Below are positions 1 to 45,233 of a stretch of 45,233 nt of DNA, piece by piece (the stretch's first letter is position 1; every line of letters begins with the position of its first letter). The stretch is from assembly GCA_021325595.1 (NCBI GenBank), contig JAJPGX010000004.1:1-45233 (forward strand). Direction: 5' to 3'. The notes below the pieces were generated by a model. The model saw only the letters and a program-made list of their open reading frames with translations. It was not told the origin of the DNA and did not search any database. This stretch comes from Nitrososphaerota archaeon. Lineage in GTDB: Archaea; Thermoproteota; Nitrososphaeria; Nitrososphaerales; Nitrosopumilaceae. The position numbers and the translations under genes are program-made.

Positions 1-720
1 AATTACAATAAAGAAAGATGATAAAAATTTGGTTTGATTTTTTATTTTTAATTTCTCATTTTCAGAACGAATGAGAATATAACCCGAAAGGGGAACAAGC
101 AATACTAAGAGTATTGGATTATTTGGTGGTGAAATGTCATGTGCAAGAGATTGTAGGTTGTTTTGGAATTGTATTCCATTGTTTTCCAGTATTACAAATC
201 CTGATGAAATAATTATTTCAGATTGTGTAAGCTGAGTTTGTAATTGTTTGTCAAGATGATCAAAGGTTTGTTGTACAAAATTCTGGTATGATGATAATGT
301 ATCGTCTTGCTGTGTTGATTGTGTTTGTTCAACTACAATTGATCTACCATTGAATCTTATTCTTTCTGGGTTTGATATTTTGTTAAGTGTTGTAAGTCTT
401 TCAAATTTTTCTTTTGTAAACATTACTATTTTCTGATCCAAGTGTACTGTGTTGATCGGTAAGTTGTCATCTAACGAAATTATTTTAGAATTGGAAGTTT
501 GTGTAGGATCATTTTGTGAATTCTTATTATCATTTGTATTAACACTGATGGATTCTTCAAGACTTATTGTTAGATGTCTTGATTGTGTTACATGATTAGT
601 TTGTGAATCAATATCAGTTCCGCTTTGATAATTTGAAGTTGTGGGAACAGCTTGTGCAAGAGGTACAAGTAAAATTGCAATCATTGTAATTATGGCAACG
701 GAGTAAATTTTCTCTTTCAA
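1..720 (-). CDS. Secreted/membrane hypothetical protein, 3' end cut by window edge
   Basis: I do not recognise this gene. It reads from a TTG at 718-720 and stays open for 240 codons to the left edge, so the C-terminus is missing. The N-terminus (LKEKIYSVAIITMIAILLVP, then AQA) is a clear signal peptide. A polar Ser/Thr/Asn/Gln-rich region follows, probably extracytoplasmic. Around residues 210-220 there is a hydrophobic stretch (PILLVLLVPLSGYILI) followed by basic residues, typical of a C-terminal membrane anchor. An AGGTGA purine run lies just before the TTG, supporting that start. It is not a shadow of another gene; nothing else covers this region. Confidence 0.7.
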   Translation of the reverse strand, partial: MKEKIYSVAIITMIAILLVPLAQAVPTTSNYQSGTDIDSQTNHVTQSRHLTISLEESISVNTNDNKNSQNDPTQTSNSKIISLDDNLPINTVHLDQKIVMFTKEKFERLTTLNKISNPERIRFNGRSIVVEQTQSTQQDDTLSSYQNFVQQTFDHLDKQLQTQLTQSEIIISSGFVILENNGIQFQNNLQSLAHDISPPNNPILLVLLVPLSGYILIRSENEKLKIKNQTKFLSSFFIVI

Positions 721-1147
721 CAATTTTCACCTGATATAGTAACATCCAAAAATCTGGAAAAAGGTAAAAATTCAAAATTACTGAAAATATCCTCTGATGA
801 CAGTTTATTGGAAATTAGGGCAGAATTCCCTTTTTTCATGTTCATATCTGATTTGGAGTATAATCTTAAAGGGGGCTTGGAACATCTAGGGTCATACTTG
901 GATCCAAATCGGTATAAGCGATAGATTATGAATCCATTTTGGAAGGCAGATTTTTAGTGACTTTTTTGATATTTTAGACCAAACCAGTTGTACCAAAAAC
1001 ATCAAATCATATAACAAACAAAAAATTGAAAATGTTTGATCCAGCTTATGTTAATACAAAAAATAACTTATAATATTTTTTAGTCGATATAAAAAACCTA
1101 AAGCTCATTTCATTATAATTATCAAGGTGTTTTTTATTAAAAATAAA
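721..1147. other. Intergenic region, about 425 nt
   Basis: AT-rich spacer between two exported-protein genes on the minus strand. It holds a 10-bp palindrome TTGGATCCAA at 898-907 and a 28-codon ORF on the plus strand (838-924, ATG to TAG) that I cannot support as a gene. The part nearest 720 must carry the promoter of the first gene. No tRNA or other recognisable RNA was seen. Confidence 0.5.
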
Positions 1148-2155
1148 TTAAATGTGTTCAACATCTAGTTTGTACGAAGACATTTTGAATTTATTCAAAA
1201 ACAGTACTGTGATGATACCAACAATCATGATAACTTCGGCTATATTTCCAAATTCTGGAATGGGCTGTAGACTTTGTTCTTTGAGATCTTTTAAAATATT
1301 TTCATCATAAAGTATAGCATAGTCTGGATAGCAATTAAGCATCTTTCCATTATCGATACTGGTAAAATTCCAATTTGTACATTTTAGATCATATTCGAAT
1401 TTTGTATTGTCATTTTTCCAATTAAATCCATTTTGAATTGTTTCATTAGGATAACCATGTCCTTTGACTAGTGTGATTGTATCATCAGTATAATTGGAAC
1501 TTACTTCTGCAAATAATGCATTAGGATAAAGGTATATCACATGAGGGTGATTCGTAATTGCATTAAATTCACCTCTTGTAACATATTCGTTATGAAGTAT
1601 TATTACTGTAGCATATTTTTGTAGTATCTTTGGATTTTTATCTATGTCAACATCTGTTATGAATGAATAATTCAACATGTTTAGTACGTATGAAGAAACT
1701 ATGCTTGAAGAATACGTACCGGAAAAATTAGACGGTATAGGTACAGTAAGACAGCTCTGCCCACATTTCTTGTTATAATAATCATAAAATCCATTTTTTC
1801 CATATGCAGCTTGAGTAAATACAGGATATACAAATACAACATTGTCAGATTTGGCTGAAAATCCAATTTGATTATACAAGTCCTTCAATTCTGGCTTTAA
1901 TGACATGTCAAAGGATACTACTGTTCCATTACCGGTTATGACTGGTATCAAATTGAAAATAAGCATGCTCTCAGGCAGCACTAGTGTGATATTTTCAGAC
2001 GGTGTTTTATGGTATATTTTATAGTATTTTCCTGTTTGATTGTATACAATTTCGGGTTTTTTTTCTACATCCAAATGCGATTCGGCAAATATGGGATAAT
2101 ACAGATTAGACAACAACAAGACAAGCATAACAAATACTGAAAGTAATATCTTCAA
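1148..2155 (-). CDS. Exported surface protein with PEFG-CTERM sorting tail
   Basis: The product has an N-terminal signal peptide (residues 1-24, ending IFAES) and a large polar ectodomain containing a Cys pair in KKCGQSC and further cysteines near the end. The C-terminus is the tripartite PEFG-CTERM signal: motif PIPEFG near residue 298, a hydrophobic helix, then a basic cluster (NKFK). In Thaumarchaeota this tail is known to mark proteins for a dedicated archaeosortase; that enzyme is not in the window. The ectodomain fold is not recognised. The neighbouring genes also encode exported proteins, so this looks like a small surface-protein cluster. Codon use matches the surroundings. Confidence 0.85.
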   Translation of the reverse strand: MKILLSVFVMLVLLLSNLYYPIFAESHLDVEKKPEIVYNQTGKYYKIYHKTPSENITLVLPESMLIFNLIPVITGNGTVVSFDMSLKPELKDLYNQIGFSAKSDNVVFVYPVFTQAAYGKNGFYDYYNKKCGQSCLTVPIPSNFSGTYSSSIVSSYVLNMLNYSFITDVDIDKNPKILQKYATVIILHNEYVTRGEFNAITNHPHVIYLYPNALFAEVSSNYTDDTITLVKGHGYPNETIQNGFNWKNDNTKFEYDLKCTNWNFTSIDNGKMLNCYPDYAILYDENILKDLKEQSLQPIPEFGNIAEVIMIVGIITVLFLNKFKMSSYKLDVEHI

Positions 2156-2310
2156 TTACAAGAGTTAGAGAGTATCTTTTGATTAATCTTTTGGATATGA
2201 AATAATTTTCCATGAAGTTTTTTCAAGGATAGAGATTTTAATCATAAACATAACATTTTTCAAGTTAAATCATATGCAAAATCAATACAAATTAAGTCAC
2301 TGAAAAATTA

Positions 2311-2337
2311 ATAAAAATGCCCGTCAAAAAACTGGGC
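2311..2337 (-). terminator. Possible hairpin/T-run terminator
   Basis: Downstream of the minus-strand exported-protein gene ending at 2354 there is GCCC (read on minus, 2337-2334), an 11-nt loop, GGGC (2322-2319), then ATTTTTAT. The stem is short (4 GC pairs plus flanking A-T pairs), so this is a weak intrinsic-type terminator. Archaeal termination mainly needs the T-run. Confidence 0.4.
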
Positions 2338-2353
2338 TTTGGGGTTATACAGT

Positions 2354-3028
2354 TTAACCTGTATTAATTGTCCATTTGATTGTCAGAGAGTCACCATTGT
2401 TCAGTGCAATGCTACTGATTCCTTGGTGTGCAAACATTCCACCAAACGTGGAATTGTCAGTCGTATCATTGAACAGACCAGATTCTGTTATTTGAGTTCC
2501 AGTAGCACGCTGTCCTGATAGAGGACCAAATGTTGCCTGAATCAGAACTGTTGAACTTGAAGATCCTGTTGCATTGGTGTATGTGATACTGCCTTGTTGT
2601 CTTGCAAGACCGGTTGAACCTCCTCCTGCCTCTTTTGCCAATCTGTAGTCAGTTGTTGCAGGTGTTACTGTACCTGTTCCGTTTCCTACAGCAATGACAT
2701 TGAATGGATGAGTTAGTGCACCGGTACATGTACCCGTACCTGCTGTACCTCTACCTCCAGTACTTGCTCCACCAAAGAGATCTTTGGTTACACAGTCTTT
2801 GCCGTTATTGACAACGGTATTGTCAGTCTGTCTGTATGCTTTGATGTTACCATTTGCATCTGTCACTATAGTGGTTACGTGACCAACCATATTCATGCCA
2901 GCACTGGATGATGTACCTTGTGTGACAATCTCAGATGGTTGTGCAGTAAGCAGGTTTGTGCCTAACATCCCTGCTGCCACTAGAGCAAAAGTTACTCCGA
3001 ACAACGCATAGGTTGTATTACGGTTCAT
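2354..3028 (-). CDS. Exported structural-type protein, Gly/Thr/Ser rich
   Basis: The start was set at ATG 3026-3028 (MNRNTTYALFGVTFALVAAG), because that gives an ordinary signal peptide; an in-frame ATG 57 nt upstream only adds a polar extension. The mature part is rich in Gly, Thr, Ser and Asn with two Cys residues. The C-terminal segment (ESGLFNDT, GGMFAHQGISS, NNGDSLTIKWTINTG) follows the pattern 'GLFN...G.MFA...F..I.L..GD.L.V.W.I' that I know from phage-tail-like structural proteins. Function is unknown; a surface or appendage component is an inference. The 65-residue gene at 3103-3300 lies immediately upstream on the same strand and may be co-transcribed. Confidence 0.75.
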   Translation of the reverse strand: MNRNTTYALFGVTFALVAAGMLGTNLLTAQPSEIVTQGTSSSAGMNMVGHVTTIVTDANGNIKAYRQTDNTVVNNGKDCVTKDLFGGASTGGRGTAGTGTCTGALTHPFNVIAVGNGTGTVTPATTDYRLAKEAGGGSTGLARQQGSITYTNATGSSSSTVLIQATFGPLSGQRATGTQITESGLFNDTTDNSTFGGMFAHQGISSIALNNGDSLTIKWTINTG

Positions 3029-3102
3029 TATGTGCTTTATTCGATTATTACTTTTAGAGTTTATGGCAAATATCGTCTCTGGCAAGTACCAATCTGGATC
3101 TT

Positions 3103-3300
3103 TTATCGCGTAGAGAGGGACATGGACTCGTTTAGTTCTACAGTAATGTGTTTGCCTGTGACTTGCTTTTGGGTGGCATTGGGGAGTATTTCATTTGGTG
3201 GGTTTTGGATATCTTCTGGAAGTGTTTTGTATGATGATATTGTTATAATTGCTATTGCAATGACAATACCAATTCCTATACCTATTAATTTTTTATCCAA
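3103..3300 (-). CDS. Small N-terminally anchored exported protein (65 aa)
   Basis: A single N-terminal hydrophobic helix (KLIGIGIGIVIAIAIITISS) follows a basic start, and a 40-residue polar tail ends with ITVELNESMS. This looks like a signal-anchor protein whose tail faces outside. Similar short anchored proteins are common in ammonia-oxidising archaea, but I cannot name a family. A 110-codon plus-strand ORF covers the same bases; its translation has no family character, and the composition favours the minus-strand reading. It sits 74 nt upstream of the exported protein at 2354-3028. Confidence 0.6.
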   Translation of the reverse strand: MDKKLIGIGIGIVIAIAIITISSYKTLPEDIQNPPNEILPNATQKQVTGKHITVELNESMSLSTR

Positions 3301-3334
3301 ATGGCATAACCTAATGACACTTTACTTCTTGCGA

Positions 3335-3342
3335 TATAAATA
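3335..3342 (+). promoter_or_regulatory. TATA box for leaderless transcript
   Basis: TATAAATA lies 18 nt upstream of the ATG at 3361 (first base 26 nt before it). That is the spacing expected for an archaeal promoter whose transcript starts at or next to the start codon. It supports 3361 rather than the internal ATG at 3403. Confidence 0.6.
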
Positions 3343-3360
3343 TGGCGAAATCATTTTTGC

Positions 3361-4185
3361 ATGAAAAAGTTCAATTCTGCGTTGTATACAAAAATAATTA
3401 GAATGAATCATGTCAAATTATTTGCAGTGATATCAGTTTTGATCTTGTTATCAATACCAAGCGCAAGTGCAACTGAACCAGTAATGATAACTATTTCATC
3501 CACCATGGATAAGATCAATTTTGATGGAAAATGGACTTTTTATACAGAATGGAAGCAATCAAGTCTTAATACAATTTCATATGCTGATGGAACACAAATT
3601 CAATTAAGAACAGCTCATCAAGATAATTTTATTTATGTATTAATTGATGAAACATCAAAAACTAAATTCAACAAGTATGGAGATATGGCAGTTATCTGCT
3701 TTGATAAGAACGATACCAGATCTGTAACAGCAGATGAAAATGATTATTGTTTTGGAGTACCATTTGAGGGAAAACATCCTTTTACACTTAGAGGTGGATC
3801 ACCATTAGCAGAAACAAGTCATTATATCAAAATTCAAAATCCAGATGGATTAATTGGAGTTAGTGGAGTCTCTGATCAAAATGATAGATATACTACTACA
3901 CCTCATGCAAGTTATGAATTTAGAATTCCAACTGATCTAGTTGGTAGATCAGATATTTACGGATTTTATCTTGGAATATATGATCAAAGAACAAATCACG
4001 TATATTCTTGGCCACAAGATGCTTCTGCCAGTTCACTTTTGGATATACCGCCACCAAAGAATTGGGGCGAGATCATTTCACCAGATAAAACATTGCCAGA
4101 ATTCCCATTACCTGGATTGGCGTTTTTGCTTTCTATCATACCTCTAATTGTGTTTAGAAGGGGCTTGCTTGGCAATAGTGCATGA
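3361..4185 (+). CDS. Exported DOMON/CBM9-like protein with PEF-type C-terminal anchor
   Basis: The protein has a long n-region followed by a hydrophobic signal segment (residues ~17-37, ending SASA). The ectodomain has the pattern of carbohydrate-binding family 9/DOMON-like beta sandwiches: FDGKWTFYTEW, then LRTAHQDNFIYVLID and GDMAVICFDKND. These domains commonly bind sugars or haem, but the ligand here is unknown. The last 30 residues are LPEFPLPG, a hydrophobic helix and FRRG, which matches the archaeal PEF-type sorting signal. The stop overlaps the start of the downstream uracil-DNA glycosylase gene by 4 nt (ATGA), although the two products are functionally unrelated. Confidence 0.8.
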   Translation: MKKFNSALYTKIIRMNHVKLFAVISVLILLSIPSASATEPVMITISSTMDKINFDGKWTFYTEWKQSSLNTISYADGTQIQLRTAHQDNFIYVLIDETSKTKFNKYGDMAVICFDKNDTRSVTADENDYCFGVPFEGKHPFTLRGGSPLAETSHYIKIQNPDGLIGVSGVSDQNDRYTTTPHASYEFRIPTDLVGRSDIYGFYLGIYDQRTNHVYSWPQDASASSLLDIPPPKNWGEIISPDKTLPEFPLPGLAFLLSIIPLIVFRRGLLGNSA

Positions 4186-4877
4186 AATTGTCTCAAAGCA
4201 AAAAACAATGTCAGTTTAATTTATTAAATAAAAAAATTACAAGATGTAAAAAGTGCCCCAGGCTTTCCCAGTACATACACCAGATATCTATAAAAAAGAC
4301 CAAGAGGTTTTTAGATGAGAAATACTGGGGAAAACCTCTTCCAAGTTTTGGAGATATTAATGCAAGACTGTTGATTATAGGATTAGCTCCTGCTGCACAT
4401 GGTGGTAACAGAACAGGAAGAATGTTTACTGGTGATAGTTCAGGAGATTGGCTTGCTAAAGTGCTTTTTAATTTTGGATTTGCAAACAAACCAACAAGCC
4501 ACAACATAAATGATGGCTACAGATTAATTGACACATATATCACAGCTTCTTTGCATTGTGCACCACCACAAAATAAGCCATTAAGGGAGGAGCTTGAAAA
4601 TTGTTCAGTTTATCTAAAGAAAGAGATTAGCATGTTAAGCAATGTAAAAGTGGTAATTTGCCTTGGTAAAATAGCGTTTGACTCTTGTGTAAAGATCTTA
4701 GAGATTAAGGGAGCCAAGTTCTCTCATGGTAATTTGATACGTCATCAGAACAAGATCATAATTTCTTCATACCATCCTAGTAAACAGAACACACAGACTG
4801 GCAGACTACAGTGGAACCAGTGGGAAAGTGTTTTCTCCCAAACTAGAAAGATTTTGGAAGATATGACTCAAAAATAG
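4182..4877 (+). CDS. Uracil-DNA glycosylase, family 5 (UdgB type)
   Basis: This enzyme removes uracil (and in this family some other deaminated bases) from DNA to start base-excision repair. Motif 1 is GLAPAAHGGNRTGRMFTGD, which lacks the polar Asp/Asn of families 1-4 and is diagnostic of family 5. The C-terminal motif is SSYHPSKQNTQTGRL with the conserved His. Cys22 and Cys25 (CKKC), with later Cys residues in LHCAPP and ENCSV, fit the 4Fe-4S ligands of family 4/5 enzymes. Length of 231 aa is normal. Its ATG overlaps the preceding stop by 4 nt, so translation may be coupled. Confidence 0.93.
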   Translation: MKLSQSKKQCQFNLLNKKITRCKKCPRLSQYIHQISIKKTKRFLDEKYWGKPLPSFGDINARLLIIGLAPAAHGGNRTGRMFTGDSSGDWLAKVLFNFGFANKPTSHNINDGYRLIDTYITASLHCAPPQNKPLREELENCSVYLKKEISMLSNVKVVICLGKIAFDSCVKILEIKGAKFSHGNLIRHQNKIIISSYHPSKQNTQTGRLQWNQWESVFSQTRKILEDMTQK

Positions 4878-4942
4878 TTAGTTTGTTTAGAAATAACATA
4901 AAAAGAAGGCTTTTCGCCAGCTTTCCCCATCCGAGCTTCTCC

Positions 4943-5584
4943 CTACTCGTATGTTGATTGTGACGATACGCCGGAGGGTGATGGAACTGATGGGAATCTG
5001 TCGCCAATTTGTTGTTCTGCAACTGCTGATGCTTCTTGTAGAATCTTCTCGGTTTCTTCGTTTGACGAGGAGGTATCCACGCTGAAGTCTCCGCCTGCAA
5101 GTGAGTCCATCATCAAGCCGTTGAGTGTTTGAGTCATCGCATTGATTTCGGAATCTGCTTCTGGCATAAATCTTCCAAGAGATGACTTTAGTCCCTTCAT
5201 TGTGGACATTGCTGGTGCTATTGCAACCATTGCATCTCCGAGGTCGTGGATTGTAGTCAAGCGTAGTTGTACTTGCTCCAATGCCATTCTTGCATTTCCT
5301 AGCATCTTTGTGACTTTTCTTATCTCTGCTAGCTCGTTTGACAGAACGCGGCTTGTGGCTGCATCATGCTGCTGCATTGCGGCCACGATTCTTTTGAAAA
5401 GCTGTTCGTCTCTTTGTCTCAGCTTTCCCAACATTGAATCCATCTTCGATATTTGACCCTGTAACTTGTTCACAGCTACCTCTATCCTAGGTTTTAGAGC
5501 TCCCTGTGGTTTTACAGTTTCACGGATCTTTTCGGTTATGCCTACAGACTCTGGTCGAGTCCAAGACTTATCGAAGCCGGTCAT
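4943..5584 (-). CDS. ESCRT-III-like CdvB paralog A
   Basis: This is an archaeal ESCRT-III (Snf7-like) protein that polymerises on membranes in cell division and related remodelling. The core is highly helical and charged (KPQGALKPRIEVAVNKLQ, then RQRDEQLFKRIV, ELAEIRKVTKML, IHDLGD). A linker leads to a short C-terminal helix (NEETEKILQEASAVAEQQ) and a Ser-rich tail. There is no C-terminal winged helix like that of Sulfolobus CdvB, so it belongs to the shorter paralogs. A second paralog at 37244-37876 is about 60% identical by eye over the core. The upstream region carries a sequence element shared with that paralog. No cdvA or cdvC is in the window. Confidence 0.92.
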   Translation of the reverse strand: MTGFDKSWTRPESVGITEKIRETVKPQGALKPRIEVAVNKLQGQISKMDSMLGKLRQRDEQLFKRIVAAMQQHDAATSRVLSNELAEIRKVTKMLGNARMALEQVQLRLTTIHDLGDAMVAIAPAMSTMKGLKSSLGRFMPEADSEINAMTQTLNGLMMDSLAGGDFSVDTSSSNEETEKILQEASAVAEQQIGDRFPSVPSPSGVSSQSTYE

Positions 5585-5642
5585 GCGGGGTAGTTTACGA
5601 GTTGATTCTTAATTGCCGGTGTATATTATAGTCAACACTAGG

Positions 5643-5660
5643 CTAAATTTAGCTCACAAA
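5643..5660 (-). promoter_or_regulatory. Shared cdvB upstream element, copy A
   Basis: CTAAATTTAGCTCACAAA (plus strand) contains the perfect 10-bp palindrome CTAAATTTAG. There are 58 nt between its palindromic end and the cdvB paralog A start codon. The same element, with one base different, sits at exactly the same distance before the cdvB paralog at 37244-37876. A TATA-like CTATAATATA follows closer to the gene. It is probably a transcription-factor site upstream of the core promoter. Confidence 0.6.
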
Positions 5661-5690
5661 ATGTAAATCAGGTACACCAATGGTTTGATT

Positions 5691-6443
5691 ATGCCAAAAA
5701 TAGCTGTCTTTGATTCAGGTCTTGGCTCCCTATCAGTCATTAGACCGATTCAGAAAAAAACCAAATTAGAAATAATCTACTTTGCGGACCAAGAAAATTA
5801 TCCATATGGTACAAAGTCATCAAAGGAATTAAGTCGTATAATTAAATCAACAATTTCAAAATTAGAAGAAAGATTTTCTCCTGATGTAATAGTTGTAGGA
5901 TCAAATACTCCATCATTATTACTTGGAATTAATACAAGACGCAAAATTGTTGGAGTACTACCTCCCTTACATGATGCATCAAAAAAAACTAGAACAAGAT
6001 CAATAGGAATACTTGCAACAAGATCAGTTATAAAAAGCAAAAAATTGCAACAATACGTAAGAAAAAATGTTCCAAAAAATATTCAAGTAACAAAGATTGA
6101 TGCATCTCCACTTGTTGAATTGGTAGAATCTGGAAAGTTCATGTCAGAAAAAAAACAAACGATAAAAAAAATCAAGAAGATTCTATACAAGATACCAAAA
6201 AATAAAGTCGATACCATTACATTGTCAAGTACACATCTCCCATTTCTTTTGCCAATGTTACAGCAAGTTTTTCCCCATGTGTCATTCTTGGATCCGGCTG
6301 ATTCCATAGCAAGAAAAGTTGCAAGTATGTTATCAAGCAAAAAATCAAGATCTAGTTTGAGAATTTATGCATCAGGTGACATTAGAAGTTTTCAGACCAA
6401 GTTACACAAGATTGGAATTAAAAACAGAGTACTATCTTTGTGA
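5691..6443 (+). CDS. MurI-like Asp/Glu racemase-family protein lacking both catalytic Cys
   Basis: The fold is that of glutamate racemase: IAVFDSGLGSLSVIR at the N-terminus, NYPYGTKSS, then GILATRSVIKSKKLQQYV. In MurI the two catalytic cysteines lie in 'ACNTAS' and 'GCTHYPLL'. Here these are GSNTPS (Ser71) and SSTHLPFL (Ser180), so both acid/base cysteines are serines. Cofactor-independent racemisation by the known two-cysteine mechanism is therefore unlikely. Archaea of this kind also have no peptidoglycan needing D-glutamate. The true substrate is unknown. The start was set at ATG 5691; a TTG at 5685 is possible. It is transcribed away from cdvB A. Confidence 0.8.
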   Translation: MPKIAVFDSGLGSLSVIRPIQKKTKLEIIYFADQENYPYGTKSSKELSRIIKSTISKLEERFSPDVIVVGSNTPSLLLGINTRRKIVGVLPPLHDASKKTRTRSIGILATRSVIKSKKLQQYVRKNVPKNIQVTKIDASPLVELVESGKFMSEKKQTIKKIKKILYKIPKNKVDTITLSSTHLPFLLPMLQQVFPHVSFLDPADSIARKVASMLSSKKSRSSLRIYASGDIRSFQTKLHKIGIKNRVLSL

Positions 6444-7205
6444 AATCGTTTGTGCTTTCCTGTATCCATGACTAAATGTCTTGTCATATAGTCTAGAATA
6501 TTCATAGTGTTTTGGGTTAACTATGTCACCAATGATTATGATTGTAGTCTTTGTGATTTTTGCATCTCTGATTTTTTTTGTTATATCTACAAGAGTTCCT
6601 GTGATTATTTTTTCGTCCTTCCAGCTTGCCCTATAAACTGCTGCCACGGGAGTTGATTTTGGATATCCCCCCTTGATGGCCTGCTTTACTATATCTGAGA
6701 CAAGATGCACGCTGAGATAAAATACCATGGTAGCCCTGTGTTTTGCAAGCTCTGAGATTTTCTCTCTTGTGGGCACTTTGGTTCTGGATTCGGCCCTTGT
6801 TACTATGATGGTCTGAGTTACGCCAGGTAATGTGAGCTCACATCCAAGCGCAGCTGCTGATGCAAGAAATGACGTTATTCCAGGAACCACCTCATAGTCA
6901 ATTTTTTCTTTTTTTAGGTTATCAGTTTGTTCTCGTATGGCACCATATATGCTTGGATCACCATCGTGTAATCGTACAACTAGTTTTTCTTGTAAGGCTC
7001 CATTACGTAAAACAGTAAAGATTTCTTCTCTAACCATCTTTGCAGCATCATATAGTCTGGCTTTTTTGCAAAGTTTGATGATCTCTTGCGGTATAAGAGA
7101 ACCTGAATAAACTACAACATCTGCTTTTTGAAGTAATTTTTTTGCTTTTATTGTTATCAGTTCTGGATCGCCGGGGCCACAACCAACAAAGTAAACCTTA
7201 GGCAC
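6432..7205 (-). CDS. cbiF: Cobalt-precorrin-4 C11-methyltransferase (CbiF/CobM)
   Basis: This SAM-dependent corrin-ring methylase acts in cobalamin synthesis. The tetrapyrrole-methylase signature is present: YFVGCGPGDPELITIKA, VVYSGSLIP, RLHDGDPSIYGAIREQ and VPGITSFLASAAALG. The SGSL and HDGDPS motifs with the TLPGVTQTIIVTRAESRT segment are specific to the C11 enzyme. The length (257 aa) is standard. It starts with GTG and overlaps the upstream cbiL by 8 nt; with cbiT further upstream this forms a cob gene unit on the minus strand. Its 3' end overlaps the convergent MurI-like gene by 12 nt. Confidence 0.95.
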   Translation of the reverse strand: MPKVYFVGCGPGDPELITIKAKKLLQKADVVVYSGSLIPQEIIKLCKKARLYDAAKMVREEIFTVLRNGALQEKLVVRLHDGDPSIYGAIREQTDNLKKEKIDYEVVPGITSFLASAAALGCELTLPGVTQTIIVTRAESRTKVPTREKISELAKHRATMVFYLSVHLVSDIVKQAIKGGYPKSTPVAAVYRASWKDEKIITGTLVDITKKIRDAKITKTTIIIIGDIVNPKHYEYSRLYDKTFSHGYRKAQTISQR

Positions 7206-7920
7206 GTTTTACCACCATTATTGAAAAATATTTGTTGGTAAAAGTATCTTTGGTTACTTCACCCAGAGTTAGCTTTTTTACTATCTCCTGATCTGTTCCG
7301 ACATCTTGGGCTATTGCAAAAAGTGAAGAATTTGGAAATCCAGCCTCTTTTAGTAGTGATATAACCTGATCAAAGTATCTTCCGTCTTTTAAAAAGATCA
7401 TTGTATCACAATTTTTTGCAGTCTCTTTTACTCTGGCAAGATCATAACAAGCAGGAATTACTGCCATTGTTTCATCCCCTTCTGCGATACTGATTCCAAC
7501 TTTTGATGCAAATGCAAACATGGATACAATTCCAGGTATGATTGTAATTTTTATGTCAGGATATTTTATTTTTAATTCGCGGTTTACATAAATCCATGTA
7601 CTATAAAGTGATGGATCCCCTACTGTAAGATATACTACATTTTTGTCTTTTCTTACTGCTTCTGCAATTATTTGTGCGTTTTTTTCCCACGTATCTTCTA
7701 AAATATCTTTGTCTTTTACCATTGGAAATACAAGGTTTACAACTTCGGGTTTTTTTGATGGATCAACTAGTGATGACACAATAGAATACGCAATGCTGTC
7801 TTTTCCTTCCTTGGATGTTGGACACATTATTACATCGGCATTCTGGATTGCTTTTACAGCTTTTACAGTCAAAAGTTCAGGATCGCCTGGACCGCATCCT
7901 ACACAGGTTAGTTCTGCCAC
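7198..7920 (-). CDS. cbiL: Precorrin-2/cobalt-factor II C20-methyltransferase (CbiL/CobI)
   Basis: It methylates C20 of the corrin precursor. Motifs are LTCVGCGPGDPELLTVKA, the C20-specific MCPTSKEGKDSIAYSIV region, YLTVGDPSLYSTWIYV and IPGIVSMFAFASK. Length and domain order are normal for the family. It starts with GTG. It lies between cbiT upstream and cbiF downstream (8-nt overlap), so the three methylases are probably made together. Whether the substrate is the cobalt-bound (anaerobic) form is inferred from the Cbi-type neighbours and from archaeal precedent. Confidence 0.95.
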   Translation of the reverse strand: MAELTCVGCGPGDPELLTVKAVKAIQNADVIMCPTSKEGKDSIAYSIVSSLVDPSKKPEVVNLVFPMVKDKDILEDTWEKNAQIIAEAVRKDKNVVYLTVGDPSLYSTWIYVNRELKIKYPDIKITIIPGIVSMFAFASKVGISIAEGDETMAVIPACYDLARVKETAKNCDTMIFLKDGRYFDQVISLLKEAGFPNSSLFAIAQDVGTDQEIVKKLTLGEVTKDTFTNKYFSIMVVKRA

Positions 7921-7950
7921 GCTTGAACTCTAATTTCACCTAAATAAAAG

Positions 7951-8541
7951 CTAAATTTTTGTTGCAGATATTATGGTGACTGGATTTCTTGCAAGCATCA
8001 TGGTTCCAGTAGAGGTCTTTCTACTTTTGGATATTGTAACTTGAATGACGTCAATAGAAGAAAATTGTAGTGTTTTGATTGTATTTAGAACAGAATAAAG
8101 AGTTTCAATAAGAATAGTTCCTATCACTATTCTTCCTCCTGCTTTGAGCTTTTGTTCACATTTTTTTATTATATCTGATGTTTCACCACCTGTACCTCCA
8201 ACAAAAATGGCATCAGCCAAAGGAAGTTCATCTATTTTATCAAGAGCGTTTCCTAAAATAACAGAAACGTTTGAAATTGAAAATTTCTTCAAGTTTGTCT
8301 TTGTAAGCTCCACTGCCTTTGGATCGATATCAATAGAAAATATTTTTCCAGTAGGACCTATTTGATATGACGCTTCAACTGATATGGAACCACTTCCACA
8401 TCCTACGTCATATACAACCTGTCCTTGGGAAAGCCTTGCTTTGCTTATCTGGATTACACGTACCTCTTCTTTTGTAATTGGTACTTCTTCGACTCTCTCA
8501 AAGAATTCATCCGGTATTCCAGGTGTGCTATGCTTCCACAT
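7951..8541 (-). CDS. cbiT: Cobalt-precorrin-6B C15-methyltransferase, decarboxylating (CbiT)
   Basis: This is a class I SAM methyltransferase: VVYDVGCGSGSISVEAS is the SAM-binding loop, FSIDIDP the acidic ribose-binding end of strand 2, and AIFVGGTGG the CbiT-typical motif. The N-terminal STPGIPDEFFERVEEVPITK matches the archaeal CbiT start. I set the start at ATG 8541: a TAAATATTA box begins 28 nt upstream, which fits a leaderless transcript, and this start avoids overlap with the upstream gene. An in-frame ATG at 8589 would add 16 residues and overlap the neighbour by 17 nt. It lies 30 nt upstream of cbiL. Confidence 0.92.
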   Translation of the reverse strand: MWKHSTPGIPDEFFERVEEVPITKEEVRVIQISKARLSQGQVVYDVGCGSGSISVEASYQIGPTGKIFSIDIDPKAVELTKTNLKKFSISNVSVILGNALDKIDELPLADAIFVGGTGGETSDIIKKCEQKLKAGGRIVIGTILIETLYSVLNTIKTLQFSSIDVIQVTISKSRKTSTGTMMLARNPVTIISATKI

Positions 8542-8572
8542 TAGGTTATTCAAAATTAGATAATATTTAGAA

Positions 8573-9004
8573 CTATTTGACGGTTCCAATTACAGTTTCT
8601 GCATGAATCAAAGTATTTGCCAATATCCAGCTAAAAATGAACATTAGAAAGTAGCTTCCATATCCAGTGGTGAGAAGTTTTTTCTTGTCTGGCGGTGGTA
8701 TTGGGATTCTAAGTGATCTTGCTACACCATATGATATAATGAACATGATAATCATTATTGCAAATCCAAGACCAACTCTCCCTGAAACATCCAGTGGGTC
8801 TCCAATTTCTGCTGCCAAGATTCCAGCCAAAATTCCTAACCCTATACGAATCCAGAAAACCTTGTCCAAACCACGTTTTATCTTGGACTCGTCAATTTCC
8901 ATTGGGGATGGAGTTTCTGGAGGAATATCTTTAGTAGGATCTTTTTTAGGATCGTTTGTATTTGTTCTCTTATCTTCTGGTTTTTTCTTTGGATGTCGTA
9001 CCAA
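8573..9004 (-). CDS. EMC6-like archaeal membrane protein
   Basis: A charged cytoplasmic N-terminus (residues 1-45, Lys/Pro/Asp rich) is followed by three transmembrane helices (about 50-70, 77-93, 117-137). The arrangement FWIRIGLGILAGILAAEIG, a second helix, then KLLTTGYGSYFLMFIFSWIL resembles the EMC6 family, whose eukaryotic members form part of the ER membrane-protein insertase. The assignment is by pattern only and moderate. The start is TTG at 9002-9004. It is upstream of cbiT on the same strand, but its relation to cobalamin synthesis is probably only positional. Confidence 0.75.
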   Translation of the reverse strand: MVRHPKKKPEDKRTNTNDPKKDPTKDIPPETPSPMEIDESKIKRGLDKVFWIRIGLGILAGILAAEIGDPLDVSGRVGLGFAIMIIMFIISYGVARSLRIPIPPPDKKKLLTTGYGSYFLMFIFSWILANTLIHAETVIGTVK

Positions 9005-9098
9005 CTAAATTTTCAAAATCACTCAGGCAAGTCCTGTTTAAAATGTTTGGTTAAAATCCAATAGTAAAGGTATAATCACCGAGTGGTTGTCAGATCTC

Positions 9099-11030
9099 AT
9101 GACACTTGCAGGTATAGAACTGCGTTATTTGGTAACGGAGATAGGAAATAAAGTAAGGGACTACTATGTAAGTAACATCTACGGAATATCTCGCAACAGT
9201 ATTCTCTTCAAACTTCACCATCCAGAAAAACCAGATATTTTGCTAATGTTTTCTACTTTTGGTTTATGGATAACTAGTGTAAAGATAAACCAGATTGAAG
9301 AAAATAGACTTGTTAAAAGATTAAGAAATGATTTACTTAGAACAAGAATATCTGAAATAAAACAACTTGGAAGTGAACGTATTGCCTATGTTACATTTTC
9401 TGGTTTTAACCAAGATTTTGTCCTAGTTGGAGAATTTTTTGGAGATGGGAACATAATATTGTGCAATAAAGAGATGAAGATTCTATCTTTATTACACTCA
9501 ATTGAAGTAAGGCATAGAAAGCTAGGCGTTGGACTTGCATATGTTCCTCCTCCTTCCAGTGGATTGGACATTTTTGAAATTACTAAAAAAGACATAGAAT
9601 CGATAAAGATTGCCGAAGCTCCAGTTGTAAGATGGATAGGCAGAACACTTGGATTACCTGCCAAATATGCAGAGGAAATAGTTAGAATCTCAAATGTAAA
9701 CCCACAAGCAATTGGAAAGACAGTAACAGATGAAGAAATAGAGACAATCTTTCATTCTGTTAAAGACTTGTTACATAGAGTCGTAGATGGGAATCATGAT
9801 CCTTGCATTATTCGTGGTGAAAAAAGTGCGGACGTATCACCTATTCCAATTAGTATAACGGGTGGAGAAAAAATAATCAAGGTTTCTAGTTTTATGGAAG
9901 GTCTTGATTCTCTTTTCTCAGAGAATCTTCTTGAACATGGCAAATTATCACAATCAAATACTGTAACCCAAAAAATTGTCGAATTAGAACACAAATTGGA
10001 AGAACAAAACAAGGCCATTTCTGTTGTAAAAGAACGATCAGGTATGATTTCTGCCGTGGCGAAAGCATTGTTAGGGATAGCAGGTACTGGTGTTACCTCA
10101 ATTCAAGATCCATCTATTCCCGAATTTCTAAAAAAACACAATGCAGATCTTAGACGTGAGAGCGGCATGTTGTTCATTGACATATCAGATGAAAAAATCA
10201 AGATAGATCCTCAGTCATCCATCCAAGCAATTTCTTCAACTTTATTTAATGAATCAAAAAGACAGATGAAAGCCATTGAGACAATTGATATGGAAAGAAA
10301 AAAGACGGAAAGAAACCTAGAGGCGTTTAGAAAACAGGCAACCATAGCAAGAGATTCTGTTGTATTTTCAATACAAAAAAAGAAAGAATGGTACGAAAGA
10401 TATAGATGGTTTTTTACTTCGGATGGCCTTTTAGCCATAGGTGGACGTGATGCATCGTCAAATTCTTCGGTAATTAGAAAACACCTAAACAAAAATGACA
10501 AAGTATTTCATGCAGAAATAGTTGGATCTCCATTTTTTATCTTAAGAGAAGGAAATGAAAATCCTTCAACCATAACAGAGGTTGCACAGGCAACTGTCTG
10601 TTTTAGCAGGGCATGGAGGGAAGGGCTTTACGGATTAAATGCATATTGGGTTCATCCTGATCAGGTTAAAACAGCAGCACCTACTGGGCAGTTCATTGCT
10701 AAAGGATCTTTTGTCATAGAAGGAACAAAAAATTTTGTTCAAGTATCAACAATGCAGTTAGCCGTAGGACTATACCAAAAAAATGATGATGACTATTCAT
10801 TAATGTGTGGACCGGTTTCTGCTGTAAAGAAAAATTGCATTTATTATGTAATTATAGAACCATCAGGTGTTGATATGGTTGAAATTGCAAAAAAGATTAG
10901 ATTAGAGTTTTTAAAATTCAAAGATAAAGAAGATGTAGTGAAAGCATTCACAATTGATGACTTTACAAGAGCAGTGCCAGCAGGAGATAGTCACATAGTG
11001 TCATCTGGCGTAGGTCAAGCGTACAATTGA
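9099..11030 (+). CDS. rqcH: RqcH/NFACT (Rqc2/NEMF) ribosome quality-control protein
   Basis: It binds 60S/50S-type stalled ribosome-nascent-chain complexes and recruits tRNA for C-terminal tailing. The order is NFACT-N (LAGIELRYLV, VLVGEFFGDGNIIL), a helix-hairpin-helix region, two coiled-coil segments (about residues 285-315 and 385-430) and the NFACT-R domain (RWFFTSDGLLAIGGRDA, FSRAWREGLYGLNAYWV). The strongly conserved Asp-Arg pair of NFACT-N appears as Glu-Arg (GSERI, near residue 93). The start was set at ATG 9099 because TATAATCA begins 28 nt upstream; a TTG at 9087 is the alternative. It heads an overlapping three-gene operon. Confidence 0.93.
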   Translation: MTLAGIELRYLVTEIGNKVRDYYVSNIYGISRNSILFKLHHPEKPDILLMFSTFGLWITSVKINQIEENRLVKRLRNDLLRTRISEIKQLGSERIAYVTFSGFNQDFVLVGEFFGDGNIILCNKEMKILSLLHSIEVRHRKLGVGLAYVPPPSSGLDIFEITKKDIESIKIAEAPVVRWIGRTLGLPAKYAEEIVRISNVNPQAIGKTVTDEEIETIFHSVKDLLHRVVDGNHDPCIIRGEKSADVSPIPISITGGEKIIKVSSFMEGLDSLFSENLLEHGKLSQSNTVTQKIVELEHKLEEQNKAISVVKERSGMISAVAKALLGIAGTGVTSIQDPSIPEFLKKHNADLRRESGMLFIDISDEKIKIDPQSSIQAISSTLFNESKRQMKAIETIDMERKKTERNLEAFRKQATIARDSVVFSIQKKKEWYERYRWFFTSDGLLAIGGRDASSNSSVIRKHLNKNDKVFHAEIVGSPFFILREGNENPSTITEVAQATVCFSRAWREGLYGLNAYWVHPDQVKTAAPTGQFIAKGSFVIEGTKNFVQVSTMQLAVGLYQKNDDDYSLMCGPVSAVKKNCIYYVIIEPSGVDMVEIAKKIRLEFLKFKDKEDVVKAFTIDDFTRAVPAGDSHIVSSGVGQAYN

Positions 11031-11512
11031 ATGCACAACCAAGTTTTGCAGTAGATGCAATGTTAGGCAATATAGCAAAAAAGCTACGCATACTTGGATA
11101 TGACACAAAATATCATTCATCGATTGATGATGAAAAATTAATCAGCATAGCAGAACAAGAAGATCGCATATTGCTAACAAAAGATGTGACCCTAATTTCC
11201 AATGCTAATAAAAAACATATCAAAAGTTTACTGGTACAAGGAAATGATGATCTTGAACAATTAATTCAGCTATTTAATTTTCTTGGAATAAAAAATATTT
11301 CAATAAGCACGAGTTTATCATATTGCGTTTCCTGTAATGGAAAATTAGAACCTATTGAAAAAAATATTATCAAAAACAAAGTTCCAGATGGAGTTTATGA
11401 TATACAACAGAATTTCTGGATTTGTAGTAACTGCAAAAAAATTTACTGGGAAGGAACCCACTTTGAAAAGATTCAAGAGTTTGTGTCCAAATTAAATAAC
11501 AGATTACAATGA
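11027..11512 (+). CDS. Mut7-C RNase-domain protein with zinc ribbon
   Basis: This is a PIN-like ribonuclease of the Mut7-C family. The N-terminal FAVDAMLGNIAKKLRILGYD contains the conserved Asp, and ILLTKDVTL supplies the second acidic motif. The C-terminal half carries a zinc ribbon with CVSC and CSNC pairs, WEGTHFEKI being the typical end. It starts with TTG overlapping the rqcH stop (TTGA) and its own stop overlaps the next gene (ATGA), so all three genes are translationally linked. A role in RNA turnover at stalled ribosomes is an inference from this context. Length (161 aa) is normal. Confidence 0.9.
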   Translation: MNAQPSFAVDAMLGNIAKKLRILGYDTKYHSSIDDEKLISIAEQEDRILLTKDVTLISNANKKHIKSLLVQGNDDLEQLIQLFNFLGIKNISISTSLSYCVSCNGKLEPIEKNIIKNKVPDGVYDIQQNFWICSNCKKIYWEGTHFEKIQEFVSKLNNRLQ

Positions 11513-12108
11513 TCTTGTCAAATAGTGATGGAGAGTTATTGGTAAAGACAGCAAGAATGGCAATTACCAAATATCTTACAGATTACAAAAAAATTGACTT
11601 GACAGATGAATTTAAGGAAAAATTTTCTTTTAATTCTGGCGTTTTTGTCACATTAAATAAAAATGAAGATCTTAGAGGATGTATTGGTTTTCCAACCCCT
11701 GACAGAAAATTGCACCAATCATTAATAGAGGCAGCTATTGCATCATCTACAGAAGATCCTAGGTTTCTTCCTGTTTCAATAGAAGAGATGAGAGAAATAA
11801 CTGTCGAAGTTACAGTTCTTACCCCACCAAGTGTTATCAAAGTAAATCATCCGTTAGAGTATCCAAAGATGATCAGGGTAGGAAGAGACGGACTCATAGT
11901 AAGGTGGAGATATGGTTCAGGTCTACTTCTCCCCCAAGTTCCACTAGAGTATGGTTGGAATGAGGAAGAATTTCTTAATCACACTTGTGAAAAAGCTGGT
12001 GCACCACCTAATTGTTGGAAGCAAAAAGGTACCATAGTTTTAAAATTTGAAGGAATCGTATTTCGAGAAAAAACTCCAGATGGTCCTGTAATAAAATTAG
12101 AATTATGA
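11509..12108 (+). CDS. AMMECR1-domain protein
   Basis: It belongs to the universal AMMECR1/PH0010 family (TIGR00296). The hallmark LRGCIGFPTP is present, followed by EDPRFLPVS, EVTVLTPP and the C-terminal GSGLLLPQVPLEYGW and PPNCWK motifs. The biochemical function of the family is not settled. The length of 199 aa matches archaeal homologs. It is the last gene of the rqcH operon, overlapping the Mut7-C gene by 4 nt, and its 3' end overlaps the convergent aconitase X small-subunit gene by 6 nt. Confidence 0.93.
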   Translation: MILSNSDGELLVKTARMAITKYLTDYKKIDLTDEFKEKFSFNSGVFVTLNKNEDLRGCIGFPTPDRKLHQSLIEAAIASSTEDPRFLPVSIEEMREITVEVTVLTPPSVIKVNHPLEYPKMIRVGRDGLIVRWRYGSGLLLPQVPLEYGWNEEEFLNHTCEKAGAPPNCWKQKGTIVLKFEGIVFREKTPDGPVIKLEL

Positions 12109-12486
12109 TATGTTTCCTGTAATGCCATCAAGTGTAATTTCTTGCCCATCTTTTAACGAGTCATAGTCTTCTTTTGACATTGTAACTAGCGGAATGTTAG
12201 AGATTGCACATCCTGATGCGGTTGTCAGGTCGGCTTTTTGACAGATCATAGCAGATGGGGCGCATTTGTTATATTTTAGAGAATATATTGTGTAAGCGCC
12301 AACGCTGCTTCCTATTCCAAAGGGGAATACAAGTATTTTTCCTGCAACAGATTTTCCAAAAAGATCATGTTTGGTGTCATGAACCATACCAGTTTTCTTG
12401 TCAATTCCACCAAGAAAGTTTATTGGGTTTTTTGCTACAAGTAGATTTCCTTGTGCTTTTCCACGTACAATTATTTTTACATTCAT
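12103..12486 (-). CDS. Phosphomevalonate dehydratase small subunit (aconitase X swivel domain)
   Basis: This is the swivel-domain subunit (formerly DUF126) of aconitase X. In archaea the complex dehydrates 5-phosphomevalonate in the archaeal mevalonate pathway to isoprenoid lipids. Visible motifs are RGKAQGNLLV, PINFLGGID, GKILVFPFGIGSSVGAY and CQKADLTTASGCAISNIPLV, where the GSS loop contributes to the active site. The length of 127 aa is normal. Its ATG overlaps the stop of the large subunit (ATGA), as expected for a heterodimer. Confidence 0.93.
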   Translation of the reverse strand: MNVKIIVRGKAQGNLLVAKNPINFLGGIDKKTGMVHDTKHDLFGKSVAGKILVFPFGIGSSVGAYTIYSLKYNKCAPSAMICQKADLTTASGCAISNIPLVTMSKEDYDSLKDGQEITLDGITGNIS

Positions 12487-13640
12487 TTGGTTTCCTCATT
12501 AATTATACGCTTGAGGCTTTTGAGGTTAACATCTACCTCATTTGAAGTTCGCAGGTAATAAGCCCCTTTTACGCTGTTTGTGGTTACAGAATCAACCTCG
12601 TCTTTATCTATCAAGGGAGAAAGACAGGTACAACAATCATAGAGAATCTCTCCACCTGCTCTTTCAATTTCGTTGGCATATCCGAGATTTCTTATTTGAT
12701 CTTTTATTGCTCTGGGACAAAAGATCATACACTGTTTCGTAAAAGAGCGTCCCTTTAGCATTCCAGATAGATCTCTAATTTCTTCAAGTCCTAGTTGAGG
12801 GCTTCCAAGTGTGATTACATCGCCATGTTCAGATGTGTTAAGTTCATCATGTATATTTTGTAGTTCTTTTTGATCAAAGTCTATCTTCTCACCTTCGCCT
12901 TCCTCTAGTGTAAACATACCACATCTTCCAGATGTTCCCATCCCAGCACATAGAGACTTGCAGCTTCGTTTATCAAGACGGCCTGCCCCAGAAATTGCTA
13001 CGGAATTTCCCGCAACTTTTCCTGCAAAATATCCAAGCATTCCATATGTTAGCTCATCTTTTGCTTCCACTTTCATGCGAATCGTGAGATCTGGTTTTCT
13101 ATTTTGCTCATCTCTGAGGTCAGAACATGGACTTTTTCCCGTAAGCGCACTTGCTAAAGCGCTAAACGCCCCCTCTTTATTTGTCCTGAGTCCTGAAATG
13201 GAATTTGCATAAATGGCCGCATTACTTTCTGCAAATGAGACATGTGTACCACGTTTTGGAACATTAAAAATTTCATACGGTATACATGAAAATGATGAAA
13301 TTGCTCCCATTTTTTCATATGATTTTTTTATGCTCGCCTGTTTTTTGATAAACTCATCATCTAATCCATATTTTGCAACATTATCAAAGTCAAATCCCAT
13401 TGGGTTTACAGTTGTTTTTACTTTGAATTTTGCATCTGAACTGAGATGCGATAGAAAATCTACTCCTGCATCACCAATTGTATTGTAATTTACACCAGAA
13501 AGATGTGCCCATTCAATTGGAATTAATTTATCAGAACCTGATGCTTCTCCAATTGCTACAAGAACACGATATGCTAGTGCAAGTGTTTCACCATGTTTTC
13601 CATCAAGTGCATCTTCTTCTTCTTTAGTTAATTCCAACAC
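12483..13640 (-). CDS. Phosphomevalonate dehydratase large subunit (aconitase X catalytic)
   Basis: This is the catalytic DUF521-type subunit that holds the iron-sulfur cluster. Conserved features are LIPIEWAHLSGVNYNTIGDAG at residues ~41-61, SFAESNAAIYANS, CSDLRDEQNRKPDL, FCPRAIKDQ and GGEILYDCCTCLSP, with the cysteines in the last three as candidate cluster ligands. The length of 385 aa is normal. It starts with GTG (TTG is the next codon). It is divergent from endonuclease III across only 30 nt. Together with the small subunit it supplies the archaeal-specific step of isoprenoid synthesis. Confidence 0.93.
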   Translation of the reverse strand: MLELTKEEEDALDGKHGETLALAYRVLVAIGEASGSDKLIPIEWAHLSGVNYNTIGDAGVDFLSHLSSDAKFKVKTTVNPMGFDFDNVAKYGLDDEFIKKQASIKKSYEKMGAISSFSCIPYEIFNVPKRGTHVSFAESNAAIYANSISGLRTNKEGAFSALASALTGKSPCSDLRDEQNRKPDLTIRMKVEAKDELTYGMLGYFAGKVAGNSVAISGAGRLDKRSCKSLCAGMGTSGRCGMFTLEEGEGEKIDFDQKELQNIHDELNTSEHGDVITLGSPQLGLEEIRDLSGMLKGRSFTKQCMIFCPRAIKDQIRNLGYANEIERAGGEILYDCCTCLSPLIDKDEVDSVTTNSVKGAYYLRTSNEVDVNLKSLKRIINEETK

Positions 13641-13670
13641 ACGGCCTTTATTATAACAGATATAATACTT
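13641..13670. promoter_or_regulatory. 30-nt bidirectional promoter
   Basis: This gap separates the GTG of the aconitase X large subunit (minus) from the GTG of endonuclease III (plus). It reads TTTATTATAAC in the plus direction, about 24 nt before the plus start. It reads TATTATATC in the minus direction, about 27 nt before the minus start. Both spacings match TATA boxes of leaderless transcripts, so two core promoters overlap inside 30 bp. Confidence 0.55.
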
Positions 13671-14357
13671 GTGTGGTCAAGTCATTATTGTTTGGATAAA
13701 ATACAACGAATACTAGACGGGATGATTCTGACCATGAACTCAGAAAGGCCACCCAGGATGACTGCACTCAGAAAATTACGTGAAGCTGAAAATGACAACC
13801 CTTTGAGCATATTGATTGGAACCATTCTTTCTGCAAGAACAAGAGATGAGAATACGTCTACAGTAGTTAAAAAATTATTTTCAAAATACAAAACGGCTCA
13901 TGATCTGGCAAAGGCAAAGGTATCTGATATAGAAAGAATAATCAAGTCCACAGGATTTTACCGTGTAAAAGCAAGAAGAATAATCAAAGTTGCATCAATA
14001 ATAGAATCAAAATATTCAGGCAAGGTCCCAAAGACACTTGAAGATCTTCTTAGTTTGCCAGGAGTAGGTAGAAAAACAGCTAATTGTGTTCTTGTGTATG
14101 CTTTTGACAAACCGGCCATTCCTGTGGACACTCATGTACATAGAATTTCAAACAGGCTGGGACTTGTAAAGACAAAACAACCAGAAGAGACCGAATTAGA
14201 GTTAATGAAAAAAATTCCTCAAGAACACTGGATACGAATTAATGATACCTTTGTAATGTACGGACAGAATATCTGTAAACCAATATCTCCACTGTGTTCT
14301 GTATGCAAGATAAAAAAGGAATGTAATTATTATAAAACTAGGAAGTTCTTTTCTTAG
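13671..14357 (+). CDS. nth: Endonuclease III (HhH-GPD DNA glycosylase/AP lyase)
   Basis: It excises oxidised pyrimidines and cleaves the abasic site. The helix-hairpin-helix LPGVGRKTANCVL contains the catalytic Lys, and IPVDTHVHRISNRLGL the catalytic Asp. The C-terminal cluster is C-x6-C-x2-C-x5-C (CKPISPLCSVCKIKKEC), exactly the Nth 4Fe-4S pattern. The GTG start at 13671 follows a TATA element by about 24 nt. ATG codons at 13722 and 13734 are alternatives, but the region between them (CLDKIQRILDGMI) resembles the usual N-terminal helix. The 3' end overlaps the convergent gene by 20 nt. Confidence 0.95.
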   Translation: MWSSHYCLDKIQRILDGMILTMNSERPPRMTALRKLREAENDNPLSILIGTILSARTRDENTSTVVKKLFSKYKTAHDLAKAKVSDIERIIKSTGFYRVKARRIIKVASIIESKYSGKVPKTLEDLLSLPGVGRKTANCVLVYAFDKPAIPVDTHVHRISNRLGLVKTKQPEETELELMKKIPQEHWIRINDTFVMYGQNICKPISPLCSVCKIKKECNYYKTRKFFS

Positions 14358-15009
14358 TTTTTACTAACACAACTATAATTGCACCTGTTATACCAAGCAC
14401 AATAAATGGCATGAAAAATATTGGGTTCTGAGAAGGATCACCGGAAACAATACTAAATGTTAGTTTTCCTGCATTTACAGGAGCAGGATCAGATTGTGAA
14501 TTCATGCCAAAAACAGCAATATTTTTGACGGTCAAGCCAGCAATATCCAAATTAGAAACTGCTTCTCGTTCTCCCACACTAACTGTAAGACCACCGTTAC
14601 TGGAATGAGTTGCAGTAATTGGCTTGTCAGCAGTCCAACCAAGTTTTGCTTCTTTGTCAATTACAAAGTAACCATCTTCAGGAGTATTTACCGCTACCCA
14701 GAAGACATAGTTAGGTGGTCCTCCCATACCAATTTCTACAAACTTGGGAGTATTGAGATCTTCGTATAGTCTTATCATTACATTTCCATCTGAATTTGCA
14801 TATTGTAATTTATTTTCCATCTCAACTTGCCAATTAGTAACATGTTCATGATCTAGTTTGAATACAGTTGCATTTTTACTGAGTACATTAAATGCGGTGT
14901 ATGGAATATCCAAGGAATCATAACGTTCAGATTTGTTCATCGTGGACTCTTGGGCATAGACAGGCAAGAATGAACCTGCTAATAAAAGTGCGATAAGCAT
15001 TATTCGCAT
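14338..15009 (-). CDS. Exported protein with C-terminal membrane anchor
   Basis: I do not recognise the family. The start was set at ATG 15009 (MRIMLIALLLAGSFLPVYAQ), giving a clean signal peptide; a TTTTTATTG box begins about 27 nt upstream, and an in-frame TTG at 15027 lies too close to it. The ectodomain is beta-rich (VMIRLYEDLNTPKFVEIGMGG, YVFWVAVNTPEDGYFVID). The C-terminus has a hydrophobic helix (FFMPFIVLGITGAIIVVLV) followed by KTKKR, so the protein is anchored with its bulk outside the cell. It has no PEFG motif. It lies downstream of sat on the same strand, with 30 nt between them. Confidence 0.8.
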   Translation of the reverse strand: MRIMLIALLLAGSFLPVYAQESTMNKSERYDSLDIPYTAFNVLSKNATVFKLDHEHVTNWQVEMENKLQYANSDGNVMIRLYEDLNTPKFVEIGMGGPPNYVFWVAVNTPEDGYFVIDKEAKLGWTADKPITATHSSNGGLTVSVGEREAVSNLDIAGLTVKNIAVFGMNSQSDPAPVNAGKLTFSIVSGDPSQNPIFFMPFIVLGITGAIIVVLVKTKKRTS

Positions 15010-15039
15010 ATTATGACCTAAATTCAATTCAATAAAAAT

Positions 15040-16191
15040 CTAGTCAACGAATGGATTTTGCAGTTTTAACAGCACATCAAATACTTCGGGTCTTATCATG
15101 TATTCTGATGGCTTTTGTTTTTCAAGAATCATCTTTCTTAGTTTAGTTCCGCTTAGTTGCTCTTGAAATTCTGTACCATGTGGACAATTTCGTTCACTTG
15201 CAAATGACAAGCATTTTTTACAATAGAAAAACGCTGGAAAGAACATGGGCTCGATTCCTATGTCTGGATATTCATCAAATATTTTTTGAGCTGCAAATGG
15301 ATCATAGTAACTTCCAACTCCGGCATGATCTCTGCCTATTATAATACTAGTACAACCAAAGTTTTTTCTCATTATTGAATGGTGTATGGCTTCTTTTGGA
15401 CCTGCATATCTCATTTCAGTGTGAAGTGTTGCAAGATGACATCTATTTTTAGGATAGTAATTTTTTATGAGAGTCTCATATGACCCTACTATTGCTTCAT
15501 CTTTGTAATCACCAGATTTTTTCTTTCCTATCAAGGGATTGATGAATAGTCCGTCATGGGTGTTAAGTGAGGCCTTTTGAAGCATCTCATGTGCAACGTG
15601 TGGAACATTTCTTGTTTGAAATGCTACTATAGTTTTCCATCCCACTCTTTCAAATAATTCTCGAGTTTCCAGCGGTGATTTTCTATATCGCCTAATTGGT
15701 GTTTCTTGTGGTCTTTTTACATAGTCAATTTTTCCGCCTACAAGGAATTCTTTCATAGTCATGGTTTTTGTTACACCTGGATGATTCTGATCAAGTGTCC
15801 CATAGACTCCTATCGCAGTCTTTTCTTTATCAAAAGTGTATACATCTTCTACGTGCAAAATTGCAAAATTAGTTCCATTCAGGTTTAGTGCAACATCTCC
15901 TGCATCTTTCATCTTTTTAGCTGTGTTATTGTCAACATCCAGAACTATTGGAATTGTCCATGGCAAATCATTTGCTAATCTGCCTTTTGTAATCACTTGC
16001 TCATAATCTTCCCTTACAAGGAATCCTTCTAATGGACTAAAAATGCCATCAGCGATATTCTCAACATCATTTGCAAGATCAGAATTAATTGGTATTGAGA
16101 AAAGTTGGTTTGGATCTTTGTTGGTAATTCTATTTACTAATTTTCCACCATGTGGTTTTGAGACCCCCGTACCTGATGCCAAGATTATCAC
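15040..16191 (-). CDS. sat: ATP sulfurylase (sulfate adenylyltransferase)
   Basis: It makes adenylyl sulfate (APS) from sulfate and ATP. Motifs are [10 protein letters not shown], the nucleotide-binding [36 protein letters not shown] and [18 protein letters not shown] zinc-type cluster CKKC...C is in [19 protein letters not shown], and SGTKLRKMI follows. The usual 'RNPPH' of the family reads RNVPH here, a mild change. The GTG start overlaps the cysH stop by 4 nt (GTGA), so sat is translated after cysH. The pair forms an assimilatory sulfate-activation unit without an APS kinase. Confidence 0.95.
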
Positions 16192-16907
16192 TTACCATGG
16201 TCTGCATGTAAACCACACTCTTTTTGTGAATCTGATTCCCACCACCAACGACCCGCGCGTAACGGTTCGCCGGGTTTGATTGCTCTAGTACATGGCTCAC
16301 ATCCAATGCTTGTAAAGCCTTTATCGTGTAGTTTGTTGTAGGGAACATTGTTTTTCTTGATATAATCCCATGTCTGTTCCCATGTCCATTCTATTATTGG
16401 ATTAATTTTTAGAATATTGTTATGTTGTGAGTCTATTTCGATTCTATTGGCAGTAGATCTTACTTCAGTCTGATCGGCTCTTACTCCGGTAATCCAACCA
16501 TCTAGTGTAGATAGCATTTTTTTGAGGGGATGTACCTTTCTTATTCCACAACATAATTTCCTGTTACCAATACTTTGATAGAATAAATTCATGCCATTTA
16601 CACTCACCATTTGTTCTACTTCATTTTGATCTGGAAACATCACTTCTATGGTTATATTGTATTTGTCACGAATTGCATCCATGACATCATAAGTTTCTTG
16701 ATTTAATCTCCCAGTATCAAGAGTAAAGATTCTTGCTTTTGGGTTTATTTTCAACATCATATCTATAACTACTACATCTTCAGCTCCAAAGCTTGATGCA
16801 AAAGCAATTCTAGATTGTAAGTTATCCAATGCCCATTTGAGAACATCTTGCGGAGTCTTAAGCTTCTCATTTAACTGCTGTATCTGATCAGCAGCAAACT
16901 TAGACAT
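16188..16907 (-). CDS. cysH: Assimilatory APS reductase (CysH family)
   Basis: It reduces activated sulfate to sulfite. The PP-loop region [18 protein letters not shown] is normal. The cysteines CCGIRK and GCEPC form the 4Fe-4S site that marks APS-using reductases. That agrees with the absence of an APS kinase and the direct coupling to sat. The C-terminal ECGLH holds the redox-active cysteine, and GRWWWES is the usual preceding motif. It is the first gene of the cysH-sat unit and faces the ThiI-like gene across an 85-nt divergent spacer. Confidence 0.94.
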
Positions 16908-16992
16908 GATAAATTGCGTTCTTACTCGTCATATAATTATTTAGGTTTAAAATTCATTCGAGTTATAAATAAGACAAACCAATGAAAATAGA

Positions 16993-18108
16993 ATGAATGA
17001 AAAAACTGTTGTTGTTGTTTTTCCATCAGTTTATACATTAAATAAAATTAATGATCTACAAGCAAGCATTTCAAGTATACTAAAAATTAAAAATTATTCT
17101 GTCAGCAACATTAGAAAAGAAGATTCTTTGATAATTATAGAAACTAGTGATCCTGTCCTTGTTTCATCTACAATATCATCGTTATTTGGAATAGAGAAAG
17201 TAGCTATTGCTAAAGAAATTGCTAATAATTTTGATATCGTACTTTCTACTATTATTAGCACCTCGCAGAATCTTTTATTAAAAGGTGAAAAATTTCTTGT
17301 AAAAGTAGAAGGCAATACTGAATCTTATCTAGGAAAAGATGTAGAGATCGCAGCTATTGCCTCTCTTGTTGAAAAAGTTTCCAGTTTAGAAGCAAAGCCT
17401 GGGTCAGAATCAGAGTATGATAAGCTTGTTTATACCATCATCACAAAAACTCATGCATATGTCTGTATTTTCATAGACAAGGGTTTGGGGGGCTTACCTT
17501 ACAATTCGCAAAAAGAAAAAATTTTGTGCTGTATACATGATGAATTATCAGCCATTACATGCCTTCAGGCAATTAAAATGGGATTTGAAGTACGAGTAAT
17601 TGTTTGTTATCACAATGATGCAGACCTGCTTAAACTAGTAAAAATTCTAAACAAGATAATTCCTAGAATAATCGAGAATAAAATTAAGATTCAATTCTGT
17701 AAGATTGCAAAATCCAATATGATTTCTACCATAGTTTTAGTCACAAATATTTTGATTACAATAGCAAAAAAAGAAAAAATTGCCAGAATTGCCTTATCAG
17801 CATCTCCAATGATTTTTCCTCATAATTTTTCAGAATATATAGCAAAACTTGCCAATCAAAAAAAGATCATACCGTGGTTTCCTCTCTCTGGAATTGATTC
17901 GTCCATAATAGAGAATGCAAAAGACATAGGCCTTGAAAAATACACATCTAATCTTAAGGAATTGTGCAGTATGAAATTAGACCAAAAAATACCCAAATTG
18001 AAAATCGAATCTGTAAGGAAGGCATTGAAAACTCTCAAATTTGTAGAAATTACCATTGGTACAAAGAACATACACGATATTCTTGATTCATTAAAATCAA
18101 ATCATTGA
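16993..18108 (+). CDS. ThiI-like THUMP protein with degenerate PP-loop
   Basis: The layout follows ThiI: an N-terminal ferredoxin-like half, a THUMP-like region (LVKVEGNTESYLGKDVEIAA), then the linker GLGGLPYNSQKEK and a Rossmann-like C-terminal half. In ThiI the linker leads into the ATP pyrophosphatase motif SGGxDS. Here the same place reads CIHDELSA (about residues 179-186), so the PP-loop is gone. The C-terminal PLSGIDSSIIENAKDIGLEKY matches ThiI's 'PLIGMDKEEI...A..IGTYE'. 4-thiouridine synthesis by the standard mechanism is therefore unlikely; an RNA-binding role is an inference. It is divergent from the sulfate genes cysH and sat. Confidence 0.72.
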   Translation: MNEKTVVVVFPSVYTLNKINDLQASISSILKIKNYSVSNIRKEDSLIIIETSDPVLVSSTISSLFGIEKVAIAKEIANNFDIVLSTIISTSQNLLLKGEKFLVKVEGNTESYLGKDVEIAAIASLVEKVSSLEAKPGSESEYDKLVYTIITKTHAYVCIFIDKGLGGLPYNSQKEKILCCIHDELSAITCLQAIKMGFEVRVIVCYHNDADLLKLVKILNKIIPRIIENKIKIQFCKIAKSNMISTIVLVTNILITIAKKEKIARIALSASPMIFPHNFSEYIAKLANQKKIIPWFPLSGIDSSIIENAKDIGLEKYTSNLKELCSMKLDQKIPKLKIESVRKALKTLKFVEITIGTKNIHDILDSLKSNH

Positions 18109-18143
18109 GAATTTAAACAGGTCCAATTTACCTTTCTCTTAAT

Positions 18144-19376
18144 ATGAAGAAGATAGGAGGGTTTGTCTATCCTTGGGGAAGTGGTCATTATACAAGGATG
18201 ATGTATCTGGATGAGGCAATTCGAAAAATTATGGAAGAAGATGTAGACATTCATTACTCTAGCAGTGGTGAAATTTATCAGAAACTATTACAGAAATTTT
18301 CTGGAAAAAAGGATCTCATACACCATATCGAGATGCCAATACCAATAGATGGTAGGAAAGGTCCTAGTGTGACCTTATCTTTCTTGAATTTCCTTTTGCC
18401 AGTTGCTGGCAGACCTCCACTTGTATCAACTGTTGCCAATTATTTGAGAGCGGAGGGTAGACTTTATGATCAACAAAAATTTGATTTGGTCGTAAATGAT
18501 GGAGATGTGGGTTCCAATACAATCGCAAAAAGAAGAGGCGTAAAGGCTATTTTTATAACTAACCAGTTCAAACCAAAACTTTGGGCTTCCAGATTTTATC
18601 TATATCCAGGATTAAGGTATGTATCAAGGAACATTGCAAAAGCAACAAAGATAATAGTTGCAGATTCAGCTCCTCCAAATACCTTGTGTGAATATAATTT
18701 GAATTTCCCTGATAAATTAAAGGACAAAGTTATCTATGCTGGTCATTTTTCAAATAGAATAGAAAGAAAAAATGAGCCCAAATCAGATCTTGAAAAAATA
18801 TTAGAAAATTCTGGCAATTTTGGGTACTGGATGATTACAGGAAACAAATCGACTAGAGAGGTAACTCATAAAGCATATCAAAAAGTCTTTCATGCAGAAC
18901 AAATGGGTGATGAGAGACGGATTATCTCTCACGCTAAAAATGATCCTTCTATTGACAAAGTATTAGGAAAAGATGGTAAAGCATATTCAATTTCTGAGGC
19001 TCTTGAAAAAAAAATTGATTGGATTCAGATTGACATAGGATTCTTGTCGGAACAGGAAAAGGACACTGTTCTTAACCTGTGCAGATATGCAGTCATTAAT
19101 GGCTCTCATACTGCTATGGGAGAGATCCTAGGAGGAAAATCCAAACCAATCATTGGTATACCGGTCTATGATGAGCATACTAACCAGATAAAATGGGCTC
19201 AAGATAAGAATCTAGGAATACTGGCAACTTCAGTTAAGCAAACAGTAAATGGAGTAATTAAGATACAGAAAGATTATAACAAGTATCAAGAAAGCTTGCA
19301 AAACTTCTCTAGAAATTATAATCAAAATGGTGCTGAGAATACAGCAAAGATAATTTCTCAAATGCTGGAAGACTAG
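18144..19376 (+). CDS. GT-B-type glycosyltransferase (MJ1255-like)
   Basis: The N-terminus GGFVYPWGSGHYTRMMYLDEA has the glycine-rich loop of GT-B nucleotide-sugar transferases. The middle contains DLVVNDGDVGSNTIAKRRGVKAIFITNQ, and the C-terminal part has a donor-binding-like segment (YAVINGSHTAMGEILGGKSKPIIGIPVYDEHTNQI). This is the pattern of the archaeal TIGR00661/MJ1255 family, whose substrate is not established. The length of 410 aa is somewhat longer than average. The start ATG lies 35 nt after the ThiI-like gene on the same strand. Surface glycan or lipid glycosylation is a reasonable but unproven role. Confidence 0.75.
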   Translation: MKKIGGFVYPWGSGHYTRMMYLDEAIRKIMEEDVDIHYSSSGEIYQKLLQKFSGKKDLIHHIEMPIPIDGRKGPSVTLSFLNFLLPVAGRPPLVSTVANYLRAEGRLYDQQKFDLVVNDGDVGSNTIAKRRGVKAIFITNQFKPKLWASRFYLYPGLRYVSRNIAKATKIIVADSAPPNTLCEYNLNFPDKLKDKVIYAGHFSNRIERKNEPKSDLEKILENSGNFGYWMITGNKSTREVTHKAYQKVFHAEQMGDERRIISHAKNDPSIDKVLGKDGKAYSISEALEKKIDWIQIDIGFLSEQEKDTVLNLCRYAVINGSHTAMGEILGGKSKPIIGIPVYDEHTNQIKWAQDKNLGILATSVKQTVNGVIKIQKDYNKYQESLQNFSRNYNQNGAENTAKIISQMLED

Positions 19377-19411
19377 AAAGAATTATAATTTTTCAAATTG
19401 GAATTTAATTC

Positions 19412-19475
19412 CTGGTACGCGGTATTTTCGATGGGCGAACTGACCTTTTGGGATGAAGACATAAACCGCGTACCA
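19412..19475. repeat. Perfect 12-bp inverted repeat with 40-nt loop
   Basis: CTGGTACGCGGT (19412-19423) is perfectly complementary to ACCGCGTACCAG (19464-19475). It lies in the spacer between the glycosyltransferase gene (ends 19376) and the zinc-ribbon gene (starts 19521). No T-run follows directly, so it is not a typical terminator. It could be an operator pair, a processed RNA stem or a small structured RNA. Confidence 0.7.
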
Positions 19476-19520
19476 GAAATTGGCAAAAGCTTTTATGGAT
19501 AGATTTGATGATCGCCGTCA

Positions 19521-19745
19521 TTGACTGAATGCCCTGAATGTGCAGCTAAGGAAATACAAACTGAAATGAAATTTGATTCTAACACGAAACATTTCATTTG
19601 TAAAAAATGCGGACTGTTTGCTACAAGGGAACAAATTAGTGATATCAGATACAGACTCAATAAACGAGATAAGACTCGTGAAGATAAACATGATGAATAC
19701 AGAGACTGGTGGCAATCAAGTAAGAAAGATAAACAAGGTAATTAA
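19521..19745 (+). CDS. Small zinc-ribbon protein (74 aa)
   Basis: The N-terminal half has two CxxC knuckles, CPEC and CKKC (about 20 residues apart), forming a zinc ribbon. The rest is a charged helix (REQISDIRYRLNKRDKTRED) and a basic tail. Zinc ribbons of this type bind nucleic acid or protein; the partner is unknown. The start is TTG at 19521, the only start that keeps the first CxxC. A TATA-like CTTTTATGG lies about 30 nt upstream. It is followed after 15 nt by the next hypothetical gene, probably the same transcript. Confidence 0.8.
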   Translation: MTECPECAAKEIQTEMKFDSNTKHFICKKCGLFATREQISDIRYRLNKRDKTREDKHDEYRDWWQSSKKDKQGN

Positions 19746-19760
19746 CCAAAGTGAGTTAGA

Positions 19761-20159
19761 ATGGTAAAAGAAAAAGAGATTCCAAAATGGGTACAAGATG
19801 AAATAAAAAATGCAAAATTTGGAAAGCCTGAATCAATTACTAGGACTGGATACATTTTAGAGATATATGATAAAGATATGAGGATAGATGCTCAGATCTA
19901 TGAGGCAGTAGAAGATGGCAGAAAAATTATAGAAGGAATGAGTTTACCCAAAAAAATCAAGCCAGATGACCTTATGAAAGGAGTTGTCTATGAATTTACG
20001 ATTGATGCATACAAGGCACCTTTAAACAAAAAGGTTACAGAATTTCTCAAAAAGGAAATGGAAATCGATATGGATGCTATATATCAATTTGAACTTGCTA
20101 ATCTAGAACTTATGGATGTGGATTCTGATTCTGCAAGTGAGGAAGAATCAGAAGAATAA
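19761..20159 (+). CDS. Conserved-looking hypothetical protein with acidic tail
   Basis: I do not recognise it. It is soluble and highly charged. Residues 20-95 alternate beta-like and charged stretches (ITRTGYILEIYDKDMRIDAQ, GVVYEFTIDAYKAPL) and could be an OB-like barrel. The C-terminus is strongly acidic (DSDSASEEESEE), as in proteins that contact basic partners. It lies 15 nt after the zinc-ribbon gene on the same strand and 2 nt from the convergent SDR gene, so the two small proteins may act together. Confidence 0.75.
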   Translation: MVKEKEIPKWVQDEIKNAKFGKPESITRTGYILEIYDKDMRIDAQIYEAVEDGRKIIEGMSLPKKIKPDDLMKGVVYEFTIDAYKAPLNKKVTEFLKKEMEIDMDAIYQFELANLELMDVDSDSASEEESEE

Positions 20160-20161
20160 AA

Positions 20162-20956
20162 TCAAGTTTTTGATTGTAGCGACCTTTTAAAGATTGAACC
20201 AATTATTGGATTAATTAGATAAGGGAAAGTTTGCTTAAACCAGACAGCAATTCTAACAAATTGTGGTACTATGATTTCTAGTCTGGGTGATGAAGAAGCT
20301 CGTACTATTGCTTTGGCAACAGTTGTGGCACTAAGAGAAATAGAAGAATAGTGTGGCATTTTATTAAACGAGTTATTGTTAAAGAAGTTGGTTCTTACCA
20401 TTATTGGACTTACTACAGTGATACCAACACCCGTGCCTTGTAGTTCATGGAATAGCCCTTCTGAAAATCCTAACATTGCAAATTTTGAAGCGCAGTAAGA
20501 GGCCATTTTGGGTATACCAATGCTTGCAGCCACTGAAGCGACGTTTACTATATGGCCGGATCTCTGCTGTAACATGCTAGGCAGAAACGCCTTTGTGCAA
20601 TACAACATTCCAAAAAAGTTAGTCGCAAGTTGAGATTCTATTTCTTCTATCGATGTTTCATTTACGGTATTGTATATGCCAAATCCTGCATTGTTAACAA
20701 GAATATCTATTTTGTCAAATTTTTCTAAAACAATTTTACTCATTTCAATTACTTGATCTTTATTAGAAACATCACATGGAAAAACAAGAATTCTGACATT
20801 GTATTTTGAAAGTGATTTAGCTAGCTGTTCTAGTTTTTCCTTGTTTCTTGACACCAAAACAAGATTAGCTTTTAATTTTGCAAATTCCTGGGCTGCTGCT
20901 TCCCCTATACCACTTGAGGCTCCTGTAATTAGTACCAGTTTATTAGAATAATTCAT
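20162..20956 (-). CDS. Short-chain dehydrogenase/reductase
   Basis: A classical SDR: the cofactor motif is ITGASSGIGEAA, the structural motif LVNNAGFG, the catalytic Ser lies in NVASVAAS, and YCASK supplies Tyr and Lys. LVSRNKEKL after strand 2 favours NADP(H). The C-terminus (residues ~225-264) has a hydrophobic stretch VRIAVWFKQTFPYLINPIIG, which suggests membrane association as in DHRS7/lipid-type SDRs. The substrate cannot be read from sequence. It stands alone between a convergent gene and the divergent membrane-protein gene at 21056. Confidence 0.88.
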   Translation of the reverse strand: MNYSNKLVLITGASSGIGEAAAQEFAKLKANLVLVSRNKEKLEQLAKSLSKYNVRILVFPCDVSNKDQVIEMSKIVLEKFDKIDILVNNAGFGIYNTVNETSIEEIESQLATNFFGMLYCTKAFLPSMLQQRSGHIVNVASVAASIGIPKMASYCASKFAMLGFSEGLFHELQGTGVGITVVSPIMVRTNFFNNNSFNKMPHYSSISLSATTVAKAIVRASSSPRLEIIVPQFVRIAVWFKQTFPYLINPIIGSIFKRSLQSKT

Positions 20957-21055
20957 TACAGGGATTGTAAATAATGAAAATAAAGTGCTTTCTACCTCAT
21001 ATTTTTTCCATATAAAACAGAATAGACAGATTATGCTGAAAATTGTTCGTGGTTT

Positions 21056-21535
21056 GTGTCACTCATGCTAAACGGTCCAGATGCGTATTCATTATTTCTT
21101 GGTTTTTCAGGAGGGTTGTTTTCTACACTACTCATGACTTTTACTGAGATACCGTCATGGAAGAGATGGGGATTACATGGGGTATTAGAATGGCATGAGA
21201 ATCAAGTTCTTGCTACAAAAATTTTGAAACTATCTTCTGAAAAGGTGCATTTTAGAGGAATATTTGTTCTTCATTTTCTCAATGGAGGATTGGACGGCAT
21301 TGGTTTTGTGATTGTACTCTGGTTTATTCCAGTAATAGTTTCTCAGATCTTTTTATCAGCATTGATCTATGGATTCTTTCTTTGGATTGTAACACTTGTT
21401 CCGATACACAAACCAATAACAGGTATTGCACCTTGGAGTCACCCGCTAGGTCATCTTCCTGCATTAGCAAGTCTTGTAGGACATTTTGTATATGGCGCAG
21501 TTTTAGGTTATTTCTTTTTGAATACACCAATATAG
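21056..21535 (+). CDS. Four-helix membrane protein, unknown function
   Basis: I do not recognise the family. Four hydrophobic segments are visible (about residues 10-28, 68-92, 93-115, 136-157) with conserved-looking polar motifs TFTEIPSWKRWGLHGVLEWH and APWSHPLGHL between them. His and Trp residues near helix ends could bind a ligand or metal, but that is speculative. The start is GTG at 21056, with ATG at 21065 an equal choice. It is convergent with the flippase-like gene, with 15 nt between stops. Confidence 0.75.
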   Translation: MSLMLNGPDAYSLFLGFSGGLFSTLLMTFTEIPSWKRWGLHGVLEWHENQVLATKILKLSSEKVHFRGIFVLHFLNGGLDGIGFVIVLWFIPVIVSQIFLSALIYGFFLWIVTLVPIHKPITGIAPWSHPLGHLPALASLVGHFVYGAVLGYFFLNTPI

Positions 21536-21550
21536 ATTTGCAAGTATTTT

Positions 21551-22567
21551 TTATGCAGTCTTTGCATTCTTGATACTTGGATATACTACTTTCATGAGAA
21601 ATATCCAGCTTATTACAAGACCCACATGGTATGTTGCTATTCTCCATGCTATTACTATATTCCACTGAAGACTGTCCTTGGTTGCTTCAAATGTAAGAGT
21701 ATTCAGGTGACCCAAGTATGCCCAAATAGTAAATTCTGTCAGGCCCGAGCCTCCAATTGTTATAGGCAGGTTGCCAATTGAATTAGATGCCATTGCAGCC
21801 ATCAGCGAATGAAAAAAGTCTACCACATAACCTGCTCCATTTGCTACAATCATAAATGATAGGCCGTAAAGCGACCAAGTAAATACTGAAATTATTATAG
21901 AGACTGCAAATGCTTTTTTAATTTGTTTATTATGTCGTGTTTGTCTGCTCATATCACAAATTTCTTTCATCCACAGGTTGGTTTTCTCAATATAATTTGA
22001 TGAACGTTCCTTTCCTATCCTTGTAGCTATTCTTGATGCCCAAGCTGGCACTTGGAATGTTCTCTTAGATGATAAAAAGAAAAGCACTGACCAAAGACCT
22101 GTAACTGTTAAACTAACAGCAAGAATTACAATTCCAATGATATAAGCGCCATATGCAAATGAGATTATTGCAGCAATCATTGCAAATATGCCAGACACTA
22201 AGACTTCAGTTACAATCTCAATTATTGTGACCCAAGATGCCTTTCCTATTGGAATTCCTTTTTTATTTAGCCACATGATTCTGACCAACTCACCACCAAC
22301 AAATGATGGAGTGGTAGATGTAACAAATTCACTACCTATTCTAACGGAAACTGTCTTCCAATTTGCGTCTACCTGGCCCAAGAATTTCTTCACCAGATAA
22401 TTGAATTTGAGTCCCTGGGTTAGTAGCTTGGAGGCCATTGCAAGTGATGCCCCAACAAATGGGAGTATACCTATTGCAAGAATGTTATCAAAACTCACAT
22501 TAAATGTAGCCGCGATGATAAGAAATGGTATAACACTAACTGGAATTGCTAAAAGTTTCCAATTCAT
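21551..22567 (-). CDS. Flippase-like integral membrane protein (UPF0104/LPG synthase TM family)
   Basis: This polytopic protein of 338 aa has about eight hydrophobic segments. It shows the family signature RIGSEFVTSTTPSFVGGELVR in the first half and NLPITIGGSGLTEFTIWAYL near the C-terminus; the two glycine-rich loops are typical of the lysylphosphatidylglycerol-synthetase TM / AglD-like group. In archaea these proteins are linked to lipid-linked sugar transfer in glycosylation, but the activity of this one is unknown. It is divergent from the GPN GTPase gene across 59 nt. Confidence 0.85.
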   Translation of the reverse strand: MNWKLLAIPVSVIPFLIIAATFNVSFDNILAIGILPFVGASLAMASKLLTQGLKFNYLVKKFLGQVDANWKTVSVRIGSEFVTSTTPSFVGGELVRIMWLNKKGIPIGKASWVTIIEIVTEVLVSGIFAMIAAIISFAYGAYIIGIVILAVSLTVTGLWSVLFFLSSKRTFQVPAWASRIATRIGKERSSNYIEKTNLWMKEICDMSRQTRHNKQIKKAFAVSIIISVFTWSLYGLSFMIVANGAGYVVDFFHSLMAAMASNSIGNLPITIGGSGLTEFTIWAYLGHLNTLTFEATKDSLQWNIVIAWRIATYHVGLVISWIFLMKVVYPSIKNAKTA

Positions 22568-22626
22568 TTGGATGACTTACTCATGGATGGAAATATAAGC
22601 TGAGCATAAAATAGTTTATCAGAAAA

Positions 22627-23385
22627 ATGAAAGCAATTTTTCTTGTAGGTACTGCAGGTTCTGGAAAATCTCTACTTGCCTCCAAGATATATGATTACTA
22701 CACCAGAAATGGTGCTTTTGTTGGCATGCTAAATTTAGATCCAGGGGTAGAGAACCTTCCATATACATGTGATATTGATGTAAGAGATTATGTAGATATA
22801 GCAACGATCATGAGACAGTATGATCTTGGTCCTAATGGTTCAATTATTATGGCAAATGATCTAATTGCTTCAAAGATCGATGATTTGCAACACGAGATAG
22901 ATAATGTCAATCCAGACTATCTTATTATTGATACTCCAGGTCAAATCGAATTGTTTGCATATAGAGCAAGCGGACCTTTTGTAATACAAAATTTGAACAT
23001 GGAACAAAAAGTTTCAGTTTTTCTTCACGATGGAGTACTTGTTACAACACCAACAAATTTTGTTTCAATTGCTTTACTTGCAACTTCGGTAAAATTAAGA
23101 CTTGGAACATCACAGATAAACGTATTAACAAAAACAGATCTTATTGAAGATAAAATTAAAACAATACTAAAATGGTCAACAAACATGGCTAGTTTGGAAG
23201 ATGCAATTGCAAAGGAATCTGATGGTGAAAACTATACTCTTGTAGCTAACTTGTTGCGAGGAATGAACCTAGGGGGATTTGCGCAGGGCTTAATTCCTAT
23301 ATCTAGTTCTACTGGAGAGGGAATGATAAATCTTCAATCATCTTTGAGTCGAGTATTAAATTTAGGAGAAGAGGTGGAAGATTGA
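22627..23385 (+). CDS. GPN-loop GTPase
   Basis: This belongs to the GPN/XAB1 family of dimeric GTPases found in all archaea and eukaryotes, where they help assemble RNA polymerase and related complexes. Motifs are the P-loop GTAGSGKS, LNLDPGVENLPY, the signature loop GPNGS, the Walker B/G3 DTPGQIELF and G4 TKTD. The length of 252 aa is typical. Its stop overlaps the TTG start of homoserine kinase (TTGA), so the genes are translationally coupled although their roles differ. Confidence 0.95.
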   Translation: MKAIFLVGTAGSGKSLLASKIYDYYTRNGAFVGMLNLDPGVENLPYTCDIDVRDYVDIATIMRQYDLGPNGSIIMANDLIASKIDDLQHEIDNVNPDYLIIDTPGQIELFAYRASGPFVIQNLNMEQKVSVFLHDGVLVTTPTNFVSIALLATSVKLRLGTSQINVLTKTDLIEDKIKTILKWSTNMASLEDAIAKESDGENYTLVANLLRGMNLGGFAQGLIPISSSTGEGMINLQSSLSRVLNLGEEVED

Positions 23386-24296
23386 AAAGTGTAAGAGTAA
23401 AAGCACCATGTTCAACTGCAAATTTGGGACCGGGTTTTGATGTTTTTGGATTAGCTCTTGATGCATTTTATGATGAGATTCAATTAATAAAAAAAGGAGA
23501 TGGAATCATAATAGAAAGTTCAGATCCAATTCCCCTAGAACCGGGGAAAAATTCTGCGGGCTTGGTAGTAAAAGAGATGGCAAAAAAATTCAGAATAAAA
23601 GATGGGCTTTGTTTAAAGATAAAAAAGAACGTACCTGCTGGTTTTGGAATGGGTAGCAGTGCATCATCTGCTGCGGCAGCGGCAGTGGCATTTAATGCAC
23701 TATATAATCTAAATTTGGACTCAAATTTGCTAGTGCAGTTTGCTGGAATGGGAGAAAGAGCCAGTGCAGGTTCTGTTCATTATGACAATGTAGCAGCTTC
23801 AGTACTAGGTGGTTTTGTGATAGTTAGAACAAATCCTTTCAGTGTCATAAAGGTAGAGCCTCCAAAAGATCTAGTCTTGTGTATTGCCATACCAAAAATT
23901 GAAGTTCCTCAAAAAAAGACCAAAGTTTCAAGGAGCGTGCTTCCAAAAGAAGTCAAGCTATCAGATCATGTAAAGAATCTATCTAACGCTGCTGCCATAA
24001 CAGCAGGATTTATCAAAAAAGATGTAGAATTGATAGGTCATTCAATATCTGATATTATTGTAGAACCCGCAAGAAAACACCTCATACCTGGTTTTGATAA
24101 AGTAAAAACAAATGCTCTAAAAGCAGGTGCCCTTGGAGTTACAATTAGTGGTGCCGGGCCATCTGTAATATCATTTGCTTCCACATCTACAGATTCATCC
24201 AAGATCTGCAAGGCAATGGAGAAAGGATTTGCCTCTGCCAAAATCAAATCTACTACAATAGTTTGTAAACCAAGTAAAGGTGCCTTTGTGTTCTAA
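23382..24296 (+). CDS. thrB: Homoserine kinase (GHMP family)
   Basis: It phosphorylates homoserine for threonine synthesis. It shows VKAPCSTANLGPGFDVFGLAL at the N-terminus, the ATP-binding PAGFGMGSSASSAAAAA loop and the C-terminal GHMP motif GVTISGAGPSVISFA. The length of 304 aa is normal. The start is TTG at 23382, coupled to the GPN GTPase stop; no ATG near the conserved N-terminus is available. It ends 1 nt before the convergent hydratase gene. Confidence 0.94.
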   Translation: MKSVRVKAPCSTANLGPGFDVFGLALDAFYDEIQLIKKGDGIIIESSDPIPLEPGKNSAGLVVKEMAKKFRIKDGLCLKIKKNVPAGFGMGSSASSAAAAAVAFNALYNLNLDSNLLVQFAGMGERASAGSVHYDNVAASVLGGFVIVRTNPFSVIKVEPPKDLVLCIAIPKIEVPQKKTKVSRSVLPKEVKLSDHVKNLSNAAAITAGFIKKDVELIGHSISDIIVEPARKHLIPGFDKVKTNALKAGALGVTISGAGPSVISFASTSTDSSKICKAMEKGFASAKIKSTTIVCKPSKGAFVF

Positions 24297-25049
24297 CTAT
24301 TTCTTTTCTACAAAGGCTTTCATTCTTTCTTGTCTATCTTTAGTTGAAAAACAAAGCGACCACGAATAAATTTCTAATTTAAGACCCGTATCCAAGTTAG
24401 CATCCATGCCTTTATTGACAAGATTTTTTGATATGCCAATAGCAAATGTACTATTCCTAGCAATTAACTTTGCATAGGATCTAGTTTCAGACAACAAGTT
24501 TTCAGAGGGAAATATTTTGTTAACCAATCCCATCGAGAAGGCTTCATCTGCAGAAATTTTTCTACCTGTAAATATCAGATCTTTAGCTCTGGCAGGACCT
24601 ATTATACGTAAGAGTCTTTGAGTCCCTCCCCATCCAGGACAGATCCCCAGAGTAACTTCTGGTTGCCCAAGTTGAGCGTTTGGTGATGCAAATCTAATAT
24701 CAGAAGAAAGAGCTAGTTCACAACCTCCTCCAAGTGCATATCCATTTATTGCAGATATTACTGGTTTTTCCAATTTTTCAATTTTGTTCAAGACCTCATG
24801 GCCACGTAGAGCATATTTCTCAGCCTCAGTAGATCCTATACTGTTCATATATTCAATATCAGCACCTGCTGAAAACGCCTTTTGTCCTGAACCAGTAATG
24901 ATTATTACTTTTGAGCTATCTCTTTCCAGAGTATCAAGTACGGAAATAAATTCATCCATGACATCTAGATTCATTGCATTAAGCTTATCTGCCCTATCAA
25001 TCATAATTTGAACAATTTCATCATCGCGTTCTACTTTGAGATATGCCAT
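24297..25049 (-). CDS. Enoyl/crotonyl-CoA hydratase (crotonase family)
   Basis: The crotonase fold has the oxyanion-hole segment AFSAGADIEYM and both catalytic glutamates, in GGGCELALSSDI and LGQPEVTLGICPGWGGTQRL. It therefore should hydrate enoyl-CoA. In ammonia-oxidising archaea a homolog acts as 3-hydroxypropionyl-CoA dehydratase and crotonyl-CoA hydratase in the CO2-fixing 3-hydroxypropionate/4-hydroxybutyrate cycle; that role is inferred here. The start was set at ATG 25049 (MAYLKVERD), 6 nt after another in-frame ATG at 25055. Confidence 0.9.
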   Translation of the reverse strand: MAYLKVERDDEIVQIMIDRADKLNAMNLDVMDEFISVLDTLERDSSKVIIITGSGQKAFSAGADIEYMNSIGSTEAEKYALRGHEVLNKIEKLEKPVISAINGYALGGGCELALSSDIRFASPNAQLGQPEVTLGICPGWGGTQRLLRIIGPARAKDLIFTGRKISADEAFSMGLVNKIFPSENLLSETRSYAKLIARNSTFAIGISKNLVNKGMDANLDTGLKLEIYSWSLCFSTKDRQERMKAFVEKK

Positions 25050-25131
25050 ACACAAGAAAATATACTAGCAGAAATTAAACTTTGAATAAATAGAAACCGA
25101 GTTATATCCTGGCATTTACAGTGGAACTGCC

Positions 25132-25959
25132 TTGAATCCACTTGGATTGTTATCATCACTTGGCTCCTCGATTTGTTGGGGATCTTTTTTTGTTCCAGTA
25201 AAAAAGGTAAATGTTGCAAACATATGGCAACTTCAAGGAGCTACAGGAATTGGAGTTATTCTCTTTGCAATTCCAATTGGTTTTTTTTGGGGCTTTGAAA
25301 TTTTGCCAAGCGGTCTTCTTAGTGGAGCCATATGGTTATCAGGAAATATTTTGGCACTCTACTCTGTCAGATTGATAGGTCTTTCAAGAACTTCTCCATT
25401 TATTGCAGGATTTAGTATTTTGATTTCTTTTACATGGGGAATTTTGTTCTTTGAAGAAAAGTTCAATTCCATGGTTCTTGCAATAATTTCCATAGGATTA
25501 TTGTTAAGTGGCTTGCCTTTTGTCTCAAACGCTGCCAAAAGTCCAGTCATACAAAAAAAAGGTTATTTTTTTGCTGCAGCTTCAGGTCTGGTTGGTGGAT
25601 CTTATGTTATCCCCATGCAAGCAACACACTCTCTTCAATCAGGATTTTTTTCTTCCAGCTTGTCAATTTTTATCATAGGAATACCATTACTAATTTTTTC
25701 AAGAAGATGGATAAAACAAGAGATCATAGCTGGTACAATGTCCGGTGCTTTGTTTAATTTGGGTAGTTTTTTTATTCTCATAGCAATACCATTGGTAGGA
25801 ATTACAGTTGCATATCCTATTTCACAAACAGCCACACTTTTTGCAGTATCGTGGGGAGTTTTGTATTTTAAAGAAATTGTACACAGAAATAGCATATTGA
25901 AAATATCTGCAGGCGCAGTTCTGATTCTATCTGGTGCAGCCTTACTTTCTTTTGCCTAG
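25132..25959 (+). CDS. DMT-superfamily sugar-transporter-like membrane protein
   Basis: Ten transmembrane helices in two five-helix halves are visible, with the GRP/RhaT-like start LGLLSSLGSSICWGSFFVPVKKV and later SGLVGGSYVIPMQ, the inverted counterpart of the first helix. This matches glucose/rhamnose-type permeases and TMEM144-like proteins. The substrate is not known. The start is TTG at 25132; no ATG fits before the first helix. It is followed 26 nt later by queC on the same strand, but the functions are probably separate. Confidence 0.82.
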   Translation: MNPLGLLSSLGSSICWGSFFVPVKKVNVANIWQLQGATGIGVILFAIPIGFFWGFEILPSGLLSGAIWLSGNILALYSVRLIGLSRTSPFIAGFSILISFTWGILFFEEKFNSMVLAIISIGLLLSGLPFVSNAAKSPVIQKKGYFFAAASGLVGGSYVIPMQATHSLQSGFFSSSLSIFIIGIPLLIFSRRWIKQEIIAGTMSGALFNLGSFFILIAIPLVGITVAYPISQTATLFAVSWGVLYFKEIVHRNSILKISAGAVLILSGAALLSFA

Positions 25960-25985
25960 TCAACCATTTTATTTGGTTTGCAGCA

Positions 25986-26669
25986 ATGTTTCTCAAATTG
26001 AAAGCAATTATAGTATTTAGTGGAGGTTTAGACTCTATTTGTACAGCTGCTTATTTGAGGAAAAAATGTGATCTTTATGGAATTACATTCTACTATGGAC
26101 AAAAAGCAAATCAAGAGATAAAAGTTGCACAAAAATTTTCAAAGAGATTAGGGTTCAAAGATCACAAGGTAGTAGATATAAGATTCATGAAGAGTTTGTA
26201 TGACAAAACAAATGTATTAACTAATACAAAAATGAAGATTCCTGGCAAATTTGATTATTCCATAGTTGCTCCCATAAGAAATGCCATATTTCTTACCATA
26301 GCGTCTGCATGGGCATTTTCAAAAAAAGCAGAACTTGTTGCATATGGTGCCCACAAGGGGGATTACAAATATCCAGACTGCAGACCATATTTTACCAAAC
26401 TGCTCACAAGAGCCTTAAATGAAGGAGAAATAGATGGCATAAAATTAAACTTGAGAAAGAGAATAAAGATTTGGAGTCCCTATATGGACAATCTTTCAAA
26501 AAGTAACTTGTTGATAAGAGGATATAGAGAATTAGGGAGTGACATTTTCAAAACATGGAGTTGCTACACAAATACTAAGATGCATTGTGGAAAGTGTGAA
26601 TCTTGTAATAACAGAAAATTGGCATTTCTTGAGGCAAAGATCAAGGACAGAACAAAATATCTTCACTAG
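25986..26669 (+). CDS. queC: 7-cyano-7-deazaguanine (preQ0) synthase
   Basis: It converts 7-carboxy-7-deazaguanine to preQ0, the precursor of archaeosine in tRNA. It has the PP-loop FSGGLDSICTAAYL, ITFYYGQKANQE, the PIRNAIFLTIA motif and the C-terminal zinc site SCYTNTKMHCGKCESC (Cys with CxxCxxC). The length of 227 aa is normal. folE and queE lie next to it on the opposite strand, so three preQ0 genes are within 2.3 kb; queD is not in the window. Confidence 0.95.
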   Translation: MFLKLKAIIVFSGGLDSICTAAYLRKKCDLYGITFYYGQKANQEIKVAQKFSKRLGFKDHKVVDIRFMKSLYDKTNVLTNTKMKIPGKFDYSIVAPIRNAIFLTIASAWAFSKKAELVAYGAHKGDYKYPDCRPYFTKLLTRALNEGEIDGIKLNLRKRIKIWSPYMDNLSKSNLLIRGYRELGSDIFKTWSCYTNTKMHCGKCESCNNRKLAFLEAKIKDRTKYLH

Positions 26670-26920
26670 ATCTTGGCCAGTGTTGGTTTTTTTAGTATGA
26701 TGGGTCTTACTATCAAATAATAAACAAGGTACACGACACCCACCATTCCCCAAAAAATCCAAGTAGACATTGAACTATCATTACTTAGTTTTTTGAAGAA
26801 ATCCATTGAATTGTAGGATATTAACAATCCTGCTGCAAGTACAATAAAAAATTCTATTGCATACCATAGAAAGGCAGGCCATGATTCTTTTGGAACATGT
26901 GCGTTATTGTGTACTCCCAC
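26666..26920 (-). CDS. Small two-helix membrane protein (84 aa)
   Basis: Two hydrophobic helices (about residues 19-38 and 52-72) flank a polar loop, with a basic C-terminus (RPIILKKP). The start ESWPAFLWYAIEFFIVLAAG has the look of a conserved helix entry. Function is unknown. It lies between convergent queC (4-nt overlap) and the downstream end of folE, but nothing in it suggests tRNA modification. No better reading exists on the other strand. Confidence 0.65.
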   Translation of the reverse strand: MGVHNNAHVPKESWPAFLWYAIEFFIVLAAGLLISYNSMDFFKKLSNDSSMSTWIFWGMVGVVYLVYYLIVRPIILKKPTLAKI

Positions 26921-26959
26921 AGTTATCGTGCAATTGGTAACATTATTTAATTTTTCAGG

Positions 26960-27523
26960 TTAGACCAGATTCGGTTTTGCCTTTCCGCTATAGATAAGAT
27001 TTAGAATATCAGATCTGATCTCTTTTTTATCATAAATTCCTCTAGATGCTATTGTGGTAACTATTGCATCATTTCTTACACCACGCATCTTCATGCAGAG
27101 ATGTTCACCTTCTGCTATCACTATGACACCTTTTACCCCTTCTGATAACAGCTCATCAGCTATATTTTTTGTGATTCTTTCTTGTATTTGTAACCTAGTG
27201 GCATATTTTTCAACTAATCGGACTAGTTTTGATATTCCAAATACTTTGCCATTTGGAGCGTATGCAATTGATACCTTGCCATAAAATGGAAGTATGTGAT
27301 GTTCACACATGGAATAGAATTGAATATCCTTTGCTATAACAATGTCAGAATCTTCAGAAAACTTGACTGATAGTTCCGACTCTGCATCATAACCTTTGAA
27401 AATCTCTTCATACATATCGGCTATCCTACTTGGGGTGTCAACAAGCCCTTCTCTTGTTGGGTCTTCCCCTATCTCTGCAATTAGTTCTCTAATTAGTCGT
27501 TTTACTCTCTCTTTGTTCATCAA
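26960..27523 (-). CDS. folE: GTP cyclohydrolase I (FolE type)
   Basis: It converts GTP to 7,8-dihydroneopterin triphosphate, the first step towards preQ0 and pterins. The zinc ligands are in MCEHHILPFYG and HLCMKMRGVR, and RLQIQERIT is the family motif. Most archaea use the unrelated FolE2 enzyme, so this is a bacterial-type FolE, which is usual in Thaumarchaeota. Its ATG overlaps the queE stop by 4 nt, making queE-folE an operon for the same pathway. A second ATG follows directly at 27520. Confidence 0.95.
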   Translation of the reverse strand: MMNKERVKRLIRELIAEIGEDPTREGLVDTPSRIADMYEEIFKGYDAESELSVKFSEDSDIVIAKDIQFYSMCEHHILPFYGKVSIAYAPNGKVFGISKLVRLVEKYATRLQIQERITKNIADELLSEGVKGVIVIAEGEHLCMKMRGVRNDAIVTTIASRGIYDKKEIRSDILNLIYSGKAKPNLV

Positions 27524-28233
27524 GGTGCTCCTATGAATTTATGAAGTTGGGGTACAATACGTACTTGTTCATAATATGTATAGACTGCATCGTAAAATTT
27601 TAAGAGTTGTTCCAAAGTAGGCTCTGATACACCATAGGTGGGCTGTATTATAAATCCTGCAAGTTCTGACTTTGAAATAATTCCAAATATTTGGGATAGG
27701 AGCTTCTCAAAAGAGTCCAAGTCGGTCTTTGAGCTAATTACTATTTTTATGTAGGCTGTCTTATGTGCCATTCGTGCTTTTTTTAGACACTCAAGTTCGT
27801 TTTCTAAGAGTTTAGAATAATGTTGTGTATCAACAAATTCAGAGTCTTGCGTTTTGAATTCAATTTTAACGATATCCATGTATGGCAAAACTTTCTCAAA
27901 TTTTAATGAGTCATAACAAGAAGATTCAAGATATGTTGGAATTTTTTTGCTTTGGACGAACTTTGCTAGTTCTGCTACTGCGTCTGCTTGAGCCAATGGA
28001 TCTCCACCTGTAAAGTTGACTTTGTATGTATTTTTTTGAATGTTTTTTTCAATGTCTGTTTTTGCCTCCTCAATAGTGTACTCTTGTCCTGAATTCATTG
28101 GAATTGCATCCTTGGTGTCACAGTAAAAGCATTTGAAAGGGCAGCCTGCAAGCCTTACAAATAGGGTTTTAGTGCCATATAATATTCCCTCACCTTCAAT
28201 TGATGTAAATATTTCATAGAGTCTTACTTTCAA
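27520..28233 (-). CDS. queE: 7-carboxy-7-deazaguanine synthase (radical SAM)
   Basis: This radical SAM enzyme makes the 7-deazaguanine ring. The N-terminal IFTSIEGEGILYGTKTLFVR and the cluster motif CPFKCFYCDT (C-x3-C-x2-C) are diagnostic; FTGGDPLAQ is the SAM-binding GGE-like motif. The C-terminal part fits the family length of about 210-240 aa. The start is TTG at 28231-28233; no ATG fits the conserved N-terminus. It is upstream of and overlapping folE by 4 nt. Confidence 0.94.
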   Translation of the reverse strand: MKVRLYEIFTSIEGEGILYGTKTLFVRLAGCPFKCFYCDTKDAIPMNSGQEYTIEEAKTDIEKNIQKNTYKVNFTGGDPLAQADAVAELAKFVQSKKIPTYLESSCYDSLKFEKVLPYMDIVKIEFKTQDSEFVDTQHYSKLLENELECLKKARMAHKTAYIKIVISSKTDLDSFEKLLSQIFGIISKSELAGFIIQPTYGVSEPTLEQLLKFYDAVYTYYEQVRIVPQLHKFIGAP

Positions 28234-28331
28234 GCATTCGATCTTTAGCTGCTCATTATTTATTTAATTGGATTATTCTATGAAGTATTTTTTGCCAAAA
28301 CGATTTATTCATTGAATATAGATACCCTGTA

Positions 28332-30689
28332 ATGAAAAAAATTATTCTTTTGTTAATTGTTGTATTTTTAGCGTGTGCAACTTATCAGGAGGCAAGTGGG
28401 GTATCAATAAGTGCAGTTCCACAAGAAGAATCCTTTGGGCCTAATGACTGGATATCAATAGATCTGAAAGTTCAAGGATACAATGGTGGACCTATCAAAT
28501 GGACTGCACATAGACCTGATAATACAATACAATCAGGAACAATAGAAGAAGTATTGTCAGGAATAACACATCACCAAATAGTACGTGATGCTTGGGATAA
28601 TCAGTTTGGCACTTGGGTTATTGATTACCAATATGGAGGTGCCAATAAAACAATCTATGCAAAGGTAGAACCAATTAACTTGATTGTTTACATAGACAAG
28701 GAGCTCTACTATGAACCAGACAGAATGAAAATAAACATAACTACTTCATATTATGTGCCAAACGCAAAATTGGCACAGTTTTATCATCTAAATTTTTATG
28801 ATAAAAAGGGAAACCTGGCTAAAAATGTGGATCAAATAGATATCAGGGCATTTCAACCAAGTACAGTGTATAGTTTTTGGGTAAGAGACATTACCAAATA
28901 CAATCCTCCTGGATTATACAAATTAAAGATTCAATATTTCAATACCATAAAGGAAATTCCATTTCTTGTTGGAGATATACGAAATTTGATGGAGATATCA
29001 GCATATACCTCTTCCCAGTATAATCAAGGAGATGACCTTACTTTTGATCTAGTATTTACAAAGGTAAAAGATCCTTCTGGAATTTTAAAGATCACATATC
29101 CTTCTGGAAATTCTACGACTAGACAGTTTAGTGTAACCTCATCACATACCATAGTATCATTGAAAAACATCTCAAATGAAGTTGGGGACTATAAATTTGA
29201 AGTTCAGTACTCTGGAATAACACAACAAGGCTCTTTCAAAGTGTTGACCAGCAAGCACATATTACCAAATATCAAGTTAGATCTGTTTCTTAACAAGTTA
29301 AACTATAACAGAGGAGAGAGAGTGGAAGCTAAAGTCTCTACCTCAAGTATAATAGACGATTCCATAAGATCTTGGACAGTAGATCCTCAAGGAACAAAAC
29401 ATGGAGAGATACTCATCCCTATTTCCTCAAATGATATCATTTTTCCTTACAAGATAAGCAATAATGATCCTGTAGGGATGTGGCAGTTTTACATAGATTA
29501 TGCAGGAGTGGTAAGATCCTCCACATTCTATGTTTCTGCATCTATTCAAAAAGATCTCATATCTTCTAGTCAATTCAACATACCCGCTTTGGTTTCAACC
29601 ATGAATCTTACAAATTCGGCTGGAGCAATAACAGTAGACCAAGACAACAGCATCTATGTTGTAAACAATGGAAATTCTAGCATTATGAAATTTGATGCCA
29701 ATGGTAATTTGCTTTTCTCATGGGGTGGCCTTGGCTCAGCTAATGGTCAGTTCAGACATCCTGCTGGAATATACTTGAATCAAAAATATGTCTATGTAGC
29801 AGATACTGGAAATTCAAGGATAGAGATGTTTGATAAATTTGGAAATTTTATTTATGCTTGGGGAAGTTATGGAATTGGTCATGGCATGTTCCACTCCCCG
29901 ACTTCAATAAGTTCTGATAAGAGTGGGGATCTATTTGTTACAGATTCGGATAGAAATGTAATACAAGTGTTTGATGTTCATGGCAATTACATTGATGAGA
30001 TACAGTCAGTACTTACAGAAGGAGCAAGTTTTAGTGGACTCAGATCCATAATGTTTGATTCTAACAATGATTTTTATGCTGTAACAACTGATGATAGAGT
30101 TTTAAAATATTCAGGTATTGGGAATTTCATAAATTTTTATGGTTCAAATGGAACGGAGGAAGGCAGGTTTAACAATCCATCGGCGGTTGCAGTTGATTCA
30201 AACAATTATGTCTATGTTGCAGATACTGGAAATCATCGCATAGAGAAATTTGATCCCAATGGTAATTTCATGATTGATTGGGGAAACGTTGGAAATATTA
30301 CTAGACTACAAGAGCCGATAGCACTTGCCATTGATTCTTCAGACAATATTTTTGTGGTTGATAAGAAATACAGCAACATACTGAAATTTGCATTGCATCA
30401 ACAATCAAGTGAGATGATTTTTCCTACATGGGTAAAGAACACAGCTGGATGGTGGTCAGAAGGTGCCTTGGACAAGAAAGACTTTACAACTTCCATAAGA
30501 TACTTGGTAAATCATGGATTGATTCGTGCACCTTTGCTTACAGGATCTGATTCATCAATAGAAAGTATGCAAAAAGTTCCTAACTGGATCAAAGCACTTG
30601 CAAAAATGTGGTATGCAGATCAGATAGATGACAAAACGTTTGCCTTGTCAGTTAAATATTTGTTATCTAACGGTTTTATGAAAATTTAA
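28332..30689 (+). CDS. Secreted NHL-repeat protein with beta-sandwich and WW-type C-terminal repeats
   Basis: This is the largest protein of the window (785 aa). Residues 1-23 are a signal peptide. Residues ~24-400 look like several Ig/MG2-like beta domains (FGPNDWISIDLKV, LYYEPDRMKI, YNQGDDLTFDLV, YNRGERVEAKV). Residues ~430-690 hold about five NHL propeller repeats (VYVADTGNSRIEMFDKFGNF, YVYVADTGNHRIEKFDPNGN). The C-terminus has two copies (from ~697 and ~748) of the module PxWVK..A.WW..G.(L/I)D...F..S(I/V)(R/K)YL...G(L/F), frequent in exported proteins of ammonia-oxidising archaea. It has no C-terminal anchor. An extracellular binding or scaffold role is an inference. Confidence 0.88.
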   Translation: MKKIILLLIVVFLACATYQEASGVSISAVPQEESFGPNDWISIDLKVQGYNGGPIKWTAHRPDNTIQSGTIEEVLSGITHHQIVRDAWDNQFGTWVIDYQYGGANKTIYAKVEPINLIVYIDKELYYEPDRMKINITTSYYVPNAKLAQFYHLNFYDKKGNLAKNVDQIDIRAFQPSTVYSFWVRDITKYNPPGLYKLKIQYFNTIKEIPFLVGDIRNLMEISAYTSSQYNQGDDLTFDLVFTKVKDPSGILKITYPSGNSTTRQFSVTSSHTIVSLKNISNEVGDYKFEVQYSGITQQGSFKVLTSKHILPNIKLDLFLNKLNYNRGERVEAKVSTSSIIDDSIRSWTVDPQGTKHGEILIPISSNDIIFPYKISNNDPVGMWQFYIDYAGVVRSSTFYVSASIQKDLISSSQFNIPALVSTMNLTNSAGAITVDQDNSIYVVNNGNSSIMKFDANGNLLFSWGGLGSANGQFRHPAGIYLNQKYVYVADTGNSRIEMFDKFGNFIYAWGSYGIGHGMFHSPTSISSDKSGDLFVTDSDRNVIQVFDVHGNYIDEIQSVLTEGASFSGLRSIMFDSNNDFYAVTTDDRVLKYSGIGNFINFYGSNGTEEGRFNNPSAVAVDSNNYVYVADTGNHRIEKFDPNGNFMIDWGNVGNITRLQEPIALAIDSSDNIFVVDKKYSNILKFALHQQSSEMIFPTWVKNTAGWWSEGALDKKDFTTSIRYLVNHGLIRAPLLTGSDSSIESMQKVPNWIKALAKMWYADQIDDKTFALSVKYLLSNGFMKI

Positions 30690-30883
30690 TTTATAATTTC
30701 AGTCGTTTTTCTTGTAATTAATCCAGCTATAAAGATTAGCACACCAAGTATACCAATGAGGCTACCTACAAATTCTATTGTATCTTTCAGATTTGGTTCC
30801 ATAGGTGCTAAAAAGAATCCCAGTATAGCTCCTACGACTATCATAGGTATGCCTATTCCTATAGAGATCTGTTTTGAGGCCAT
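30686..30883 (-). CDS. Small two-helix membrane protein (65 aa)
   Basis: Two hydrophobic segments (residues ~7-27, GIGIPMIVVGAILGFFLAPM, and ~38-57) are joined by the short loop EPNLKDTIE, ending with RKTTE. This is a plausible small integral membrane protein of unknown function. Its stop overlaps the end of the convergent NHL-protein gene by 4 nt. A 65-codon ORF in another minus-strand frame (30762-30959) overlaps it but has no such character. Confidence 0.6.
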   Translation of the reverse strand: MASKQISIGIGIPMIVVGAILGFFLAPMEPNLKDTIEFVGSLIGILGVLIFIAGLITRKTTEIIN

Positions 30884-30974
30884 CTATGTTTTCGATCAAA
30901 ATCCTTCGGATTTTAAAGTTTTGTTCTATATTTGACCTTGAAGAGACTGCCATATCCAATGAAATTGTTATTAA

Positions 30975-32105
30975 CTAATCTTCTTTGTTTTGGTTAGTTT
31001 TTTTAATTCGTTTCTCTGAATTATTTTTTACATGAACATTGTGAGTAAATTTTTGTGAATCACTAGTTGAATTGGTTGTTACGGATGGAGACAAGGATTG
31101 GTGTGTGTTTTCATTCTTGTGTTTGGCTGGATTGTTTTCATTTTTGTGTTTGTCTGGATTGTTTTCATTACCCAATGTTTTTGTTGAATTGATTGTAGAA
31201 TTATCGTTACTTTGATTGAGTTCAGAGGAAGAATTGTCTGAGTTTTGGTGTATGCTTGATTCATTTGATCTATTTTCTAATTCATTCTTTTGGTGGGCTT
31301 GGAGTATTTTTAGTTCTTGTATAGCCTCATCAATTTTGCCTTGAGATATCAAGGTACGTAACTTTGCGACCATCTCTTGTGGGCTTTCTTGTGTTGTAGC
31401 ATTAGTATTGACCGTAGATGAATTAATAGATGCTTGAGATGTTTCATTAGAAGTTGTGCTAACACTTTCGTTGCTTAGTTTTTCAATTTGTTTCTCAGTA
31501 AAGTCTTTGGCTCTATCAGATGTACGTTGTTGTGCCACAGTAGCAAGGTAATGATGTATGTCTGATACAACCTGGTTTACATTTTGGATATCCACAGCTG
31601 TAGCATTAACATCATTATTAGCTAGATCCTGCTTTGCTTGCTGAATCAGCTTATCAAATTCTGTAAAATTAGCATCAACATTATTAGTTGTGGCAATATC
31701 TCTGAGGCGTTGACCAGTTTTTTCTATACTAATAATTTCATCTTGTAGTGTTAGTATTTGTGTTCTCTTTTGATCATTTAGTGCAGTTGCATTTAGTGAA
31801 TTGATTTTATCATTTGTGATCTTGAAAAACTGCATTGCAGAAAGGAAATGCTGTTTTGCAGAATTGATATCCTGTTGTTGTACAGCCTGTTTTAATGCGC
31901 CTGTTTCATCTGAACCCTTTTTGTATAAATCTGAAATTTCTGATGGTATATTTGTTAATTGTGATAAATTGATACTCAGATTATCTCTAGCTTGGGTGGC
32001 AATCCTAAGTAAAGTATCCAGTTGAGGATCTGCATATGATTGCATTGGGAGATTTAGTATCAGAGTACCGACAAGTGCTAGCATTACAATAGCTACAGTT
32101 TTCAT
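30975..32105 (-). CDS. Secreted helical protein with Asn/Ser-rich, sequon-rich tail
   Basis: A signal peptide (residues 1-25, ending SYA) precedes a helical region (about 26-220) rich in Gln, Lys and Leu, with the heptad look of a coiled-coil bundle (LQDEIISIEKTGQRLRDI). From about residue 220 the chain is low-complexity, Asn/Ser/Thr rich, with many N-x-S/T sequons, so it may be heavily glycosylated. A nine-residue repeat (NENNPDKHK, NENNPAKHK) comes from a 27-nt DNA tandem repeat at 31107-31160. The end is basic. Function is unknown. Its ATG overlaps the stop of the membrane regulator gene by 4 nt, so it is probably co-expressed with it. Confidence 0.82.
   Translation of the reverse strand: MKTVAIVMLALVGTLILNLPMQSYADPQLDTLLRIATQARDNLSINLSQLTNIPSEISDLYKKGSDETGALKQAVQQQDINSAKQHFLSAMQFFKITNDKINSLNATALNDQKRTQILTLQDEIISIEKTGQRLRDIATTNNVDANFTEFDKLIQQAKQDLANNDVNATAVDIQNVNQVVSDIHHYLATVAQQRTSDRAKDFTEKQIEKLSNESVSTTSNETSQASINSSTVNTNATTQESPQEMVAKLRTLISQGKIDEAIQELKILQAHQKNELENRSNESSIHQNSDNSSSELNQSNDNSTINSTKTLGNENNPDKHKNENNPAKHKNENTHQSLSPSVTTNSTSDSQKFTHNVHVKNNSEKRIKKTNQNKED
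31107..31160. repeat. 27-nt tandem repeat, two copies
   Basis: Units at 31107-31133 and 31134-31160 differ at only two positions and encode the nine-residue protein repeat NENNP(D/A)KHK in the secreted coiled protein. The unit is a multiple of three, so copy changes keep the reading frame. A further partial unit precedes it. Confidence 0.85.
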
Positions 32106-33298
32106 TGTTGATCTCCTTCCTCTATCTTGCGTAGTTTGATTAGATTTTGTTGATCAATTTTTTCAATTTCAATTACGCCTTCTCTTTCCAATCTCTTTAC
32201 TGCTCTCCACATGGTTGTACGAGGTAACAGGAATTTTTTTCGTAATTCACTCTCATATGCTCTTCCTCCTTTTTCAGAAATAAATGCCACAATATCTTTG
32301 TCGTCCTGACGTAGTTCAGGTCTAAACTTGTAGATGGTTTCCTTATCAGGAGGTATGTAACCATCTTTAGGAATCTCTGGTGTTGGAATAATCTTATTTG
32401 ATCTTGTTCTTTTGACAATCATAACAGTTGCACCCACCGCGGCTGCTGCTCCTGCTCCAATTAATATTGGAAGTGTATTATTATCTGGAGCAGATTTAGG
32501 TGAAGATATGTAAGTTTCTTGTTCCTGTAGTGCCAAGCTTTTTGCTGTGCCAGCTAATACTTCAGCATCAGAATACTTTCCTTGATTAAAACTAGTCCTT
32601 GCGTCATCTAATTTTGCAAGGGCTTGTGGAGTTTTAATTCCTGCTGAATTAATAGTATTAATGAAATCTTGGGCCTTTTGGATTGCTATTGTAGCTGTTT
32701 GGCTTGTACTTACTGTTCCAAATACATAGCTAATATCTGCAGTACCGCTAGGTAAGGAAATCAGTGATTGACCATCAACTACTTGAAGGTTTAATGGCGA
32801 TGTGCTGATTCCTATAATTACCGAGTTTGTTGGAAGCAATACAGAATAATCTATAGGAGAATTTACATGAAAGGTCCAGGTTTTTCCATTCTTTGATACC
32901 AAATCTGGTGTATCATAATCAACTTTAATTGTAGATGCACCCAACGTTGCTATTGTTGCTGTGTTTGAATTGACCTTACTTGAAAGTAATGTATTATTTT
33001 CATCTTGTACAACAAGGTTTTCTGCGTTTGTTCCATACAAGTTTAGAATAAAATCCGGAGATTGTGAATCTACATCTGTTTGATAGGATACATGTGTTGT
33101 TCCATCAGCATATATTGTAAAATCAAGAGTCTTTGGTGAACTGAATGCATATTGGGCAAATGATGAAAGGGCAAGTAAGAATACACATGCGGCTACTACA
33201 GGAGCTCGTACCATCTCTGTGATGATATCAGTAATCCTTACAAAAAGCATTCTTTCCTGTGATGCTTCTAAATGGATTACCTCACATTTTTGATCCAT
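32102..33298 (-). CDS. Membrane-anchored winged-HTH regulator
   Basis: The N-terminal hydrophobic segment (residues ~33-52, APVVAACVFLLALSSFAQYA) is followed by a beta-rich extracytoplasmic domain (~55-210), a helical part, and a second membrane segment (~289-310, LPILIGAGAAAAVGATVMIV). The cytoplasmic C-terminus has a winged HTH (KDIVAFISEKGGRAYESELR, then LPRTTMWRAVKRLEREGVIEI). This is the layout of a one-component membrane regulator that links an outside signal to DNA. The signal is unknown. It lies 2 nt after the small wHTH gene and overlaps the secreted coiled-protein gene, giving a three-gene unit. Confidence 0.88.
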   Translation of the reverse strand: MDQKCEVIHLEASQERMLFVRITDIITEMVRAPVVAACVFLLALSSFAQYAFSSPKTLDFTIYADGTTHVSYQTDVDSQSPDFILNLYGTNAENLVVQDENNTLLSSKVNSNTATIATLGASTIKVDYDTPDLVSKNGKTWTFHVNSPIDYSVLLPTNSVIIGISTSPLNLQVVDGQSLISLPSGTADISYVFGTVSTSQTATIAIQKAQDFINTINSAGIKTPQALAKLDDARTSFNQGKYSDAEVLAGTAKSLALQEQETYISSPKSAPDNNTLPILIGAGAAAAVGATVMIVKRTRSNKIIPTPEIPKDGYIPPDKETIYKFRPELRQDDKDIVAFISEKGGRAYESELRKKFLLPRTTMWRAVKRLEREGVIEIEKIDQQNLIKLRKIEEGDQQ

Positions 33299-33300
33299 GC

Positions 33301-33627
33301 TTAATACCTGAGATTGAGTCCTTGTATCATATTTTGGAATCTTTGGAACTCCTGAAAGAACCTAATGCCTTTATCAGTTATCTTAAATAGACGGTTTCTG
33401 TCGGCTCTCATTGATTCTACCAAGCCTGCGTCTATTAGCTTTTGGCATTTTTCAAGCACTGCATAGTGCGAGAGGTTTGCGCGTCTTGATATGGCAGATA
33501 CTATTACTCCTTGCATCCCGCCATCCATAGTTACGCCCAGGATATCAGCCATGATTCCCATTTCTGATCTGTATTGTTGTTTTGACATGCCCTTCTTTTG
33601 GTTACGATGTTTTATGAGGGACGGCAT
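33301..33627 (-). CDS. Winged-HTH transcription regulator (HTH_45-like)
   Basis: A 108-residue, single-domain winged helix: MADILGVTMDGGMQGVIVSA (helix 1), RRANLSHYAVLEKCQKLIDAG (helices 2 and recognition helix) and LVESMRADRNRLFKITDKG (wing), followed by a C-terminal helix (FFQEFQRFQNMIQGL) probably for dimerisation. This architecture is abundant in Thaumarchaeota. The likely start could also be ATG 33588 (MSKQQYRSEM), with CATAAAAC 28 nt upstream. The upstream spacer carries direct repeats that could be its operator. It is first in the unit with the membrane regulator. Confidence 0.88.
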   Translation of the reverse strand: MPSLIKHRNQKKGMSKQQYRSEMGIMADILGVTMDGGMQGVIVSAISRRANLSHYAVLEKCQKLIDAGLVESMRADRNRLFKITDKGIRFFQEFQRFQNMIQGLNLRY

Positions 33628-33633
33628 GAAATG

Positions 33634-33706
33634 ACGAAGCGGAACGCATAGCGGAACGGGTGTTTCACTTGATGAAATGGCAAATTTATGAAAAATTACG
33701 AAGCGG
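33634..33706. promoter_or_regulatory. Direct-repeat cluster, possible operator
   Basis: AGCGGAACG occurs at 33638-33646 and 33650-33658, 12 bp apart (about one helical turn). ACGAAGCGG occurs at 33634-33642 and again at 33698-33706, just upstream of the TTATAATA box (33716-33723) of the TRAM-protein gene. The cluster sits between divergent genes for a wHTH regulator and a TRAM protein, so it is well placed as a regulator site. Confidence 0.5.
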
Positions 33707-33715
33707 GAGAGAATG

Positions 33716-33766
33716 TTATAATACAGATTTTATAGGGCAAGTAAGAAGGATTTGATACAGGAGGTG
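33716..33766 (+). promoter_or_regulatory. TATA box and strong Shine-Dalgarno of TRAM gene
   Basis: TTATAATA at 33716-33723 should start transcription near 33745. That gives a short leader with GGAGGTG (33760-33766), five nt before the GTG at 33772. Most genes here look leaderless, so a near-perfect ribosome-binding site is unusual and suggests high expression; it also fixes the GTG start. Confidence 0.6.
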
Positions 33767-33771
33767 CAACG

Positions 33772-34098
33772 GTGAGCTTTAACGATTCTGGTTTTGGTGA
33801 AGGTAACAACCAGGGATTCGGCGGAAATAGAGGCTACGGTGGAGGACGAAGATTCGGCGGCGGACGAAGATTCGAAGATGATAGACCAAAACCAGTAGAG
33901 ACCGGTAAGGAATACGACGTATCCATAACCGAAATCAGTAGAAAGGGAGACGGTATAGCAAGAGTAGAAGGATTTGTTATATTCGTCAAAGGTGGCCAAG
34001 TAGGCCAGAATGCAAAAGTAAAGATAACACAAGTTGGCGGACGCTTTGCTACAGCAGATGTAGTTGGCGAGGCAGAATCACAGCCAGCAGCAGAATAA
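33772..34098 (+). CDS. TRAM-domain RNA-binding protein with Gly/Arg-rich N-terminus
   Basis: The first ~45 residues are Gly/Arg/Phe rich (GFGGNRGYGGGRRFGGGRRF), like RGG-type RNA-binding tails. Residues ~46-97 form a TRAM domain (KEYDVSITEISRKGDGIARV, FVIFVKGGQVGQNAKVKITQ). Stand-alone archaeal TRAM proteins act as RNA chaperones, and some respond to cold. The coding part is more GC-rich than its surroundings, consistent with high expression. The GTG start follows a strong Shine-Dalgarno. It is divergent from a wHTH regulator. Confidence 0.9.
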   Translation: MSFNDSGFGEGNNQGFGGNRGYGGGRRFGGGRRFEDDRPKPVETGKEYDVSITEISRKGDGIARVEGFVIFVKGGQVGQNAKVKITQVGGRFATADVVGEAESQPAAE

Positions 34099-34135
34099 AA
34101 TTAGTTATCCGAAAAAGCATCTTTTCTTTAATTTT

Positions 34136-34522
34136 TTATAATTTCATAGTTTTCTTTTTTATAATATTAATTAATTCCATCTTTCGTGCAATATCCATAT
34201 CTGGTTCCATTGTTACATATACTGTTCTTCGTTTTGGATAGATAACAAACTGGGTCACTTTTTGACGTTCGATGTGAACGTAATTGACAGAACCGAGGCT
34301 TTTGTCAAACTGCTGACGAATTTTTCTACGAATTGCTACTTGTTTACAAAAGTGTTCTTCCTCTTTTTGAGATTTTAGCGAGGTTTTATTCTTCTTCATT
34401 ATGGCCTCTGATATGTTACCCTTAAGATCAATAATTGCCACAAACCTCATTTGAGGGTCAAGATCGATGATTTCTTCTACAAGGGGGAGAAGATCCACTT
34501 TTTGTTTATTCACTGAGTGCAC
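34136..34522 (-). CDS. DUF6659-like / roadblock-like hypothetical protein
   Basis: Residues ~24-45 read DPQMRFVAIIDLKGNISEAI, the first strand pair of a roadblock/PAS-like fold, followed by a charged helix (LKSQKEEEHFCKQVAIRRKIRQQFD), strands QFVIYPKRRTVYVTMEP and a final helix. This is the pattern of a Thaumarchaeota-specific family annotated as DUF6659; the match is from memory and moderate. These proteins are thought to be sensory or scaffold domains, without proof. It starts with GTG. Confidence 0.75.
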   Translation of the reverse strand: MHSVNKQKVDLLPLVEEIIDLDPQMRFVAIIDLKGNISEAIMKKNKTSLKSQKEEEHFCKQVAIRRKIRQQFDKSLGSVNYVHIERQKVTQFVIYPKRRTVYVTMEPDMDIARKMELINIIKKKTMKL

Positions 34523-34647
34523 AAAATTCTAATTCTCTAAATATATCTTGGTCTCAAAGACATAGATCGCTGTTCGTATAAAATCTACAAAAACTAGGTT
34601 TATGCCTATTAACTTTTTATATATTGAAAAATAGTACACATCAGCAG

Positions 34648-35241
34648 ATGTTTGATAGATTTCGAAAGAAAAAAGATGAGTTCAAGCCTACTGCCGATAC
34701 AGATCAAAACCAACTAAATGATACCAGGACCTTTGAATTCCAACCCAAAGAAGAGGTAGAACCAGAAAACAAGACCATGGAAGTCATGGAGGAATCCAGA
34801 TTTGAACCCTCGGAACAAGTAAAAATACCGGAACATATCCAACAAACCAGTATGGGAGCAGCCTCGGAAGATATTGGAATTAAGGCTTTAATGGATAAGC
34901 GTACAAAACTTGAAGAAGCAATTGACTACGTAGGCTTGATGATCAAGAATTTGAAGGACAAACGTACAGGTCTTGAAAAGAACATAGAAGATGAATCTGT
35001 AGATATCAAGAACCTAAAGGAGAAGTTAGTCAAGGTTAGTCAGTATATAGAGGAAGAGAAGCAGGGAATCAAGTCCTTACAGCAAAAAAGAGGCCAAGTA
35101 GAAAAAGAAGCAGATGATGTTGCAAATATAATCAATGATCTTCGCGAGAAACTAGTATCCATAGATAATGTTGTAAATGAAGAAGGAAATAAGATAGCCA
35201 AGTTTAAAGAGACAAGAACAAAAACAGAATCCTCTTTCTAA
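34648..35241 (+). CDS. Coiled-coil protein with five 21-residue repeats
   Basis: I do not recognise the family. The first ~77 residues are charged and Pro/Gln rich, probably disordered. Residues 78-182 are five tandem 21-residue units (three heptads each) beginning IKALMDKR, IKNLKDKR, IKNLKEKL, IKSLQQKR and INDLREKL, forming an uninterrupted coiled coil. The start was set at ATG 34648 (MFDRFRKKKDEF): TTATATA begins 31 nt upstream, and the TTG at 34624 lies inside that box, so it cannot be the start. It is convergent with the next gene by a 4-nt overlap. Confidence 0.8.
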   Translation: MFDRFRKKKDEFKPTADTDQNQLNDTRTFEFQPKEEVEPENKTMEVMEESRFEPSEQVKIPEHIQQTSMGAASEDIGIKALMDKRTKLEEAIDYVGLMIKNLKDKRTGLEKNIEDESVDIKNLKEKLVKVSQYIEEEKQGIKSLQQKRGQVEKEADDVANIINDLREKLVSIDNVVNEEGNKIAKFKETRTKTESSF

Positions 35242-35567
35242 CCTAGTTTGTGTTCCTTTAACACAGCACTTTTTTCTTTTGATAGATCATCGGATAGGGA
35301 GTTTAGATCTCTTATCAATACCTCAGTGGCAAGACATTGATTTTTTGAGTATTGATAATAGCAAGACAACTTTTCTTCGTTAGTCTTTGCGCTATAATAT
35401 GTAGTCCAGAAACTTTCAGCAGATTGTTCTACATATACAAGGAATTTTCGGATCATTGCTTCAATCTTTGGAGAAGGATTGTCTTTCATCAATCCAATTA
35501 GAATCTGTTCCAGCTTACTTTCTAGATTAGATTCATAAATTAGTTGGTAGATATCCCCATCTTTCAT
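35238..35567 (-). CDS. Hypothetical helical protein (109 aa)
   Basis: I do not recognise it. It is all-helical by composition (LESKLEQILIGLMKDN, KIEAMIRKFLVYVEQSAESF, NSLSDDLSKEKSAVLKEHKL) with cysteines in KLSCYYQYSKNQCL. It has no signal peptide or membrane helix. The end overlaps the convergent coiled-coil protein gene. The helical pattern and acidic/basic balance suggest a small adaptor, but nothing specific can be said. Confidence 0.7.
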   Translation of the reverse strand: MKDGDIYQLIYESNLESKLEQILIGLMKDNPSPKIEAMIRKFLVYVEQSAESFWTTYYSAKTNEEKLSCYYQYSKNQCLATEVLIRDLNSLSDDLSKEKSAVLKEHKLG

Positions 35568-35716
35568 ACACCAACTACGTCGTCATATGATAAAAGCTTT
35601 AAGCAAAAATTTTCAACTTAATCTAGATATCTTGTAACAACTTGATGAAATGTTACGAATTGGAAATTTAACATGAAATAATGTCACAAACCTTAAATAA
35701 TTTAATCACGTATAGT

Positions 35717-35914
35717 ATGTCCCTGTTAAGGTATAACCAAGACAGGCATCATGCAGTATACGTGCGTGCGAAGGAAAATCCCTTCCGCAAAAAGCAAACC
35801 ACGGGCAAAACCCATGGAAATGATGACAATGGTCATCGTGCTTTCAAGTCCTGCACTTGCGCATGGGTGTGGATTCCACACACCTGCATGATAGAATTTT
35901 TCCAACTACAATAA
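35717..35914 (+). CDS. Possible small Cys/His protein, or structured RNA locus
   Basis: The reading is 65 codons from ATG 35717, ending in an acidic/aromatic tail, with a Cys/His cluster (FKSCTCAWVWIPHTC) that could bind zinc. TTAAATAA begins about 24 nt before the ATG, fitting a leaderless promoter. An in-frame ATG at 35681 lies upstream of that box. However, the same bases form a row of hairpins (see findings), and the segment is more GC-rich than its flanks. So this may be an RNA gene, a coding gene, or both. No family is recognised. Confidence 0.4.
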   Translation: MSLLRYNQDRHHAVYVRAKENPFRKKQTTGKTHGNDDNGHRAFKSCTCAWVWIPHTCMIEFFQLQ

Positions 35915-35982
35915 GATAGACGAAAGTATGGAATTTTTTCAAATGGATTATACAATAATATCGTATTCTGTAAGCGGAATCA

Positions 35983-37242
35983 ATGCAACTTCAATCTAAG
36001 AGATGGACTTGGTACCTAATACCAGGCCAAATAACAGTTCAAGGATTAAGTACCGTAATTCCACTATATGTCATATTTCTTGGTGGTGACATAGCAGAAG
36101 TAGCAATTATTCTGGCTATTCAAAATGCAGCAGTAGCAATAGGATCTATTTTTTGGGGAAAAGTGATTGATAGATATCATGTAAGAAGACCAATACTTTT
36201 GATTTCATTCTTTGTTGTTTTGCTTTGTAGTGTTGGTATGTATTTTACCAATTCCATATACGTCCTTTTTGGAATAGCTCCCATACTTGGATTTTTTACT
36301 GTTGCCCGAAATCCAGTGACACAACTGTTGGTAATGGAATCTGTTCAAAAGAACTTGTGGAGGTGGCTGTTTGCACGAACTTCAATCATGAGCACTATTG
36401 GTATGCTAGCATCGATGGTGATAGGAACTGTGGGAAGTATCTATTTTGATTTGCGTCCATATTTTTTGATATGTGCTGCATCTAGTGGATGTGCAATGAT
36501 ATTGGCAACCTCAGTTAAGGGTGGAGGGTTTCATGTAGAGCGTAGCAGCATAGCTCACTCGTTACATGGTTTACACTATGCCATCAGCCATTATCATTTT
36601 GTTTTTCCTAGGATTCCTGAACGTCATGATTTCAAGCACATAATTACAATTTTCAAAGGAAAGATAACTAATGAAATTGGCATATTCTACATAGCAAGTT
36701 TCTTTTTCTATTTTGGAAGTAACATGTATTTTACTGCATGGACTCCATTTTTGAAAACACATGGGTTTTCAGATTCAGGTGTTTTTCTTAATTATATGAT
36801 TCAGACAGCTATGATGCTTGCAATATTTTTTGTAGCTCCAAAGGTAATATCAAAATTGGGAGAAGAAAAGGCAACTGTTTTGGCACACATTCCAAGGATA
36901 CTAGCAGTAGTATTGCCAGGAGTTGCTGCAATAGCAATGATTGGAACTTCGGGATTTGTATTGGCAATTGTTTCTGCCTGTCTTATGGTAATAGCATTTT
37001 CAATTTATAGCACATCTAGTTCTGTAATATTTTTCAAAAGCATTCCTCAGGGGTTTGAGGGTAAATATCTTGGAGTAAATAGTGCCATTACTGGAATAGG
37101 AGTTTTCTTTGGCTCACTTGTTACGGGAGAAATAACACAGAGTTTTGGATATCCTGTATTGTTTTTGTCATCTGCAGTTGTCCTGATTGGATCCTTGGTA
37201 TTGTTCCTCACATATTTCCGCTATAGACTATCAATAATATAG
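35983..37242 (+). CDS. MFS transporter
   Basis: Twelve hydrophobic segments span 419 aa, with the MFS loop motif GKVIDRYHVRRPILL between helices 2 and 3 (a 'GxxxDRxxRR' form) and a longer central cytoplasmic stretch (~185-230). The N-terminus IPGQITVQGLSTVIPLYVIFLGGD is typical of helix 1. Substrate and direction cannot be inferred. It ends 1 nt before the convergent CdvB paralog B gene. Confidence 0.88.
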   Translation: MQLQSKRWTWYLIPGQITVQGLSTVIPLYVIFLGGDIAEVAIILAIQNAAVAIGSIFWGKVIDRYHVRRPILLISFFVVLLCSVGMYFTNSIYVLFGIAPILGFFTVARNPVTQLLVMESVQKNLWRWLFARTSIMSTIGMLASMVIGTVGSIYFDLRPYFLICAASSGCAMILATSVKGGGFHVERSSIAHSLHGLHYAISHYHFVFPRIPERHDFKHIITIFKGKITNEIGIFYIASFFFYFGSNMYFTAWTPFLKTHGFSDSGVFLNYMIQTAMMLAIFFVAPKVISKLGEEKATVLAHIPRILAVVLPGVAAIAMIGTSGFVLAIVSACLMVIAFSIYSTSSSVIFFKSIPQGFEGKYLGVNSAITGIGVFFGSLVTGEITQSFGYPVLFLSSAVVLIGSLVLFLTYFRYRLSII

Positions 37243-37243
37243 T

Positions 37244-37876
37244 CTAGATGTAGCGGGCTGAAGAGGATTGGCCAGCAGGCATAGATGGCAGCTTGTCGTT
37301 GACAGCTGCTTCTGCGACTGCTGCTGCTTCTTGTAGGATTTTCTCGGATTCTTCGTTGGTCGAAGAGTCGATTCCAAAGTCGCCGCTGTGGAATGTGTCA
37401 GTCATCAGTCCACCGAGCATCTCAGTCATTCCAGATAGTTCACGGTCTGCTTCTGGCATGAACTTGATAAGGGATGATCTTAGGTTCTTCATCAAGCCGA
37501 TTGTTGGCATGATTGTAACCACGGTGTCTCCCAAGTCGTGGAAGGTGCTTAGTCTTAGCTCGATTTGTTCAAGTGCGATTCTGGCGTTAGATAATAGTTT
37601 TGTAACCTTTCTAACTTCAGCTAATTCTTTTGATAATACTTTACTTGTAGTAAGATCATGTTGCTGTGTAGCAGTCACGATTCTTTTGAATAATTTTTCA
37701 TCTCTTTGTTTTAATTTTGTAATCATTCCATCTAGTTTGCCAATCTGGGTCTGTAGCCTTTTGATGGCTGATTCCATTCTTGGTTTTAGAGGGCCTTTTG
37801 GTCTTATTGCGTCGTTGAATCTTTCACCAATAGTTGGTGTTTGTGGTCTTTGCCAGTTATTAGCAAATGTTGTCAT
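37244..37876 (-). CDS. ESCRT-III-like CdvB paralog B
   Basis: The sequence is collinear with the CdvB protein at 4943-5584: RPKGPLKPRMESAIKRLQTQ, KQRDEKLFKRIVTATQQHD, KELAEVRKVTKLLSNAR, FHDLGD, FMPEADREL and the C-terminal NEESEKILQEAAAVAEAA. It also lacks a C-terminal winged helix. Differences cluster in the last helix and tail, the region that usually decides partner binding (Vps4/CdvC or CdvA). Two such paralogs suggest subfunctions in division or membrane remodelling. Its upstream region carries the shared 18-nt element at the same distance. Confidence 0.92.
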   Translation of the reverse strand: MTTFANNWQRPQTPTIGERFNDAIRPKGPLKPRMESAIKRLQTQIGKLDGMITKLKQRDEKLFKRIVTATQQHDLTTSKVLSKELAEVRKVTKLLSNARIALEQIELRLSTFHDLGDTVVTIMPTIGLMKNLRSSLIKFMPEADRELSGMTEMLGGLMTDTFHSGDFGIDSSTNEESEKILQEAAAVAEAAVNDKLPSMPAGQSSSARYI

Positions 37877-37934
37877 GGATACGACTAAAAAAATACATTA
37901 TTAATTTCAGGTGTGAAATGTGGTTCACTGTATA

Positions 37935-37952
37935 CTAAATTTAGCTAACAAA
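37935..37952 (-). promoter_or_regulatory. Shared cdvB upstream element, copy B
   Basis: CTAAATTTAGCTAACAAA (plus strand) differs from the copy at 5643-5660 by one base. There are 58 nt from its palindromic end to the start codon, identical to copy A. The bases between also keep partial similarity (ACACC-G-AATTAA-AAT). It is probably a transcription-factor site for co-regulation of the two ESCRT-III genes. Confidence 0.6.
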
Positions 37953-38062
37953 CTCAGCCTTGAACCTATAGTTTCAACTAGCAAGCACATAATTAAAAAA
38001 TCACAATTTTGTGGATAACCTAAATTGGATATATCCTACACTGGATTCCCCACACAAAGCGT

Positions 38063-38173
38063 CTATTGCGCTACCTGCATCGCAACAGTTCTTTGCGGAT
38101 GGATCTTCTTTATGTGAATTGCCAACGCGTTGTTTGACGGTTGGAGTTCACAGCAAAGTGGACATTTTTCCAT
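38063..38173 (-). CDS. C2H2 zinc-finger microprotein (36 aa)
   Basis: The ATG is at 38173-38171 and the TAG at 38065-38063. The product contains a canonical C2H2 finger: Cys4-x2-Cys7-x12-His20-x4-His25 (CPLC ... HIKKIH), with Leu three residues before the first His as in classical fingers. A TTTAAATA box starts about 39 nt upstream of the ATG, leaving a short leader of about 12 nt. The segment is GC-richer than its surroundings. A plus-strand ORF (38011-38202) over the same bases has no family character and is taken as the shadow. It is probably a DNA- or RNA-binding protein; the target is unknown. It is upstream of cdvB paralog B on the same strand. Confidence 0.65.
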   Translation of the reverse strand: MEKCPLCCELQPSNNALAIHIKKIHPQRTVAMQVAQ

Positions 38174-38199
38174 TTTATTTGATGCCTGTCATCCAGAAC

Positions 38200-38531
38200 T
38201 AATGTATTTAAATTTTTGGTTGGTAAAATAAATTAAAACATTTTTTGGGAAAAAAATCAAAATTTGTTTTTGTGAGTTGGTAAAAATAAATAAAGAAAAA
38301 ATTTTGAAAAATTTTAGTGATGAGAGAGACAAGAATATTGAAAAAAATTATTTCAGTTTTTTTTGTATTTTAAAAAATAATTTTTATTTTTGAAAATTTC
38401 ATAGCTGCAATATTAGGTGCTACTAATTCTATTAATTATTATTTTTAGTGATAAAAATTATAAATATTATAAATTATATTAATATAATTTCAAAATAATA
38501 GAAAAAGACTAATAGTTAAACCTTTTTATTC
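38200..38531. other. Very AT-rich spacer upstream of tfb
   Basis: About 330 nt with long A and T runs. No ORF or RNA was seen. It carries the promoter of the zinc-finger gene at its left end and the tfb promoter (CCTTTTTATT at about 38521-38530) at its right end. The rest may be a flexible or bent regulatory region. Confidence 0.5.
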
Positions 38532-38561
38532 ATGTTAACCGAAATTCTTATAAGATATTAT

Positions 38562-39476
38562 ATGACGCGCGAATCTTTCGGTTCTGGTGGACGTTGTCCT
38601 CGTTGTGGAAAAGGACCCATGGTTACTGACAGTACTACAGGCGAAATGTTTTGTGGTGGCTGTGGATTTGTTCTCACAGAACGTGTAGAAGAGTCTGGTC
38701 CAGAATGGAGATCTTTTTCCAAAGAAGAACATGAGGATCGAAGTAGAACAGGAACTCCAACTTCACTTGCAATGCACGATATGGGACTTGCAACAATAAT
38801 TGGTCCTGCAGACAAGGATGCATCAGGAAAACCACTTTCTGCATCAATGAAAAGTACTATTGAGCGACTCAGAACTTGGGACAGCAGAAGCCAAGTACAT
38901 GAGCCAGTAGATAGAAACTTTAGACAAGCATTTAGTGAATTAGATAGACTAAAGGACAAACTTGCTTTATCGGATGCAGTAATTGAAAAGACTGCATACA
39001 TCTATCGAAAAGCATTAGACAAAGGTCTTGTCAGAGGAAGATCAATCCCAGGACTTGTTGCGGCAGCACTTTATGCAGCATGTAGAGATACAGAAACTCC
39101 GAGAACTCTAACTGATGTAGCAAATGGCATCAACATCAAACGCAAAGATGTTGCCAGGTGCTATAGGTTATTGCTAAGAGAATTGGATCTTAAGATGCCG
39201 GTTGTTGATCCAATAAAATGTGTTGCAAGAATTGCAAGCAAAGCTGGTTTGAGTGAAAAGACAAAAAGAAAAGCTCTGCAAATTCTAAAAGATGCAGCTG
39301 AAATTGAAATTTCAGCTGGAAAAGATCCCATGGGACTTGCAGCTGCTGCACTGTACCTTTCATGTGTTATGAATGGAGAAAATAAAACACAGAAAGATGT
39401 GGCACAGGCTGCCGGAGTAACCGAAGTAACAATCAGAAATAGATACAAGGGATTAAAAGAGTCCCTTAAGCTCTAA
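38562..39476 (+). CDS. tfb: Transcription initiation factor TFB
   Basis: This archaeal TFIIB homolog bridges TBP/TATA and RNA polymerase. It has an N-terminal zinc ribbon (CPRCGKGPMVTD, then CGGCGFV), the B-reader/linker region with ESGPEWRSFSKEEHEDRSRTG, and two cyclin repeats (about residues 100-195 and 200-304; RGRSIPGLVAAALYAACRD, KDPMGLAAAALYLSCV). The start was set at ATG 38562 (MTRESFGSGG), because the TATA-like TTTTTATT near 38522-38529 puts the transcript start near 38550; the ATG at 38532 lies too close to it. Thaumarchaeota often have several TFBs, so this may be one of a set. Confidence 0.95.
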   Translation: MTRESFGSGGRCPRCGKGPMVTDSTTGEMFCGGCGFVLTERVEESGPEWRSFSKEEHEDRSRTGTPTSLAMHDMGLATIIGPADKDASGKPLSASMKSTIERLRTWDSRSQVHEPVDRNFRQAFSELDRLKDKLALSDAVIEKTAYIYRKALDKGLVRGRSIPGLVAAALYAACRDTETPRTLTDVANGINIKRKDVARCYRLLLRELDLKMPVVDPIKCVARIASKAGLSEKTKRKALQILKDAAEIEISAGKDPMGLAAAALYLSCVMNGENKTQKDVAQAAGVTEVTIRNRYKGLKESLKL

Positions 39477-39836
39477 ATTTTTTCAATTGGGTTTTTTGAT
39501 CTAATTTGTTTTAATTGAAATTATTTTATCTAGTCTTGAACAAAAGGGGCGTGGCCCTTTTCGCAGACCAACAGAGATTACCTCTTAAGATCCGCACCAG
39601 ATGGGGGATTCACATAGCTGCTGCGGAGCCACGCTGATTTAGGCAGTAGATTTTACATCCATCTGCATTATTTATCATAGAACATGATACTATTTATCAT
39701 TTTATTCAGATTTTTATATCATTATAATGATTTTTAATTATATTTTATATTTTTAATTGGATCAATTTGCATGTATTACAGACTAGATGAAGAAACTTCG
39801 ACAGACTAATCTTAGAGATTATCTGTATTCTGGGCA
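39477..39836. other. Intergenic region with a GC-rich structured island at about 39542-39640
   Basis: Most of this 360-nt spacer is AT-rich, but about 39542-39640 is clearly GC-richer. That part has nested complementarity: GCGTGGC (39549-39555) with GCCACGC (39628-39634), TCCGCA (39591-39596) with TGCGGA (39622-39627), and AGAG/CTCT between. An alternative local hairpin is AAAAGGG/CCCTTTT (39542-39548, 39555-39561). A 33-codon ORF (TTG 39536 to TGA 39637) covers the same bases. A small structured RNA or a tiny gene is possible. The stretch 39640-39780 is AT-rich and appears empty. Confidence 0.45.
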
Positions 39837-40580
39837 ATGAAACTTTCTGGAAAGGTTGCAATTGTAACAGGTGGAAGTAGGGGAATAGGGATGGCAGTAG
39901 CTACTACACTAGCAGAAAATGGAGCAAATGTTGTAATAACATCAAAAGAAAAATCAAGGCTTGAAAAAGCATCTGAAAAAATTAAGAACTCATTTTCAGT
40001 AGCAGGAGACATCAGAATAATTGATGATGTACAAAATATTGTAAAAAAGACAATTGAAAGGTTTGGTAAGATAGATATTCTTGTAAATAATGCTGGAATT
40101 TTTCCAAAAGTAAAACCATTACATGAAATAACTGAATCAGAATGGAATGAAGTAATTGATGTAAATCTAACAGGACAATTTCATGTAACCAAAACAGTGA
40201 TCCCTTACATGATGAAAAATGGAGGTTGTATCGTTAATGTTTCATCTGATGCTGGATTGAAATCATTTGAAAATTTTGAAGCTGATGCGTATACAGCATC
40301 AAAGGCGGCACTTGTCATGCTGACAAAAGCATGGGCAATAGAGTATGCCAAGTACAAAATCAGAGTAAATTGCGTATGTCCTGGAATAGTGGAAACTGAC
40401 ATGACAAGACCATATCTAGCTACAGAAGCTGATAGGGCAATGGCAGATGCTGAGCATCCAATAGGAAGGATTGGCCTTCCCAAAGATGTTGCAAATGCCA
40501 TATTGTATCTTGTATCTGATGATTCATCATGGATAACAGGCGCGATTTTGCCTGTTGATGGTGGAGCTGTTACTAGGTAA
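39837..40580 (+). CDS. FabG-like short-chain dehydrogenase/reductase
   Basis: It is a classical SDR: GKVAIVTGGSRGIGMAVA, LVNNAGIF, catalytic Ser in VNVSSDAG, YTASK (Tyr and Lys) and the C-terminal SSWITGAILPVDGG common to FabG-type proteins. The short SK/EK motif after strand 2 gives no firm cofactor preference. The substrate is unknown. It is distinct from the SDR at 20162-20956, which is longer and has a hydrophobic tail. Confidence 0.9.
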   Translation: MKLSGKVAIVTGGSRGIGMAVATTLAENGANVVITSKEKSRLEKASEKIKNSFSVAGDIRIIDDVQNIVKKTIERFGKIDILVNNAGIFPKVKPLHEITESEWNEVIDVNLTGQFHVTKTVIPYMMKNGGCIVNVSSDAGLKSFENFEADAYTASKAALVMLTKAWAIEYAKYKIRVNCVCPGIVETDMTRPYLATEADRAMADAEHPIGRIGLPKDVANAILYLVSDDSSWITGAILPVDGGAVTR

Positions 40581-40606
40581 CCAGCCAAATCAAATTAATA
40601 GAACCT

Positions 40607-40843
40607 TTGCAGGTTTATGGTGTGGATCCTAAGAAAAAGCGTTCGCTTAAGATCATCATTTTGCTTTCAATTGTTTGGTTTGCCTCAGCATTGCCAGTTC
40701 CTTTCTTATGGTCTAGCCCTACAAGTGCACAACAATCTGAGCAGTTCAAGACATACTTGGAGATAGCTGCTCTAATTTCGATACCCTTCATAGGCATGGC
40801 AGTTGCTTGGACCCTAAAACCCGAACTTGCAACACGTGGCTAG
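40607..40843 (+). CDS. Small two-helix membrane protein (78 aa)
   Basis: A basic start (DPKKKRSLK) is followed by helices at ~17-35 and ~51-68, with a polar loop containing SAQQSEQFKTYLE. Orientation is probably inside-out-inside. Function is unknown. Starts TTG 40607 and GTG 40622 are both possible. It follows the SDR by 26 nt, and its stop overlaps that of the convergent CARF regulator gene (4 nt, both TAG). Confidence 0.65.
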   Translation: MQVYGVDPKKKRSLKIIILLSIVWFASALPVPFLWSSPTSAQQSEQFKTYLEIAALISIPFIGMAVAWTLKPELATRG

Positions 40844-41583
40844 CTCAGAAACTCTACTGCGCCAAGACCTTCTTGAGTTATCTTTATCCAGCGCGTTCTT
40901 CCAATTCGTTCAACTTCGATAAACTTCCATTCATTTAGAAGCGGTTGAATGATGTTTTTATCAAGGCTTGCAAATCTTGCCTGCTGAAAGTTTTCTTCTT
41001 TTGCATGTACAGATATGAGCTTCTTTTCAAATGCTAGCTTTGCCATCTCTTTTTTTGTCATTTTGCCATTACCATCTTTGATTATTTTCAAGGCTTGAAC
41101 CAAGATTGGTTTTGGCGTATGAATTTCATAGGCAGGTAACTTTACTACGGACTTTAGACCGGAGGATAATTGTTCTCCACGTACGCTTGAATAGCTTTCT
41201 GGTTCTGCATAATATGGCGTTAGTTTTGTTTTTCCTTGAAACATCATGCATGCCATCATGCAAGCAATTGCCTGAATCTTTGATCCAGATGAACAGTTCA
41301 CAAAGATATCATTGCCGTTTTCATCTTGTACAATTTCTCGTAATGTTCGCAAAAGTTTGAAAAGATCAGATCTGTCAGAATAAGCTATCTTTACCTCGAT
41401 TTTTTCTTTTTTTAGTTGTGCCTTTATCTTTTCCATGTAGCCTTGTGCTCTGTCCTTTGATACATCTTCATGCATAACAAGCCAGACCCTGTCTGCTTTC
41501 ATTTGTTTTGCAGGAATTGCTATCCTGTCAATCTCAAAGCCTACTGGGGCCACATGCACACGTAGGTTTACAATTTTACTCAT
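40840..41583 (-). CDS. CARF-wHTH regulator (HFX_2341/DUF6293 type)
   Basis: The N-terminal ~150 residues form a Rossmann-like CARF domain: NLRVHVAPVGFEIDRIAIPA, VWLVMHEDV, and the nucleotide-binding-type motif VNCSSGSKIQAIACMMACM. The C-terminal ~90 residues form a winged HTH (KMTKKEMAKLAFEKKL, IQPLLNEWKFIEVERIGRTRWIKIT). In CRISPR systems CARF domains bind cyclic oligonucleotides; this family (HFX_2341) often stands alone and no CRISPR or cas gene is in the window. The start was set at ATG 41583 (MSKIVNLRV); an upstream in-frame ATG at 41640 would be upstream of the TATA box. Confidence 0.85.
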   Translation of the reverse strand: MSKIVNLRVHVAPVGFEIDRIAIPAKQMKADRVWLVMHEDVSKDRAQGYMEKIKAQLKKEKIEVKIAYSDRSDLFKLLRTLREIVQDENGNDIFVNCSSGSKIQAIACMMACMMFQGKTKLTPYYAEPESYSSVRGEQLSSGLKSVVKLPAYEIHTPKPILVQALKIIKDGNGKMTKKEMAKLAFEKKLISVHAKEENFQQARFASLDKNIIQPLLNEWKFIEVERIGRTRWIKITQEGLGAVEFLS

Positions 41584-41596
41584 AATAGTATGTATG

Positions 41597-41606
41597 GTAT
41601 GCATAC
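41597..41606 (-). promoter_or_regulatory. Palindromic operator candidate at CARF regulator start
   Basis: GTATGCATAC is a perfect 10-bp palindrome 14-23 nt before the ATG at 41583, inside the partly repeated sequence TAGTATGTATGGTATG. A TATATA-rich box lies at about 41618-41625, so the palindrome falls at the expected transcription start. That is where an autorepressor would bind. Confidence 0.55.
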
Positions 41607-41713
41607 TATGGTGATGATATATAATAATTGTTGCATCCAATACAGTTCATGCAACAAAAAATCAACCAAGAACAAAGCGAGATTTATCCTAGAGTAAAAT
41701 CTATTTTTGAAAA

Positions 41714-42256
41714 TTAATTTTTCATCCAGAAAGTTTGTTCCAGATATTCAATTGAGCGAACCATTTCATCAAACTTTGCAATAACTGCGGTAACTGCACG
41801 AAACTCTTCATACATCATCTCCTCCTCTTCTTTTGACAAGACTTGGGTTTCTGCCACATCAAAGAAGCGATCCTCCTTGTTAAGGTGATCATCAAGGTAT
41901 ACTGCATAGGCTTTCAGATACCTAGCTACTGGTTCTTTCTGGTTCTGGCCTGATTTCCATTTTTGCAAGTATTTGGATATGTTTGATGCAATTCTTCTTC
42001 CAAACTCGTGCTCTATCATAAAGGCGCGTATCTCCTGTTTTAATGAACCATAAGTTGCAACGCATGGAAAGTATTGGTCTTCTTCTCTGGAATAATGTAC
42101 TGCGTCTAAAAATTCGGAGATGATATATGTTATTTTTTCCATGTCAGAAAACGGAACATGTGTTCCCTTGTTTAGTTCCGTATAGCACTTGGTAACAATT
42201 TTTTCCAATCTACGTATATGTTTGTGATCTTCACGTAAGATTCCAGTGCCGCTCAT
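41714..42256 (-). CDS. Hemerythrin-like HHE-domain protein
   Basis: It is a helical protein with hemerythrin-type iron ligands: EDHKHIRRLE near the N-terminus, HYSREEDQYFP (His and Glu), EHEFGRRIAS and DDHLNKEDRFFD (HxxxE). These can form a di-iron site that binds oxygen or senses redox/nitric oxide. The length of 180 aa is typical of stand-alone HHE proteins. A role in iron or oxygen handling is inferred from the family. It lies 9 nt downstream of the metallophosphoesterase gene on the same strand, so they may be co-transcribed. Confidence 0.9.
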   Translation of the reverse strand: MSGTGILREDHKHIRRLEKIVTKCYTELNKGTHVPFSDMEKITYIISEFLDAVHYSREEDQYFPCVATYGSLKQEIRAFMIEHEFGRRIASNISKYLQKWKSGQNQKEPVARYLKAYAVYLDDHLNKEDRFFDVAETQVLSKEEEEMMYEEFRAVTAVIAKFDEMVRSIEYLEQTFWMKN

Positions 42257-42265
42257 TAGTTGAAG

Positions 42266-43111
42266 TTATGGGTTTACAGTAAATAGTATTACCTTTTTTG
42301 GGTCATACTGGACAATACCAAAGTGTGGAACTGTCTTTCCTTTTCCGTAATATCCTTCTGGTCCGCCAAGGCCCAACCTTATGATATAATTGTTGGATTG
42401 GTTTATCTTGATTTCTCTTCTTTCAAGGATTTTTCCATTTACCTTTTCTTTTTTTAATTCAAGCCTTGAGTAGATCTCATTTATTTGCCCATCCTGTTCT
42501 ATCACGGTCTCTTGATGCTGGTGGCCGCACAGTATGATATGGTTCTGTACTTGTTTTTTGGCCTCATCAAATGCTGACTGGGCCTTGTAGTGGTACCCGG
42601 AATAGCTGAAAAACTCAAAATCTTCTGAAGTAAGCCTCTGCCAGACTCGCTTGTACAACCAAGATTCATCTCCTGCGTTTTTGGGTGTGATTTTATTTGG
42701 GTCAAGTGGGCCGCCATGTACACAAAAAAGCCCGTTTTTTGTATCCACAAATTCGTGCTGTCCATATGTGTTGTCACTGTTTTTCTTGAAAAACTCTAGG
42801 TCATTTTCTGTAAGCTTTGCATGTGCATCAAGGCTCTCAAATGAAATGTCACTTACCTTGATGTTGTACAGGAACCCTTCGTCGTGGTTTCCATTTACTG
42901 ATATGACTGGATAGTTATTTTCAAGTGACTTCATTTTTTGCAGAACTTGCTTTGGATGTGTTCCTCGCTCCAATAGATCACCCAGATTTATGACACGTGA
43001 AAATGCGCCATACTTTTTTGTAAATTCCTCACTTGTAGCCATATCCAGTATGGCATCTAATGCACCAATGTCTGCATGAATATCAGAGAAGACTAGATCC
43101 AACGATTTCAT
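42266..43111 (-). CDS. Calcineurin-like metallophosphoesterase
   Basis: All signature motifs are present: DIHAD (DxH), GDLLERG, GNHD, CVHGG and CGHQHQE (GHxH), so a two-metal active site is likely. The family includes protein phosphatases and nucleotide phosphoesterases; the substrate is unknown. I set the start at ATG 43111 (MKSLDLVFSDIHAD), where GGTGA lies 8 nt upstream and the motif sits at the usual distance from the N-terminus. An in-frame start at 43159 would add 16 residues that the family does not need. Confidence 0.9.
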   Translation of the reverse strand: MKSLDLVFSDIHADIGALDAILDMATSEEFTKKYGAFSRVINLGDLLERGTHPKQVLQKMKSLENNYPVISVNGNHDEGFLYNIKVSDISFESLDAHAKLTENDLEFFKKNSDNTYGQHEFVDTKNGLFCVHGGPLDPNKITPKNAGDESWLYKRVWQRLTSEDFEFFSYSGYHYKAQSAFDEAKKQVQNHIILCGHQHQETVIEQDGQINEIYSRLELKKEKVNGKILERREIKINQSNNYIIRLGLGGPEGYYGKGKTVPHFGIVQYDPKKVILFTVNP

Positions 43112-43228
43112 TGTAACATCACCTAATTTGTAATTTGTTGTTCCAAAACCATAGAACAAGAAAGAAAAAGTTTGATCCTAAATAAATAACTGAAATGATA
43201 TCGTATTCTTGCTATTTTTAGACAGCGG

Positions 43229-43260
43229 ACATCCTCATGGTCCTACCCTGTTGAGGATGT
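43229..43260. repeat. 9-bp inverted repeat in divergent spacer
   Basis: ACATCCTCA (43229-43237) pairs perfectly with TGAGGATGT (43252-43260) with a 14-nt loop, followed by ACGTTTTATT. It lies between two divergent genes, so it cannot terminate either of them. It could be an operator pair or a small RNA. Confidence 0.6.
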
Positions 43261-43345
43261 ACGTTTTATTCTAATTGTTTATCTCAAATTGGCTTAACAT
43301 TGTTCCGGTATAGTTATCAAAGATGCCAGCAGAGAATTAGTCAAG

Positions 43346-43732
43346 ATGGTCTCTGAAAAAATAGTTCGATTTCAAAACAAGAACAAGGACTTGAAGCAGC
43401 TCTCAGAGCAAATAGTAACAATGCTTGAGACAGATGGATACAAGACACAACTTACATCAAATTCTCCTGCAGGAATAATAATTCAGGCAAAAAAAGCAGG
43501 CATTTTAAGAGATATAATCACTGCAGACAGGGCCTTTACAATAATGATTACAGGTGATTCAAATGACTTTGCAATACATATTGGAATAGGCAAATGGATA
43601 CAAAATTTGGCCGTTGCAGCAGCAGAAGCATTGCTCTTGTCAGCCTTGTTTTTAGCAATAGACATTCCAGAAATGCTATGGACAAGACACATAGAAAGTG
43701 AAATATTACAGAAAATAACTTTGATGATATAG
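43346..43732 (+). CDS. Hypothetical protein with a hydrophobic C-terminal helix
   Basis: I do not recognise it. The N-terminal half is soluble and looks like a small alpha/beta domain (LSEQIVTMLETDGYKTQLT, PAGIIIQAKKAGILRDIITAD, FTIMITGDSNDFAIHIGIG). Residues ~90-112 are hydrophobic (LAVAAAEALLLSALFLAIDI), which suggests membrane or partner interaction rather than a full transmembrane protein. The start is ATG 43346. It is convergent with the BtuF-like gene (7 nt apart). Confidence 0.75.
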   Translation: MVSEKIVRFQNKNKDLKQLSEQIVTMLETDGYKTQLTSNSPAGIIIQAKKAGILRDIITADRAFTIMITGDSNDFAIHIGIGKWIQNLAVAAAEALLLSALFLAIDIPEMLWTRHIESEILQKITLMI

Positions 43733-43739
43733 CTACATC

Positions 43740-44663
43740 TTATTCTAGATCAAGTCTTTGCAGGGAATTCTTTGGCAGAGTAATATCAGAAAATGTATCT
43801 GGTCGAATTATCTTTGCCAAAATTTCTAGTCCTGTTATGGTTCTGGGGCCTGGCTTTGTAAAATAGTCACTTGCATTTACTGCATAGACCTCGCCTTGCT
43901 TTACTGCTCTTAAAGTCCTCCAGTGCTTGTTGTCGTAAAGTTTTTCGTATTCTGATATGGTTCTTTTAAGATCAAATCCACACGGTATCAATATTATAAT
44001 ATCAGGATCAAAGCTGAACACCTCGTCTAGTTTCATTTTTCTTGACTTTTCTCCTGTCGTACTAAGACCATTTATTCCTCCGGCAATCTCGACCATCTCA
44101 GGAACCCAGTGTCCTGCTGTAAATAATGGGTCAAGCCATTCAATACACAGTACCTTGGGCCTTGATTCTGTTTTTTTGTCTTTGATGTATTGGATCCTTT
44201 TTTGTAATTTTGCAACTAGCTCTCTTGCTTCATTTTCTCGGTTTACTTTACTTCCTACATCAAGTATGTTTTGTAAAATGTCTGATAGATTTTTTGGGTC
44301 CAGAATTAGAACATCGGGTTTGTAGCCTAGAATTGATACTGCCTTGTTTAACTCTCTGGTAAATGGGGAACACACATCACATATTCCTTGAGCTATGATT
44401 AGGTCTGGTTTTGCGTTTTTTAGTACTTTTTCATCTAGGATGTAAATGTCATGGTTTGAGTTTGTCAGCTCTACTATTTTTTTGTCAATTTCTGCACTAG
44501 ATAACGTATCAGGATCAAATGAAGGATGGATTACTCTGGGAATTGATTTGGCTTGTTGTGGATAGTCGCACTCGTGTGTTACAGCCAGGATTTCTTTTTC
44601 CAGGCCAAGCTCGCATAGGATTTCGGTAGCACTTGGTAGAAAGGAGACTATTCTATGTTGCAT
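43740..44663 (-). CDS. BtuF-like cobalamin-binding protein without signal peptide
   Basis: The protein has the periplasmic-binding fold of BtuF/FhuD (VSFLPSATEILCELGLEKEI, HECDYP, PDLIIAQGICDVCSPF, FDPDIIILIPCGFD). Usual BtuF proteins are exported, but here the conserved strand starts at residue 5, so there is no room for a signal peptide or lipoprotein anchor. It probably binds cobalamin or a corrinoid in the cytoplasm. No BtuC or BtuD is next to it. Cobalamin-synthesis methylases are elsewhere in the window (6432-8541). The length of 307 aa is normal for the mature domain. Confidence 0.85.
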   Translation of the reverse strand: MQHRIVSFLPSATEILCELGLEKEILAVTHECDYPQQAKSIPRVIHPSFDPDTLSSAEIDKKIVELTNSNHDIYILDEKVLKNAKPDLIIAQGICDVCSPFTRELNKAVSILGYKPDVLILDPKNLSDILQNILDVGSKVNRENEARELVAKLQKRIQYIKDKKTESRPKVLCIEWLDPLFTAGHWVPEMVEIAGGINGLSTTGEKSRKMKLDEVFSFDPDIIILIPCGFDLKRTISEYEKLYDNKHWRTLRAVKQGEVYAVNASDYFTKPGPRTITGLEILAKIIRPDTFSDITLPKNSLQRLDLE

Positions 44664-44727
44664 TCCAAATTAATTTGGATCAGACCAACTTAACTTCTTT
44701 CTTGCCCTGTTACATGATGAAAAATGA

Positions 44728-44747
44728 CACACGTGTGACAAATTTGT
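44728..44747. promoter_or_regulatory. Two abutting palindromes
   Basis: CACACGTGTG (44728-44737) and ACAAATTTGT (44738-44747) are each perfect 10-bp palindromes and touch without a gap. They lie about 65 nt before the BtuF-like start, in a spacer shared with the divergent HTH gene. A tandem dimer site for a regulator is plausible. Confidence 0.45.
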
Positions 44748-44942
44748 GCGTAGAAAATGACGCAGTTTGGAATGAGTGAAGTGAAATTGTATTTGGGATC
44801 TTTTTGTTTTAATATTTATTAATTGGTTTCATGTAGTAAAAGCTTAGCAAAAATTTGTTACATCTAACACTTTTTGCAGGTTTTTGATGATTTTTTGTTT
44901 TAATACATAATAATGAGTTATTTTTGTACAAGCTCGCAAGGA

Positions 44943-45233
44943 ATGAAGATTTCAAAAAAGAAACTGGAGATGATGGAAAGACAAAAGAAAATTTTAGAAT
45001 TATTGTTTTTTGGTCTTACAGAGATTCAGATCGCAACTTTACTTGAAGTTTCTCGTGAAACAATTGTGAGGGATGTTGCGGAATTAAAGGATCTCGGTAA
45101 CAAATGGACAGATGATCTGCCCCGCGGGATTCTTGCTCTCTTTCAAAGAGCAGCTGTAATCAGGATACAAAAAAGACTAAACAAAATAGACGAAAAACTC
45201 GAAAACACCCAAAACGCAATAGAGATGACAAAG
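44943..45233 (+). CDS. HTH DNA-binding protein, cut by window edge
   Basis: 97 codons run from ATG 44943 to the window edge without a stop. Residues ~14-45 form a helix-turn-helix (KILELLFFGLTEIQIATLLE, VSRETIVRDVAELKDLG) of the sigma-region-4/LuxR-like type. The rest is helical (IRIQKRLNKIDEKLENTQN) and continues beyond the window. An in-frame ATG at 44913 (MSYFCTSSQG) is possible, but an AT-rich TATA-like run lies only about 16 nt before it. It is divergent from the BtuF-like gene. Confidence 0.75.
   Translation, partial: MKISKKKLEMMERQKKILELLFFGLTEIQIATLLEVSRETIVRDVAELKDLGNKWTDDLPRGILALFQRAAVIRIQKRLNKIDEKLENTQNAIEMTK

Follow-up and report, generated by a model that had tools for sequence, protein, structure and literature searches.

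Results

A short zinc-finger ORF upstream of cdvB

The stretch of DNA analysed here (the window, 45,233 nt) carries on its minus strand an ORF bounded by an ATG start and a TAG stop, whose product is MEKCPLCCELQPSNNALAIHIKKIHPQRTVAMQVAQ. The ORF lies next to a gene for a CdvB-like ESCRT-III protein and a divergent tfb gene, and several conserved intergenic elements accompany these genes (Table 1).

Table 1 Features of the finger locus (positions in the window)
Feature	Position	Strand	Evidence or remark
Single C2H2 zinc-finger microprotein gene, 36 aa	38063..38173	-	ORF, orthologs, dN/dS, codon-position test, predicted fold
CdvB-like ESCRT-III (Snf7) gene, Nmar_0029/Nmar_0061-type paralog	37244..37876	-	Pfam PF03357, E 3.3e-6
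TFB (TFIIB-like) gene, divergent neighbor	38559..39476	+	Pfam PF00382 and PF08271
TATA box TTTAAATA	38205..38212	-	39 nt 5' of the finger ATG
Conserved cdvB promoter element, dyad and BRE/TATA-like AATTAATAA	37901..37929	-	Alignment; between the finger gene and cdvB
GCTAAATTTAGC-like palindrome, 1 mismatch	37934..37945	.	Upstream of the cdvB promoter
Block GTAGGATATATCCAATTTAGGTTATCCA / TAGGATATATCCAATTTAGGTTATCC, then T-rich tract	38012..38039	-	Directly after the finger stop; alignment

Re-reading the sequence gave exactly the 36-residue product that the original prediction had described, with the ligand spacing C4-x2-C7-x12-H20-x4-H25, which falls within the classical C2H2 pattern (C-x2,4-C-x12-H-x3,5-H). 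The residue three before the first His (H20), said to be hydrophobic, is L17 in the window copy and Leu, Ile, Val, or Met in all 71 orthologs compared. The finger had also been called canonical, and this holds for the ligand spacing and the hydrophobic residue before H20 but not for the position four after the second Cys, which is hydrophobic in canonical C2H2 fingers and is Gln11 in the window copy. Gln at this position is shared by the window genus and close relatives, and most other genera have Leu, Val, Ile, or Met; the window genus also has an extra Cys8, where other genera mostly have Gly8. The best Pfam score of the window copy was 13.1 bits (E 0.1), which is below the gathering cut-off of 27. 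One finger of 23 residues can hardly attain such cut-offs, and we regard the shortfall as a detection limit, the score being no defining biochemical property of a C2H2 finger. The Pfam model zf-C2H2_4 was weakly matched by 20 of 26 members of the finger family (best E-value 6e-5), and a search of NCBIfam with the ORF returned no match.

Distribution of the gene and selection on its product

A tBLASTn search with the 36 residues detected orthologs at E-values of 1e-9 to 1e-18 in 31 other genomes of the same genus, so that the single-sequence search placed the gene in 32 of 37 same-genus genomes, the window's own included. Among the high-quality genomes of the genus, 18 of 19 have an ortholog; in the single exception (G033), the contig carrying cdvB begins 191 bases ahead of the cdvB match, at the point that corresponds to the last codon and stop of the finger. 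Within the family Nitrosopumilaceae, whose named relatives include Nitrosotalea, Nitrosotenuis, Nitrosarchaeum, and Nitrosopumilus, the single-sequence search matched 93 of 250 genomes, from 14 of the 22 genera, and a profile search gave strong matches in 15 of the 22 genera. Outside the family, the best matches fetched (G368, G372, and the f3 and f11 genomes) were other C2H2 ORFs, none of them beside cdvB.

The orthologs (72 distinct sequences) are 31-36 residues long, and two have 11 instead of 12 residues between Cys and His. The original prediction was to fall if no homolog kept the Cys and His residues; all four ligands (two Cys, two His) are kept in every ortholog found, in a list that was partly gathered with a C2H2 pattern, and profile hits examined without that pattern also keep them. 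The median dN/dS was 0.168 over 548 pairs, indicating purifying selection. Third codon positions were far more variable (entropy 0.67) than first (0.28) or second positions (0.22), and a contrast as large was obtained in 0 of 100,000 permutations. On these comparative grounds, the 36-residue C2H2 ORF is a real, conserved protein-coding gene.

Other origins for the conserved signal were rejected. Two of the antisense frames over the finger contain stops in 32-33 of 34 orthologs and the third in 17 of 34, which argues against a conserved antisense ORF. Rfam gave no match over positions 37200-38800 at E-values up to 1, speaking against a structured RNA, and none of the 35 pattern matches in viral contigs was related to the family of this finger (the HPQ finger family), speaking against a viral origin.

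Residue conservation and predicted structure

In 71 distinct ungapped orthologs, M1, C4, P5, C7, H20, K23, H25, and Q27 are invariant, E9 and P26 are nearly so, and R28 is present in 55. Classical fingers read DNA bases through helix positions -1, +2, +3, and +6, which correspond to residues 13, 15, 16, and 19 of this protein. These residues vary among the 71 orthologs and are mostly small or uncharged; conserved base-reading positions were not found. AlphaFold2 predicted a beta-beta-alpha fold with a mean pLDDT of 84, consisting of a beta hairpin followed by a helix at residues 14-24, with residues 1-25 mostly above 90. Using Foldseek, the model superposed on solved classical C2H2 fingers in the PDB at 0.5-1 A, with E-values that are not significant, as expected for about 25 residues. 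A C2H2 fold and zinc binding are thus predictions.

Genomic context and gene loss

The position between an ESCRT-III gene and tfb was correctly described, but only cdvB proved to be a conserved partner. A cdvB paralog is the next same-strand gene downstream of the finger in 73 of 75 testable loci, with 71-206 nt between the finger stop and cdvB, whereas tfb is found divergent upstream in 56 of 72 and is missing from that side in the remaining 16. The fixed neighbor of the finger is cdvB, not tfb. The two cdvB paralogs of the window (4943-5584 and 37244-37876) are 58% identical; the assignment of the CdvB paralogs to the Nmar_0029/Nmar_0061 type is based on the identity pattern and on matching map positions of two paralogs about 25 kb apart, not on a tree. 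In N. maritimus, Nmar_0029 and Nmar_0061 share about 50% identity, and each shares about 30% with the polymer-forming Nmar_0816 (PMC3684127).

The finger gene had been credited with its own TATA box at a plausible distance, and this box was recovered. A TATA-like 8-mer is present 31-40 nt 5' of the ATG in 72 of 72 distinct orthologs. This distance suits leaderless or very short-leader transcripts and implies that the finger mRNA would be of that kind.

A cdvB gene of the Nmar_0029/0061 group was present in all 58 genomes of the genus Nitrosopumilus that were searched, and strong finger matches in only four. The finger gene has been lost in most Nitrosopumilus, which makes it dispensable in some settings. 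Clear remnants were detected upstream of cdvB in two of 28 finger-less Nitrosopumilus cdvB loci examined: a 28-nt fragment identical to the finger gene at 26 positions (L175) and a nearly full-length finger gene with a stop and indels (L189). Their scores were reached by 0 of 200 shuffles, and these decayed copies show lineage-specific loss. The two exceptions to the cdvB linkage come from genus g22 (L058 and L063), with genomes of about 0.8 Mb, where the finger is found at another locus and the sole cdvB of the group is the other paralog (71-72% versus 54-56% identity). The finger outlived its usual cdvB neighbor in these reduced genomes. Because it is kept there without a linked cdvB copy, it would not be simply a cdvB leader.

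Conserved elements between the finger gene and cdvB

The promoter element TGTKRACYAYAWTWYACACCNNNAATTAA, with a preceding GCTAAATTTAGC-like palindrome, stands before both cdvB paralogs of the window, at 5609-5653(-) and 37901-37945(-). A pattern built from these two cdvB sites found only the same two places genome-wide at up to 3 mismatches, that is, no third site, and the reversed control found none. The element is conserved across the family. Since it persists in genomes without the finger and precedes the second paralog of the window, which has no finger neighbor, it belongs to cdvB and not to the finger. The finger as reader of this element was rejected, as the element stays where the finger has been lost. 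Together with the palindrome, the element may serve these archaea as an operator of their division genes. The block that follows the finger stop holds two similar inverted repeats and possibly represents a 3' end/terminator region or an operator. Its conservation is limited to the window genus and two close genera, and other genera largely lack it.

Discussion

Possible function of the finger protein

We tentatively favor, at slightly less than even confidence, a trans-acting one-finger C2H2 adaptor or modulator. A stand-alone gene, transcribed independently, would encode a trans-acting one-finger protein, 31-36 residues long, with a beta-beta-alpha fold around a single zinc ion. The end of the helix and the HPQ segment would dock onto a single conserved partner, either a protein or an RNA, and the protein would serve as an adaptor or modulator rather than read DNA sequence. 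We infer docking from the free variation of the almost uncharged residues 13, 15, 16, and 19, set beside the near-invariance of P5, E9, and K23-I-H25-P26-Q27-(R28), and action in trans would follow from retention of the finger in the two 0.8-Mb genomes with only the other cdvB paralog. Against this adaptor reading, the C-terminal end of the finger is basic, and a single C2H2 finger can bind DNA when flanked by basic residues. The linkage with cdvB suggests that the protein takes part in CdvB-based division or TFB-dependent transcription, or shares their timing; however, gene linkage is no proof of functional linkage. That the finger is a regulator or cofactor dedicated to ESCRT-III (CdvB) division, with a K-x-H-P-Q face that would bind CdvB, TFB, or RNA polymerase and so tune division, is on the whole unlikely.

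The predicted C2H2 fold would also suit a small DNA-binding regulator of the neighboring cdvB (or tfb) promoter, since the cdvB promoter next to the finger is strongly conserved and contains palindromic blocks, and since AFV1p06, a single finger of 59 residues, binds dsDNA (PMC3541406). We consider such a regulator a rather doubtful candidate, however, because the cdvB promoter element is still conserved in finger-less genomes and also stands before the second cdvB paralog, where there is no finger, the base-reading positions are unconserved, and the finger is retained in genomes that lack the linked cdvB. Another kind of role, as a small zinc protein associated with the ribosome or RNA, is brought to mind by the short, basic, and strongly conserved sequence and by the small C2H2 proteins modeled in two structures that, to judge from their chain names, are probably archaeal ribosomes (6skg, chain Bo, 47 aa; 9qf4, chain Bk, 64 aa). 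The similarity to both chains is only generic for C2H2 (E 0.17-0.62 for 6skg_Bo), though, and the finger has its fixed place beside cdvB and tfb rather than among ribosomal genes. The family also includes many genera without the finger, and the Nitrosopumilus losses include pseudogenes, a pattern unusual for a ribosomal protein. We consider this role improbable.

The placement directly 5' of cdvB, on the same strand and 71-206 nt away, could instead point to a cis-acting leader or uORF that controls cdvB expression, with the peptide secondary. This is very improbable, given that a separate, conserved promoter-like element for cdvB lies downstream of the finger ORF, that selection acts on the amino-acid sequence of the peptide and its zinc ligands are invariant, and that the finger survives without linked cdvB in reduced genomes. 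As for a reading frame arisen by chance in AT-rich intergenic DNA, the ORF is short (36 codons) and one among 45 listed ORFs of at least 25 aa, but the orthologs, the dN/dS of 0.17, and the codon-position signal (0 of 100,000 permutations), together with conservation over 15 genera and the fixed promoter box, rule this out for practical purposes.

Significance and comparison with known small zinc proteins

The finger protein sits at the lower size limit of free-standing C2H2 fingers, and the case shows that ORFs below the usual length cut-offs can be validated by comparative genomics. The near-fixed place before cdvB offers a concrete lead on the organization of archaeal division genes, for which aCcr1 of Saccharolobus was the sole named CdvA-controlling factor found in the literature consulted (PMC7617429). 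The finger adds a strongly conserved family of 31-36 residues to the ammonia-oxidizing archaea (AOA), where relatives of the AFV1p06 type were not found: the 2013 study of AFV1p06 detected no thaumarchaeal homolog (PMC3541406).

The window genome contains about ten further small C2H2 ORFs with one or two fingers (L249-L256; contigs C46, C34, C45, C7, C31, and C18), and its small zinc-finger repertoire seems little described. Another short C2H2 family (L205, L206, L207, L208, L212, L213, L215, L217, and L218) has the motif CPYCxSxFxxxExLSKHIDxIH and often ends in GSGLLEGDTxKW; it spans several families of the class and has no cdvB linkage. Given these ORFs and the other short families in the class, single-finger proteins are not rare in this group.

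AFV1p06 (PDB 2LVH) and the crenarchaeal viral C2H2 family share with the finger an archaeal setting, a very small size, and a single zinc-dependent C2H2-type beta-beta-alpha unit, which for the finger is predicted. AFV1p06 differs in its 59 residues, terminal extensions, and Glu as fourth ligand, whereas the HPQ finger has both His and almost no extensions. The former is of viral or proviral origin; the latter is chromosomal and kept at one locus, and the viral contigs searched held no relative. The other one- and two-finger C2H2 ORFs of AOA (e.g., ...CPYCGSxFxxxExLSKHIDRIHxGSGLLEGD...) have the same motif type and similar sizes (33-111 aa) and occur in the same genomes, but their flanking conserved residues and loci are different and they have no cdvB neighbor; in searches, the HPQ family formed a separate high-scoring set (E below 1e-10 versus 1e-7 or weaker). 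Chains 6skg_Bo and 9qf4_Bk are small single C2H2 proteins like the finger, with different length and context. The zinc micro-proteins of Haloferax are likewise archaeal and below 70 aa but are described as defined by two C(P)XCG motifs (PMC11241148, PMC6562870, PMC10716476), whereas the finger is of the C2H2 type. The HPQ finger is a new family of an already known kind, the small C2H2 proteins.
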